DNA of 64,000 nucleotides from Baffinella frigidus (taxonomy: Eukaryota; Cryptophyceae; Cryptomonadales; Baffinellaceae): assembly GCA_026770585.1 (NCBI GenBank), contig MU646340.1, positions 596,715 through 660,714 of the forward strand. Direction: 5' to 3'. The notes beneath the pieces were generated by a model. The model saw only the letters and a program-made list of their open reading frames with translations, searched no databases and had not been told where the DNA came from. Positions 1-64,000 of this stretch are shown here, piece by piece (the first letter of the stretch is position 1; each line of letters starts with the position of its first letter). Position numbers and translations under genes: made by a program.

Positions 1-57
<57 letters not shown>
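1..57. repeat. Poly-G homopolymer at the window edge
   Basis: The first 57 bases are uninterrupted G. Long G/C runs also lie beside assembly gaps at 26157-26166 and 55073-55281, so this is probably sequence next to a gap or contig break. True length cannot be judged. Confidence 0.9.
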
Positions 58-58
<1 letters not shown>

Positions 59-128
59 GAGAGACTCCTCGGCGGCATGCGGTGCGACCGCCATGCGGAC
101 ACGGTACCACTAGCACTCCGTGGTAGTT

Positions 129-257
129 CAAATAGTGCTCTGGAGCCTTTTAGTTTTGCCTTTGGCATGACCCCAGATCTGGGGGCATGCCGACAACAGT
201 TGATACATTTTGTACCAAAAATTCAACTTTTGAAGAATAGTCACAGAGCACTATTTG
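129..257. mobile_element. Small foldback (MITE-like) element
   Basis: A perfect 14-bp inverted repeat, CAAATAGTGCTCTG at 129-142 and its reverse complement at 244-257, bounds about 130 bp. Inside it, at about 164-191, is a near-perfect 28-bp palindrome centred on CCCCAGATCTGGGG. No ORF is present. Size and structure fit a non-autonomous MITE. The rest of 58-939 shows no coding signal I can support. Confidence 0.5.
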
Positions 258-939
258 AGCAACCTCGGAGGGCTGGTTGGTGGTAGGGGGGGGGTTAAAG
301 GCTGCCGGCGACATGGGCGAATCGGAGGAGGCTGGCGCTTGGCACGCCCTCACGACGGCTCGTGCGTCTTGACAGCACCAGGGGACGGGCCAAAATAATA
401 GAAGGCGCCCGTTGAAAACGATTTGACTGGCTTTTCTTTCTGCAAATGACAAAACGGGTGTCTGTTGGAAAAATAATTGGAATCCTTTTTAGAGTGAAGT
501 GACCCTCGTGATATAATTTGTATCAGAACGAGTTGCTTGCCAACGCTATTTCTACGGGCGCCGATTTTAAACACGGCCTCGTCACTGAACCGCAAGGCGA
601 ACGCCCCTGGGGGAGTGCGGGAGGTGAAACACGGGGCGTGACCTCTCCATCGCGGTTGGGCTCCTTGCTCTCGCCCGTGATGGCACACGTCACCTGCTCC
701 TTCCACTCCTCGATCATCGTCTTCAGCCCTGATGGCTCCGATCCATCCTCCTGTACAGGTTATGGATTTACTTACACGTTGCGTTGTTCACCCGTGCACG
801 CAGTTTCTGCCTCGCACCCAGAGAACACCACGCCACACAAGTTTATCAGGTAATGCAGCACGTTGGACGGTTGGGCACACTTGGGGTGGTACCATCAGGA
901 CATGCGCCGATAATCATGGCACTAAATTCAGGACACGAC

Positions 940-2914
940 TCAGGGCACGGCACGCGGAGAGGGGGGTTGGGGGCGTGCCATGACAAAGTCCTCGTCGTCA
1001 GCGCTCATCCCGAAATCTTCGGGGATCGGTGCCGCGGGCCCTTCCGCCAGCTGCGGCTCAGTCGGAAGCTCCTTCGACGCTGCGACAGGGCGCTTGTGCG
1101 CTGCGACCGACTTTTTGGGCGCTGCGAACGACTCTTTGGACGCTGCGGACAGACAGACCGAGAGCAACGCGTCAGCCCACACGCCCACCTTCCACGCGCA
1201 TCCCTTCACACCTAGGCCCTACACCCCAAACCCTAAATTCCGAACCCTAAACCCCAAACCTCCCGGGCACATCGCGTCCGCCCTTCTAGTCGACCCGCCC
1301 ATTTCCAACAGCTGTTTCCTAGGCCGACCGTCAGGTAAACACCACTCAGAAGGCTTCGACGACCTCTAGCCCCCGGATATCCGGAGGCAACGTTGCCATG
1401 TCAAACAATAAATTGAAGAAAAGGCTCAAACCCCCCTTCCAAAGTGGTGCATGTAGCCTTCTGAGTGGTACGGCGGGGGTACCTCTCGAGGGCTTGCGCG
1501 GCTTTCGCTCGGGGCTGCGTGGGAGGGGTCGCCGCTTGGGGTCCGCGAGAAGCTTTGCCACCGCCGCGCGCTTCACCCGCACCTGCTCCGCAATGTCGAA
1601 CACCTCCTCCCGCGTCACGCTCGCCTTCCCCGCCGCGCCCCGCCTCTTCCCAGGAGATAGCGAGGGGTTGGCAACCACCTTGCCCCCACCGCGCGCCAGC
1701 CCGCTCCCCCCACCCCGCAGCGCGCTGGTCAAAGGCGCGCTCCCCGCCCACTCGCCGGAAGAGCCTCCAGCCATTTCTCCCCACTGCCCCGGCGCCACGA
1801 CTGGCGCCGGCGCGGACTCTGCGGCCGCCGACTTTGCGGTGGATTTTTTCGGAGGAGGAGAAGAATGGTCGCTCGGGGACTCGGAGCGCAGCGTTCCTGA
1901 CCCGCGCTTGCTCCTTCTCTCGCCGTCCAGCACCTCTTTCAGCTGCCGCTTGTGCTCTGCCAGCTCCTCCTTGCTGCGCGTGTCGATCCACCTGGAAGGA
2001 CCCAGTGGGGGGAATTTCTCAGCCACTCTCACCTCACAGTCAACTCTGCAGTCTTCCATTCGTTCGCCCAGGGAGAATGGTCTGAGGGTAATGGTGTAGG
2101 GGGGCAGAGGGGCGGACACACGTCCAGAGCGCCGAGGGCAGGCACGGCAAAGGCCACGAGAAGGACAGCAAAGGACCCTACAGCCTCGGGGAGGAATCCG
2201 GCAGCCTTACTTGATGTTGCCGTCCGTGTCGTACTGCGGCCGCAATCCGGCGTTACGCGAGACCTCCTGCAGCTCCGTCGCCCCGGCGCCTTTTTCGTGC
2301 GCCGGGGGTACGGTGGCCCCTGGCATCCGCAGCACGCGCGTCGGCTCCATCGACACCTTCTTGCCGTGCTCGTCCAGGGCTTCGAAAGTGTCCTCGCCCG
2401 CTCCGGGACGATCCGCACCGCCACGCTCCTGCCGAGGCGCCCCCCCCCTGATTCGCGGGGGTCCCGGCGCTGGGATGTCTGTCTTCTTTCCGCTCTGGAT
2501 GCGCTGCGTCTTGCGATCATGCCTCTTCTCCGACTGCTCCGCCAGACGCTTGGCCTTCCACGGCGAATGGCCAGCCTCCCGCTTGGTCTTCTCCTCATGC
2601 CGTTTGGCGACGCGGCCCTTGCGCCCTGCCCCGCCAGTTTTCTTCATCTTGAGGACGTGCCCCCGCTCCACCCGCTTCTCCCGTTTCGACTGTTTCGACT
2701 TGGGATCGCCGTTGGGCAGCTTTCCGTAGCCTTGCACCCCGCCACGCAGCCGAAGCGTGCCCCCAGCGGCAAACACGGCCAGGGCCGTGCTGCCATGTCC
2801 AGGTGCGAGTCCCAGAGACGCTGCAGCACCTGCCTTGCCGATGTCTGTGAGCGGCGTCGAGCACGCAACCAGCCCCAGCACCCCCACAATTGCTGCCCAA
2901 GTGCCTCTCATCAT
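940..2914 (-). CDS. Presequence-bearing basic protein of unknown function (501 aa, 3 exons)
   Basis: Proposed exons are 2914-2211, 2081-1483 and 1142-940, and the reading phases agree at both junctions. The first donor is a strong GTAAGG. Two ATGs sit side by side at 2914 and 2911. Residues 1-20 form a hydrophobic signal-like segment. After a low-complexity Ala/Gly stretch comes LRLRGG at residues 54-59. A very Lys/Arg-rich segment follows (about residues 65-150), then a mixed middle, then a Ser/Pro/Ala-rich segment, and an acidic C-terminus containing GMSADDEDF. I do not recognise the family. The basic region suggests nucleic-acid or ribosome binding; this is inference only. The second intron holds a short telomere-like CCCTAAA patch. 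The gene is head-to-head with the plus-strand gene at 3062, whose protein carries the same LRLRGG motif. Confidence 0.72.
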
Positions 2915-3061
2915 CGTGCCATCCTTGGTCCCCTTGCCAAGATCTGAAGATCCTTCTTCTCGCGTGGGATTTGCCTTGATATTTGATGGTCAAATTTGAT
3001 CAACTGGTTGATGGTCAAACGAACGGATCTGAAAGGCGGGTCTCTTGATGCAGCGGCACCA
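2915..3061. promoter_or_regulatory. Divergent promoter, 147 bp between start codons
   Basis: This is the whole space between the ATGs of two divergent genes. It contains TTGATGGTCAAA twice, ending at about 2994 and 3019. With flanking bases the first copy is the near-palindrome TTTGATGGTCAAA. The same 12-mer in reverse complement lies in the NFACT/TRM5 divergent promoter at 30538-30549. A shared regulatory element is inferred. Confidence 0.55.
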
Positions 3062-6000
3062 ATGACGACGACTCCTGCTGGGGCCATGCCGCCGGCCTGC
3101 ACTTTCCGCGCTCTCCTCCTGGTCTGCATTCTATGTCTGGCCGCTCCGCCGCTCCCCGCAGCGCCACTCCCCACAGGGCGATCCGTCGCATCGTGCGCTC
3201 TCTGCCTGCGACTTCGCGGTGGAGCGCGCCAGGGAGTGGAGGTCGCGGTGCCGAGGGACGTCGAATCGCTCCAGACCGCGGTGGACGGGGCAGGTGCGTC
3301 CGTTCCGCAGCTTGCCAGCGTCGTGTGCTCGCTCGACGATGTTCCGCCGAAGAAATGAAGTACCGGGTGCGGTGTGAGCAGGGCTGCCAGAGTCTGCCAT
3401 CAGGGTTGTGCGCATGATGCGCGGATGCCACGACACGGAACAGGAAGTCAGAGTTCCCAGCATCAATGGCCTCGAGATATTCGGGGAGGACAGGCCTGTT
3501 CCGCTCGCCCCTGGCTTGACAGATCCCATGCTTCACTCTCACCTGCTTCTTGAACGCCGAAGGCATCAACAGGCCGGGGTAGGGGTGAGAGCAACGCCGG
3601 TGCAGCACGATCTCAAACGCACGGGTCACGGGTGAGCAGTGTTGAAGGACACGACGTGCCCGACATCCCACCATCTCTCTTTGCGAATGCAAGTTCTGAC
3701 GCCGGAGAGCAAGCGCTGCTCGAGGCCACCCGCCGGAGAGAGGCGTTCCAACACGCAAAACTCGAGGCCAGGTCCGCCCCCCCTCCTTCTCCACCCAGAC
3801 GTGTTGGGTGCGGCTGTCGGATCGCGCCCCGGCTGTTCCTTCTGCTAGGCGAGCGAGGAGGCTTTGTGTGATGCAGACACAGTCGCGGCGGATGAGAGCA
3901 AGGTGGTGGGCGCTGTGTGCAGGTTGGTGCTCGGAGAGGGCTCGAATGGCGTGATGCGCGAGATGCACTGCTTCGACCCCTTCGAGCGCCGGGACCCGTT
4001 CAAAGCCGCTGTGAGCCTCCGCTCCAGCATGTACCCATTCGGCGCTTTTGTCAGGAGAATGGAGATTTGCCTCCTTCACAGAAGATCTCCTTCGGGGAGC
4101 GCCCGCAGGCGCGAGGGGTGTGAGAATCGGGTCTGCCGAAATCGTGAGCTGGCACAGATTCGAACGTTGACCTGACTGCACTCACGCAACGAGAGGTGGC
4201 TGCACTCGCGCCACTTGATCTGGCTCTACTCCAGCCAGATCAAGTGCTGCGAGTGCAGGAACTTCACGTTGTGTGGCGACGGGCTTGATCTGGCTGATTT
4301 ACTCGAATCGGCAGTCCAGGATCTGGCTGATCCACTCACGAAACTCGATTCCTACTCACGTCACTCGATCTGGCTGTTCACGCAGGTGGAAGTGCACGGA
4401 GCGCCATGGCTTTTCCATCAATCGCGGCTTCAATGCTCGGAGGCACGCCAGCCCACCCGACACGATCCAGCACGCACCGCAGGGGCCCCGCTACCTGCTC
4501 GCGTTATGGCACTTGCGGCCTGGCTCGCTGGGCAACGTTCCGACTTTAACAGCAATATTCCGACTTGAGACGCTCCTTGCAGACGAGCGAAGGATGCACG
4601 CCCTAGCACGATGCTCGTTCGCTGGAGGATTCTTGAGGCACAGGGACTCACTCTCATGTGTGGTGTGCGGCAGGGGGTGGTGGTGCGGGCGATGCGCTCA
4701 GCCGGGGTGGTGCTGAGCGAGTGCGTCGTCGAAGGGCTTGACTCTGATGAGTTGAGAGCAAGCATCTGCGCGAGTGTCGAGGATCGAGCGTGCATCCGCT
4801 CCTACCACTCTGTCTTCCAGGTCTCCTACCGCTGTCTCAGTAACACTGCGCTGGCCATCAATTACATTCAGTGCATCAACTCCAGTAGAAATGGGTGTAT
4901 GGCAACTAGCATGCTTTTAAGACGAGCGTAGTTTGATTCAGACAGAGCTAGGTCTCACTCTCGCGCGCGCGACCCGCCTGTTCGGGTCCAGCACTAGCCT
5001 TGACGCGGCGCAGTCCCCACCAGCATATCTCCACGTTGGGGAGAGGGTGTCGACATTTTCGCACAGAGAGTTTGGAGGCAGCTCGCGTTGGATGGCGCGG
5101 GCGCCCTTCGTTGCCTGCTTTCCCCCCTTCTTTTCTTCCTCTTTTGCTTCGTTTCTTGTCTCTTTTCCTTTCCTGCTTTTTTTTCTTCGTGGCCTGTTTC
5201 TTTTCCGTGATGCGTTGGGCACTGCCACGGGGCGATCCCAGGACGCGTACGGGGCGATCCTGCGCTCGACAGGCTGGGGCGGCGGGTCCTACACAAACTG
5301 CTCGGTGCAGTACGGGGGGTACGGGGTCGCAGTGCACGGCACCGGCTCTGCGCTCCTCGAGGGCTGCTTCATCCGGCGCTTTCGCCACGGGGGGTTCATC
5401 GCGTGGGCTGACGCCGGTGTGGACCCCTCCCCGTCCGGTGCCTTGTCGCTGCTTCCTCCTAGCTGTGCATCAGTTTGGGGGGGCTCTTTGTTAAATATAT
5501 ATAGAGCAGGACTCTGTGCAAACCTCCAGTACAAAGAGCATCTAAATGTATGTGATGAAGAGCCCAGGTTCAGCATTTTTCCCGCGGGCCAACGCGTGCA
5601 CCACTTGAGGCTAGAAAGAGGACCATTTTAAATGTGGGGTTGTTAAATTTAGTACCAGTCACGGGCAGGCGTGTTATATACCGCCCGATACGTGACCAAA
5701 CGCCCCCATTTGTATGAAAATTACTACACGTCTCTTCTTTTTTCATCACATGTAAACGAATCCCTGTTTTACACTTCCTGTTTTACACTTCTAGCCTCGA
5801 GTGGCAGTCCCTTCCGCTCCGGCGTTGCACGATCTGTAACACCCCGGGTTTCGTGGTTGTATGGGTCTCCAATAAATTCTGCGGTTTTATGGGTATCCAA
5901 TAAATTGCCGGCGTGGTGGCAGAGGCTGGCACGCGGATAACGCTGCGAGACCTTATCCTTAGGAACCCCCCTATGCCCCTACGGGTTGCCTACCGTAGGG

Positions 6001-9000
6001 TCCTCGGTCATATCGCTTAGGGGTTATTCAAAATCCCTTCGAGCTCCGCCGTGTGGTATGGGTATCCAATAGATTCACGGCGTGGCGGCGTGATGGTGGC
6101 AGAGGCTGGAACGCGGATCACACTGCGAGACTGCTTCGGGTTGGAGATGCAAGAGTGGGCCACGGATCGCCGTCCCGGGAACCTCTCGATCGATGCGCAA
6201 TGCTCATTTGCTCCGCGCGTGGCACAGGTGTTCTATTTTGGCTCTCCGCCACCCCTCCCGTCCCACTCGCGGAGTTTCTAAATTGATGCAAATTGCAAGT
6301 GGCGTGGTACGTAAACATGCTCAGAAACGGGAATCTGCAGAGGAGAGACAAACTACCGCAGATCGCATTCACGATTCGCACCAGCCTCTCCAACTGCTCC
6401 TTGCCAGAAATGACAACCTTGACAAAAAGCCTTGCACGGCTTGACAACAAATCCTTACGAAATCACAACCTTCATTGGTCCTTGAAAACAAATCCTTACA
6501 ATCACAACCTTGAAAAACACCATCCAGGCACTAACCACACGACACACGCGTGGTTTGCAGAAGAACGAGATGCGAGGGTTGCACACCTGGTGGATGCACA
6601 CCCCGCTGTTCAAGAAGGGAGTGGAGCGCATCTGGGAGGAGAAAATCCCGACTCCCGACGAGATCAGCAAGGTCCGCCAGATTTGGGGTTTGGGATAGTA
6701 ATTTAGTGATTTTCGTTGCCAGCAAGCTTGACTTAAATACGTGTTTCCGGAATAGAGTGCTGTGCGTGCCCAGAGCGTGGAAGGTGTGGGAGGAAGAGAC
6801 GGTGGCGGTTGGTCCCGGGCTGACCGCCTGAGAGGCGAGCCATGCGATTCATCAACCCTGCATCTGGGAAGAGCAAGTCCCGACTCCTGCCGAGATCAGC
6901 CAGGTCCACCAGCCCCTCTTTCTCAGTGCCGTGGCCTGGACCATACACCCTACATCTGCGCCCTAACCCTAAACCCTAAACCCTAAACCCTCAACCCTAA
7001 CACTCAACCCAACACCCAAAACCCTGAATCCTAAATCCAAAACCCTCACCCCTACACCCAACACCCTCAACCCTCGACCCTAAATCCTACACCACAAAGC
7101 ATAAACGCTAAACAATAAACCCTGATCCCTAAACCCTATACCCTAAACCCTAAATCTCAAATCCTAATCCCTCAACCCCGAACCCCAAACCCCATCCCCA
7201 AATCCCAAACCCTTAATCCTAAACCCTAAACCCTAAACCCTCAAACCAAACTCCTCAATCCTAAACCCTCAACCCTCAACCCTGAACCCCGAACCCCGAA
7301 TCATAAACCCTCAACCCCAAACCCTAAACCCTAAGCCCTCAACCCCAAATCCTGAACCCTAAACCCTAAACCCTAGACCTTAAACCCCAAACTCTAAGCC
7401 ATCGACCTCAAACTCTAAACCCTGAACCCGAAACCCTGAACCCAAAACCCAAAACCCTGAATCCTAAATCAAAATCCCTATTCCTGACACCCAACACCCT
7501 CAAACCTCGACCCTAAATCCTAAACCCCAAACCACAAACCCTAAACAATAAACCTGATCCCTGAACCCTCAACCCTAAACCCTAAATCTCAAACCCTCAT
7601 CCCTAAACTCCAACCCCTCAACCCCAACCCCCAAATCCCAAATCCCAAACCCCAAACCTCTAATCTTAAACCCTAAACCCCAAAGCCTCAACCCAAAATC
7701 CTAAATCCTCAACCCTCAACTCTGAACCCTCAACCATGAATCCTAAACCCTAAACCCTGAACCCCAAACCCTAAGCCCTCAACCCCAAATCCTGAACCCT
7801 AAAACCCTAACCCCTAACCCCTAAACCCCAAACCCTAAACCCCAAATCCTAAACTCTAAACTCTAATTCTAAACCCCAAACCCTAATCCCTAATCCCTAA
7901 ACCCTAAACCCCAAACCCTAAACCCTAAACCCTACACTCTAAACCTAGAAATTAAAACTCTAACCATAAACCCTAAACCTTGAAATGAAACCCTAAACCC
8001 TAAACCTTGAAATTAAAACCCTCAACCCTAAACCCTGAATCCTGAACCCCAAGCCCTAAATCCTATACCTCAAACCCTCAACGTATAACCGTAAGCCTAA
8101 ACTCTAGCCTGAACCCCAACCCTTAATCCTCAAACCTAGACCCTGCACCCTGCATCATGAGCCCTGACCCTTCAACCCACACCTTACACCCTTCACCTGC
8201 ATTCTACACGCTGCACCTACACCCTAATCCCCAACCCTGGCTGCAGTGCGGGTTGGGGCGCGGAGAGCGGGGGGGGTTCAAAACCTCAAAACCCTGAACC
8301 CTTGACAACGGAGAGCAGGGGGCGGAGATTCGGAACGAGATTCGGAGGACGTTACGTGACCAGCTGAACCGCAATATTGCGTGGCTCAAGCGCCGAAGAT
8401 TCACCAGGTTCGCCCCTCCCATGCCAGATTGGAGGAGGGGGTTGCATTTTTCAAAGCGCCTCAGGAGGCGCTTGTTGAATTTTGAAAACCACTGCCTTAC
8501 GGGGAATTGACTTTTGGCGACCCCTGCAGACTCTAGCGTGCTCGCACACCAAGTGCATGTCCATCGTGCATTTGCGTGGTCAGGCTCCTCGACTGTCTTC
8601 TCTCAGCATAAGAAAACATGAAGATCGAATCCACGCGGGTTGCTGCGCGTACCCCGAGCGTGCAAGGTGTGGGGGAAAGTGGGCCCCACGTGGTGGTGGG
8701 CGCTGCGAGGCGAGACACGTGATTAACGTTGCCAATGATTTGACGAGACGTGTGATCCACGTTGGCAATAACTTGACGTTGCGTGGCTTGGCAGGCGGTT
8801 TATGATCGAGATGGCGCGGACCACATATCGAAGAGTCTCTGGCAGAAACGGTACCGAGTCTGAGTCTGAGTCGGACCCCGTCCCGGTGCTTCCCGCGCCT
8901 CGCACCCCACTCTCGCTACTCAAAACCAGAAAGCTGTGTTTCGGTTTTGCGCTGAACCCTGGTTGGAAACGGGATAAACGTCGGGAGAAAATCGAAAGGC

Positions 9001-9254
9001 ACTCTCTGGGTGTTGAGTAGCAGGCCACCCCCACGCCATCCCCCCTCTCGGGGTATGGAAGACTCTCGCCTCCTTCTCCAGGATGGTCATGGAGTGTGAG
9101 GGGCATGGCATTGCTGGGCGTGGGGTCTCGTAACCTTTTGGGGGGAGGGCAGGGCGAGGGCGAGGGCGAGGGCGAGGGGGAGGGGGGGCTGGGGGGGGAG
9201 GAGGCGCGAGTGGTGGAGATCGATTCGGAGGATGAGCTCTACAAGGAAGAGTGA
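3062..9254 (+). CDS. Presequence-bearing beta-helix-like protein, multi-exon
   Basis: Exon 1 (3062-3293) encodes a hydrophobic leader, LRLRGG at residues 49-54, then VAVPRDVESLQTAVDGAG, which resembles the start of right-handed beta-helix (pectate-lyase-like) domains. Other supported exons are about 4644-4727 (or to 4816), 5242-5416, 6103-6227, 6561-6671, 8319-8407, 8795-8850 and 9082-9254. From 5242 onward all junction phases agree. Exons at 4644 and 5242 carry short Gly/Val/Ser/Cys repeats (for example GGYGVAVHGTGSALLEGC) typical of beta-helix rungs. The tail has basic helical segments, a Gly-Glu repeat and ends in VVEIDSEDELYKEE. Exons between 3294 and 4643 are unresolved, so the model is incomplete there. 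The protein probably enters the secretory pathway. Its function is unknown. Confidence 0.6.
4201..4258. repeat. Long hairpin in an intron of the beta-helix gene
   Basis: TGCACTCGC plus CACTTGATCTGGCT on the left arm pairs with AGCCAGATCAAGTG plus GCGAGTGCA on the right, with a loop of about 7 nt. Partial GATCTGGCT repeats continue to about 4375. It is either a mobile foldback remnant or an RNA hairpin in the pre-mRNA. Confidence 0.55.
5857..5945 (+). repeat. Ghost copy of the start of the 6103 exon with its acceptor
   Basis: The stretch reading about GGCGTGGTGGCAGAGGCTGGCACGCGGATAACGCTGCGAGAC (cut here into its parts: acceptor GGTGGCAG, then AGGCTGGCACGCGGATAACG) closely repeats 6085-6140, which is the real acceptor and start of the 6103-6227 exon. 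Both copies follow GTATCCAATAAATT-like DNA. The upstream copy runs into a stop soon after, so it is likely non-coding. Confidence 0.6.
5957..6045 (+). mobile_element. Dispersed intronic repeat, family 2
   Basis: About 90 bp with the pattern CCGTAGGAACCCCCCT, CGGGTTGCCTACCGTAGGG, ATCGCTTAGGGGTTATTCAA, then AATCCCTTCGAAG. Related copies lie at about 11392-11490, 34105-34205 and 40360-40465. All four are on the plus strand, and three are clearly inside introns of plus-strand genes. There is no ORF. It is probably a MITE or SINE-like element. Confidence 0.6.
6870..6905 (+). repeat. Ghost copy of the end of the 6561-6671 exon
   Basis: About 50 bp around 6864-6909 match the last part of the exon and its donor (6629-6678) with about 7 differences. 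The copy would encode IWEEQVPTPAEISQ against the real IWEEKIPTPDEISK. The donor-like GGTCC follows both. I treat it as a decayed partial duplication within the intron. Confidence 0.6.
6955..8240 (+). repeat. Telomere-like degenerate heptamer array in an intron (about 1.3 kb)
   Basis: Hundreds of imperfect CCCTAAA, CCCCAAA, CCCTCAA and CCCTGAA units fill the intron between exons 6561-6671 and 8319-8407. The units are the plant/algal-type telomere heptamer, but degenerate and flanked by coding exons on both sides, so this is an interstitial intronic array and not a chromosome end. Confidence 0.9.
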
Positions 9255-10217
9255 GCCTCCCTCTCCCACCCGCCTCCACTGCGGGCGGGGTGCATCACCA
9301 CCAACACGCATCGAAATGCAACCTTCTCTCCCACCGTGTAAAGCAACTCTCTCCCACCATGGATGCATGGCCAAACAGTCTTGATCAGGCGGGTGTGCAG
9401 ACCAGGGGATTCCCGTCAGGGCCGCGCGTGCTCCCGTGCGTGCAGTCCGTCGCGAGTCGGGCGCGATTTTGCGGCGTGGAGCAAGCCCCAGGGTGCACAT
9501 GGGTGCTTGGTGGAAAGACCGGCGCTGACCCCCTCGGGTGTCGGCAGTATGGGGTTCATCACTCGACAGGCACCGATTGGGCACCTTCCGCACGTTATCC
9601 AGGTACTGTCTTCCCGTGCGCTGGGACATGTGGGTGTCTAGGCTCTCAGGGATCCTATGTGGGTATCTAGGCTCTCAGGGCACCTACCGATGCAAGGTTA
9701 TGAGGCCTGTGGATTCGTGTAGGGGTATCAAGTACGTAGATTCGTGTAGGGGTATAAAGTACGTACGTAGATTCGTGCAGGGGTATAAAGTAAGTTTGTA
9801 GCGTTGACAGGGCACGACACGGGCGAGCAGTCCGTGTCTTCCATCAGCAACCCGGCTACGCGGAACGACTGTCTAGAATTCGGGAACCGCGGTCAGTTCA
9901 CAATTCTTCCCCACGAATTGGCAACTTTTGGAGAAAATCGATTTGTTTCTCGGGTAAAATGACTTTTGCCACGATCCAAAATCTTCGAATAAGACGTGTC
10001 GGTTGCAACCCAGTGGTTCCTCGTAGGTAGCAGCTTAGAAGGAGTTGTCAGTCCAAAGGAATCAACGCGTGCATTCGTTTCATAGGACCCTCCGATAGGA
10101 AATCCCCAGGGGTCTGAATTTTTTCTCCTTGTACTTGTTCCAGAACTCAAGGGCTTGGACACCCCAGGATAAGCTGCTACAAACTGGTGGTGGTTGAGAC
10201 CGCTGGCAGGTGCTGCG
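9255..10217. repeat. Intergenic stretch with short tandem repeats
   Basis: No coding signal is visible. At about 9640-9680 a GGGTATCTAGGCTCTCAGGG unit is repeated. At about 9712-9800 a unit of about 31 bp, GTAGATTCGTGTAGGGGTAT plus AAAGTAC, occurs three times. Related sequence, partly inverted, is at 35768-35870 and 58982-59035 (GCAAGGTTATGAGG next to GTAGATTCACTTA and TAGATACCCACA), so this is a dispersed repeat family. Confidence 0.6.
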
Positions 10218-12775
10218 ATGCCGCGACCCTGCGTGGCGAGGTGCAGTGAAGCCGCCCCTGACCCTGGACGGTCCTCTCGACGGCAGACACGGCAAGAGGA
10301 GGAGGACATTCCAGCAGAGGACGAGGTGGTGCTGGAGTTTGACACGACGCCCCTCGACATGATCTCTGGCGCCGGCAATCGCTGGCTCGTCGGGGACATC
10401 TCCAACTCCTCTGGGTGCGATTCATCCTCATAACCTGTTCCGGTCAAAACGTAGTGCGGAGAGGGCGTTGGATGTCCTCTCATTGGGTGAGTGCGCGCCC
10501 GTGCGTGGGTGTATCCTCGCCTCAAAACATTTGCTCGATGGGGTATGCATGGCCTCGAGGCGGAACCCGGCCTTTTATAAATCCTGCACTTGGCGTTGAA
10601 AGCTTTGGCAACGTGGCCAACCCCGTACAACTCTTGGACGTGGTCGTAAAACCAACATTTAAGAAAAGGCCAGGGACAGCCTGGAGTGGTGCGGGGTTAA
10701 ACATTGATCGATGGATTTCATCTCGGACCATACCAGAATCTGTCCTGATGAAAAGGCGTAAGATAGCATCATTTGATCCCTAAAATAGCATATACACCCT
10801 TACCTTCCGCGTGGGGGGAGCCTAAGATAGCGGGTCAGATTCTGGCTTGGTCCGAAATTCGATTGTGTACGGCCTTTGTCCGGCGGCTCTGGTAACCTGC
10901 GGACTGAAAAGCGTGGGGGGGGCAGGGTGGACGCGCAATCGTCGGCACTGGCGTTCGTGCCCAAGAAGCCCCGCCAGCACGTCAAGTTCGACAGGTCCCT
11001 GCCCCTCGCTGCTCTCGGATCCCTCTGCATGCGCCAGCTTTTTGGGTCACTGTCGCTGGCTTGGCCTTCTGACGTGGCGTGTCGTGACCCTGCGAATGCC
11101 GCGGTTGCCAGTGCTGTCTGATAAGGAGCACACGCTGAGGATTTGTTGAAGAGGTGTGTGATGCGGATTGGTGAAAGAGGTGTGTGACGCGGTGTGGGGG
11201 GGGCACACGCAGTCCTCTTGGACGAAACGACATCTGGAACGAGCACCACATCAGAGGGCCTCCTCCCGGTCGAGACTACTCTCCTGTACCTGGTAAATGC
11301 CCTGTCCCTTCCCACCACACAGCGGGCTACGTGGAAAATATGTTCACATCTATGGAAAATACGTTCAAATCTAAGCCACTTTATGTTGCGTTATTCGTAG
11401 GAACCCCACCTATGTCCCCACGGATTGCCTACCGCAGGGTTGCATGTCTTATCACTCAAGTGGTATTCGAAATCCCTTCGAAGTCCGCTGTGTGGAAGGC
11501 GGTCCCAGCGCATGGACGCTGACCCCCCCCCCCCCTCCTGGGTCCGACAGAGGCAGAAGCGCTGCCCGGCGGCCCGGTGCTCGACGACCTGCGCGCCCAG
11601 GGTGGGCCAGGCGAGGGCCGTATGGTCGAGGTCCGCGGTATCATGGCACGCTCCGCGGACGCGAGTGAGAGTGAGGGGGAGGGCGAAGGGGAGAGAGCCG
11701 TGGTGCCCGGGGCGGGGCGGGGGGAGGATGGGAGCAGCGAGGGGGAGATGGAGATTCGTTCGGAGAGCGGGGAGGAGGGCCGCGGTGGGGAACGGGAGGA
11801 GGAGAAGTTGATCGGGTCGCGGGGGCTGGTGGTGCAGAAGGAGCCGAAGATGCAGGAGTTGTTGGATGCGGAGGGTGAGCCTACCGGCATCGAGATCGAG
11901 GATCAGGCGAGCCCCCCTTTGCCCTGCTCCACTTAGCAGCCACCGGGGGCTTCACGACTACAGTCCATCTAAACTATTTGTACTAGAATCGTATCCATTG
12001 TCCTGAAACCTGACCTGATTTTCACCGTGAATGCAAGGTGAAAAGGTCCTCGGCCGCTGCTAAGTGGACAGGGGTACCTTGCTCATAAGAAAGCGCAACC
12101 CCCCTAGGACTACCATAGGACCCTAGTCATAGCCCTACTGCAGGGTCCTTGGAGGAGGCGCTTTCTTATGAGCGAGGTACCCTTGTAGGGCTGCCCAGCG
12201 CTGTAAGGTGCGGTGTGTCGCGCGTGCTGGGTGCGGGCACCACCACTCCGTCGAGGTAGCTTCTTCTTCTTTATTACTCTCGATACAGGTCCTAGAAAGG
12301 CCCTTTAGCCTTGAGTTGAGTAATACAATGTCTATGAGCCTCAAGAGAGAGCCCGCACCGGAAATGAAAATACTACGTCGAGGTAGCACTCTGCCTCACC
12401 CAGGTTGACTTCCAGACGATTCTCGAGTTGACATGGCAACGCTACCTGACGCAACGCAACCCCCAGGAGGAAGAACCAGACTTCGAGGAGCTACTCCGGA
12501 TGCTAGCAGCCTTCCCCCCCCACCCCGACGACCCAGCACGCCTCGTCGTCCGCGACCCTACACCTGGCGGCCCACACATCTGGGATCCCCTCGCGCCCCT
12601 CGCGAGGCGTCCGGAAGGTGCTGCGGAGGAGGTTGACTGGGACGCGATGATCAACGCCAGGACTAGAGGCGCCGTGAGGACTGCCGGCGTGCAGCGGGGG
12701 GGGAAGCGCGAGGGAACTGGTGGCGCGGGGGCGGGTGGGGGTGCGGCAGCGAGGCGCAAGGTTGCGCGGGTGTAG
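10218..12775 (+). CDS. Unrecognised acidic/basic protein, exon model tentative
   Basis: Coding-like blocks, all plus strand: 10218-10414 (ATG start, acidic EEEDIPAEDEVVLEFD), 10926-10994 (SALAFVPKKPRQHVKFD; phase agrees with the first block), about 11551-11874 (Glu/Gly/Ser-rich, followed by GTGAGC donor), about 12290-12373 (PFSLELSNTMSMSLKRE) and about 12404-12775 (TWQRYLTQRNPQEEEPDFEE, ending in RRKVARV). The later junction phases do not all agree, so an exon is missing or a boundary is wrong. I do not recognise a domain. The final KVARV also ends the small minus-strand ORF at 51396. Confidence 0.4.
11392..11490 (+). mobile_element. Family 2 dispersed repeat copy
   Basis: It matches 5957-6045 in order: GTAGGAACCCC, GGATTGCCTACCGCAGGG, then GGTATTCGAAATCCCTTCG. 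It is more diverged than the other copies. It lies between coding blocks of the tentative gene at 10218-12775, so probably in an intron. Confidence 0.55.
12069..12186. mobile_element. Palindromic MITE, family 1 (GGTACC ends)
   Basis: The terminal inverted repeats read CAGGGGTACCTTGCTCATAA at the left and the near reverse complement TTATGAGCGAGGTACCCTTG at the right. The interior is rich in CCCCCTAGGAC and CTGCAGGGTCCT. Better preserved copies lie at 35472-35577 and 60102-60206. Confidence 0.75.
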
Positions 12776-13589
12776 GAAGGGGGGGGGCGTCTCTGCACGC
12801 ACGCTACGTCACGCGCGCTGCAACCCCGCATCTGTCGCTGCCACCGCGCCCTAGAATTGCAAATATTAAAGCATTAACGCGTGGGCGCATGTGCATATGC
12901 ATGCCCAGACAGCGTCAGCGCCATGCCGCAGAAGCCTCCTCAGTCCGACGGCGGGTTCCCCAAACCCTAACCCCCACAACTCCGTATGAGCGAGGTACCC
13001 TTCGCTCATGTGGACGTCTGAAGGGGGGCAGAACCATATCTAGTGTGATCAAGCACGGCCACACACGAGCCAGAAGTCGAGATGTTAGGAGGCAAGAGGC
13101 CCTAGGCCCAGACGACAGCCCACAGGTTGTTGAGGGAGAAGAACGCCTCGCCCTCTACAGTATGACTAACCAGCACAGCAGCTGTTTCATCTCAGCAAAC
13201 TGCCGGAGACAAGTTCCTGGGCGGTGCCCCCCCCCAGGTTAACCTTAGGGCCCTGGGCATACATGTAGGCCTACTGTAGGGTCCTAGGGGGGGTTGGTGT
13301 CCCACCCTCGCGCCCGCCCTCCCCAGGTTAACCTTATGGCCCTGGGCATAGGCCTACTGTAGGGTCCTAGGGGGGGTTGGTGTCTTATGAGCGAGGAACC
13401 CTTGTATGGGATTCAGAGATCAAGACGACCTCCGCAGCTGCGCCCCCCTCCCTCCCCCCACCGGGCTGGGAATGGCCCACGCACGTATCAAGCAGAGGAC
13501 ACGCGATGTAGAGACGAACATTTACAGGTCAAGTACATTTATCAAGAATACACGACAACTTCACACGGCCCCAGCGTCCGCCCGGCGAC
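12776..13589. mobile_element. Intergenic DNA with family 1 MITE fragments
   Basis: At about 13230-13400 a CCCAGGTTAACCTTAGGGCC block with CTACTGTAGGGTCCTAGG is repeated twice, followed by TCTTATGAGCGAGGAACCC, the right end of family 1. A lone right end, TATGAGCGAGGTACCC, is at about 12987. No gene is supported here. Confidence 0.6.
13407..13446 (+). pseudogene. Captured fragment of hydrolase exon 1, inverted
   Basis: ATGGGATTCAGAGATCAAGA plus CGACCTCCGCAGCTGCGCC matches, with about 6 differences, the end of exon 1 of the neighbouring hydrolase (ATGGGATACAGAGAGCAAGA plus CGACCTCCGAAGGTGCGCC on the minus strand near 15940-15975). It begins directly at the right end of a family 1 MITE. Confidence 0.55.
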
Positions 13590-13925
13590 GAGCCACTCAG
13601 GCCACTCAGGCCACTCAGGCCACTCAGGCCACTCAGGCCACTCAGGCCACTCAGGCCACTCAGGCCACTCAGGCCACTCAGGCCACNNNNNNNNNNNNNN
13701 NNNNNNNNNNNNNNNNNNNNNNNNNNNNNNNNNNNNNNNNNNNNNNNNNNNNNNNNNNNNNNNNNNNNNNNNNNNNNNNNNNNNNNNNNNNNNNNNNNNN
13801 NNNNNNNNNNNNNNNNNNNNNNNNNNNNNNNCAGGCCACTCAGGCCACTCAGGCCACTCAGGCCACTCAGGCCACTCAGGCCACTCAGGCCACTCAGGCC
13901 ACTCAGGCCACTCAGGCCACTCAGG
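13590..13925. repeat. 10-bp tandem repeat with an assembly gap
   Basis: Perfect CAGGCCACTC units fill 13590-13686 and 13832-13925, with 145 N at 13687-13831. All frames are open, which creates artificial Gly-His-Ser and Gln-Ala-Thr repeat ORFs. It lies just downstream of the hydrolase stop codon. Confidence 0.95.
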
Positions 13926-13942
13926 CTCTCATCGGAGAGGCC

Positions 13943-16352
13943 TCAGGCGTTGACGAAGGCAATGGTCCACCAGTCTCTCCAGGAGTCAGGCGGTCTCTCC
14001 TCGCGCGGACACGCCGCAGGATGCCACGAACACGCCACCCTGCACGTGGCCAGCTGGAGCGCGACCAGCGACGGCGGGAGCGATGACCGCCCGGGCTTGC
14101 CCACCGCGCAGCTGTGCAGGAGGAGTGTGAGGAGGAGGATGATGGCGCAGAGCGCGATGATGCAGACGCTCGTGCGGGTGCGGGTGCGGGTGCGGCGCCG
14201 TCGCCGGAGACGCTGCACCAGAAAATCCGACGCCTGCGGGAGCTGCGGTGAGCGAGGTGGACGCGCCGTGGGTGGAATACCACCCATCATCCAGGGGAGA
14301 GCACCAAGTTTCAGGGCAAAGCGCCTGAAACTGAAAAAAATCAGGGCAAAGCACCGGTTTTGGATAGGGGAATCTTGATGGTGTATCACAGAGTTAGGGG
14401 GCGGAAGGGGAAGGCGCGGGGGAGGGGCAGGGATGGAGGTGAGGGAACAACCTGCTCCATAAACTCGGAGGGGCGCGCCGAGTTGTGTGTCCCGCTGAAG
14501 TTGGCCAGGTGGCAGTCGGCGTTCTCGCCGTGGCGCTGCATGTGGAGGTTGTACAGCTCCTGGGAGTGGTGGCACCCGACAACCTCGTCGTGCAGCGCAG
14601 CGCCGAACAGCACCGGCGGCGAGCGTCCTCCCGCGAGGATGCTCTTCGAGGGCGCCACCTGGTCAGGTATGCCATGGTTACTTCCTGGATCCAGGGTCTA
14701 TGGGAGGGGAGGCGGTCTCCCTGGCACTGCATCAATAAACGTCTCTCTCTCTCACGTACGCGCGGTGTGAAAAAACGTGGCTGACCTCCTAGCTCTGCCT
14801 CACTCGGGTCGGGTGACAATTGGCAAGTCGCACCTCGGAGATGTCGAAGCCTTCGCGGTCGCGCACCAGGTGCCGGAGAACGTGCAGCGAGAAGTAGGAG
14901 AGCCCCGGGACCGAGTCGAACCCGATCCGCGACCCCGCCCATTCCGTCACCGCCTGCGAAACGTACGTCTGTCAACACCAGTCAACACCAATTATCATTG
15001 CCCCCTCCCCGCACACGCAACAGCTCGTTATATATGTTGCATTTCGGGTGGGGGGGGCGTCGTACTCTCATCAACACCAATCGTTTGCATCGCCCCCCTT
15101 CCCGCACGCGCAACATCTCGCTCTTTTTTATCTATCCTTTCGGTTGTGTTTTATTTATTATTTCTGGGCACGCACCTGCTCGAGTGAGAGGAAGCTGGAG
15201 TCGGCGACGACGGCGTCGAGGTGGCAGCAGTCTTGCGCCACCATCAACGCCGCCGCTGCGCCCATCGATCGCCCCCACACCCCCAGCCCGTCCACTGACG
15301 GATGCGCCGCCAGGAAATTCACCACGCTGCACAGGGTTTGGGGTTTGGGGTTTGGGGTTTGGGGTTTGGGGTTTGGGGTTTGGGGTTTGGGGTTTGGGGA
15401 TTGGGGTTTTGGGTTTTGGGTTTTGGGTTTTGGGTTGAGGGCTTTGGGTTTTGGGTTCTGGGTTCTGGGTTCTGGGTTCTGGGTTTGTGTGTTGGGAGAT
15501 CAGGGTTAAGGGATCATGGTTAAGGATTGAGGGTTTGGTCGTTGGGGTGGTGTCAATCGGGTTGACAGACTTTTTCTCAATTCGACATGCTGGGTGAGCC
15601 GTTGTTGCCTGGCGCACCTTCGGATACCTCGGCTCTGCGCAAGAAGCCTCTCAACGAAGTGCCGGTCCCGGGAAAAAAATATCAAGGGGGGGGAATCTCC
15701 GACGGGGTTGGCACACGCCACCTGGCCTGGGATGGCATTTCCAGCCCGGTGGTTTGAGGAGGGGCCTAAAACCCTCAACCCTCAACCCTATGGTGGGAGC
15801 TCTCAAAACCTGAAGGACCCAACGCAGTGTAGAGCATCAAATGCTAGGAAGCAGTCTCCAGGGTCGAGGAGGGCGCAAGGACGCAGAGAACTCACGAAGC
15901 GATAAGTTTTTTTGGATTTAGGGTTCAGGATTCTGGGCGCACCTTCGGAGGTCGTCTTGCTCTCTGTATCCCATGGAGGACGACGAGCCCTCGGACATGC
16001 CCGCGCCGCTGAAGTCGAAGCTGAAGACTGCAATTCCTCTAGGGAGAAGGAAGTCGACGATGGGGTTGCCTTCCGAGCGCGAGCTGCCACTGCCGTGGCA
16101 GTATATCACAGTTGGGAATGCCCGACTGCACAGGGTGTGATCGCCCTTCTGGCTGGACGGTACGTAGTGCGAGCACTGCAGCTTCTGGCCAGCGTTGTTC
16201 TTCATCTCCGTGTCGAATCTCCGCACAACCACCGTGCCAAAGCCAAAGCTCCGCGTTCTCTTGAGCTCGAACAGATCGCTTCCCAGGTCGTACGTGCTGT
16301 GCTTCTGAGGGCGGCATATCACGTCTGCCAGCGTGTTTCCGAGGAGATTCAT
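13943..16352 (-). CDS. Alpha/beta-hydrolase with C-terminal transmembrane anchor (395 aa)
   Basis: Exons 16352-15943, 15326-15176, 14953-14834, 14658-14452 and 14242-13943 join in phase. The fold markers of a serine alpha/beta-hydrolase are present: oxyanion-type CHGSGSS at about residues 85-91, FDFSGAGMSEG after it, nucleophile elbow GRSMG (Ser157), acid candidate HDEVV (Asp251) and catalytic GTHNSARP (His285). The start matches the VICRPQKHSTYDLG region that precedes this fold in eukaryotic relatives. After an Arg-rich patch (about 307-319) a hydrophobic helix, CIIALCAIILLLTLLL, spans about 322-338 near the C-terminus, suggesting a membrane-anchored enzyme. The substrate is unknown; esterase or acyl-protein thioesterase-like roles are possible. 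Intron 1 holds a TTTGGGG array. Confidence 0.82.
14788..14812. mobile_element. Single arm of a family 3 (AGCTCTGCCT) element in a hydrolase intron
   Basis: CTAGCTCTGCCTCACTCGGG lies in intron 3 of the hydrolase, about 20 nt downstream of its donor. It matches one end of the paired family 3 elements at 39503 and 61701. I cannot see the second arm. Confidence 0.4.
15335..15540 (-). repeat. Homogenised TTTGGGG-type heptamer array in hydrolase intron 1
   Basis: About ten nearly perfect TTTGGGG units are followed by blocks of TTTTGGG and then of GGGTTCT. Each block is internally uniform, unlike the mixed CCCTAAA arrays elsewhere. On the sense strand the units read CCCCAAA. The array ends about 10 bp upstream of the exon 2 acceptor. 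Confidence 0.9.
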
Positions 16353-16667
16353 CGCTGGCCCCGACGCGATTCCAAATCGGGCGGGGGTGCCGTGCCTGGG
16401 CCCTCGTTCCCCGACTCGAAAGCACACAGGAGTTGGATCCCGTGCACTGAATCCGAAATCCCGTCCGAGGACTGTCCGAGAAGGCAAGCGGGAAAAAATG
16501 TCGGAATGTTCCCAACGATACTTTCTCGTCGACGGCCACAATTTTGGACGCGTCGGAGGACGCGACACGGGGTCACAAATGGCTCCAAGATTTTGATCAG
16601 ATTTCACCGCTTCAAAACGGGGTGCAGTCGCCGCTTGGGGTCGGGAGAGGAGAGGAGAGAGCGGAGG
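16353..16667. promoter_or_regulatory. Divergent promoter between hydrolase and small plus-strand gene
   Basis: This is the 315-bp space between the minus-strand ATG (16352) and a plus-strand ATG (16668). It includes AATGGCTCCAAG at about 16577. The string ATGGCTCCAAG also precedes the CRAMPED-like start (about 52428) and its partial copy (about 50063), so it may be a core promoter element. Confidence 0.35.
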
Positions 16668-17968
16668 ATGCTGGCGAAGCAGGTCACCACGATGCTGTCT
16701 GGCGGCGCCGGCGGCTTCGGCTACGATACCTGGTGCGCTCCGTCCTAGATAGAGCTACATACATCCTTTTCCCACCTCCATCAACTTTTCTCCGTCAACA
16801 CTCTTCGGGCTGTGGTGCGGGCATAGCGCCCCCTGCCTCCTCCCGTCTCGACTCCTGACTGGTGCGTGGATATCTGGTGCGCTCCGTCCTAGAGAGATTA
16901 AGTCACTTCCTCCACCCTCCATCAACAACTATTTTTTCCTTCTGAGATTCAACAGCCGGGAGCTCCTCCTCACTGCTCGACTCCTGGCTCTGTCTCGGTA
17001 GTGCTTGAACAAAATAGATGTGCTTGAGACAGGTGGGAAGTTTTGGGGTCGGGTTGAGGGGACCCGACGTGGGACTGAGAAGGCCGGAGAGCTTGGCGCA
17101 CACGCTGTTTTGCCTGGAAGTAGCTGTGGGTGGCACTTTCTTAGATTAAACTGCGGCTAATTGGCAGCTTTCTCGGGGCTGCACAGTTTTGACAGCCGCT
17201 GATCGTGTGGTTGTGTGGGTCAAAGACGGTAACGCCGCAAGTTGATGTTCCCGTTCCCGGGCCTGATCCCCGTTGAGGACGGTCACAGGGAGGTCGTCTG
17301 ATCCCGGCTGGTGCCAGCAAGGCCTGGCAAACCCTTAATGCCCTCAGAGTAAGACGGGCGAGTTTTCATCTGCAGGTGTTGGTGCTGACCTGGTAGCACG
17401 ATCGAGATCATGGGGTCTTGTTACCGTGGTAACGGAGTGAACATATATGATGTTTCCAATCCCGGGAACGGAGCCTCTGTTCCAGTTCCCTCGAACAAAC
17501 AAAAACTTTCCCAGCCCTACCTTACGCGTGTGTCCGGGCAGCGTGGCGCGGGGCGAGCCGGGGCTGAACAGCCGCGAGCTGGCAGGAGCTGAGTGGGGCT
17601 GAGCCGATAATGGTGTGCTACCTTACGCGTGGTTGCCGGCTGCGTGGCTTGGGGCGAGCCGTGCAGCTGTGTTGCCTCCATGTGGTGGTTACCCACGGTT
17701 GTCGATCTCGGGAACGGAGCCTCTGTTCCTGTTCCCCACACAAAAACTACCACCAGCCCTGGCAACCTGACGAGTGTGGCCGGGCAGCGTGGCGTGGGGC
17801 GAGCCGGGGAATCGTTTCGAAGGATGTGACGAGTTCTTCCCGGCACCCGTGCCTTACAAGGACCTCCGGGCTGGAATCAGCAAGACGTGCTCACCTACCA
17901 AGGTGCAATTCGTCACGGAGCCTGAGCAGGGAAGCTATCCCTTCGGGTACCCCGACCAGTACATGTAA
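16668..17968 (+). CDS. Small unrecognised gene, exon model tentative
   Basis: A first exon, 16668-16732, reads MLAKQVTTMLSGGAGGFGYD before a GTGCGC donor. A terminal exon ending at 17968 reads FFPAPVPYKDLRAGISK and ends YPFGYPDQYM-stop, followed at once by AAAATAAAA, a plausible polyadenylation signal. An acceptor at about 17790 (GGGCAG) keeps the phase, but the internal exons are not proven. Between them at about 17420-17830 a block of about 130 bp (GAACGGAGCCTCTGTTCC ... GCAGCGTGGCG) is repeated two to three times. The family is unknown. Confidence 0.4.
16872..16900 (+). repeat. Ghost copy of exon 1 end and donor of the small gene
   Basis: ATATCTGGTGCGCTCCGTCC plus TAGAGAGA repeats ATACCTGGTGCGCTCCGTCC plus TAGATAGA at 16726-16753, that is the last exon bases plus the start of the intron, about 145 bp downstream. 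Confidence 0.55.
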
Positions 17969-18493
17969 AATAAAACCAGTGTTTGTGCACACCCCTGTCG
18001 GCTCACTGCGGTGCGAGCGCTCTCGGTCCACAGAGGCGCTCAACACCACACCTCTGTGCCGCCATGCTTGCTGGGCCCTGCAGCCACCTCGTCTTCGCCA
18101 ACGCGTTTCGCAGCTGCCGTCGAGTGTCGTGGAAACGTGGGCGTTGGGGGGGCTTCCCCTTGGGCAACAGTGGAGTGTAACGCACTTTGAAGGCGTCTAG
18201 GCCCGGATCACACACGGCCTCAGGAACTACTTGGTGGCTGGTCCAGTCCTCGCCTACCGAGCAGAACGTCAAGCTTTTAGACACCTCGTGGGGCTGAACA
18301 CGGCTGTGGCAGGATGCCTCTGCTTAGTTCCAAACATCAAATCCTACGGTGCAGGGGATGCCGGCAGACCTGACAGTGTGGAGTAGTGTGCTAGAGTCAA
18401 TTCATACACAGCCTTTGCGCTCGGTTGAGACACGCTCTGTCTCATGCGTGTACACCACACTTGCTGGAGTTGGTGCTCGCAGATATGGGCGGC
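17969..18493. other. Convergent 3' intergenic region, no feature seen
   Basis: 525 bp lie between the proposed 3' ends of the small plus-strand gene and the NFACT gene. I see no coding signal, repeat or structured element beyond AAAATAAAA at the left edge. Confidence 0.5.
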
Positions 18494-21400
18494 TCATCGC
18501 TTCTTGGGAGGACGTTGCTTGCCCCCTTTCTTGCGATACGCCTTGCTCGCCCCCCCCTTCGACCCGGTCCCCGCGCGCCCCTGCCAGAACACACCCCACA
18601 CTCCGTCAACGCCCGCACCTTCCATGCACCCATCACCCGCTGGATGCACCCTGGCCCTGGCGCGCTTCCACGCCCCCCCCCCGCCTGCGGTGTTCGACGT
18701 CGCACGCGGGTCGCTAGCACACGTCCCGCACGGCCGCCAGGAGCATCGGGGGGGGGCACGCGCGGCGGCGGCCAGGCCTGCTCGGAGTCCAGGAGAGCGG
18801 AGAGACAGGCGGGGTGTACCAGGAGGTCAGCGACGACGCGCGCGTCGCCCAGCAAGACCGGGAGCACCTCCGCGTCGGGGAGTGCCTTGATGAGCTGCAG
18901 CTCTTTCGCGCGCTGCTTCCCGTCCGCGGCGTTTGCTGCTGCGACCGATTCCGCCTCCAGCCCACGCGCCTCCTGCGGGGTGCCAGGAGGATCAGCGCAC
19001 ATCGTTCCCGCCGAGGGGGGGGCGAGGGTGTCACGCCTCTCTCCCTGCATTTCGCTTTCCGCGGGCGTGCCATGCCATCAACAAACAGTGCTTCCCGCCC
19101 TGTCCTGCCTGGCACACCCTCGGAGCATGGTGCAAGCATCTTGGATACATCTCACACGTGCACACACAGGACCATGCAGAGGTGTCTCAAGAGGTGCCCG
19201 TGGTCAGGGAGGGGAGGGGAGGGGAGGGTTGACCTTTTCGAAGTAGTTGAGCGCGGCGCTGAGGGTGCCTGCCAAGGCAACACACCCATTTTCACCAAAG
19301 AGACACACAAGCACCGCGTCATGAGACACGAGTCCGGACCCACCCACCAGGAGCAACGTGACGTTCTGGCATTTCGCTGATTGCAGGGGTATGCAGGTGC
19401 GTGGCGGGTGCAGACCTGAGCGTTTCCCACTGCCAGGTAGGAGTTTCACGCGGTAGCGGCATCCTTCCAAAGCTGAGAAGGGCCCACACACCCCCATGGC
19501 CTGCCAGCGGAGCAGCCAGGCTTCCTTCTCAGTGTTCTCAATCTTCAGGTTATGAGTCCAATATGGCTCCAGGTCATTTCGCCGCTGGGGGCAGGCAGTC
19601 CGGGATGGGTGAGGACCCTGGGATCTCAAGGACCGCCTCTAGGCTGGTTGGTCCGAGTTTCCATGTATTCTTCAGGCTGATTGGTACTGGGGGGGCGCAA
19701 TGCGAGAGAGAGGTTTGGCAGGACAACTTGGGGTTGCCGCAGGCACGTTAACAGGGTAACGTCTTGAAAACCAGGTAGTTGGGCCTACGGTATTGCCTAC
19801 TGTAGGCCGTAGGGCTCCTAGGACCTAATGTTTCGTAGGACCCCCCCTAGGCCCCTACGGCCTACCGTAGGCAATGCCGTAGGCTCAACTACCCAGTTTT
19901 CGGGGCGTTAGCCTGTGAACGTGCGACACTTGTCCGTGGAACCGAGTTGGAATGTCACCGACAGGAGGGGACTAGTGCCAGGGGGGGGCTGTAGAGGGGC
20001 ACTCACGAAGATGAGCGGATCAGAGGCCTTCGGCGAGCCTGGTGTGGGGATGAGGGATTAGGAACCAGAGTTTACGGTTTAGGAATTAGGGTTTGGGGAT
20101 TGGGGGTCAAGGTGAGTGGTGCGTAGGTTCTAGGGTGTAGGGATTAGGGACCCCCCCAGGTGTCCGCGCGCGGGCTGGAGTGCGGTTCTGCGGTGCATGT
20201 TCCTGTGCCGGCTGGAGGGAGGGCGGGATGGAGGGCAAGTGAGGAGGGGGGTGGGGGGTGGGTCGGAGCGCACCTGTCAGGAGCCGCAGAACCTCCTCGG
20301 ACCCTTTCGGTCCTTGCCCCCCCTCACCCTCGTCCTCCTCCTCCTCCTCCTCCTCTCCCTCCTCGTCCCCCATCTCGTCGCCACCTTCCGGTTCTTTGCC
20401 GTGTTTCGCACCGTTCTCGGGAGCACCCTCGTCGGGTTGCTCATCATTCCCACCAGCCATCTCCTCGAGGCGTCCCTCTCCCCTACCATCCTCCCCACTC
20501 TCTTCTCCGCTGTCCTGCGCACACTCGTCCCCTCTCTCCTCTTCGCTCTCGCCTTCCCCACGTGCATCCCCCGCGTCGGCACACGCCAACGACATACCCT
20601 CAACATCCTCCACCAACGTTTCCACGCCCCCCTCCTCCTCCCATCCCCCATCTTCCCCGTCTCCGCCCCCCAGCTCACTCGAATCACCCCCCCCTGACAC
20701 CTCGGCAGCGCCCTCCCTCGCAATCCCCCCTTTCCCCACCTCTGGCGCATCCCCTCCCCCCTCCTCCCCCTCCTCCCCCTCCTCCGCATGCGAGCCAACA
20801 GGAAGAGCATCCTCGAGCTCGTCGAAAGCCTTGCGTCGAAACATGATCCCGAATCCCATCTGCATCATTATCTGTCGTGGGGGGGGGCAACGATCACGCC
20901 TCACAGTTCCACATCGTTCCTTTCCTACACCTCACAGTTCCACACGGATGCCTTGGCTACAAAAACGTAGGATCCCGCGCGCGGGCAGGGGTGGTGCGGG
21001 GACCTGCAACGGGACGAAGTTTTTCTTGCCGCGAATGACGAAGCTGCCTGTGGTGAGGTACTCGCCTGCCTGGGGCGTCTTGCTCACCTGGCTCGGATGC
21101 ACCCACCACGCCTGCGCCCCGCGCCACCACCGCGCCGTCAACACTCGGGTCGTCCTGCGCGGGTACGGCAAAACACCCGGCAGGCGCAGGGTTGCGCACG
21201 TTTCTTCCCCTGAGGGCTGTGCACAGTGTGCACGGTGGAGGGTGAGGTTGGTGGATGCGGAAGGGCGCACCTGAGTCCCGCCGGCAAGCTTTGCCTTCCA
21301 CGCCTTGGAGCGGCATACGGCGAAGCTGGCTGCCTCCTCGATCGTGCGGGGGGGGACAGCCCCGCCTGCCGGAGAGGCCACGCACTCCTTGTTAGTGTTG

Positions 21401-22331
21401 CGCCTCGTGCTCGGCACTTCTGCAATTTTGTCAGTCTTTGAGAGTGGACCACCTGCGAGATGCACTTAGTGCCCACTAGGTGGACCACTAGGTGGACCGT
21501 GCGGGTGGTCCACGCACAGACGTGTTCTTTCCAGTGTGTCACTAACCAGCAGAACATGTAGTAGCAGCGCACGGTGCGCGCTTCTCCAAGAGGACGCACG
21601 CAATGCAGGTTGACCAATTTGGAGGTAGTGGGAGGAGCTCTGCGTCACGTCCCGGGTGGAGGTCTCTTGGTTTGCTGGGAGAGTGGAGGGCACCAGCGTC
21701 GTTTCGGATGATGACGGTTGCGGCACCGTGCACGTCTGCGTGAACATACACGTCTTGAGATCGCATGTACCTGCCGCAGTCGCGCGAGATCACGAGGTTG
21801 GTGCACACCGCCCGCAGGTGCGCACACCACGCATCACTGCTCTCAGACATGGCGAGCAGAAACAAAAACAGCCGCAGGTGCACCACACACAAACAGCTCG
21901 TGTGCACACGCAGACCACGCACACTGCTCTGAGGCGAGCAGAACCAGAAACAGCGCGCAGTGTTGATGGCACGAAGGCGCTCGGGCGTGGCTAGGGTTTC
22001 GCTGGACCTAGCGGAATTTTGTGCATACTGTACACGGTGTGCGCATAGGAGGGTGAGGTTGGTGGATGAGGAAGGTGGGCGCGGGGGGTACCGCTTGACA
22101 AGAAGTTCGTTCTGATGCGCGTCCTTCCCAGCGACAACCACGCATCGATCCGAGGACACGAACCTGCTCCCCGCGGGGCGCGGCGTCAGCCATCAACCAC
22201 TCTCGTTGCACGCACCCCGTGCAACCTCACCACGCCTGCTTAACCCCTCCAGAAACAACTCTCGAACCCGCTAGCAATCATTTCGTGTGAGAAATGCCAC
22301 GTGTTCCTGTGACAAGTGGCACGAGGAGGAG

Positions 22332-22371
<40 letters not shown>

Positions 22372-25300
22372 GAGACCAGAAGAACTTCTCGAACCAGACG
22401 CGCTTCCGCCCCTCGCGGATCCCGAGCGGCGCCTCTGCCTGCTTCCTCGCCGCCTGCCCCCCACACGCCCCCGCTCACTTGACTCCACCGCGTTCATGAC
22501 ATACTTGATACGATACGATACTCAGCGTCTGCAGTCTCCAACACGTCAACATGCCCGTCCATCTGAAACCCACACTTACCCCTCCCGCCTCGCTCGCTTC
22601 CATCCCGACAGCCAGCACGCGCGGGAGCAAAGGGCCCTCTAGACAGCACCACGACCACGTTGACGGCACGGTCTCGTTTGAACAAGTCCAACCTTCACCC
22701 TAAACACCAGGCGCTGAAAGTGGCAACGCGGCATTGGTGGTGGGTCGGAGCGGACATCTCGCCAGCTGGTCAGCCTTGGCGCTGACCGCAAGTGTCTACG
22801 TGTCGATAAGGTTGGTGGTGGGGAGGAGCGGACCTCTCGCGCGCTGCCCCCCTCGCGAGGCAGCATCGCATCCTGGCACCCGTGATTGCGCCACTCGGCC
22901 ACGGGAGGGGCACACCTCTCTCGCACTGCGGTTAGCCTTGGCTGTGACTGCAAGTGTCTACGTGGCAACGCGGCCTAGTGGTGGGTCTGAGTGGCAGTCT
23001 GAGTGGCAACGTCTGAGTGGCAACGCGGCCTAGTCTGAGTGGCTGAGTGGCTGTCTGAGTGGCAACGCGGCCTGGTGGTGGGTCACGCTGCGCAAGGTGG
23101 CCTGTTTGGTGGTGGGGAGGAGGGCACCTCTCTTGCGCTGCGATCAGCCTTGGCGCGCGCCTTCTTCATCGACGTGCTCTCTGCCTCCTGCGTCCGCGCT
23201 TCCTGCCACGGAGAGTGCATTTGTGTTGAGAGAGAGAGAGCGAGGAGGGTGCCACTTGTTGAGAGAGAGAAGACGGAGCATCCGAGGAGGGACTAACTTG
23301 TAAGTGTGTGCAGGAGCTTGTTTCATCGTCTCTTCGTTGTTACCCTCAAGACTTGTTGAAACCTGATCAACTCAGTACTCGGCGCGAAGGCACTGGGTAG
23401 GTACAGGTGCGCGCCCTATCGAGGAGGCGAAGCGCATGGAGGGACCGACATGTGCCCAAACACGAAGACGCAAGCGCGGCCCAACGCTCCAGGGTGGTGA
23501 CAACAACCACCACGAACAAGTAATCCCAAACCCCACACCCTGAACCCTCAACCTCAAACCGTTATCGGGTGGGGGAGGAACCTTGGAGGCAGCCTTCTTG
23601 CGCTGCTGATGGAATTCGCGCGCACTCGCCATGCCGCTCTGGTCCAGGCCCACCGGCACCAGCACCTGTCGTTTTGGGGGTCGGGGTTTGGGCCACTAGC
23701 ACTTGTTGCGCCGCCCGTTCACCAACCACCGTTGCCACCTACCACGCGTGACTCACCCGGGGGTGTTTTGTAAAGTGGCAATGGCGGTGCGGAGGTTTCC
23801 TTCCGTTTCGGGACGCTGGGAGTGGAGGTAGATCCGGAGCTAGTCAAGGTGATGCAGGGTCGGGCGATCGAGATGGCAGCCACCTTGAACGAAAAGGGTG
23901 TTGCAAACATAGTGTGGGTGCTGGGGGACGCCACCATCGCCGCTGAGCAGTGTGGGGGGCAGCAACAGCACAGCCACGGCACCGGCATCAAGCGCGGTGG
24001 TGACAGAAGGTGTGAGGCAGACCTCTCCGCTGGCCGCAACCCCTGGAGCTGGGACCTCAGCCTCTTGATGGGTGGTATCCGCCTCGTCGTCATCGAATGC
24101 CGGCAGCCGCAGCACCACCTAGTCCATGAGAAGAGGCCGAGGGGGGGGGGCGCGAGCGCGTCAGTCCTGTGGCTCATAAGCTGTGGTCAGCCCTGTCAGC
24201 ACTGCCGCGCGCCGTGTCGCGTGTCTGCCAAACCTCGCCACCCGAAAGTGCATCGCAAAAGCGTGCGCCGCATGCCTCTCACAGACGCACGCGCAGGCGG
24301 ATTCATGCCGGGGCACAGCACGTCCCACTCTCAGGTGCAGCCCAACGCACCTCTGAAGGCGGCAGCTCGCAGCTGTGCAAAGTAGGTCATGGTCAGGGTA
24401 AGCCAGCGGCAACAACAAGGGAACCTGTCGTTTTTCGAGGAGAAGGCTGTCGACGAGGAGCGCGGACGGATCGCCATTCTCGCGCATCTCAGCCAGCGCC
24501 GCGTTGATTGCTGTCCAGTCGCGCAGACGATGCACCTGCTCCCGCACCTGCCACCCTCCCTATCAGCCACTACGATCGAGGACGATGCGTCGCGGTGGAG
24601 TGTCATCTGCTCGGGAGAGTGCCCGCGCGAGAGAGACACTGGTGTCGCCGCCGCTTGCAACATCCCCGAGTTCCGGCGTCAACCCAATTCTGGCATTCCG
24701 TATCACCCTACCGCATTGCATACAATAGCACGAATTGCAAACGGTAGCACCCGGAATGCCGGAGTTGGGTCGACGCCGGGATGAGGACGTCCACTCTTAC
24801 AGGGAACGGCACGCGCTCTTGGGCAGGCCATCGCAGCGACGGTGAACACTAGTCGGTGCACACACTCGCGCGATCCATCGCATTGCTGCACACAACGCTG
24901 TTCGAATGAAGGTACGGAGGACGGCACGCGCTCTGGGACGGACCATCGCCACGGCGGTATCGACGGCACCCGCGTTGGCCTCCACCGCCATTGCCATCCG
25001 CCCGCAGTCGTCCTGCACAACGTATACGGCCGATTACACAGCGCACGATCGACTCACACATTCACGCGAAACGCAAAAGACGGTCTGGCCGCGTTCTCGC
25101 CTCCACCTGCCATCCGCCCGCAGTCCTCCTGCTCCCCATCGTGTCTTGTTAGCACGACTGCAGGGCGACCCGCCACGCCGCAAAGGGGGGGGTGGCTTCC
25201 TAAACCCCAAACCCTAAACCCTAAACCCTAAACCAGGTTGCGTATTCGACTGCTTGCACAGCGCGCCATCGACTCACACATTCACGCGAAACGCGAAAGA

Positions 25301-26167
25301 CTGTCTGTCCTCCTCGGCGCACTCTCGAGTGGCTGCCCCGTGCATTCCACGGCTTAGGCCGCACCGCGGTCAACCTTGTCGACTTCACCAAGATAGTGCT
25401 ATCTTCGCTGGCAGCCCTTGGCTGGCGAGTACCGGAGCAAGCGCGGTCGAAATATCCCGGATGCCCCACCCTGGGTCTCAACACCGCTGCCGGAGCGAGA
25501 CGGCGATGTTCCCGGACATGCTGTTAGCTTCCGGCCAATAAGCAGCCACCGGGGGCTTCACGGATACAGTCCAGGTAAACGATGTGTAATAGAATCTGGT
25601 CCATTTGCATTGGATGCTGACACCGTTTCCACCGGATGTCTGGGGGGAAAGGAACTCGGGCGCTGCGAAGTGGGGGGTCGCTCCAAGATCAAAGGCGATG
25701 CGTGTGTGCGATTGTTGAGGTGGGGCGTGACCTGCTCGTCTCGGAGGAGCTGGCTGCGGTCCTTGAACTCTCTCTCGACTTTCCCGACCCTCTTCGTCGC
25801 CGACTGCTTCGCCTGCCATCGCCCGCCAACCCCTCTCACTCCACACTCAATCCCAGACCTCCCAAAACACCCGAGATTCGAATGTCTGCCAGACATCCCC
25901 AACCACGCCCGCCAACTCCCTCGCACCCACTCGCACGAAACATGCCACACAGCCGTCAGCGTCCTCCATTCAATTCTCCACCATGAACATGCATCCGATT
26001 CTCGGGAGAGGGATAGCACCAGCACAGCTGGAAGGTTGGAGAGGGGGGACGCATACCTTGGTCTCGCTGGTGGCAGCCCGCTCGCGCTCCAGCACCGAAA
26101 CGCCATGCATCCGATGCTCGGGAGAGGGATAGCACCAGCACAGCTGGGAAGGGGGANNNNNNNNNNG

Positions 26168-26198
<31 letters not shown>

Positions 26199-29100
26199 TA
26201 CCTTGGTGTCGCCCGTGGCAGCACGCTCGCGTTCCAGCACACCAAATTCTCCACAATGCACCATGCATCCAATTCGTGGGAGAGAGATAGCACGGTGGAG
26301 AGGGGGAAGGCATACCTTGGTCTCGCTGGTGGCAGCCCGCTCGCGTTCCAGCACCGAAAAGTAGTCGTCCACCTGAGAGTGTAGGGTGTAGGGTTGAGGG
26401 TTGAGGGTTGAGGGTTTTGTGTTCAGGGTTTAGGGATTAGGGTTTAGGGTGTCAGGGTTTATATTTTGGAGTGTAGGGGCAAGGGTGCAGAATTTTGAGT
26501 CGCTGGTGGCAGCCCGCTCCAGCACCGAAAAGTGGCCGTCGACCTGTGCCACGCGGCTAAGTCAATCCGGGTGTGGGGTGTGGGGAGTAGGGTTTGGGGT
26601 TTCGGGTTTCGTGTTTGGGGTGTAAGGTTCAGGGTTTGGGGTTTAGGTTTTAGGAATTGGGATGTAGGTTTGGGGTTTTTCGATTTTAAGGGGTTAGAGT
26701 TTGGGGTTTCAGTTATAGTTTGGGGGTTAGGGGTAAGGGTGTAGAATTCAGAGTTTGGGGGACCAGGGATCAGAGTTAAGTGTTTGGGGTAGGAGCAGGG
26801 TGTCTCAATTTTGGTTTGGGGTCCATGGTAGAGAGCTGGGTGTTGATTGTTGGGTTGAGCGGGCGTGTGTAGGGATCAGGGTTTGGAATTAAGGGTTTGG
26901 GGTTTAGGGTTTAGGGTTGAGGGTTGAGGGCTGAGGGTTGAGGGTTCAAGGATTCGGGTTTAGAGTGTAGGGTTTAGGTTTTAGGGTTTAGGGTTTAGGG
27001 TTTGAGGGTGAGGTTTTCGAATGTAGGGTTTAGCAAGGGGAGGGCAGACCGCAACGTCGAAGCTGGGGAGAGCCACGTGTGACGTGCCCGCATACTGCTT
27101 CAGCAGCAGCGGCGAGAAGTCGTAGTACTCCACCGCTGCCTCCCCCGCCTCGTTTGTGGCCCCTGGCATTCGGGTTGGGGATCGGATTATCGTGAGGAAC
27201 ACGGCCTACCCCCCGAAACCTTACACACCCTACACCGCACCATCAGTAGGACTAGCATCCAAAGGGGGGTTGACACATAGGGACCGCCTGTGGCCCATGG
27301 ACCCCATCTTTCGGGAGCGGGAAAAAATGGCAAACGTGGCAAACGTGGAGAAAGTTATGGGTGGTTTCACGAGTACCTGTGGTCGAGGGGCGCGTCCAGA
27401 TGAAGCCTTCTGAGACGGCTCCTTCTCTGTCCAGGATCATACTGTCCACCTGGTGCAGGGTTTATCATGACGTGTGGGCGCGCGTTGCTGCCTGCCTCGG
27501 AGGCACACCAGGTATCGGGGGCAGGTGTAGGGGATCGCAAGGACCTGTTGGGGGGGCAGGTGTAGGGGGTGGGTGTAGGGGGCAGGTGTGGGGGTTCTCA
27601 CTAGGTGTAGGGGGCATATGTAGGGGGTCGCACCTGCTACATCAGGTGTAGGGGGTTGCCGGACCTGCTGGAGGGCGTGGAGGAGCGCGTCCTTCTCCTC
27701 CGCTGTTCGCTTCTCGATCTCCTCATCTGCTGACGCATTCACCCCCCACCCTGCCCAGACAACACCCCCCGACATTCACCCCCCACCCTGCCCAGCCAAC
27801 CCAACACCCTCAAACAGTGCACGGTGCATGCGATCGCGCCTCTGATCCAACCTTCCTAGGACAGTGCTGCTAGGAAAGGGTGGCGGGGGGGGCAGGTTCG
27901 CACCGGCAGAGAGGAGGGCGTGCTCGACGAGCTGGGGGCCATAACACGCCGCGTCCGCCAACAGCCGGCACACCTGCATCTTCCGCCTCACCTTGGAGTT
28001 GGGTCCCCCAGGGCCCGCCTCCGCGCGCACGGCCACGGCGCTCGCCACCACCGACGCCAGCACGTCGCGGAAGCGCGTGGCCTCCATGCGCCCCGGGGCG
28101 CCGGATGAGGTGACGGGGTACGTGCTGCGGACGCGCACAGCCACGCCGTCGGGGGAGGTGTAGGGGCGGAGCAGCGAGAGGATGGTGAGGCGCTCGTCTG
28201 TGAGGACGATGTTCCCTCCCGCGTAGAACTCGAGAAAGAGGAGGGCCGTGTGGTTCCCGTACCCGAACGTCAGCTGCAGTACCCGGTCGCTTCCCACCTG
28301 AACACAGGGCGGGGAGCGTCACTGTTGTGGGGCTGACCCCGGCCTACGGGGATTCAACCGCGACGATAGTCACATAGCGCGGCGTCTCCTTCAGACGGAG
28401 CGCTCTCTCGCGCCAACCTGGATGTCAGCCTCTTCCGGAGCACTTCCGCCAGCACTAGCCCCCCACACGCAGGCGTGCCCCCCCTCCCGCGCCTGCGAGC
28501 AGCACCACACGTTTAGGGTCTAGGGTTTCCTAAACCCTAAACCCTAAACCCGAAACCCTGGACCATGCACGCCCCGACAGGCAGGAGCACGGTGCACCGC
28601 GTGGATGTGGCGCTGCCTCGCCTATGTTGGGAGCTCGAAGAGCCTAAAGGACCTAAAAAACGCATAGATCTAAGTCTAAGGGTTTTGGGGTTTAGTCAGA
28701 TGATGACGGTAGGAGACGACGGAGATGATTTGAAGCGGGGGGGGGGGCGAGAAAACTGTGGCGCGAGAAGGGGCGCGAGAACACGCCGAGGCGAGGAGGG
28801 GCGAGAGGGTGGACCTGCTGCACATCCTGGAGGCGCTGCCCCCGGAGGTGTTTCCGGAGCTTGGCCGCGAAGTTGGAGGGTCGCGCGCCCTTGTCGCGTT
28901 CGAAGCGGGAGGTGTGGATGCGGACGCCGCTCTCGATCACCACGATTGTCTTCCGCGCGGATCCGTCCTCTTGCAGCGCATCCGATGCCGCTACCTGCGC
29001 CGTGCCCACAGGGTTGGGGGTTGGGGTTGAGGGTTAAGGGTTGAGGGTTGGAGGTTTGGGGTTGAGGGTTTGGGGTTGAGGGTTGAGGGTTGAGGGTTGA

Positions 29101-30277
29101 GGGTTTAGAGTTTATGGAATAGGGTTTAGGGTGTAGGGTGTGGGGTGTAGGGTTTAGGGTTTAGGGTTTAGGGTTCAGGGTTTAGGGTTTAGGGTTTAGA
29201 GTGTAGGGTTTAGGGTTTCGGGTTTGGGAATTTGGGGTTGAGGATTTGGGATTGAAGGTTTTGAGGTGTACGCCCAAGGAGCGCCCCACCCTCCCAACAG
29301 CCCTCAGCTGCGCGAGCGTGGGAGAGGAGCACGCAGCGACCACGGGTGAGGTCAGGGCTCTCACCGCCAACTCGTCGCCGGTGCTGGTGCCGTTCTCATA
29401 CCCCCCAGGGCGCCACGCCGCGCTCGCAGCCAGCTTGAGAAGGATGCACTTGGCGTTGATGTCGTAGATGTTGGCGACGCGCATTCCGACGGATGTCGCG
29501 CGAAGGGTGCGCGCTTGCACCTGCAAAATGCCATGCGATCCTGCTCACCCCCTCCTCCTCCAGAGACCCCCCATTACTACATCAATAAACACTAAACCCG
29601 AACCCGCGACCCCTAACCCCTAATCCCTGACACCCTACCCCTAGCCAACCCCTAACACCTCACCCCCAAACCCTGACCCCTGACCCCTGACCCCTAAACC
29701 CTAACACCTAACACCTCACAACTAACCCCTAACCCCTAACCCCTAGCCCCTGACCCCTGACCCCTGTCCCCAAACCCCTCAACCCTGAATCCTCAGAAGG
29801 GTGAATCGCGGTTCCCACCTGAAGGTCGAGCGCCGACATTCGTCGCTTGCCATCCTCCGCCACCAGCACCCCGGCATTTTTCGTGGCCTCAAAGGTCGTG
29901 GCTGCTGGCTCTTCCAGCGTGGCATCGTCTTCGATGTCGCCACTCGCATTCTCGTCGGCATCATCATCTGTGAGCGGCTTGGCAGGTGCCGCAGCAGGCA
30001 GGGAGCGCTTGAGCTTCGCCAGGCGGGCCTTGAGCAGGCACAGGTGCGACATTGTCGACTTGTTCTTCTGTGTGCGCGAAATCTCCAGCTCGATGTCTGC
30101 GATCCGCTTCGTAGCATCCACACCGCCGCCGCGCAGCTGCAGAAGGCGAGAGGCCGCAGCAAAAGCGCCGGGCCGCTCGGGGGTGCTTCCGTGCAAAGTG
30201 TGTGCGCCAAGCGGAGCAGGAGAGGCGCAGCTGGAAAGGACAACCGCAAGGATCAGCATGCCCTGCGAGGCTGTCAT
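18494..30277 (-). CDS. NEMF: NFACT/NEMF/Rqc2-type ribosome quality-control factor with presequence and DRG-like hairpin (1132 aa)
   Basis: Twenty-five exons join in phase: 30277-29819, 29520-29365, 28994-28815, 28297-27904, 27726-27665, 27449-27377, 27162-27050, 26372-26316, 25812-25732, 25012-24944, 24535-24425, 24118-24023, 23665-23582, 23202-23128, 22453-22377, 22163-22092, 21770-21694, 21365-21271, 21111-21004, 20859-20274, 20038-20007, 19500-19416, 19268-19234, 18972-18838, 18580-18494. Family members bind 60S subunits carrying stalled nascent chains and direct CAT tailing. Visible markers: MRVANIYDI (about 166), ESGVRIHT, the Asp269-Arg270 (SDRV) motif, WFEKFFWFVSSD (about 689), [44 protein letters not shown] (NFACT-R), an acidic linker (about 820-1005), [20 protein letters not shown] and ALNYFEK (NFACT-C), and a Lys/Arg tail. 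Unusually, residues 1-52 are signal-like and end in LQLRGGG. Residues 54-92 match the N-terminal hairpin of DRG GTPases ([20 protein letters not shown]), with no GTPase domain following. Confidence 0.9.
19758..19909. mobile_element. Foldback element in NFACT intron 21
   Basis: AACGTCTTGAAAACCAGGTAG followed by GGCCTACGG at the left is answered by CCGTAGGC, CAACTACCCAGTTTTC and GGGGCGTT at the right. The middle carries GCCTACTGTAGGC palindromes. At about 150 bp with no ORF, it is a MITE-like element related in its core to families 1 and 2. Confidence 0.65.
24790..24850 (-). repeat. Ghost copy of NFACT exon 10 end
   Basis: On the plus strand, GAACGGCACGCGCTCTTGGG plus CAGGCCATCGCAGCGACGGT resembles GGACGGCACGCGCTCTGGGA plus CGGACCATCGCCACGGCGGT at 24920-24960, the end of exon 10 and the start of its intron. 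In addition, 25038-25085 and 25258-25305 are near-identical copies of one intronic segment. Confidence 0.5.
25975..26540 (-). repeat. Multiple degenerate copies of NFACT exon 8
   Basis: The real exon 8 (26372-26316) encodes [19 protein letters not shown] and ends in an AAG/GTATGC donor. Related copies occur upstream in transcription at about 26533-26490 ([17 protein letters not shown], no donor) and downstream at about 26240-26200 ([14 protein letters not shown] plus donor) and about 26105-26060 ([12 protein letters not shown] equivalent in a shifted frame plus donor). The unit also repeats flanking TAGCACCAGCACAGCTG. Poly-G and a 10-N gap at 26157-26166 lie inside, so copy number is uncertain. 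Confidence 0.7.
26385..27040 (-). repeat. Telomere-like array in NFACT intron 7
   Basis: Degenerate GGGTTTAGGG-type units on the plus strand read CCCTAAA in the sense direction of the gene. Exons 7 and 8 bound it. Smaller sense-orientation arrays lie at 29020-29265 (intron 2) and 20040-20150 (intron 20). Confidence 0.85.
29580..29790 (+). repeat. Telomere-like array in NFACT intron 1, antisense orientation
   Basis: CCCTAAC,CCCTAAC and CCCTGAC units on the plus strand, so they read GGGTTAG on the NFACT sense strand. It is one of the exceptions to the usual sense CCCTAAA orientation. Small patches at 25200-25235 and 23523-23570 are also antisense. Confidence 0.8.
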
Positions 30278-30646
30278 TGCGGAGCTCCAGCTGAAGTGCC
30301 TGCTCGAAGAAAGTCGACGGTGGCACCTGCAAACACCGATCCCCAAGTAGGTTGCAGATCCTTGACCTCAGAGGGCTGATTCGGGCCGGAGTAATCTGCA
30401 AACACGCTTTAGCACGTAGCCGGGCGCTCCGAGGGTGGCCTTCGCAGTGGAGCCAACGGCTCGGACGCCGTGGGACAGCCCAGATCCTTCGCCGTGGGAC
30501 AGCCCAGATCCTTCTCGAGGAAAGACCCAGCCAGATTTTTGACCATCAATCGAAGCCAGGATTGGTCAAATCGTGCGACCCTCGTGCGGCTGGACGGCGG
30601 TAGGGAAGGTTGGATCCTGTCGAGTTGACCAGTCCTTGTGCACACG
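30278..30646. promoter_or_regulatory. Divergent NFACT/TRM5 promoter (369 bp)
   Basis: This is the space between two head-to-head translation-related genes. It contains TTTGACCATCAA at 30538-30549, the exact reverse complement of the 12-mer found twice in the 2915-3061 promoter. A tandem repeat of about 24 bp, GCCGTGGGACAGCCCAGATC plus CTTC, occupies about 30467-30513. Confidence 0.55.
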
Positions 30647-33600
30647 ATGGCCAACGCAGGGGCAGCAGCCGCCCCGCTGGCCCAGCTGGACCGCGCTCAG
30701 GTGCGGGAGGAGCTGTCGCTCCTCGCGATCCTCCTGCCGCCGAAGCAGATCGCGGCAGCGCTCAAGTCCATCAAGAAGCTCCTCCTGAACAGAACCCGGC
30801 AGCAGAACGTGGTGGACGCGCCCAAAGGCAGCAGTGAGGCAGGAAAATCGCCTGGAAAGCTGCTTCTGCTGAGCGAGATCATCTCGGAGAAGTACATGAG
30901 CGAGGGGGAGTCCGTGGAGCTGCTTCCGGAGGAATGTCGCGCCGTGCTTGCCGGCGAGGGCTGTGAGCTGGTGAAGCATAAGATGGTGCTGGAGTACGAG
31001 CATTTCACATACGAGGAGGCACTGCGGAAGGTCAGGACCTCTCTGGTGCCTTGCCTCTGCTTCCAAGGGGGGGATGGGCTGGCACCGGCATCGACTGAGC
31101 GCTGAGGCGTGTTTCGGCAGGTGCTGCCGAGCGAGGTGGAGGTGCCAGGATCGTTCGAGACGATCGGGCACGTGGCGCACCTCAACTTGCGGGAGGGGCA
31201 CGAACACTTCCGCCTGGTGATCGCACAGGTTATGATCGACAAGTTCCCCGCCATCAAGTGACCGCCCCTCCCGCCGCCCTGCACCAACAAGCCGCCCTGC
31301 ACCAACAACAGCCCTTTCCGTGTAGCAGGAAAATTTGGAGAAGATTCATTTGTGCTGGCCACGCGCGCTGCTCATCCCTGATTGATATTGCCCCTTCTCC
31401 CAGGACGGTTGTGAACAAGATGGGAACGATCACCAACACCTTCCGGGTCTTCGCGGTCTGCCATCCAATCTATCCCCCCACCTATGCTCCCAGCGCATCT
31501 ATCCCCCAAACTATGCTCCCAACTACCCCGCTGGGAGCATAGTTGAGGGGAGAGAGTCTGCCATCCAATCTCTCCCCCCACCTACCCCACATCCTCCCAG
31601 CGCACCACGCCCAAACCTTTGCCCCTCAGAACTTCTTTTGCAATAAACACACCACCATTGCCGTCGATCGATTTGGAACCGCACGGTGTTGACGATGGGG
31701 CCCTTGCGTTGAGCAGATGGAGGTGCTGGCGGACAGGCTCGGAGGCACTCTCCCGCGCGTGGCCCAGCCAGGTGCCAACCCCAACTTGATCTGCCTCATT
31801 ACTCACACTCACTGACACCAGCAGTTTCTTGCGAGTGTTGCCAGCCATGATGTGGCACCAGTCAGGAGAGTACGAGCTGTGATTTCGACAAGCCTGAGAG
31901 CGCGCACAGAGGCACGCCAACGTTTCCAGGCCCGCAACTGTGAAGTGGCGGGGGGAGGTCTGCCTCGCTAACGAGAACGACGTAGCAGCGCCCAGACACA
32001 CCCCGCGTGCTGGTGTGGTGGGTGGTTCCCCACCGGCTGTTTTCATGATTGGTTGCTCTCCGGATGGTGGATGCAGGATCCAACCTTCCCTATCGCCGTC
32101 CACCGCACGAGGGTCCCACGGTTTGACCATCAACATATTTGATGGCAGGCGACGCAGCGCTGGAGACGTCGGTTCGCCAGAACGGCAGCATCTTCTCCAT
32201 GAACTTCGGAGAGCTCTACTGGAACTCTCGCCTCGAAGGTACCCCCCCTCGCAAACAGCGGGCGCCGGAACCGCGGGCGTGCCGGGCGACGGGGGCAGTG
32301 GGTGGCCGTGCCGCGCGCGGTGGGTGGCAGTGGCACGCGCGTTGCTCCCCGGCCTGGCCCAGCCTGGCTCTGACTAGCTTTGCCTGATTAATTGTGGGCT
32401 CTGTATTGCACTTGCACGGGTTTACCAGAGTGGATGCTCTAAATTCATTTTAGGGTGAGGCCAGTTTTACTCGGCAGAGGTGGACTGACACGGGGGCATC
32501 ACGCTTCGCAGCCGAGCACTCGCGGCTGGTCTCGACCTTCACGGGCAAGGACGAGGTCTGGGACATGTTCGCTGGTGCGCTTCCCCCCCCCTTCCTTCGT
32601 GCACGTTGCCAGGACTTGGTCAGGTGGTTCCTAGCCCGACCCATACCGTGAAAGTCACGGCCGGGCTAAACCCTAAGACCTGATCCCTAAAACCTTGTCC
32701 TAAAACCTAAACCCTACACTCTAAACCCCAAACCCTAAACCCTAAACCCTACGCCCTGAACCCTAAACCTTCAACCCTGAAACTTGAATCCTGGACACTA
32801 AACCCTAAACCATAAACCCTGAACCCTGAAAGCCAAACCCTCAACACACAACCCTAAACCCTAAACCCTAAACCCTAAACCCTAAACCCTTAACACTAAT
32901 CACTGAACCCTGAACCCTAGACCCTAAATCCTGGACCCTGAACGGCTGAACTGATAAGCCCTAAACCCTAAACCCTGAATCCTGAACCCTAAACCCTGAA
33001 CCCCAAACACTAAACCCTGAATCCTAAACCCTAAACCCTAAACCCTAAACCCTAAACCCAAAACCCTAAGCCCAGAACCCAGAACCCTAACCCCGAACCC
33101 CAAGTCCGAAAACCTCAACCCTGGATTATCAACTTCAAGCCATAACCGACCACACCCTCAACCACTACACCCTAAACACTAAACACTCAACACTATACAC
33201 TAAACACTAAACACTAAACACTAAACACTAAACACTAAACACTAAACACTAAACACTCGACTCCAAATCCTTAACCCCAAACCATCAACGGGTACACCCT
33301 GAACCATAAACCATAAACCATAAACCATAAACCATAAACTATAAACCATAAATCCCAAACCCAAAATCCCAAACCCTGAACTCTAAACCCTAAACCCTAA
33401 ACCCTAAACCCTAAACCCTAAACCCTAAACCCTAAACTCAAACCCTAAACCCTAAACCCTCACGTTTTGCCCCTAAACCCTAAACCATGGAACCCTGACG
33501 GCTAAACTGTACACCGTGAACCGTAAACCGTTAACTGTAAACTGTAAACCGTACACAGTAAACAATCAACAGCAAACCGTAATCTCCAGACTCTAAACCC

Positions 33601-36127
33601 TGAACCCTATACCCTAAATCCTGAACCCTAAACCCTCAACCATAAACCATGAACCCTAACAGCTAAGCCCTAAACCCCAAACCCTGAACCCCCAAAGGCT
33701 AAACCCTAAAGCCGCAACCCTAAACCGTAAACTCTAAACCCTGAACCCTAAACCCTAAACCCTAAACTCCAAACCCTAAACCCTAAACCCTAAACCCCAA
33801 ACCCCAAACCCCAAATCAAACGGCGGTTTCTGCATAGCCTGACCCGTGATGAGCCACGACGCCCCCACTCCCCCCTATCCGCTCCCGGATGCAACATTCT
33901 CGCACCCTGAAGCAAGCCCTCTCGCCACAGGGATCGGGCCATTCGCAGTCCCGGCCGCCAAGTCACACTTCTGCAGGTGCAACCCCTCTCACCTCTCCAC
34001 CCACAAGATCCCACCCTCGTTTTCCAGCGTAACCCCGGCGGTGCTCAACCCACACAGTGGGCTTCCAAGGGATTTTCGGGCGCTGAGAGCCCGAGTTTCC
34101 GTTACATCATCCGTAGGAACCCCCCTGTGCCCCGACGGGTTGCCTACCGTAGGGTCCTAGGTCTTATCGCTTAGGGGTTACTCAAAATCCTTTGGAAGCC
34201 CGCTCTGTGGTGTACGCGTCTGTGGATGGGCAAAGGGCGTTTGAAATGCTGAGTGTGACAGACTTGGCTGGCGGCAGGGTGTATGCCAACGACCTCAACC
34301 CGCGCTCCGTGCACTACCTCGACGAAAACTGCCGCCTCAACAAGGTCCGTGCACTCCTTGTCAAGCGGCGTCAGGCTGGGCAAAGTTGCTCACAGCCGTG
34401 GGCGTCAGGGCTCTAAATCTGAGAGCAGAGGCGAAGACACTCCCTACCCTCCTACGATAGATTGGTGAGCGGTCCACTGGGATGGGGTCCAACCGATGAG
34501 AGACTAGTGGCTGTCGATAGGGCTACGGTACGTGCGCCCTGCACTATATGTATGTATACTATATATATACTCTATATATACATATACTAGGTGAGAGCCT
34601 AGTATGATATATATATATACTACTAGCCATGCATGTATATACTAGGTGATCGATGGTTCCAGACGGAGGCCTTCCAGCAGTGCCCAGCCCCCGCGCGGGA
34701 CCCCAGCGACGCGCGGCTCCAGGCAGTGCGGTGGTTGACCCCCCCCGCGCGCGCTCGCAGGTGACGGACCTGGTGACAACGTCGTGCTCGTGCGCGCGCG
34801 AGTTTCTGCGCGGGCGGGTGTCCGCGTGCGGTGACACGGTGCCCCGCCCCCCCCGCGCTCCTCGCCAACTCTGTCTCGTGCTCTTCGGCGCTGGCGCCTC
34901 ACCGCAACCCGTAGCGCGTGGTGCACCGCACGCATGAGGCACGGCCGTGTGCGGGAGTGCGAGAGGCGCGCTCTGCCAGCCGCGCGGGGGGCTGACCGTG
35001 TCAGTGCTTGGGGGCTGACTGTCCTCGGGGACTGACGCTGTTCGGGGGCTGACAGTGCTCGGGGGATGGCTGACTGTCAGTGCTCGGTGGATGGTGGTGG
35101 CGGGTGCACAGGTGGCGGCGGCAGGGGGGCGGGTACACTGCATCATGAACCTCCCCCAAGATGCCCCCGAGTTTCTCGACTGCTTCCGCGGAGCCTTCCG
35201 CCCCGACGTCTGGAAACCCCAGGTTCTTGCGCTACTCGCTCCCGCAGAGAGAAGCGTGCGTTTATTACGGATCGAACCCAACATGGCCACCATGTATTCC
35301 CGCTGCTGTTTTCTTCCAATGCTGGTGTGTCTCGTTCCTGCAGAGAGAAGCGTCCGTTGATTGCGGATTGGAACCAAAATGGCCACCATGTATTCACGCT
35401 CTCAACTTCCATGGTGTGATTCGTGTGTCCTTAATTCCGAGTAACCTCTGTAACACGCGATGCGTGCACTACAGGGGTACCTCGCTCATAAGAAACGCCC
35501 ACACCCCCAGGACCCTACAGTGGGGCCCTATGGTAATCCTGGGGGGGTGGGCGTTTCTTATGAGCGAGGTACCCCTGTACACGCAGGAGCTGCCGATGGT
35601 GCACCTCTACGCCTTCGCCAAGAGCGCTGACCCGGACGAGTGCACCCAAGACATCGCACGCCGTGCTGTGGCGGCACTCGGGTCAGCCCCAACCTCAACA
35701 CCCCCGCCTGCTTCTTCCGACCCCCCGAGTCTCTGAACCGGAAGTTACCAGTCAACTCTCTCTACTTACACGGCCTAAGTGAATGTACTTAAGGAGGCTT
35801 AAGTGAATCTCCGCCGACGTCCTCATAACCTTGCGTCCTTAGATGCCCTGAGAGCTAGATACCCACAGAGTCGACGTTGCATGCACCCGACCTGCAGGGG
35901 CGTGGTGTGGGGCGTGGTGCTGAGTGGTGGTGCTGAGTGGTGGTGCTGAGTGGAGTGGCGTCGGCAGGTGCGAAATCCCAGGACTAACTTCGCACACGGT
36001 GCGGGATGTGGCGCCGCGCAAGCTGATGATGTGCCTCTCGTTCCCGCTCCCGCCAGAAGCCGCCTTCGCTTCCATTCCCGCAGGCGACGGGGTAGAGCAA
36101 CGCGACGCCAAGCGTGCGAAAGCGTAG
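30647..36127 (+). CDS. TRM5: tRNA (guanine37-N1)-methyltransferase, Trm5 family (438 aa)
   Basis: Twelve exons join in phase: 30647-31030, 31121-31257, 31404-31455, 31717-31771, 32149-32238, 32512-32574, 33931-33976, 34278-34344, 34761-34817, 35112-35222, 35587-35681, 35968-36127. The enzyme transfers methyl from SAM to N1 of G37 in tRNA, preventing frameshifting. Diagnostic segments in order: VEVPGSFETIGHVAHLNLRE (about 133), NKMGTITNTFRVF (about 178), ELYWNSRL (about 232), SAM-site MFAGIGPFAVPAAK (about 258), VYANDLNPRSVHYL (277), IMNLPQDAPEFLD (about 327; the N-L-P active-site motif), and a C-terminal VRDVAPRKLMMCLSF. The length is typical. There is no obvious presequence, so cytosolic or nuclear action is inferred. 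Exon 4 adds about 14 residues after MEVLA that I do not expect in the family, so that boundary is less certain. ATG 30647 gives the expected start. Confidence 0.93.
32640..33815 (+). repeat. Telomere-like array filling TRM5 intron 6 (about 1.2 kb)
   Basis: Mostly CCCTAAA in the sense direction, with locally homogenised blocks of other units, such as AACACTAAACACTA at about 33175-33255, AACCATA at about 33303-33350 and AACTGTAAACCGTA at about 33505-33555. It lies between the exon ending MFAG and the exon starting at IGPF, so it splits the SAM-binding motif codons. Confidence 0.9.
34105..34205 (+). mobile_element. Family 2 dispersed repeat in TRM5 intron 7
   Basis: It closely matches 5957-6045 and 40360-40465: TCCGTAGGAACCCCCCTGTG, GGGTTGCCTACCGTAGGG, TCTTATCGCTTAGGGGTTAC, ending AAGCCCGCTCTGTGG. 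It lies 73 bp upstream of the exon 8 acceptor. Confidence 0.7.
35247..35400 (+). repeat. Two-copy tandem duplication in TRM5 intron 10
   Basis: GCAGAGAGAAGCGTGCGTTT ... ATGGCCACCATGTATTC at about 35250-35312 recurs at about 35337-35400 as GCAGAGAGAAGCGTCCGTTG ... ATGGCCACCATGTATTC. It is non-coding. Confidence 0.7.
35472..35577. mobile_element. Palindromic MITE, family 1, in TRM5 intron 10
   Basis: Near-perfect terminal inverted repeats: CAGGGGTACCTCGCTCATAA at the left and TTATGAGCGAGGTACCCCTG at the right. The central CCTACAGTGGGGCCCTATGG completes a full-length foldback of about 106 bp. It lies 9 bp upstream of the exon 11 acceptor. Confidence 0.85.
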
Positions 36128-38061
36128 AATGCTGTCAATGAATGTGGAGCGGCGATGCACAGACGCGCGTGGTGCGCTGCGGTGGGACCAAGCGACATGT
36201 TGCCACTCCCAACATGTCTTTCGCCCAAGATCGCACGATGCAACCTTGCGACTGCCAGTGGTTTGACCAGTTAGGCCGTTCCTCAGGTTATGAGTCACCC
36301 TCCTGCACACGACACTCGACGACACCTGCCAAACGTCTTCACTCCCTCCCAGTACTGCAGATCCAATTCGTTATGTTTTCCCCCCGCACGTGTCACAACT
36401 TGAGGGCGTCGCACGCAGGGGGGCATGGCTGGCGTGGCGTGAGCCATTCCCCCCTGCACTCCTTTCAGGGACCCGGCGGTTCACAACCTGACTGCCCAAT
36501 AGAACACCAGTGTTGCCTCTTCTTCTGCAGGTAGGCCCGTGAGCCGTGGTCACATCGCCTCTTCCGCGTGCCTCAATTTCCCACGACATACGTACGAGAT
36601 CATCTGCGTCTGAGCTCCAACCGACCCCAAGTACAGTAGGCTTTGGTGCTGGGTTTCTTCGGGTCATTTAGGTTCTTCGAGCTCCTAACATAGGCGGACA
36701 CCGGAACTTGTTCTGTAGAAAGGCCGTGCTTCTTTTCGGATCACATCCAGGCCCCCCTGTACAGAGGATCGCGGCAGAACGACCGGCTTGATGTGGGAGA
36801 AAAGCGAGGTTTAATAAGTTGACAAACACGACCGCTGCACGCAACGTCCTTTAGGTCCTTGAGGTTTTAAATGCTCCCAACATGGCCCAACGACACGCCG
36901 TTCCGTAGAAAAGATCTGCAGAGAAAGCACTTTTTTTTGCTTTCGGATCGCGTTTAGCTCTCCAGTGCAGAGGCTCGTGAGGAGGGGATGGATACGAGCT
37001 CGTAGAGGGTGGTTCTCCTGGGGTGTTTGAGGCTGACGTGGAGAGGTAGGAGAGAAGAGGCCCTTTATTAATACGGTCGTTAAGGCACGGCAGCGTCAAG
37101 CTTCACAAGAGGGTACGAGAGGTACATGGGCTGTACGGGGCACTAGCCCGAGAACCCCGAAGGGTTCAGGAACAGAGGAGAGCACCACCTCGTCGTGGTT
37201 CAGGGTCTACTTAGAGGTTCCCCTGGGAGGGTGGGTACCAACAACCCCCACCAAGGGGGATGGTGGGGAACCAAGCCCAAGGCCCTGCCGCCGGCATTAC
37301 ACACCAGAAGAGACCAGACTAGTACGACTCGTAGGCCGAGACAAGGGGTATTTTTTCTAAAAATACCCCTTGGCCGAGACGCAGGGCGGGGACGGGCCCG
37401 CCTCGTGATGGTGATCACGAGCGTTTCCGGTAGATCGCCGTCAGTTCCGACCCACGCAAGAGTGTAGGGCTGACCTGGGAAAACAAGCCAGTTCACACGG
37501 AATGTGTAACAACTTTCTGAATTTTCGATTTTTCCGTGGGAAGAATGTCCACTTATGAACTTAAGAAATAGTAGAATTCCCTATTTCTCCTGTGGGTCAC
37601 TCTGCCCTACACTCTTGCGTGGACTGTCACGAATCTGTCACGGGCGATTTTGGTCACAGAGTCAGTCGCAGGATCGAGAGTCCATTTAGTATCAGTAATC
37701 TGGAGACTTCAATTTGATCCTAAGAATTTGCTTAAGGCGCCTTGCGACCCTGCGATAAATAGTCAACTAGGCCACAATTGCATGCTCGAAAAGAGACTGG
37801 AGAAAACCGAAAATCGGATTTTCCGGATTTTGACATTACATTTTGTCGGACCGGTGGAAGCAAGGGTCGAGCGTCTCTTCCGCTCCCTCTCTGAACTACA
37901 TTTCCCATAGCATTGCCAACTAGACGATGCCAGGCGCCGCGTACCCCTAATAGGAGCCTCGTCGAGCAGCCAGGCAGCGGTGTCGGCGACCGACCAGCTT
38001 GCCTGCACGGGGGAGTCTCAGAGCGCCGGGCCGAACCCAAGCCCCTTTGAGGCGCACTGCA
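36128..38061. repeat. Intergenic region between TRM5 and the ankyrin gene, with several repeats
   Basis: No gene is supported. About 36405-36500 repeats at 46225-46322 (CATGGCTGGCGTGGC ... CGGCGGTTCACAACCTGA). About 36845-37030 contains CTTTCGGATCGCGTTTAGCT with CCAGTGCAGAGGCTCGTGA, recurring at about 52010-52140 and weakly at 36655-36770. A hairpin AAGGGGTATTTTT/AAAAATACCCCTT is at about 37352-37382. Confidence 0.6.
37452..37622. mobile_element. MITE-like element with perfect 19-bp inverted repeats
   Basis: CCACGCAAGAGTGTAGGGC at 37452-37470 is the exact reverse complement of 37604-37622. The 171-bp element has a second inner stem around GAAATAGTAGAATTCCCTATTTC. There is no ORF. Confidence 0.7.
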
Positions 38062-41000
38062 ATGCAGACCGACGAGGCGGGGCAGGAGGGGCAGCCGATC
38101 GTGTATGCCAACCTGTCGATAGAGGATGAGGCTCTGCTGCTGCGTCAGTGCCGCCTAAACAAGGTGAGTCGGGCCGAGCGACCCATCAGTTGCCTGCTGG
38201 CTCACCAGCTGACCCCTCCATGTTTGTGTGCGCTCGGTGTGGCCTTCGGGACCAGCGCTGCTGCCATGCTCTCAGGGGTTGGCAGCCTATGGCGCCCCAC
38301 GGATTGAGTGGACTTGACCCTTCGCCAAAACCGTTCGCTCGCGGCCAGGCATCGTTAATGCTCAACGGTTTCTCGCAACCAGGGCGTCACCGGGGAAGTG
38401 CGCTGACTGTGACTGGGCGCTTGCACAGGTTGATGCAGTGGAGGCTCAGATTGATCAGAAGCGCATCCCTGCCAAGTTTCGTTTTTCGAACGGCGATACG
38501 CTGGTCGTCACAGCGTGCAAAGCCGGGCACAAGAGACTCGCCAAGGCGCTGCTGCGGAGAGGCGCAGAGATGAATGGGACGGACAACGCAGGCAACACCG
38601 CGCTGCACTGGTGCTACGCAAAGTCGCACACCTTTCTGGCGGATTACCTGATCCAGAAGGGCGCGGACGAAACACTCACCAACAAGGCTGGGAAGACGTG
38701 CATGAACTGGTAGGACACACCCCTAAACCCAAACCCTAAACCATAAACCTTAAACCCTAAACCCGAACCGCTAAACTCGAAACCCGAAACCCTGAACCCT
38801 AAACCAGGAACCCTGCCACCTGAAACCTGCAACCTGAATCTGAAAGCGTAAAGCAGGTGGGACACAGCGGACGAGGCGGCTGCGCCACGCGGGGGGGCGC
38901 ACGTCATGTTCAACACGCCCTCAACTGCCATACTCGTGGGCCAACCACCACCGCAGAAAATCGAGCTGCCCGCCATCAACAAGGGCCCCGCGCTGAAGCG
39001 AGACCCCCGCCCGCCCAAGGCGAAAATGGCACCGCAGGGCCACAAGAAGAGCCAGGCCGCGTCGCCCGCCGCGCATCGAATGCCAGGCATCGCATCTCCT
39101 ATCGTGGTATCTCCGAAGCGGCTCGGGGGGGGCAGGGTCGATGCGCCCCTCCAGGGCGCGGGTCCGGCGGAGGAGGAGATGGGGCTGCGAGGACGGTCTT
39201 CGTCGACGCCAGCCGTGGAATGGCTCAAGGAGGAGGTGGCGGCGGCGGGCGCGGAGGAGCGCTCGAGCAGTAGACAGGAGCGGAAGACTCGGAGCGCGGA
39301 GGAGAAGGGGGTGCAGTTCGATGAGGATGGAGAGGAGGTGGAGGTGGAGGAGTGGGGGGCGGAGCGGGGGGACGAGCCGCAGGAGGGGGAGGATGGGGAG
39401 TACGACGAGAGGGGAAGCAGCTTCACGCGCGCGTCGACGTTGAGCGGCAGTGGCGCGGATTTGCTTGAAGCCATCGAGCTCACCAACGGCTTGGTGCGCT
39501 GACTAGCTCTGCCTCAGTCGGGTTGACTGGTCGTCTTTAAATGGAAAGTTAACGGGGTTTTCCAGAAAACAGGGGATTCAACTTCCGGTCTCCTCGTTTT
39601 GAGGAGACCAGATAAATGCAGGCAGAGCTAGGCAGCTTATCCGTCCCTGACACGGGGATTCGCACCGATTGGCTGAGAAACAACCAGGCGATGCCTGGCG
39701 TCCTTTCCAATCGGGTATGCTCCAAAGTTGGAGAGCTGGCAGCGGTTGGTGGTCGCTGACGAGAGAGTGTGGTGTGCCCTGACAGGTGAACCTCTTCAAC
39801 TTCCAGTCCAACGACGGAGACAATATCGTCCAAGAAATCACCTCGCCGCGGAGCATGCAAGCGATGAATCTGATGGGGTGCGATCCCGCATCCTTTGCAG
39901 GACGTTCACTTTCCGTGCTCGCTTCCTCCAAAACCGCCCCCCACCCTCTCCACTCCCGCCCATCTGTTTGCTTTACAGTAAAATCTCGCGTGCCTCTCGA
40001 GTGGAGGTGATTTGAACTTTGACTGGGAGTGCTTTCCCTCAAACTCGGCCTCCGTGGTGCCGATGTTGATTTGACGGGTGCGTGCTGGCAGGTTGATATT
40101 GGAGCAGATTTCACCCGTCGACAAGGACGAGCTTCTAAGGCTGCACAAGGACCCTAAGGTTAGCTAACTGCCCGATGCAAATCGCATCGCCGTCATTGTT
40201 TTCTTCCCTTTATCGTCGAAATGGGCTCCGCGCGGAAACGAGGTCAGATCAGGAACGTGTCGGATTTCCCAGAAACTGAACTTTGATGCTATGGGGGGCA
40301 TGGTTTTCATCCCAAAATAGCAACCCCACCCATAATCGACACAGCGGGCTACGACCAAGTTTCCGTTACCTTATCCGTCGGAACCCCCTCTAGGGCCCTA
40401 CAGGTTTCCTATCGTAGGGTCCTGGGTCTTATCGCGTAGGGGTTATTCAAAATCCCTTCGAAGTGGATGTAACAAAAAGTTGATGTCACAAAAAGGCAAA
40501 TTTCCCGAACAATGTTGGATCCGTGCCTGGCCTGGCCTCCGCGTTTCCCGCGCGGAGCCTATTTCGACAATATCTCCAATGGCGTGTCATTCCCCTGCTC
40601 CCAACACCCGCCCACAAAGTGCGGCCAACGCACCCCGATCCATTCCCCCCACCCCACAGTCCCGCACTACCCCGCTCAGGGGTAGCGCTCGGCACGTCCA
40701 CAGCGGCGTTGTCCCCTGGGGCACTGACCCCCCCTGCGCGTCGTAGTCGGCAAGGAGAGCCGCGCGAAGCTTGTCGGGGTTCTGAAGAGAACGCATGCTG
40801 GGGATTTGTCAAGCGACGTTGGTAAAGGCGTTACTAACGTTTTGTCAAGCGACGTTAGTAAAGGCGTTGGCGGGGTCGCAGGTGGTGGAGGTGCGGTACA
40901 AGATCCTGGATGAGATGAGAATGGAAAAGCTCAAGCAGGCTCGTGAGGAGCGACGACGCCTCGCCAACCGCGGTACTGCCTGGGTTCATGGTTTAGGGTT

Positions 41001-44000
41001 TAGGGTTTAGGGCTTACCCGCGCCCCTCGCCAACCGTCGCGTTACCGCATCCCAGAAATCTCTCACGCTCTCTGCAACCCAGAGCCACGTCAAAAGGGCC
41101 TCGAAACATCCCGTCTTGACATCTTTCAGCGAAATCCCCAAGGATTCTGAAGTCAAAGACGCCAGATCTGGGGTCGGTAAGGCAGTCATTACTCTCGAGG
41201 CCTCTGGCGCGGAGAGATGCCCCCCTCGCTCACCCTCATGCCAGAACTCTGTGACTCTCCTGGACTCAAGAGACAGCATGCTGTATCAAGCCCCTAAGCC
41301 CTAAGCCCCGACATACACTCAACACCCTGAATCCAACACCCCAAACACTAAGCCCCAAACACTAAGCCCTAGACCCCAAACCCTCAACCCTAAACCCTCA
41401 ACCCTGAACCCGAAACCCTTAAAGTTAAACCCGAAACCCTAAACCCTAAACCCTAAACCCTAAACCCTAAACCCTAAACCCTACACCCTCACTCTAAACC
41501 CTAAACTCCAAAACCTCAACACGAAACCCGAAACCCTAAACCCAAGACCATAAACCCTAAACCCTTAACCCTAATCCCTAAACCCTAAACGTCAAAACCT
41601 AAACCCAAATCCCTAAACCCCTGGACCCTAAACTCTCAACCACTAACCGCGCAACCTGTGGCGGCAGAGTGACATCCGGTGGGATGCAGCAGGCAAAGGG
41701 GCCTCATACACCCCACACCCTCAATCCTGCACCCCCAACCCCAAACCCTAAACTCTAAACCCTAAACCCTAAACCCTAAACCCCAAACGCTACAGGCAAA
41801 GGGGGCTCGATCGCGGGGGCATTCAAGGAGTATGCGGGGGGGGGGCAGACAATCAACCTCGTCAACTTCCTCAAGATGTGCGAATACCAGGGCTTGCTCC
41901 GACCCCAGGTTCCCCCCCCACACACGGCGCGTCACTCCCCCCCCCCGATTTTTCAAGCATGCGAAAATGTGTGGCACCGTGGCCGGCGTTTCTGGGGGGG
42001 GGGGGGGCTATCTCCAACAAATTACACGTATCGGGCATTAGGCGGGGAACCCCGTCGGTGATCCCCCTGCGCCAGAGCACTCCCCGCTGCCCCTAGAGCA
42101 TCACCTCGCCAACGCCAGGGGGGGGTGCTGTGATCGCATCAGCCTGTGTCACGAGGTGAGGTTGGTGTGGGGATGCCCCGTGACGTGGCGTCCGGCGTCG
42201 GAAGGAAGCGTGGGTGTCACGCAGCCACTCTCGTTGGTCCGACGCTTGTCCGAGGCGAGGTTCTGAGGGTGGGCGATTCGCAGGGGACCAGGGAGGAGGC
42301 GGGCATCACGAAAACGAAGGCAACTTCGCTCTTCAAAAAGGTGCTGCCTGGCCCCGCGCATGTCCTTTTTGAACCGACCCTGGGACGCGACACGGTTGGG
42401 ACGCGACACGGAGTGAGGCTTAACACCAAAGACGCTCTCGCGCGCCCGCGCCCGCAAGAAGCGACGCGCACCGATGAGCACCGTGCGTCGGCTGATGCGT
42501 CTGGCGTTGCTGCCTTTGTCAAGAGGCAGCGAGAGTGAGAGAGGGAGAGTGCGTGTAGACGGATTTGGCTGGGCGTGTGAAAGTGGGCAGAACGAACAAC
42601 CTTGCTGAGGTGATGGGGTGATGGGGTGCATAATTCCTGACTCTCGTCTTGCGGTGGTTGCCTGGTGAGCAGATCACAGGGGGTGGGCTCGGCAAGGTGG
42701 TCTCGGGGCAAGGGGTGACGCTCGAGCAGTTCCTGGTGTTGCACAAGCAGCTGCAGAAGGCTATGGAAAGGACCTCGAGCGGTTCGCCTGCCGGGAAAGA
42801 GTCGCACGCGTCCTCGAAGGAGTCTGAAGAGCTGAACCGAATCGAGAAGATGCGCGAGAGGTACCGGCAGAGTCAGGAGAACGAGCTAAGACGCGTCGAA
42901 CGCCACTTCTCCAAGGTTAAATCCTCCCTCTCCTCCCGACCCTCGCCCACGCGCCTGCGTTAGGTTTTTGGTTTCGGTGGAACCTGCACCCTAAACCCTG
43001 AACCTTGAACCCTGAACGAGGGTCGGAGGATCCCGACCCTCGCCTCGTCCACGCGCCTGCTTTAGGTTTTAGGTTTAGGTTGAACCTACACCCTGAACCC
43101 TGAACCCTGAACCCTGAACCCTGAACCCTGAACCCTGCACCATTAACCCTGGACCCTAGGCCCAAGACCCTAGACCCTAGATGCGCGAGAGGTACAGGCA
43201 GAGTCAGGAGAACGAGCTAAGACGCGTCGAACGCCACTTCTCCAAGGTTCAATCCGACCGACCTCTTTTTTGCCCACGCGCCTGCTTTAGAGTTTAGGTT
43301 TACAGTTAAGGTTTAGGGCAAACCTAAATCCTGAGCCCTGAACCCTGAACCCTGAACCCTAAACCCCAAACTCTCAACCGTCAACCCTCAACCCTGAACC
43401 CTAAACCCTCAACTCTAAACCCTAAACCCTAAACCCTAAACCCTAAACCCTAGACCCTAAACCTTAAACCAGGCATTTCTGCCGGTCCCGGTTGGCGTGC
43501 CCTGTAGATGGTCAAGGGTTGAGAGTTGAGGGTGTAGGGTTCAGGGTTCAGGGTGTAGGGTTTACCTGCCCAAGACAGGGCGGGGAGGGGGCACTCGCTG
43601 TGTCTTGCAGAGGGCTGCACTCACGAGACGCCAGGCAGTGCACCTGGGACGGCACTAGCGATGCACCTGCCGCCGGACTGGTTGGTGTGGGAGGGGCGAG
43701 TGCCGTGTCGCGGGGGGGGGCAGTGGCTGGCAGTGAGCGCGCTGACACCCCTCACGCGCTCCCTCTCTCTCACACACACACACGCTCGCTCTCTCTCTCA
43801 CACTCTCGCACACTCTCTCTCCCTCCCTCCCTCCCTCCCTCCCTCTCTTCTCTAGCTCTCTCTCTCTCTCCGCGGGCCCCTGACTCTCGCGCGCCCGGGG
43901 CAGGTGCTGGACATGCGAGAGACACAATCACAGATGCAGAAAGTGTCACACAGCAAGGAACAAAGTCGCACGAAACGCCTCGAGGAGCGCACCTTCCAGA

Positions 44001-47000
44001 TCGGAAATGAGCGAATCGAGCATGAGCTCAAGCACGTCGAGCGCCTCCTCGAGAAAGAGGTCTTTTACTCTGCCCGAGTTTTTTTCTGGCTCGTCCTAGA
44101 GGCTTTCTATTCGCCCTTGTGTACTGGATTTATGCAGGTAAATACTTGTAAGGACGAGCCAGAATAAAACTCGGGCAGAGCTAGGTCTTGCCACCGCTCT
44201 CTCTCATCACACCCGCCCCTGAACCATATCCTCGCTCGCCCCCGGGCGTGTGAAGGTTGAGAAGGTAGTAGCCAGCGGCGGTGGCATGAACCTGATTCCA
44301 ACCACCCGAGTACCCTTTCCTCCCCGCTTTCCATCTGGCGCATGCAAGCACGTAGCGCCCCTCCCCCCCGGCGCATTGCTCCGCCTCGAACCCGCGCTGA
44401 GCGCTGCGCTCGGAGCACATGCGCGGCGGGCGAGGACATCGGAGTGAGAGAGGCGGCGGCGAGTTGGAGGAGGGGGGTGAGGAGGAGGAGGAGGAGGGGG
44501 GGGAGGAGGAAGTGGGAGGTGGAGGAGGAGGCGGAAACTGGGGTGATATAGTTGGCGGCGTGTTGAAGGAGGACGTGTCGTGGCAGATGGGAGAAGCAGT
44601 AGGGTGTGGAAGGAGGAAGTGGAGTGGGAGATGGGGGATGAGGCGGGGGGTTGAATGAGGCGTTGGTGAGCAGGAAGAACGGCGGAAGGCGGAGGAGTTG
44701 CTGCGGAAGAAGCAAGAGGATCGGGAGCGCGAGATGCAGGAGAATCTTGAGAGAAAGACCAAGGTACCCACCCACGCCCCCATCAACCCTACACCCTCAA
44801 CACTCAACACTCAACACTCAACACTCAACACTCAACCCTTAATATTAAACCCTGACCCCTAGACCCTAGACCCTGAACCCTAAATCCGAATCCCTGAACC
44901 ATAAACCATAAACCATACGCCATAAACCCTGACCCCCAAACCCTCATCCATAAACCCTCATCCCTATTCCATAAACCCTAAACCCTAAACCCTAAACCCT
45001 AAACCCTAAACCCTAAACCCTAAACCCTAAACCCCAAACCCTAAAGCCTGGTCCCTTTTCCATAAACCCTAAACCTCTAAAACCCCAAACCCCTTACCGC
45101 GCGAGCTTTTCGTTCCCCCACGGGGGGTTCGCTGGCAACGCACTTGGGTGCTAGAATGCACTGCATCCCACCCACATGGTGTCTCTGCGCGCGCGCAGGT
45201 GCGTGGCTGCAGAGCGGTGCCGCTCCGAGCCCGGTTCAGCGTTGAGGCTTTCCCGTTCAAGGCTGCTGTTGGTTCAGGGTTTAGAGTTTCTGGGGTGTGG
45301 GTGTAAGGTTCAGAATTAAATAGGGGGTGTGGTGGTCGGGGGCGCGGAGGCTGAGGCGCGCGGGGGGGGGGTGTGCAACCAGACTTACTCAAGGCAGACA
45401 TATTTACTCAGGCGTGCGCTTTTCAAACACCCAGCCGAATCATTCCCCTTTCAAACACCCCGCCGAATCGCCCCCCGGCAGTTGCGGGAGGAGCAGGCGC
45501 GGCTGAAAGCGGAGGCGTTCAAGACCAAGGCCGAGCTCAAGGATCAGGCGAACGAGCAGCATGGCCGGAAGATGCTCTTCATGCGCCAGATGATGCAGGC
45601 CAAGCAGGACAAGGAGGACGAGCGCGCCCAGGCACGCAGAGCCACCCAAGCCCAAACCCGAAACACGGAACCCGGAACCCGGAACATGAAAAACGAAAAA
45701 CGAAAAACGAAACACGAAACACGAAACCCAAAATCCCCTGGCGCCCCGGCGCCCCCTGCTCGCCCCCCGCGGCGCGCCGTGGCTCACGTGGCTCACGGGA
45801 GCCACGCCGGCCTTGACGCGGGAGACGAGATCGGCTCCCGCGTGAAGGCGCGGGAGACGAGAGCGGCTTCCCAGCAGTCGCTTGCCGCGAGGTGTTGACG
45901 CGCCGTTACGCGTCACTCAGCCTCTGTCCGTGTTAGCGGCACTTAACCTCGTCTCTGTCAGCGTGAGCGACACTGAACCTGAGTGAGCATCAGGTGCACT
46001 GAACCTTTGGTGTGCGTGTGTGCAGGCTGCGGTGGCCGAGCAGCTGGCGGCAAACGACGAGCGGATCTTGCTCTGGACGAAAGATCAGATGAGCAAAGAC
46101 CACTTCAACCAGGTCCCCCCCGCTCGGATGCCACCGTCTAGCGGCTATACGTCTTGAGTCTGTGAATTCACTGTAAAATTCGTGAATTCACGCCAAGTTG
46201 AGGCCTGATCAAATCACGCAGGGGGGATTGCTCCAAGGGGGACATGGCTGTCGTGGCTTGGAGCCATTCCCCCCTCAACCCCTTTTAGGCAATCGGCGGT
46301 TCACAACCTGATTGCCCAGGCTTGTGACCTAGGACACTATGCCCGAGTTGATCTGGTCTCCTCAAAATGAGGAGACCGAAAGTTGATTATCCGGGTGTGT
46401 GGAACAAATCCGTCAACGTTTGGAGCAAAAGCCCATGAGTCAACCCAACTGAGACAGAGCTAGAAAGTGCTTATGGCTTCCGCGGCGTTGACCGTGTCCA
46501 TGCCTTGCACGGCCTCTCGGGCGAGGCTCCCTCTATCCCACGAGCACCGCTGTTTCGAAGTGCTCTCTCTGTCTGGGCAGGGCCTCTGCAGGGGGCTGTG
46601 CGAGCAACACGAGTAGCCTGCAGTGGTGCCGTGCTAGCTTCCAACGTATGGTGGGTTCGCGGGGCAGGGCAGGACGCACGGGGTGGGGGGGCGGGTGTGC
46701 TGGCCTTTCAGGGGTCTGGAATTTGACCAGTTTGGCGGTCGAGCAGGTGCGCGTGGAGTACGAGCGCTCCGGCGAGATGAAGATGCCCCTCGGGGTGACC
46801 TCTCTCGGGGTGTACGACCAGCTTGTCAACTCGGAGCGCCCCACGGACCTGGTAGACAAGAACGCGGAGGCGAAGTTGCTCGTGCGCGACTCGCCCATCG
46901 AGAACAGCATGAAGAAGGGCCAGTACCACTGGTACAAGGTCCGCGCCGATCCGTGCATCGTATATCTAGCCTTAGATCTAGCCTTAGATATTTGATCTGG

Positions 47001-49226
47001 CGTTAGAATCAGTGTTAGATGTTAGATGTAGCGTTAGATTGTCCCAGGCGGTGCGCGCCCGCGAGAAGCTGCGTGTGCTGCTGCCAAGTGAGGGTGTGTC
47101 GCGGGTGTGCTGCAACCCTGTGATGCTTTGCGAGAGGGGCGTGCGGGTGTGCTGGGGGCGTTGTGTGCGGGTGTGCTGGAGGCGCGAGAAGGTGTGTCGC
47201 TTCCGCGTGAGGTTCAGCAGTGTCCAGCTTGTAGGGTTCAGGGTGCAGGGTGCAGGGTGCAGGGTGTAGGGTTGAGAGTGCAGGGTGGAGGGTTTGCCGC
47301 AGGCGCGTGTGGTGCGGTACCGTACAGGCTCAACCTTCACGCGGCAGCATCTCACGCTATTGCCTGTGGCACTACCTGGCGCAGTCTGGCACGTTTGTGT
47401 TGGTCGGCTTGTACACCCCTAACAAATGCATGGTATGGGGAGCAGGTGTGTGTCGAGGATGCGCTGATCATCAAGTTCAAGGCCGACTCCCTCATCGGCA
47501 GCGTGGCGCTCTTCGTAGGTAAACACAAAACACTAAACCCTGAACCCTGAACCCTGAATCCTAAACCCTAAGCCCTAAACCCTCAGCCCTAATCCCTAAG
47601 CCCCAAGCCCCGAACCCAAAACCCTAAACCCTAAACCCTAAACCCTAAACCCTAAACCCTAAACCCTAAACCCTAAACCGTAGGCAACGGCGACTGCCCA
47701 CGGCCAACGGCGCAGAAGCACACGTGGAGCAAGGGCGGGTTCGAGGCAATCACCATCTTCCACCTGGATCGCAACTACACCCTTGGGTGCGCCCCCCCTC
47801 CCCGCGTCCTCCTGGTGGCCTCTACTGCAAACCTCCACGCAGTCATTGCTTTGAAAGGTGCCTCCAGCAGACACCGTTTACAACCTTTTACTACGACTTA
47901 GGGCGCGACCGGCCACCCTTGAAAGTCCAAACCACGTTGATCGGCACATGTAAAATACACGTAGACCAGCAGCTGCTTTTTTTACCCAAATTGGTTGTTA
48001 AGCGAAGGAGGAGAAGGAGGTTGGCTACCGTAGGTGGCAGCCACCGTGGCGCTCCCCCCCCCCCCTGCGTCGGTAGGCCCTCGTGCTACCACCACCCTGG
48101 ACCCTACGTGCAACCCGTTTGCACTCCGGCGTGGTGCAACCCCTGTTTTGCGTTGAAGCAAGAGTGGTGGGTGTGGGAGAGTTGGGCGGGGCTGGACACG
48201 GGGAGTGCGGTGGCAGCGCAGAACCTGGGTGGCCCTCGCAAGAGAACCTGGCTCGCCCTCCGCAGGAGCACACGGCGAACGCACGCGCCATCTGGCCCAG
48301 GCGCCCTGGTTGGTATGGGACTCATCACCTAAACAGTACGGTGGGGGGGGGGCTCGTAACCAGACCTAACCATTGCCTCCTGGCAGGTATGTGTACCTCG
48401 CGGTGCAGTGCGTCTCGCCCGAGACACGCTACCGCATCACCTGTTCGTACATCACCGACGTCGAGAACGCCGAGGTCGTCGAAGAGACCAAAAAGACCCA
48501 GGTCCGCCCCCCCCTGCCCTGTCTGGGGATAACCCCCATGTAGGCATAGCCGGAGTGACTTTACACAAGTCATGTTCTATCCCTTGAGTGCCCAGTAGGC
48601 TCATACGCCCTACGGTAGGGCCCTAGGACGTGCCTACGGCGAGTCAGGGCGATTAATCGCCCGTCCGCCACTTAAGGGATAAGTATCCTGCCCTCGGTGC
48701 TCATCGGTGCTGGGAGGGACGAGAGACGTCTCTGGTAGGGGCGGTACGGCAGGGCACCTACTTGCGCACGCCTGCGACGCCGAGCGTGTCGCCACCTACA
48801 GGGCCGCCTAGCTTGCCAGACAGCGCCTCCTCCCAGGACCCTGCATGCTCACTAGGAAGGGGGCGTTGTCTCTCAATCGAGGTACCTCTGCTCTGCTCTG
48901 GAGAAACCCGTATGTAGGCCCTCGCGCCCTCTCTCTCTCCCTCGTGCGCTCGCTTCGTGTGTCGGGACCGTGTGCGCAATGGCATGACATTGACGCTGGT
49001 GGGCGAAGTGAGGGACAGCCGTGAGCAGTTGGTGCGGAGCAGTTGGTGCGGCCAACAATTTGTAACGCGAAAGGTGTGTGAACAGGAGGACGAGGCATTG
49101 GAGCGCGCGAAACTCCGCATCGACTCTCTGCTCAAGAACAAGCTCGGCGCACGGTCCGCGGACTTCATCGAGAAGTATAATATGCTGTACAGCAAGGACA
49201 AGTTGGCTGTGCCGCCTAACCCTTGA
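38062..49226 (+). CDS. Ankyrin-repeat, coiled-coil protein with a C-terminal beta-rich module (910 aa)
   Basis: Seventeen exons join in phase: 38062-38163, 38429-38709, 38857-39493, 39786-39877, 40092-40158, 40882-40972, 41796-41908, 42673-42915, 43904-44059, 44674-44763, 45482-45631, 46026-46112, 46747-46938, 47446-47518, 47684-47786, 48387-48501, 49086-49226. Residues 35-127 hold about three ankyrin repeats (GNTALHWCYAKSHTFLADYL). An acidic Ser-rich linker follows to about 340. From about 395 to 703 the chain is Glu/Lys/Arg-rich, predicted coiled coil (for example RVERHFSK, KHVERLLEKE). About 705-865 is beta-rich (QYHWYKVCVEDALIIKFKA, ALFVGNGDC, YVYLAVQCVSPETRYRITCS), reminiscent of bacterial pre-peptidase C-terminal (PPC) domains. 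No enzyme motif is seen. A cytoskeletal or flagellar scaffold is a guess. Intron 11 (45632-46025) appears to use a GC donor. Confidence 0.82.
39503..39633. mobile_element. Family 3 element (AGCTCTGCCT inverted ends) in ankyrin-gene intron 3
   Basis: It begins CTAGCTCTGCCTCAGTCGGG and ends GGCAGAGCTAG, with an inner GGTCTCCTCGTTTTGAGGAGACC hairpin described by its arms GGTCTCCTC/GAGGAGACC. The left end is about 10 nt after the exon 3 donor. Confidence 0.7.
40360..40465 (+). mobile_element. Family 2 dispersed repeat in ankyrin-gene intron 5
   Basis: It matches the copies at 5957 and 34105, including the upstream TTTCCGTTACCTTATCCG and the downstream GGGGTTATTCAAAATCCC. It is on the plus strand, the sense strand of the host gene. 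Confidence 0.7.
41290..41795 (+). repeat. Telomere-like array in ankyrin-gene intron 6
   Basis: CCCTAAA-type units occupy about 41290-41645 and 41710-41790. Between them GCAGAGTGACATCCGGTGGG plus ATGCAGCAGGCAAAGG looks like an exon fragment: GCAGGCAAAGGGG there mirrors the real exon 7 acceptor ACAGGCAAAGGGG at about 41794. Using it would break the frame. Confidence 0.8.
42960..43480 (+). repeat. Telomere-like arrays with an embedded copy of exon 8 end
   Basis: CCCTAAA/CCCTGAA units surround 43183-43248, which repeats the last 65 bp of exon 8 and its donor (42851-42915) with only about one mismatch in the coding part. TTGCCCACGCGCCTGCTTTA-like DNA follows each copy. Other arrays in this gene are at 38715-38850, 44780-45090 and 47525-47683, all sense CCCTAAA. 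Confidence 0.85.
44066..44187. mobile_element. Family 3-like element in ankyrin-gene intron 9
   Basis: CTCTGCCCGAGTTTTTTTCTGGCTCG at the left is matched by CGAGCCAGAATAAAACTCGGGCAGAGCTAG at the right (each cut here to CTCTGCCCGAGTTTT and AAAACTCGGGCAGAGCTAG). The long stem makes a foldback of about 120 bp. It starts about 7 nt after the exon 9 donor. Confidence 0.75.
46338..46465. mobile_element. Family 3-like element in ankyrin-gene intron 12
   Basis: It contains GGTCTCCTCAAAATGAGGAGACC arms (GGTCTCCTC/GAGGAGACC), as in the 39503 element, and ends CAACTGAGACAGAGCTAG. The left arm is less clear. A separate dispersed repeat (copy of 36405-36500) lies just before it at 46225-46322. Confidence 0.55.
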
Positions 49227-50013
49227 GATGCTGGATCGTACCAGGGGGTCCCTTCCACTCACCAGCCACCGGTTCCTTCGAGAATCGGTCCATCTACATG
49301 TCAATAAAGGAGGTTTCTTCATACAGGCCTCGTTCTTAAGAACACCGACCGACCGTCTTCGTGCGGTGTCTTGCCTTTAAGAACACGGGGACCGGCCGCT
49401 TTGCATTTTCTTAATTTCTGGAGTAGAGGAAACGGAGACCGGCCGGTTTTCCTCGCGGTGTGCTTGATTTAAGAAAACAGCAACCGACCGACCCTCGAGC
49501 ACAGGTGTTCGTAGCCGAGGTACCCCTGTAATCGATCCCCGTGCAAATTGCAAATCTGTTCGCCAGTAACGTGACCATCTCTCCCGGAAATCGGGGGGGG
49601 GGGCACGGTGGCTGCCAAGTGGTACGTTGGGAATCAATCACACCTCAAGGACCCAACGGGACTGACGCTTGTCCCTGCGCCTCTAGCTAGAGCGCTGGGG
49701 GGGGCTCATCAGAAACACACGCGTGACATGTGCTTCCTGTCTTGGCTGTCGGTTGCCGCGCGCAATAGAAACAAGCTGCTCGCACAACAAGCCTACGGCG
49801 TGCAGGTCAACACATTTATGGGGGAAATAGGCCGCATGGGGCCCCTCGCCTTTAGCACCTTTAGGTTTATTGATTCCCAAGATCAGTGACCACTGGATAC
49901 AGCTCAAGAGCTGGTACAGCACAGCCGAGTTAACGGGTAGCTCTTCAGAACACGGTATCGGCATCTATGATTTCACATAATCTTCCCCCGAGGCTACATG
50001 TCTTGCAGATTTG
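49227..50013. repeat. Intergenic DNA with dispersed repeats
   Basis: Repeated ACCGACCGACC motifs lie at 49340-49500, including CCGACCCTCGAGCA and GGTGTT, matched at about 60625-60650. A lone MITE end CGAGGTACCCCTG is at about 49516. ACAGCTCAAGAGCTGG with GAGTTAACGGGTAGCTCT at about 49907-49943 is repeated at about 50940-50990. No gene is supported. Confidence 0.5.
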
Positions 50014-50195
50014 TGACTTTTGTAAAGCGATCTTCCTTTCAAAGGCGGAGTTCCCCTGCAAAATGGCTCCAAGTCTGGCACCAGATTTTTGGAGAGCAAA
50101 TTTGCACGGTCGCAAAATGACAGAGCGGGATGAGAGTGTAGGGCAGCCGATCGAAACGGATGGGGGGGCACATGCTGGCTGCCTGCGAGGTTGTT
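50014..50195 (+). pseudogene. Partial copy of the CRAMPED-like gene's promoter and start
   Basis: GCGGAGTTCCCCTGCAAAAT, GGCTCCAAGTCTGGC, then a start-region match GCAGCCGATCGAAACG and CACATGCTGGC-TGCCTGCGAGG parallel 52370-52545, the 5' flank and first about 20 codons of the CRAMPED-like gene. In this copy the start codon is AAAATGACAGAG followed by a shifted frame, and homology ends soon after, so it is a 5' gene fragment. Confidence 0.75.
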
Positions 50196-51164
50196 TGATA
50201 CTTGGTGCTTGGTACTTGGTTCGCATGGGCCCGCCTTGGAGCAGGACCGTGGGGTTATGTTGCATAGGGTGCATAATTGCCATGTCTTTGGAAATTCATC
50301 ACCAGAACAAGGTCTCAGACCACGCAAACACTATTATTTTGGACTCGGACGCAGCATCTGTGCTTTGTATTACGGTATCACACTCACAGCTTTTATGCTG
50401 CGTATTGCAGTATTACATTCGCATCTGACTTCTACCTAAATAAAAACATAGACAATAAAACTGGGGGGGGGGGAGAGAAAGGGAGGAAGGGTCAATGGTG
50501 TATGGTGGGTGTAGGGTTTGGGGTTTGGGGGTTTGTGGCTAACCCCTTTCGAGGAATAGTGCCACGCGGGGCACAGCACGATGCGGAAAACTGATTGCAT
50601 TGGCGGTATACATTGTGAAGGAATTTCGAAGTGGCCATCCTGAGTAATCCAGAACCGTCAAGAAGAGTAAAATCGTCCCACGGGTTCAAACGTTACAGCC
50701 CTGAGCGTCCCGATGCCAACGGGCCCACCTCGAGACTCTAAAACCTCGCCGCATCCCATTATCTCAGCCCATTAATTTTGTGCCAAAGGAGTTCGTTTGG
50801 CAAAAAAAATGGCAATTTCGAGGCCTGCAACTTTGCAAAAGGGACCCCTATGTCACAGCGTGCAGGTAAGCATGTTTCTAGGCAAGCTAGGCTGCGTGGA
50901 CCTTCACACCTGATTCCCAACAAAACTGTCCACAGGATATACAGCTCAAGAGCTGGCACGGCAGAGTCGAGTTAACGGGTAGCTCTTGTGTAGGATGGTT
51001 CCTAGGAGGGAACGTCATCTAATATTTTACAGAATCATATAATCTTTTCCGAGTCTAGGATCCTACGCGATCATTCTCTAGACATTCTGATACGCGTCTT
51101 GCAGATGTGTCATTTAGGTCCTTTAGGTTTTAATTTTGCCCAACATACAGCCCTTACTCGATTA

Positions 51165-51345
51165 CAAGGTCACACACTTTTGAGCAGTCAGTGTGTGTGA
51201 CCTTAAATTGAAGGTCCACAGGAAAGCAGTCAGTGTGTGTGACCTTAAATTTAAGGTCCACAGAAAAGCAGTCAGTATGTGACCTTAAATGACCTTAAAT
51301 TCAGCAAGGTTTGCGAACGACGAGTGTGTGCGGACCTTGAATTCA
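51165..51345. repeat. Array of palindromic CCTTAAATTTAAGG units, left block
   Basis: The unit GCAGTCAGTGTGTGTGACCT, then TAAATTTAAGGTCCACA, repeats about four times. Each has the near-palindrome GACCTTAAATTTAAGGTC. A second block in the same orientation lies at about 51885-51985. The two blocks flank a minus-strand ORF of about 320 bp. Confidence 0.75.
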
Positions 51346-51395
51346 GTACATCTACATGTACAACCAAGACACGTTATCAGTTCGGCTGTCCTTTA

Positions 51396-51716
51396 TTAGA
51401 CCCGTGCAACCTTCCTTTTCCTCTGAGCAAGGGGAACATCTTTCTGTGAATCCTCGCTCTCCTCCTCGCCCCCCTCCTCGCTCCCCTCCTCACCCCCCTC
51501 ATCACCACCGCCTTCCTCATCCGACGAGAGCTCGTCAGGTTCTGGGAATTTAGCGAAGTCTAGGTACTCCCTAGCGTCCTCCGGATCGTCATGAGTGTGA
51601 GAATGAACCCATGACGAGGGAAGAGCAGGGCGGAGGGCATAGGAGGCACGCTTTCTCAAGACACAATTTGTACGGCGAGTCCCGATGATTTTGGATTTTT
51701 TTATTGGGGGTTGCAT
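51396..51716 (-). CDS. Small acidic protein with basic C-terminus, unknown
   Basis: An ATG at 51716 opens 106 codons. The N-terminus is basic, followed by DPEDAREYLDFAKFPEPDE, a Glu/Gly-rich stretch and a nuclear-localisation-like end QRKRKVARV. No family is recognised. It may be the last exon of a spliced gene or a passenger between the flanking palindromic repeat blocks. The C-terminal KVARV also ends the protein at 12775. Confidence 0.4.
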   Translation of the reverse strand: MQPPIKKSKIIGTRRTNCVLRKRASYALRPALPSSWVHSHTHDDPEDAREYLDFAKFPEPDELSSDEEGGGDEGGEEGSEEGGEEESEDSQKDVPLAQRKRKVARV

Positions 51717-51884
51717 TGAATACACAGAACATGTACATGTACATGTACATGAATTTTTTCAACTTGCACCACTCGGGAACCCAGTTTTTCCTGAGAAATG
51801 TTGACATTTTTTTGGAACCCAAAAATCGCCAGCTCATTCTCCGAGGGGGTAAGCACTGTAAAGACCATTTTTTTTCGCTGTTGT

Positions 51885-51985
51885 AAGGTCACACACGAAA
51901 AGCAGTCAGCGTGTGTGACCTTAAATTTAAGGTCCACAAAAAAGCAGTCAGTGTGCGGACCTTAAATAATTAAGGTCCACATCAG
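51885..51985. repeat. Array of palindromic CCTTAAATTTAAGG units, right block
   Basis: It contains AAGCAGTCAGCGTGTGTGAC, then CTTAAATTTAAGGTCCACA, and a second unit with AATAATTAAGG. It has the same unit and orientation as 51165-51345. Confidence 0.75.
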
Positions 51986-52484
51986 GGTGTCCAGTGTGAG
52001 TAACGGCTGTATGCCAACGACACGCCCTTTCGTAGAAAGGACTGCAGAGAAAGCGTTTTTGCTTTCGGATCGCGTTTAGCTTTCCAGTGCAGAGGCTCGT
52101 GAAGAGGGGATAAAGGGTTGGTTCTCTTGGGGGGTTTGATTGCTTCCAAAATAGGAGCGCGCCCGCACACACACCGAACCACAAGTCAGCCTTTATGAGG
52201 CTCATGGTATCCCATGGCTGAAGTATAAGAGCTGCAGACACGGATACCCCACAAGGTGAGAGGGATTGTGTGTGGGGGTGAGGGGGATCAGCCAGAGTTG
52301 CTTTACATAAATGTTGTAAAGCAGCTCGACCCCTAAAAGCCAGCCAAAGTGAGAGACTTTTGTAAAGCGATCCATGTGACCTTTATGTAAAGCGATCTCC
52401 CTTCCGAAGGCGGAGTTCCCTGCAAAATGGCTCCAAGTCTGGCGCGGAATTTCTGAGAGGAAATTTGGACGGGTAAACCACAAA

Positions 52485-55400
52485 ATGTCGGAACGGGAGG
52501 GGCAGCCGATCGAAACGATGGGGGAGCACATGCTGGCGGCCTGCGAGGACAGCCGCACGCACATGGGCGCCTTCTTTCCGATGGGTGCGCCGTTCGTGGT
52601 GCACCACGCCGCCTCGGAGCAGTCCAACCACGGGATGCTACTCGATGAGGACCTTTTCCACGGATCGCTAGGCGGGATGTCCATGGGGGGCATCTTTCCA
52701 TCGGACAACAGCCGAGACGCAACGGCCGTATCAAACTCGCTCGGGCCCTGCATGATGGACTCGCGCGACTGCCACTCGTTCCCGGGCCTCATGTCTCCAC
52801 CACAGCGTTCGCGCCATGTTCCTGTCGCCGTCGAGGCGGTGTTACGTGGGCCAGCCAACGCTCCACGATCCCAGCCTGCGACGATCGCTACTGTGGCGCC
52901 TCCCGTTGCCTGCCATGCTCAGCAACCGCAACCACGCACGACTCATTTCCCAATCTCAGTCATGTCTGCGCCCGCAGCCACTCCCGGCGGGCCCATGCCC
53001 ATCAAAAGCGAGACGGAGAAGGCGTCGCGGGCCAGCCCCGACGGGGAGACCGGCGAGAAGAAGCCTTCGGGGACGTGGACGGCGGAAGAGAACAGGATCT
53101 TCTTCGACGCGCTGCGAACGCACGGGCGCTCCTTCGACAGGATCCTCGACGAAATGGGCGCCACCAAAACGCGCGAACAGGTACTCCTCTCTGCGCACAT
53201 GAAGGCCAGCTGCAGGGGCACTTATTCAACCAACGCGCCTTGAGTTTGCCATGAGCACTGCCAGCGTGGTAGGAATCGGCGTGGGGCTGGCTGTGGAATG
53301 GTGCCTGACCGTTGCTCTGTGCAGGTGCGCTGCTACTACTATCGTGTCATCAAGAAGATCAATCAGGTGCAGAAACCCCCCTCTCGCCTCCCACTTTCCG
53401 CTCCCTTCTGCGTGGCTCGTCCTGGGGTCGCGGTTGGGGCATCCCCGCACGCTCTGAGCTGACAGACGCGCCTGGTTGGCCATGGCAGATCATCGAATCG
53501 ACGGGCGCCAAGATCGACAAGGGAACGGGCGCGGAGGGCAGCGGGGTCATTGAAGCCATGCTCTGCTGGTGCCCCCCTTCGACCCCACAGCGCCTGCCTG
53601 ACCCGCACGGATATTTTGCGTGGCGAGAGCGCAGGCACACGCGTGTCTTTGGGCGTGAGTTTGCGGCGCGCTGTTTTGAGCGCGCGGGAAAAGGTGCAGC
53701 ACAAGCGCAGCGCGTTGACGAGGGGCACGCGCGGCAGGTGGGGGTGGATGCACACAGGGAACGTAGAGGACACCTCGATATCCCTGTTCAAGAAGTCGGC
53801 GTCGATCGCCCTCGACGAGCGGCAGGCGGCCGACTTTGCGCAGACGCTCTTCGCCAAGTCGGCCGCCAAGCCCCACTCCCTTGAAGATCCGACTCTCACC
53901 GCCATGCAGATCTCCACCGCCACCGCTCCCGTGCTGGTGCCCGCCACTCCGATGGTGGCGGCGGAGGTGGCGGTAGTGGCTGTCAAGATGGAGCCGGGGG
54001 TGGCGGCAGTACAGGCAGAGCGTGCGGGGGGGGGGCACGCGGTTGCCAAGATCGACTTCGAGGCTGCGGCCAACCCGCCCAAAGCCCAGCAAGGTCGCCT
54101 CCCTCCCATGCACGCAACCACCCTCGCGCCCCCGTGCCTCTCCTCCCGGGTTCCGGCTTGCGTTGCCCCTCTCTGTTGCGGCACTGGCATTAGTAGTAGG
54201 CTCCCTGTAGGTGCCCTTGGGTTCACGGCAGGAGGCGCGAGTCTGACGGAATGTCGCGGTGCCAGCAGGTGCGGGCGTGACGCCCTTGAAAGCCTTCCCC
54301 GTCAACGCAAAGCTGGAGCCGTGCCCCATCGTGCCCCTGGCGCGACGAGACGCGGTGGCTGCAGGGGTGGCACCTCCGCTGCAGGTGGAGACGACGCCCG
54401 GGCGCAGGGACGGGCAGAGGGACGGGCAGGAGACGGTTCTGGTGGGGGAGACGCCTCACCGCGAGGAGCGCCTGTCGTTGGCCATGCAGTCACCTTCAGG
54501 TCCGAACCCTCTCCGGGGTCCTTGTGTCTCCACTCCTCCTTTCCCGCCCATTTTTCATGTGGGGCTTGCGGTGTTGCGACGACGGGCCACGCGGTGTTGA
54601 GAGCACCAGAGGCTGAACCTTGATCGATTGTGAGCAGGGAACTCATCATCGGGGTTCAGCATCGCCAACTCCCCGAACACAGGCTGTGGAAGTGACTCCA
54701 GCGTCTCAACGTTGAACCCCTCCCCCACCCCCCATCAACAAACCGCCCCCCTGCACCCCTGCCCCGAGCCATGCAGCGCCTGCATCAGAGCTTCAGAGCT
54801 TCAGGGTTCAGGGTTCAGGGTGTAGGGTTGAAGCCTCGAGGTGGGTGTGGCGCGCGTCCCTGCCTGGCCCTGCCTGAAAGAAAGCTCGCCCCTCCCGGTG
54901 GAGTCTTCTTAATCCTTGTAACAATTTCCTTTTCTGAGAGCAGGCCCCTGGATCTGGCGGCATACCCGGAGTACAAAGACCCAAACTTCCGCTTCAAACT
55001 GCGCCTGATCCCGCGCGATCAGGACCTCTCCCAGCTCATCTCAATGTCTGCATCCCCCCCCCCCCCCCCCCCNNNNNNNNNNNNNNNNNNNNNNNNNNNN
55101 NNNNNNNNNNNNNNNNNNNNNNNNNNNNNNNNNNNNNNNNNNNNNNNNNNNNNNNNNNNNNNNNNNNNNNNNNNNNNNNNNNNNNNNNNNNNNNNNNNNN
55201 NNNNNNNNNNNNNNNNNNNNNNNNNNNNNNNNNNNNNNNNNNNNNNNNNNNNNNNNNNNNNNNNNNNNNNNNNNNNNNNNNCCAACCTCTCTCCCGACCC
55301 TTCCGGGACCTTGCCGTCGCATGCCTGCCCCTCCTCGACCGAGCATGTCCTGAAGAGCGGGGCAAGCTGTGTGGCGCCCCTTGCAGTCGCGCTTCCAAGG

Positions 55401-58400
55401 CGGGGCATGCTCGTTGGGTTGAGCGTGACGGTGCCTCTCGGTCAAGTGCCGGCGTTTCGCGCGTTGCGTGCAGTGAGGCGAAGGTGGCGTGACTGAGGGT
55501 GACTCACTTGACTGACTGACTGACTGACTGACTGACTGACTGACTGATTTGACTAAGTGACTCGGCGATGGTTGGGTGGGGGCAGCACCTACAGAAGACA
55601 TCCGTGCCAGTTGGAGAGGCCGTTAACCCAAAACCCTAAACCCTCAACCTTGTGGGCGGCAGTTGCGGCTTCAACCCGCACCTGGAGCTGACGTTGAAGG
55701 CAGCCAAGTCGATCGGGAGCGTCGTGCAACATCTCATCGACAAGTGGGGCGCCAAGGTCTGCCAGGAGCTTGTCGCGCGGACCGAAGGCAAGCCGGGCCC
55801 CGGCAAGGTCACGTTCCAGCTGCATTCGACGCGGCACCCGACGCACCAGGGGTGGGGCCCCAACGAAAAGAACACCACGGCCGCGGAGGTGTTTGTCTTC
55901 GCAGGGCGCCCGGACCTGTTCCGCCTCCAGTACACGCTCGTCACCGAGCCCGCGCCCCCCGCCACAGCCAAGCCCGCCGCCAGCGCTGCGGCGCCTCCCG
56001 CCGCGGCATCCTCCTCGGCGCGGCAGCCAGCGGCCGCTGCGCCGGCGGTGTCGGCTGTCGACTCGCCTTCACTATCTGTTCTGGCTGAGACGTTCGTGCC
56101 GTTCCGGAGCCATCACGTGAAGGTGGAGGGTGCGGACTCGGCGTCGCAGGGCGCGACGAGCGTGGGGGGGGGGCAGCAGCCGGCGGGGCTCGACTTGACG
56201 TGCACCGAGGAACTCGACTTCAGCGACGTGCAGGTCCGTGCCGCCTCTCGCAACTGCCCTTGCATGCCCCATGCTGTTGCACGCTTCGTGTACGCTCATC
56301 CGTGCATCATTTCCCACAAAGCGGAGAGCCCACTGTCGTTGCAACTGCTGCCAGCAATTGCTTCTTTTTCTGGACTGGAGTGCGCCCTGGCAATCCCCAG
56401 TTTGCCGCTGCTTCACCTTAACTCTAGACCCTACACCCTGCACCCAACACCCAACCTACATCCGAAACCCGAAACCCATACCCTAAAACCTAAAAACTAC
56501 AACCTGAACTCTGAACCTTCAACCCTGAACCCTACACCCTGAACCCTAAACTCAGAACCCTACACGCCCAACCCTAAACCCTGAAACCCTGAAACCGTAG
56601 ACTTTAAACCCTAAACCCTGAACTCTAAACTGTAAACCCTCAACCCTGAACCTTGAACCATAAATCCTACACCCTACACCCTACGCCTCACACCTTACAC
56701 GTTTCCTCCCTACACCCTGAACCCTGCCACCCTGAACCTAATCCCTAAACATGAAACCCGAAACTCTCAACCCCAACCATCAACTCTCAACCCTCAACCC
56801 TCAACACTCAACCCTACACCCTACACGTTTCCTGAAACCTACTCCCTGCAACCTACACCCTTCAGCTTAAACCCTCAACCCCAAGCACCCAACCCTAACA
56901 CCCTAACCCTCAAACCCTAAACCCTAAACCCTAAACCCTGAACCCTCAACTCTAAACCCTCAACTCTAAACCCTAAACCCTGAACCCTCAAAGCTAAACC
57001 CTAGACCCTAAACCCTAAACCCTAAACCCTGGACCCTAAACCCTGAACCCTAAAACCTAAACCCTGATCCCTGAATCCTAAAACCATGACCTGAGCCCCA
57101 AGCCCCAAATCCTCAACCCTATACCCTCAGCACTAAACACTAAACACTCAACCCTAAACCCTGCACCCTGAACCCTGAACCCTAAACCCATACCCTGAGC
57201 CCTAAGCCCCAAATCCTATACCTTAAAACCCCAACGCTGAACCCTACACCCTAAACCCTGAACCCCAAATCCTATACCCTAAGCCCTAGACCCCACACCC
57301 TAAACCCTACATTCTAAACCCGAAACCCTGAACCCAAACCCCCAAACCCCAAACCCATACCCTGAGCCCTGAGCCTTAAATTCTATACCCCAAACCCTAA
57401 ACCCTAAACCCTCAATCCGGAACCCTGAACCCTAAATCCTATTCTCTCAACCCTTAACCCCAAATCCTACACCCTAAACCCCAACCCTGAACCCTAAACC
57501 CTAAACCATGAACCCTTAACCCATACCTTGAGCCATAGGCCCCCAATCATATGCCCTAAACCCTAAACCCTACAACTCTACACCCTAAACTCTAAACCCT
57601 AAACCCTAAACCCTGAACCCTAAACCCTAAACCCTGAACCCCAAACCCTGAACCCTGAACCCTGAACCCTGAACCCTGAACCCTGAACCCCAAACCCTAA
57701 ACCTAAACCAGACACCCTATACCTAAACCAGACACCCTATACCCTGAACCCAAAACACCATTTCCTAAATCCCCGACCCTAAACCCAACCATCAAACTCC
57801 ACAACCTAATCCCTAAACCATCAACCCTGAACCCTGCACCTTACATGTTTGCTCAACACTGAACCCTAAACCCTAAACCCTGGCCCTAACCCCTACACCC
57901 TACACCCTACACCCTGCACCCTACACCCTGCACCCTACACCCTTCACGTTTCCCACACGCTACAACCTAAACCCTGAACCCTAAATTCTAAACTCTAAAC
58001 CCTAAACCCTAAACCCTAAATCCTACACCCTAAAACCCCTTAACCCTTAACCCTAGACCCTAGACCCTAGACCCTCAACCCTAAACCCTCAACCCTAAAC
58101 CCGAAACCCGAAACCCTTAACCCTACACCCAACCCCTAAACCCTAAATCATTCATCCAGAACCCTCCAGACCCTGAACCCTGTCAACCCCAGACGCTAAA
58201 CCCCAACTGCAACGTGTGGGCACGCAGGGGTGGAGCGGGAGCTCACAATACCGAAAACTCGAGTACCAGCCTTCGCATTCGCAGGCGGCGCACGAGGGAC
58301 AGGAGGAACAGGAGGGGGGGGAGGCCTGGCCGCGAGAGGACCAGAACCTCTTCTCCTCGATCATCGAAAGCCGGGACGGCCTCCCCCCGTTCCATGAGGT

Positions 58401-59634
58401 ACCCCCCTGCCCCTCGCTGCCCCGCTCCTCCCCTGCGCACCTCGCGAGTGTCCCGTAGATCTGCCCCTGGCTCCCCCGCTCAGCTTCTGCTCACCACGCG
58501 AGTGCTTTACCTCCCCCGGCGGGGTCGACTGTACTTGCTTGGTTACTTGCTGGCTGGCTGGCTGGTTGGCCTGTGTGGTGGCGTGTGGCGGGGCAGGCTT
58601 GGTTACTTGCTGGCTGGCTGGCTGGTTGGCCTGTGTGGTGGCGTGTGGCGGGGCAGGCTTGGTTACTTGCTGGCTGCCTGGCGGGCCTGTGTTGGGGCGT
58701 GTGGTGGGGCAGACGCGTGGCACGAAAGAGGGACGGGCATAACAGTGCCGGGCAGCAGAGTGACGGGCAGAAGCGTGACGGGCGAGTGGTGGTGGCGCAG
58801 GTGATGGGGGATGCAACATTAGGATTCGCGGGAGACTCGATGGACGGCCTCGGCATGCTCATCAATGACTCGGGGTGCGTCTGCCCCCCAGCCTTGCCGC
58901 CCAACCTTGACGCCCCCCAGCCTTGAAGCTCCCGAGCCTTTACGCCCCCCAGCCTTGACGCCCACTATCTGAACGCTTCAGTCTAAGGGCGCAAGGTTAT
59001 GAGGACGCCACAGTAGATTCACTTAGAGCCTAGATACCCACACCCTAGCCTTGACGACCCCTGGCCGTGAAGTCCCCCAGCCTTGACGTTTGCCCGTGCT
59101 GCGCGCTGCGTGCTGTGTGCTGCGTAGCGTTTAGGGTTTACAGGGGTATCTCGCCCATAAGAAAGCGTACCCCCCCTAGGACCACCATAGGGCCCTAGGC
59201 AAAGGCCCACTGTAGGGTCCTTCGGGGGGGCGGTTTCTAATGAGCGAGGTACCCCTGTAGGGTGCGCATTCCGCGTGCACCATCCTTGCAAGCAAGCGCA
59301 CCTTTGGTGGGCAGGGAGCTGCCCCGGACCCCCTCTTTCTCTCCGGCGAGCCTCGCGTCCGAGGCCTGGGGCTGACGCAAGAGGTCTTGGTTGCTCGCGC
59401 AGATCGGGCGGGGGCGGGATGTCAGCGCGGGCCTTCTTCTCTATGGCCGAGATCTCGCAGGGGCCGAAGCCATTGGGGTTCGCTTCTGTGAAATTAGAGC
59501 CGCCGGAAGCGAGCCACGGACCACAGCAGGACAGGTTGGATGTGGGGACCTCGGCGGAAAAGCGAAGAGCGGAGGATACGCGCGAGCTGCTCCTCTCCCT
59601 GGGGGAGATGGGCAAGAGGACGCGCCTGGTGTAG
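52485..59634 (+). CDS. CRAMPED / TSL-kinase-interacting-protein-like SANT-domain protein (about 874 aa)
   Basis: Exons 52485-53180, 53325-53366, 53489-53568, 53738-54093, 54269-54499, 54638 to about 54702, about 54939-55045, 55663-56233, 58228-58398, 58801-58874 and 59403-59634. Phases agree except at one ambiguous junction between 54702 and 54944. A SANT/Myb-like domain at about residues 205-246 reads GTWTAEENRIFFDALRTHG and, across intron 1, EQVRCYYYRVIKKINQ, the pattern of the CRAMPED family. Further support is FKLRLIPRDQDLSQLI and NPHLELTLKAAKSIGSVVQH, which match the C-terminal half of plant TSL-kinase interacting protein 1. CRAMPED-family proteins are nuclear chromatin regulators, linked in animals to histone gene control. 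The tail (EDQNLFSSI, DSMDGLGMLI, VKLEPPE) is Ser/acid-rich. A 209-N gap lies in intron 7, and intron 8 is a telomere-like array. Confidence 0.8.
55073..55281. other. Assembly gap beside poly-C
   Basis: 209 N follow a C run. By the exon model the gap falls within intron 7 of the CRAMPED-like gene. A further 10-N gap is at 26157-26166 beside poly-G, and 145 N are at 13687-13831 in a tandem repeat. Confidence 0.98.
56420..58200 (+). repeat. Largest telomere-like array, CRAMPED-like intron 8 (about 1.8 kb)
   Basis: Degenerate CCCTAAA, CCCTGAA, CCCTACA and CCCAAA units fill nearly the whole intron between exons 55663-56233 and 58228-58398, in sense orientation. GTTTCC interruptions recur at about 56702, 56828 and 57948. 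Confidence 0.9.
58541..58720 (+). repeat. 60-bp tandem repeat in CRAMPED-like intron 9
   Basis: TTACTTGCTGGCTGGCTGGC plus TGGTTGGCCTGTGTGGTGGC plus GTGTGGCGGGGCAGGCTTGG occurs twice exactly and a third time in part. Confidence 0.9.
59141..59257. mobile_element. Palindromic MITE, family 1
   Basis: The ends are CAGGGGTATCTCGCCCATAA and AATGAGCGAGGTACCCCTG with a CCCCTAGGACCACCATAGGG interior. It is in the last intron of the CRAMPED-like gene, 145 bp upstream of the terminal exon. Confidence 0.8.
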
Positions 59635-60980
59635 TGTAATGCGGCCACGGGTCTTGATGCGAGGCCCTCGCGTGTCGTGTGTATGTGTCGTGTGTATGTT
59701 TGAGTGAATGCCGATGCCTTGAGGTCTCACTGTCGTGCCTTGCCAGCCCGTCTCCACATTCCCAGCGATCCAACGCGGCAACAAGTCAGACGACTCGCTG
59801 CACTCCTCTTCAGGGGTACCTCGCTCATACAAAAACGCCCCCTCATAACTCTACCGTGGGACTACATGTATGTCTAGGGTCCTATGGTGGTCCTACAGGG
59901 GTACCTCTCTCTCAAGAAAGTGCCCCCTCCCCCTAGGACCACCCTAGGGCCCACCTAAAAGAGCCTGTCTACTCGGCCGATCAGCGAGTGGTGGTGGGGA
60001 GGCCGCCCACGGGTGGAGCCGTCTGCCGGGAGCAAGAGATGACACTGCGCCCACCCAGGTTTCGATAGGATGCGGAGGATCCGTTGTGCCACGTGGGCTA
60101 CAGGGGTACCTCGCTCATAAGAAAACGCTTCCCCCTAGGGACCCCCATAGGACCCTACTGTAGGGCCCTAGGGGGGGGGCGTTTTCTTATGAGCGAGGTA
60201 CCCCTGTACAACGTACTCCCGATCCGTTTGGACCACACGCTTGACTTGAGGCGCCACTACTAGCTTTCTTCCAATCCAATGGCTCGAGAGACGTTTCTGT
60301 CTCATCACCCTGTAGGTATAGGCCTACGGTAGGGTCCTAGCTAGGGGCAGGCGATTTCTTATGAGCGAGGTACCCCTGAAGGGAAGTGTCAATCGCAAAA
60401 CTCCTGTGCGTATGTGACCGTAATTGGCGCCAACAAGGAGAGATTGCGCCAACATTAGCTCCAGAGGTAACCTACAATCACTTTCACAGGGATACCTCGT
60501 GTACAAGAACCCGTACCTTAAGAATCCGGAACGCATTCGACCCCTGCGTGATCTTACTTTCGTACCAGAGGGGCGAAAATCTCGTGTTTGGTCAACCCTC
60601 TGGTACTTATTTACGAACCCGACGACCGGCCGACCCTCGAGCAAGGGTGTTGTTATGCGAGGCATGAATGTAGGTGAAATAGCTCTCTCCATCACGTGTG
60701 CAACGGTCTACTTTATTCCCCTCCTTACGAGTTGGAAGCTTCGGGGGACCAGCCTCCACGCAAGCTCTTCCAAACTGGACGCACATGTACCGGCACAGCG
60801 CGCCGGGGGCTCCGCATTATGACCCTCATGAAAAACCACGAGCGTCCCTCCTGCTCCGCATAATCGACACGAGCACACCGCGACAGCCACGGATCGCCCC
60901 CCCTTTGCGCCGATCCCCGCGGCAGCCAGGGCGAGATCAACGCCAGCGGGGGATGGCTGGAGCAATCAGAAGCGGAACGA
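59635..60980. mobile_element. Convergent intergenic region with clustered family 1 MITEs
   Basis: A truncated element starts at 59811, and another left end lies at 59897 (CAGGGGTACCTCTCTCTC). A full element spans 60102-60206 with near-perfect ends CAGGGGTACCTCGCTCATAA/TTATGAGCGAGGTACCCCTG. A right half is at 60310-60377. No gene is supported here. A CCGACCCTCGAGCA repeat at about 60630 matches 49490. Confidence 0.7.
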
Positions 60981-62099
60981 TCAAGCAGGCGCGGCCGCCT
61001 CAGCCGCGGGCGCCGCAGCGTCCGCCGCCCCCGCCGCCGCCTGGCCCTTGACCCACTTGGCCGCTTTGTACATGCCGCGCTTGCCCACGCCGTCGAGGTC
61101 CCCGTCGAGGTTTAGCTTCCCGACGATGGGCGCGTCCGTCCCGGCGATCCCGCCACGCCCGCCGCGCCCGCCTCGCCCGCCCCGCGCCCCGCGCCCGCGC
61201 ATCACCACGCCGCCCCGTCCGCGCCCACGCCCGCGAACTGCCCCTACCCCCGCCACTCCCACCGGCGAGGTTACTGCTGGCACCGCGGCCGCAGCAGAAG
61301 CCGCAGGCGCCGCCGCAGGCGCCGCTGGTGCCGCCGCCGCTGCTCCGGCAGCCGGCTCAGCCGCCCCTGCCCCGGCCTCCTTGCCCGCCTCCTTAGCGAG
61401 CGCAGGGTTGACCCACTTCTTGGCAGTAAACGGCTCCGGCGCCACGGCAGCCCCCCGCCCGCGCCCCCGCACCTTGTAGATGCCCCCGCGTGTGGGAGGG
61501 TACGAGGACCCGCGGTGGAAGCCACTCCCGCGCCCGCGCCCGCGAATCATCCCCCTGCACACACACCACACGCACCGCGCTCAGCACCCGCGCCCTCCCG
61601 GGGACAACTGGGCGCGATTGGTAGCACTAGCTGGTGAGCGCGAGGTGGTGGGCGGTGGCGTCGGGGGGAGGAGGCAGCCTGCAACGGTGGGAGGGCATCC
61701 TAGCTCTGCCTCAGTTAATCTTTTCTTCTCGTTGAATCCATGATAGATTTCTCTTTGTACTGGGGCGCTTGTACGGGGTCCAGCTCTAAATGTATTTGAT
61801 GAGGTGCACAGATTGACTGAGGCAGAGCTATGCATCGGGCTGGTGGGCGAGGGCGGAGCGAGAAATGAGAGGAGAAGAGAAAGAAAAAGGAGAGGAGAGA
61901 GGAATACAGAGAGGAGAGAGAGAAAGGAGAGGAGAGCGGAGCAAGGAGAGGAGCGAGAGAAAGGAGGGGAAACAGAGAAAGGAGCGGAGAGAGAGAAAGG
62001 AGAGGAGAGATACAAAGGAGAGGAGAAAGGGGCACGAGCACCTGCGGAGAGGATGGACTTGCCGAGAGAGAGAGAGAGAGAGAGATAAAGAGAGAGATA

Positions 62100-62166
<67 letters not shown>

Positions 62167-64000
62167 GGCACCTTCCACGCCCACGGCCTCGCCCGCGCGG
62201 CACGTACCCCCCGGACATATCCTGCCCCTGATATCCCTCGTAGGCTCCCTCGTACCCTCCGCCACCCTCGTACCCTCCGCCATCCATCTCCTCCTCCTGT
62301 CCACCATCGTAACCTGCCGCGCCTGCCTGCGGCTGCGCATGCCGACACCACCGTCAGCATCGCCGCCAGCGTCGTGCCATTTTCCTCGAAAAAATCCGAC
62401 TCTCGGGGTTTGACGAAATTGGCCAGTCCAATTGGCCGGTCCAATTTCGCCCCTCTCCGCCCCGGCACGCTATGCGCCAAACAGCGCCACCGGGGGGGGG
62501 GGGGGAGGCAACGCGGGGGAGGGACGCACCGCGCCGCCGTGGAGGGTGACGGTCATCGCGGTGGGCTGGGAGTGCGCCACGTTCGCCGCAGCGGCTGCGG
62601 CAGCCCGCGCTGCCGCTGCCACCTGCCCCACTGTCGAGAGTCGCAGCGTCGGATCGTTCTTCCGCTTCAGCAGCATGTTGCGCAAGTCGTTGGGGTCGCG
62701 CGGAGGGGGCACGGGCTTGGGAACGGGCTTGCGCGCCGGCGGCGCGGCCGGGCGCTTGGGGGCCTGCGGCAGGGAAGGGGGGGTGGGGATGAGACACGGT
62801 CGCGAGCAGCGCCGACGTGCTCCTGGGAGGAGCTGGGAGCCTACTTGCCTCCGCATGTGCGACTGTCTGGCCGAGGAGCACCGCAACGCGCACACGACTG
62901 ATTCCAAACGGACACGGGGGGGTATCGAGCCGGATGCAGTGGCATCGAGGCGAATCCACGCAGGGGGGCATCGAGGCGGATCGACTTCTAGCTTTGCCGC
63001 ATTCTATTTGGTCTCACCATGTTGGTGGGGCCGGGCTCTTTTCCGCACCAAAGTTGCTGGGTTTGTACGTACACACCCGGACTCAACTTGAAAATAGTCA
63101 GTCAACCCGATCGAGACAGAGCTAGAACGTACCCGGGCGGCCTGCAGTTCGAACATGGCATCGGATCGCATCCCCCGGGGCTTGGACCACTCCTCGTCTG
63201 CCTCCTCCTCGTCGTCGCTCACCTGCATCCCGCCCTCGCGCCTCAGCCACCTCAGGCATCTCAGCCCCTGCAGCCATCTCCCCATCACGCGCACTCTCCC
63301 TATGCACCACACGCACCACACCATCTCACGTGCGGCAGACCGACACCGTGCTTCCACCCACAGCGCCTCCACTCCACCAGCGCTTCCTGCTCGCCCACCT
63401 CCCCAACTGCGCGCCTCCCCCCCTCCCCAATTTTCGCAGCACACGATCTCGAGAGGACGGGAGCAAGAGGAGGCATCGCTCACCGCCTCCGCAGGCTCCT
63501 CCCGCACGGCCTTCTTCGGAAGGGCTTGTGCTTGTGCTGCCTGCTTCGCTGACGTGGCCGATGACGCCATGGCCGACATGAGAAGTCGCGACGACATTGG
63601 CTGCGTGTGGTGCACGCCTCTCAGCAATCTCGCCTCACTTGGACAGGAAAGGGTGCTATGCCATGTGCTTGAAATCGCGTGGGCGCGTCAGTTGCTGCCT
63701 AGCCCGCGGGCACTGTCTGGCTCTTCTTCGTGCCGAGGCAGTGCATATGACTGTGCAGCTCTCCAGGCCGTGACCGGGCAACATGCCTTGAGGTTGTCGA
63801 GAGGATTCAGGCGGCACAGGTGGGTGTGAGCCGTGTGCGCACGGTGTGGTTGCGCGGAGAGACTCGAGAGACTACCTGCCGGGCCCCGCGCTTTCCCTCA
63901 TCACGCTCGACAGAAGGCCGGCGATCCATCTCCAACGGACGCCGCTCCGCCTCCCTCTCCCTGCTCCTGCTTCTTGCGCCTCCACCCTGAAGGTCCCGAC
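60981..64000 (-). CDS. RGG/glycine-arginine-rich protein, 5' end beyond window
   Basis: Exons 64000(partial)-63876, 63540-63484, 63222-63133, 62763-62530, 62332-62172 and 61554-60981 join in phase. The upstream part is Arg/Glu/Ser-rich (SRSREREAERR). Next come an acidic VSDDEEEADEEWSKPRGMRS and DPNDLRNMLLKRKNDPTLRL, then GYEGGGGYEGAYEGYQGQ. Two GRGRGRG clusters follow, and a C-terminal domain with two related motifs, FTAKKWVNP and YKAAKWVKG, around a long Ala stretch and RGG repeats. RGG boxes usually bind RNA and are arginine-methylated, so an RNA-processing role is inferred. I do not recognise a named family. One start alternative for the 62332 exon is 62326. Confidence 0.68.
61701..61831. 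mobile_element. Family 3 element (AGCTCTGCCT ends) in RGG-gene intron
   Basis: It starts CTAGCTCTGCCTCAGTTAAT and ends GATTGACTGAGGCAGAGCTA. The 10-bp core is identical to that of the 39503 element, while the interior is different. Confidence 0.75.
61860..62170. repeat. 310-bp purine-strand (GAGA) tract
   Basis: On the plus strand nearly every base is A or G, with GAGAGGAGA and GAGAGAGA units. In the minus-strand RGG gene it is a pyrimidine tract filling most of the last intron, directly after the donor. Confidence 0.9.
62988..63125. mobile_element. Family 3-like element in RGG-gene intron
   Basis: TCTAGCTTTGCCGCATTC at the left and CAACCCGATCGAGACAGAGCTAG at the right (core AGACAGAGCTAG). 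In the minus-strand gene it begins about 8 nt after the donor at 63133, as in the ankyrin-gene copies. Confidence 0.6.

Follow-up and report, generated by a model that had tools for sequence, protein, structure and literature searches.

The window, by which we mean the whole 64-kb stretch of Baffinella frigidus DNA that was analysed, carries on its minus strand a gene (Table 1) that is, judged by its sequence, the NEMF/Rqc2 orthologue of this alga. Its first exon is an ORF of 153 codons, the coordinates and reading of which were confirmed in the window. It encodes, in this order, a hydrophobic leader, the motif LQLRGGG, a DRG-type helix-turn-helix (HTH), an acidic linker and the N-terminus of NEMF/Rqc2. 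The exon ends in CTTCAG, with the donor gtggga directly behind it. Exon 2 starts at 29520, directly after gcattttgcag, and exons 3 and 4 start at 28994 and 28297. All junctions of exons 1–4 are in phase 0, as had been predicted for the join to NFACT exon 2.

Table 1. Features of the NEMF/Rqc2 gene, in coordinates of the 64-kb window
Feature	Coordinates	Strand	Remarks
Exon 1	29819..30277	−	153 codons; homologous ORFs P0001, P0053, P0005, P0052
Leader, residues 1–45	30143..30277	−	hydrophobic core, mean Kyte-Doolittle 2.63, signal-peptide-like
LQLRGGG motif, residues 46–52	30122..30142	−	7/7 in P0005 and P0052, 6/7 in P0001 and P0053
DRG-type helix-turn-helix with TQKNK apex, residues 53–94	29996..30121	−	
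Acidic linker, residues 95–142	29852..29995	−	less conserved, 18/42 vs P0052
NFACT N-terminus, residues 143–153	29819..29851	−	
Exon 2	29365..29520	−	NEMF 15–42 region
Exon 3	28815..28994	−	NEMF 47–93
Exon 4	27857..28297	−	NEMF 88–178 and beyond; 5′ boundary firm, 3′ boundary less so
Exons around and with NFACT-R	21010..22447	−	matches 22447–22364, 21775–21659, 21381–21286, 21114–21010
Exons with NFACT-C and C-terminus	18497..19500	−	match 19500–19417; C38:615211-615725 converted to window coordinates

Comparison of the three minus-strand frames with solved structures gave matches to human NEMF residues 15–42, 47–93, 88–178, 365–412, 509–536, 555–590, 577–608, 611–645 and 996–1023, in unbroken order as far as about 19417. 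Four of these nine stretches (15–42, 365–412, 509–536 and 996–1023) are very weak when taken alone, at or below about 0 bits against 9gy4, and the order is unbroken with them. NFACT-R and NFACT-C exceeded their cut-offs in single frames of the window, and NFACT_N stayed below its Pfam cut-off when the window was scored exon by exon. The NCBI model of B. frigidus, T484DRAFT_2017782 (P0004, 1008 residues), is 100% identical to our 320-residue query over the 54% of that query which it covers, the remainder being exon 1; the model exits exon 4 before 27857. Its exons lie within the window and it gave NFACT_N (1e-15), NFACT-R (7.8e-40) and NFACT-C (3.7e-18), in order and all over the Pfam cut-offs, which bears out the NFACT identity originally proposed.

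Within exon 1, KRRMSALDL aligns to NEMF from residue 2. Since G143 stands at the position expected for the NEMF start Met, the ancestral start appears to have been lost. An Asp-Arg pair is found in exon 4, where GSDRVLQL aligns with GVDRIVDF of NEMF, and we take its Asp to be Asp98 of yeast. In yeast Rqc2, Asp98 is described as a conserved residue needed for tailing (PMC4805532).

A divergent neighbour occupies 30647–34416 on the plus strand, with 370 bases between its predicted start and that of the NEMF gene. By eye, its exons suggest a tRNA methyltransferase of the TRM5 type. The ORF 34153–34416 matched TRM5-TYW2 at 1.1e-5 with 25.9 bits, below the cut-off of 28; nothing was matched by three further stretches of the neighbour. 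Apparent introns of the NEMF and TRM5-like genes (32650–33820, 29000–29260 and 29580–29800) contain telomere-like CCCTAAA/TTTAGGG arrays and degenerate forms of them.

The DRG-type hairpin and its occurrence in relatives

Searched against 177,635 distinct PDB sequences, exon 1 matched Rbg1 (4a9a, E 1.9e-5, query residues 57–97; 7rr5, 2.2e-5) and Rbg2 (1.1e-4), the remaining matches being just two, at E 0.87 and 1. Pfam and NCBIfam gave no relevant match for exon 1, none below 0.2. A profile made from four fusion sequences matched NEMF (4.4e-12, positions 152–231) and Rbg1 (7.9e-11, positions 65–102) on separate stretches. A profile search had been named as the means by which the predicted DRG-type hairpin might fall, and it does return DRG proteins.

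Over 36 residues, the hairpin of the window is identical to Rbg1 at 22 positions, to P0003 (named ribosome-interacting GTPase 1 in a source) at 28 and to P0002 at 29. P0002 has neither a Pfam domain nor a name, and its hairpin is our reason for counting it as a DRG. The algal fusion hairpins are 28–31/36 identical among themselves, and the TQKNK apex is kept in the window, in P0001, P0053, P0052 and P0005, and in the mite protein P0054 described below. The G domain with its S5D2L insert and the TGS domain were not found: exon 1 continues into NFACT, and P0004 gives NFACT domains only. On this reading of its sequence the window protein is not a DRG and carries one DRG domain, a helix-turn-helix that, according to a 2021 review, seems to be confined to DRG GTPases (PMC8629797).

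Elsewhere in its genome B. frigidus has a DRG-like gene (L019, from C645:89203 on); it starts with MNRDAPQEKIQAIELEMARTQKNKATE, has no evident leader and has an intron inside the hairpin. It was rejected as the source of the window hairpin, being identical at 19/36 positions, compared with 28/36 for P0003 and 29/36 for P0002. A further candidate for a DRG (L022) carries what is presumably an Ola1/YchF-type P-loop instead. Whole-genome Pfam searches with NFACT_N and MMR_HSR1_Xtn gave 0; these zeros were not used as absence, because the NFACT gene and a DRG-like gene are both present and exons were scored singly.

Protein searches returned 3 proteins from 160 candidates, and 48 and 21 proteins, each among the best 8000 scored candidates. 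The close pair P0001 and P0053 has the leader (in P0001 its end only), the hairpin, the linker and the NFACT start; both proteins have a Met directly after GGG and continue as V-G past the NFACT start, which is what translation across an unspliced gtgg donor would give. P0052 and P0005 are so similar that they count as one lineage; they have a different leader, FLQLRGGG, the hairpin, the linker and NFACT, unbroken into the exon-4 region. P0005 reads on through introns. Because its CSSSNSTPAATSC can be the shifted-frame reading of an 11-residue peptide, P0005 is unspliced at that point, and the DNA ahead of it, from the leader to the start of exon 4, is probably contiguous.

When the window was compared with P0052, identities were 8/40 in the leader, 7/7 in LQLRGGG, 33/42 in the hairpin, 18/42 in the linker and 11/11 in the NFACT start. 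At the level of sequence, conservation is thus modular: the motif is invariant and the hairpin domain is retained, whereas the leader drifts and the linker varies freely. P0007, of a longer and deeper sister branch, has the second helix HLGQLKARLSKLRKLL ahead of NFACT, preceded by sequence that looks like an intron, and P0008 ends before the hairpin region. From EEDDV on, P0006 is identical to P0052 at 207/208 positions, and has unrelated sequence where the leader and hairpin are expected; P0006 represents 1 member sequence, P0052 8 and P0005 3, and we tentatively regard P0006 as chimeric or as a spliced model.

Baffinella, P0005, P0052, P0007 and P0008 formed one clade (100/98) with two branches in a tree built from 33 NEMF rows; P0005 and P0052 fill 16% of the columns, and P0007 and P0008 were flagged for unusual composition. 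We infer from these sequences that the hairpin was gained before the two deep branches of the lineage split. Guillardia theta NEMF was not among the matches listed (best 8000 scored candidates), and viral contigs scanned with P0052 yielded no relative. A separate exon 1 transcript, considered in the original prediction, is disfavoured because exon 1 itself contains the NFACT start and the whole unit is kept in the relatives. The same prediction had known of no description of the fusion, and none was found among the papers listed.

A motif scan of 58 proteins, followed by reading, placed a DRG hairpin at the N-terminus of P0054, a protein of the mite Halotydeus destructor that is annotated as NEMF. 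P0054 had been found with a profile containing the hairpin, from which no fusion rate is derivable. Its residues 2–42 match Rbg2 (8.8e-7) and Rbg1 (2.3e-6), a linker follows, and NEMF begins at residue 82. The mite hairpin is identical to the algal ones at 20–21/36 positions and to Rbg1/Rbg2 at 22–23/36, and hairpins alone say little. Because P0054 groups with animal NEMFs in the tree (100/100; its pairing with Aphis, 87/60), and the motif is lacking in the other three animal NEMFs there (Aphis, Acanthaster and Branchiostoma), the mite fusion is probably independent of the algal one. It is known solely as a database model and may possibly be a gene-model chimera. NFACT proteins elsewhere had been said to lack such additions; the leader and hairpin are indeed extra to NEMF, although the mite NEMF has the DRG hairpin too.

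Leader, translation start and compartment

The core was hydrophobic in all four leaders compared (window, P0053, P0052 and P0005), two of which are near-identical. This holds despite the low identity of the window leader to both P0052 and P0005, and LQLRGGG is kept while the remaining leader drifts (window vs P0052). The hydrophobic leader ending in LQLRGGG that had been noted earlier is present, and the core is hydrophobic in relatives too; by its hydropathy it resembles a signal peptide.

The pattern L.LRGG occurs four times in the six frames of the window, three times preceded by a Met and a hydrophobic stretch. Among 200 third-order Markov windows, this leader pattern, which was chosen post hoc, had a mean of 0.015 and a maximum of 1, and three occurrences were reached in 0/200. 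Besides the NEMF leader, the pattern is found at 2755 (−) and 3206 (+), in the ORFs 2207–2989 (−) and 2987–3358 (+), and the generality of the motif is judged within this 64-kb window. These two ORFs stand head to head, and in both a Met and a hydrophobic stretch precede LRLRGG, which is reached after about 50 residues, as in the NEMF leader; Pfam gave no match for them. LRLRGG is the tail of ubiquitin. We found no literature joining an LRGG-type word with Guillardia, and among the matches listed RLRGG was absent from the nucleomorph/cryptophyte literature.

The public model P0004 starts internally, at MSALDLQ (M147), and is therefore without leader and hairpin. The earlier prediction had named an internal start at this Met as a refutation, and such a start may be used as well. 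Of the two candidate starts, M1 has the better context, with G at −3, compared with C at −3 and T at +4 for M147. When P0004 was searched against the genome of the window, 21/21 matches at E 0.01 (20 candidates) fell on contig C38 at this gene, as did 4/4 matches at E 1 (8 candidates) obtained with P0055, a distant NEMF of Coccomyxa. The second, leaderless NFACT gene for which a search had been proposed was thus not found with these two queries in the 382 Mb genome, an assembly that may be incomplete and so may miss such a gene. The published CCMP2293 assembly is reported as 535 Mb with 72.3% BUSCO coverage (PMC9756366). Exon 1 itself is single copy in the 382 Mb genome; a candidate second copy (L002) was rejected (E 0.6, 28%, two stops inside, in a repeat-rich stretch).

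B. frigidus is a cryptophyte, as the earlier reading had guessed of the source. According to the rule described for cryptophytes, a signal peptide points to the periplastid space when the transit part behind it begins with a residue other than an aromatic one or Leu (PMC4494062). By eye, cleavage of the window leader after SCA, CAS or LGA would give S, P or H at +1. None of these likely sites has an aromatic residue, so that under the rule the periplastid compartment is the favoured predicted target. The leader would then bring part of the NEMF into the ER and from there to the periplastid compartment, in which endosymbiont 80S ribosomes read nucleomorph mRNAs, and a leaderless NEMF from a downstream start or transcript would serve the cytosol. 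Such dual use is likely, and it accounts most simply for the one NEMF locus found, since an exclusively periplastid NEMF would leave the cytosol without one. The earlier proposal of ribosome rescue inside an organelle fares accordingly: the leader is signal-peptide-like, but an organelle-only role is hard to square with the single locus. For tyrRS1 of G. theta, signs of dual targeting to periplastid space and cytosol are reported (PMC4494062). We found no literature linking ribosome-associated quality control with the nucleomorph.

NEMF might also be mainly cytosolic, made from M147 or from a shorter transcript, with the leader form minor or sent elsewhere in the secretory pathway. This has a modest chance of being correct: there is one locus, the NCBI model begins at MSALDLQ, and the Met directly after GGG in P0001 and P0053 could start a leaderless hairpin-NEMF. 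A leader whose hydrophobicity and LQLRGGG are kept amid drift is, however, hard to explain if it is unused, and the better context is that of M1.

A predicted contact near the 60S A-site

Rbg2, bound to the leading ribosome of a stall, is described as using its G and HTH domains to touch H89, the sarcin-ricin loop and the stalk base of the 60S (PMC8040806). Rqc2/NEMF is described as recognising the sarcin-ricin loop and the P-site tRNA once the subunits have split, and as interacting with the A-site tRNA (PMC5562442). Because these sites overlap, a grafted hairpin could offer NEMF one more point of contact in this region. The accounts of the A-site tRNA contact are at odds: it is assigned to S5D2L and not to the HTH in PMC8040806 and PMC8629797, whereas the HTH apex Lys is described near the A-site tRNA in PMC9001643. 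The hairpin had been predicted to dock the protein on the ribosome. That it is DRG-type stands, yet Rbg1 without its HTH is reported to lose its function while still cosedimenting with polysomes (PMC3510508); since association is retained, general docking is, by analogy, less plausible than an added contact near the 60S A-site.

On the split 60S subunit, NEMF would recognise the exposed peptidyl-tRNA and the sarcin-ricin loop and recruit the A-site tRNA. Tethered by a flexible linker, the hairpin may add a DRG-type contact near the sarcin-ricin loop, the stalk base and the A-site tRNA, and this contact might steady NEMF or the tRNA in C-terminal tailing, or help NEMF to displace a DRG GTPase. 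A NEMF used in both periplastid space and cytosol, with the hairpin adding such a contact, is our best explanation overall, and one that could equally well turn out to be wrong.

We consider it unlikely that the hairpin is instead a regulatory handle, its apex Lys in TQKNK being hydroxylated by a JMJD7-like enzyme, or the hairpin being bound by a DRG partner. The apex is common to the window and the relatives listed above, the mite included, and, counted on the human sequence, K22 of DRG1 is presumably the last K of TQKNK. DRG1 K22 and DRG2 K21, at the HTH apex, are described as the site of JMJD7 hydroxylation (PMC9001643, PMC8629797). A host JMJD7 would, however, need import into the periplastid space. 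It is highly improbable that exon 1 arose as a chimera or by chance, with a DRG-like piece and a leader that merely lie open beside NFACT exon 2: other frames are also open in this GC-rich stretch and P0006, a near relative of P0052, is without leader and hairpin, but the parts are kept together in P0001/P0053, in P0005/P0052 and partly in P0007, and the NFACT start lies within the same exon. That the fusion is real, a NEMF with leader, LQLRGGG, DRG hairpin and linker before NFACT, we regard as nearly certain.

The conserved graft of the DRG hairpin on NEMF, made probably twice, is a natural experiment on the role of the hairpin at the ribosome. If the leader works as it looks, it would suggest that ribosomes are also under quality control in what remains of the cytoplasm of a red-algal endosymbiont. 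A bolder scheme, which we hold doubtful, would make this host-encoded NEMF the periplastid branch of ribosome-associated quality control, the ubiquitin-tail-like LxLRGG a mark for processing or import common to other imported proteins of this genome, and the hairpin an adaptation to the reduced endosymbiont 60S; the mite graft would be separate and the hairpin a portable module for 60S A-site factors.

Comparison with known systems

The window gene resembles NEMF/Rqc2/Tae2, the eukaryotic members of NFACT (RqcH in bacteria and archaea), in its exon order, which follows human NEMF 15–1023, in NFACT_N, NFACT-R and NFACT-C and in the DR pair; it differs by the 142 residues ahead of the NFACT start (leader, LQLRGGG, hairpin and linker). 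With the DRG GTPases (DRG1/Rbg1 and DRG2/Rbg2) it shares the 36-residue N-terminal HTH with its TQKNK apex. There, GTPase, S5D2L and TGS follow the hairpin, and none of them is in the window protein; in DRG the HTH is described as packing on S5D2L (PMC3510508), which NEMF does not have.

The periplastid and dual-targeted aminoacyl-tRNA synthetases described for Guillardia theta (PMC4494062) resemble the NEMF, as predicted here, in being nucleus-encoded translation factors with a signal-peptide leader, few copies and a logic of alternative starts. They are different proteins, and some were localised by GFP in a diatom, whereas the compartment of NEMF is predicted here from sequence. The mite NEMF P0054 is like the window gene in having DRG hairpin, linker and then NEMF. 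It has no leader and keeps the NEMF start Met, in contrast to the window gene, where a leader is present and the Met position is G143. As the mite hairpin comes without a leader, the two additions need not belong together, and this second pairing of DRG hairpin and NEMF suggests that the combination is useful.
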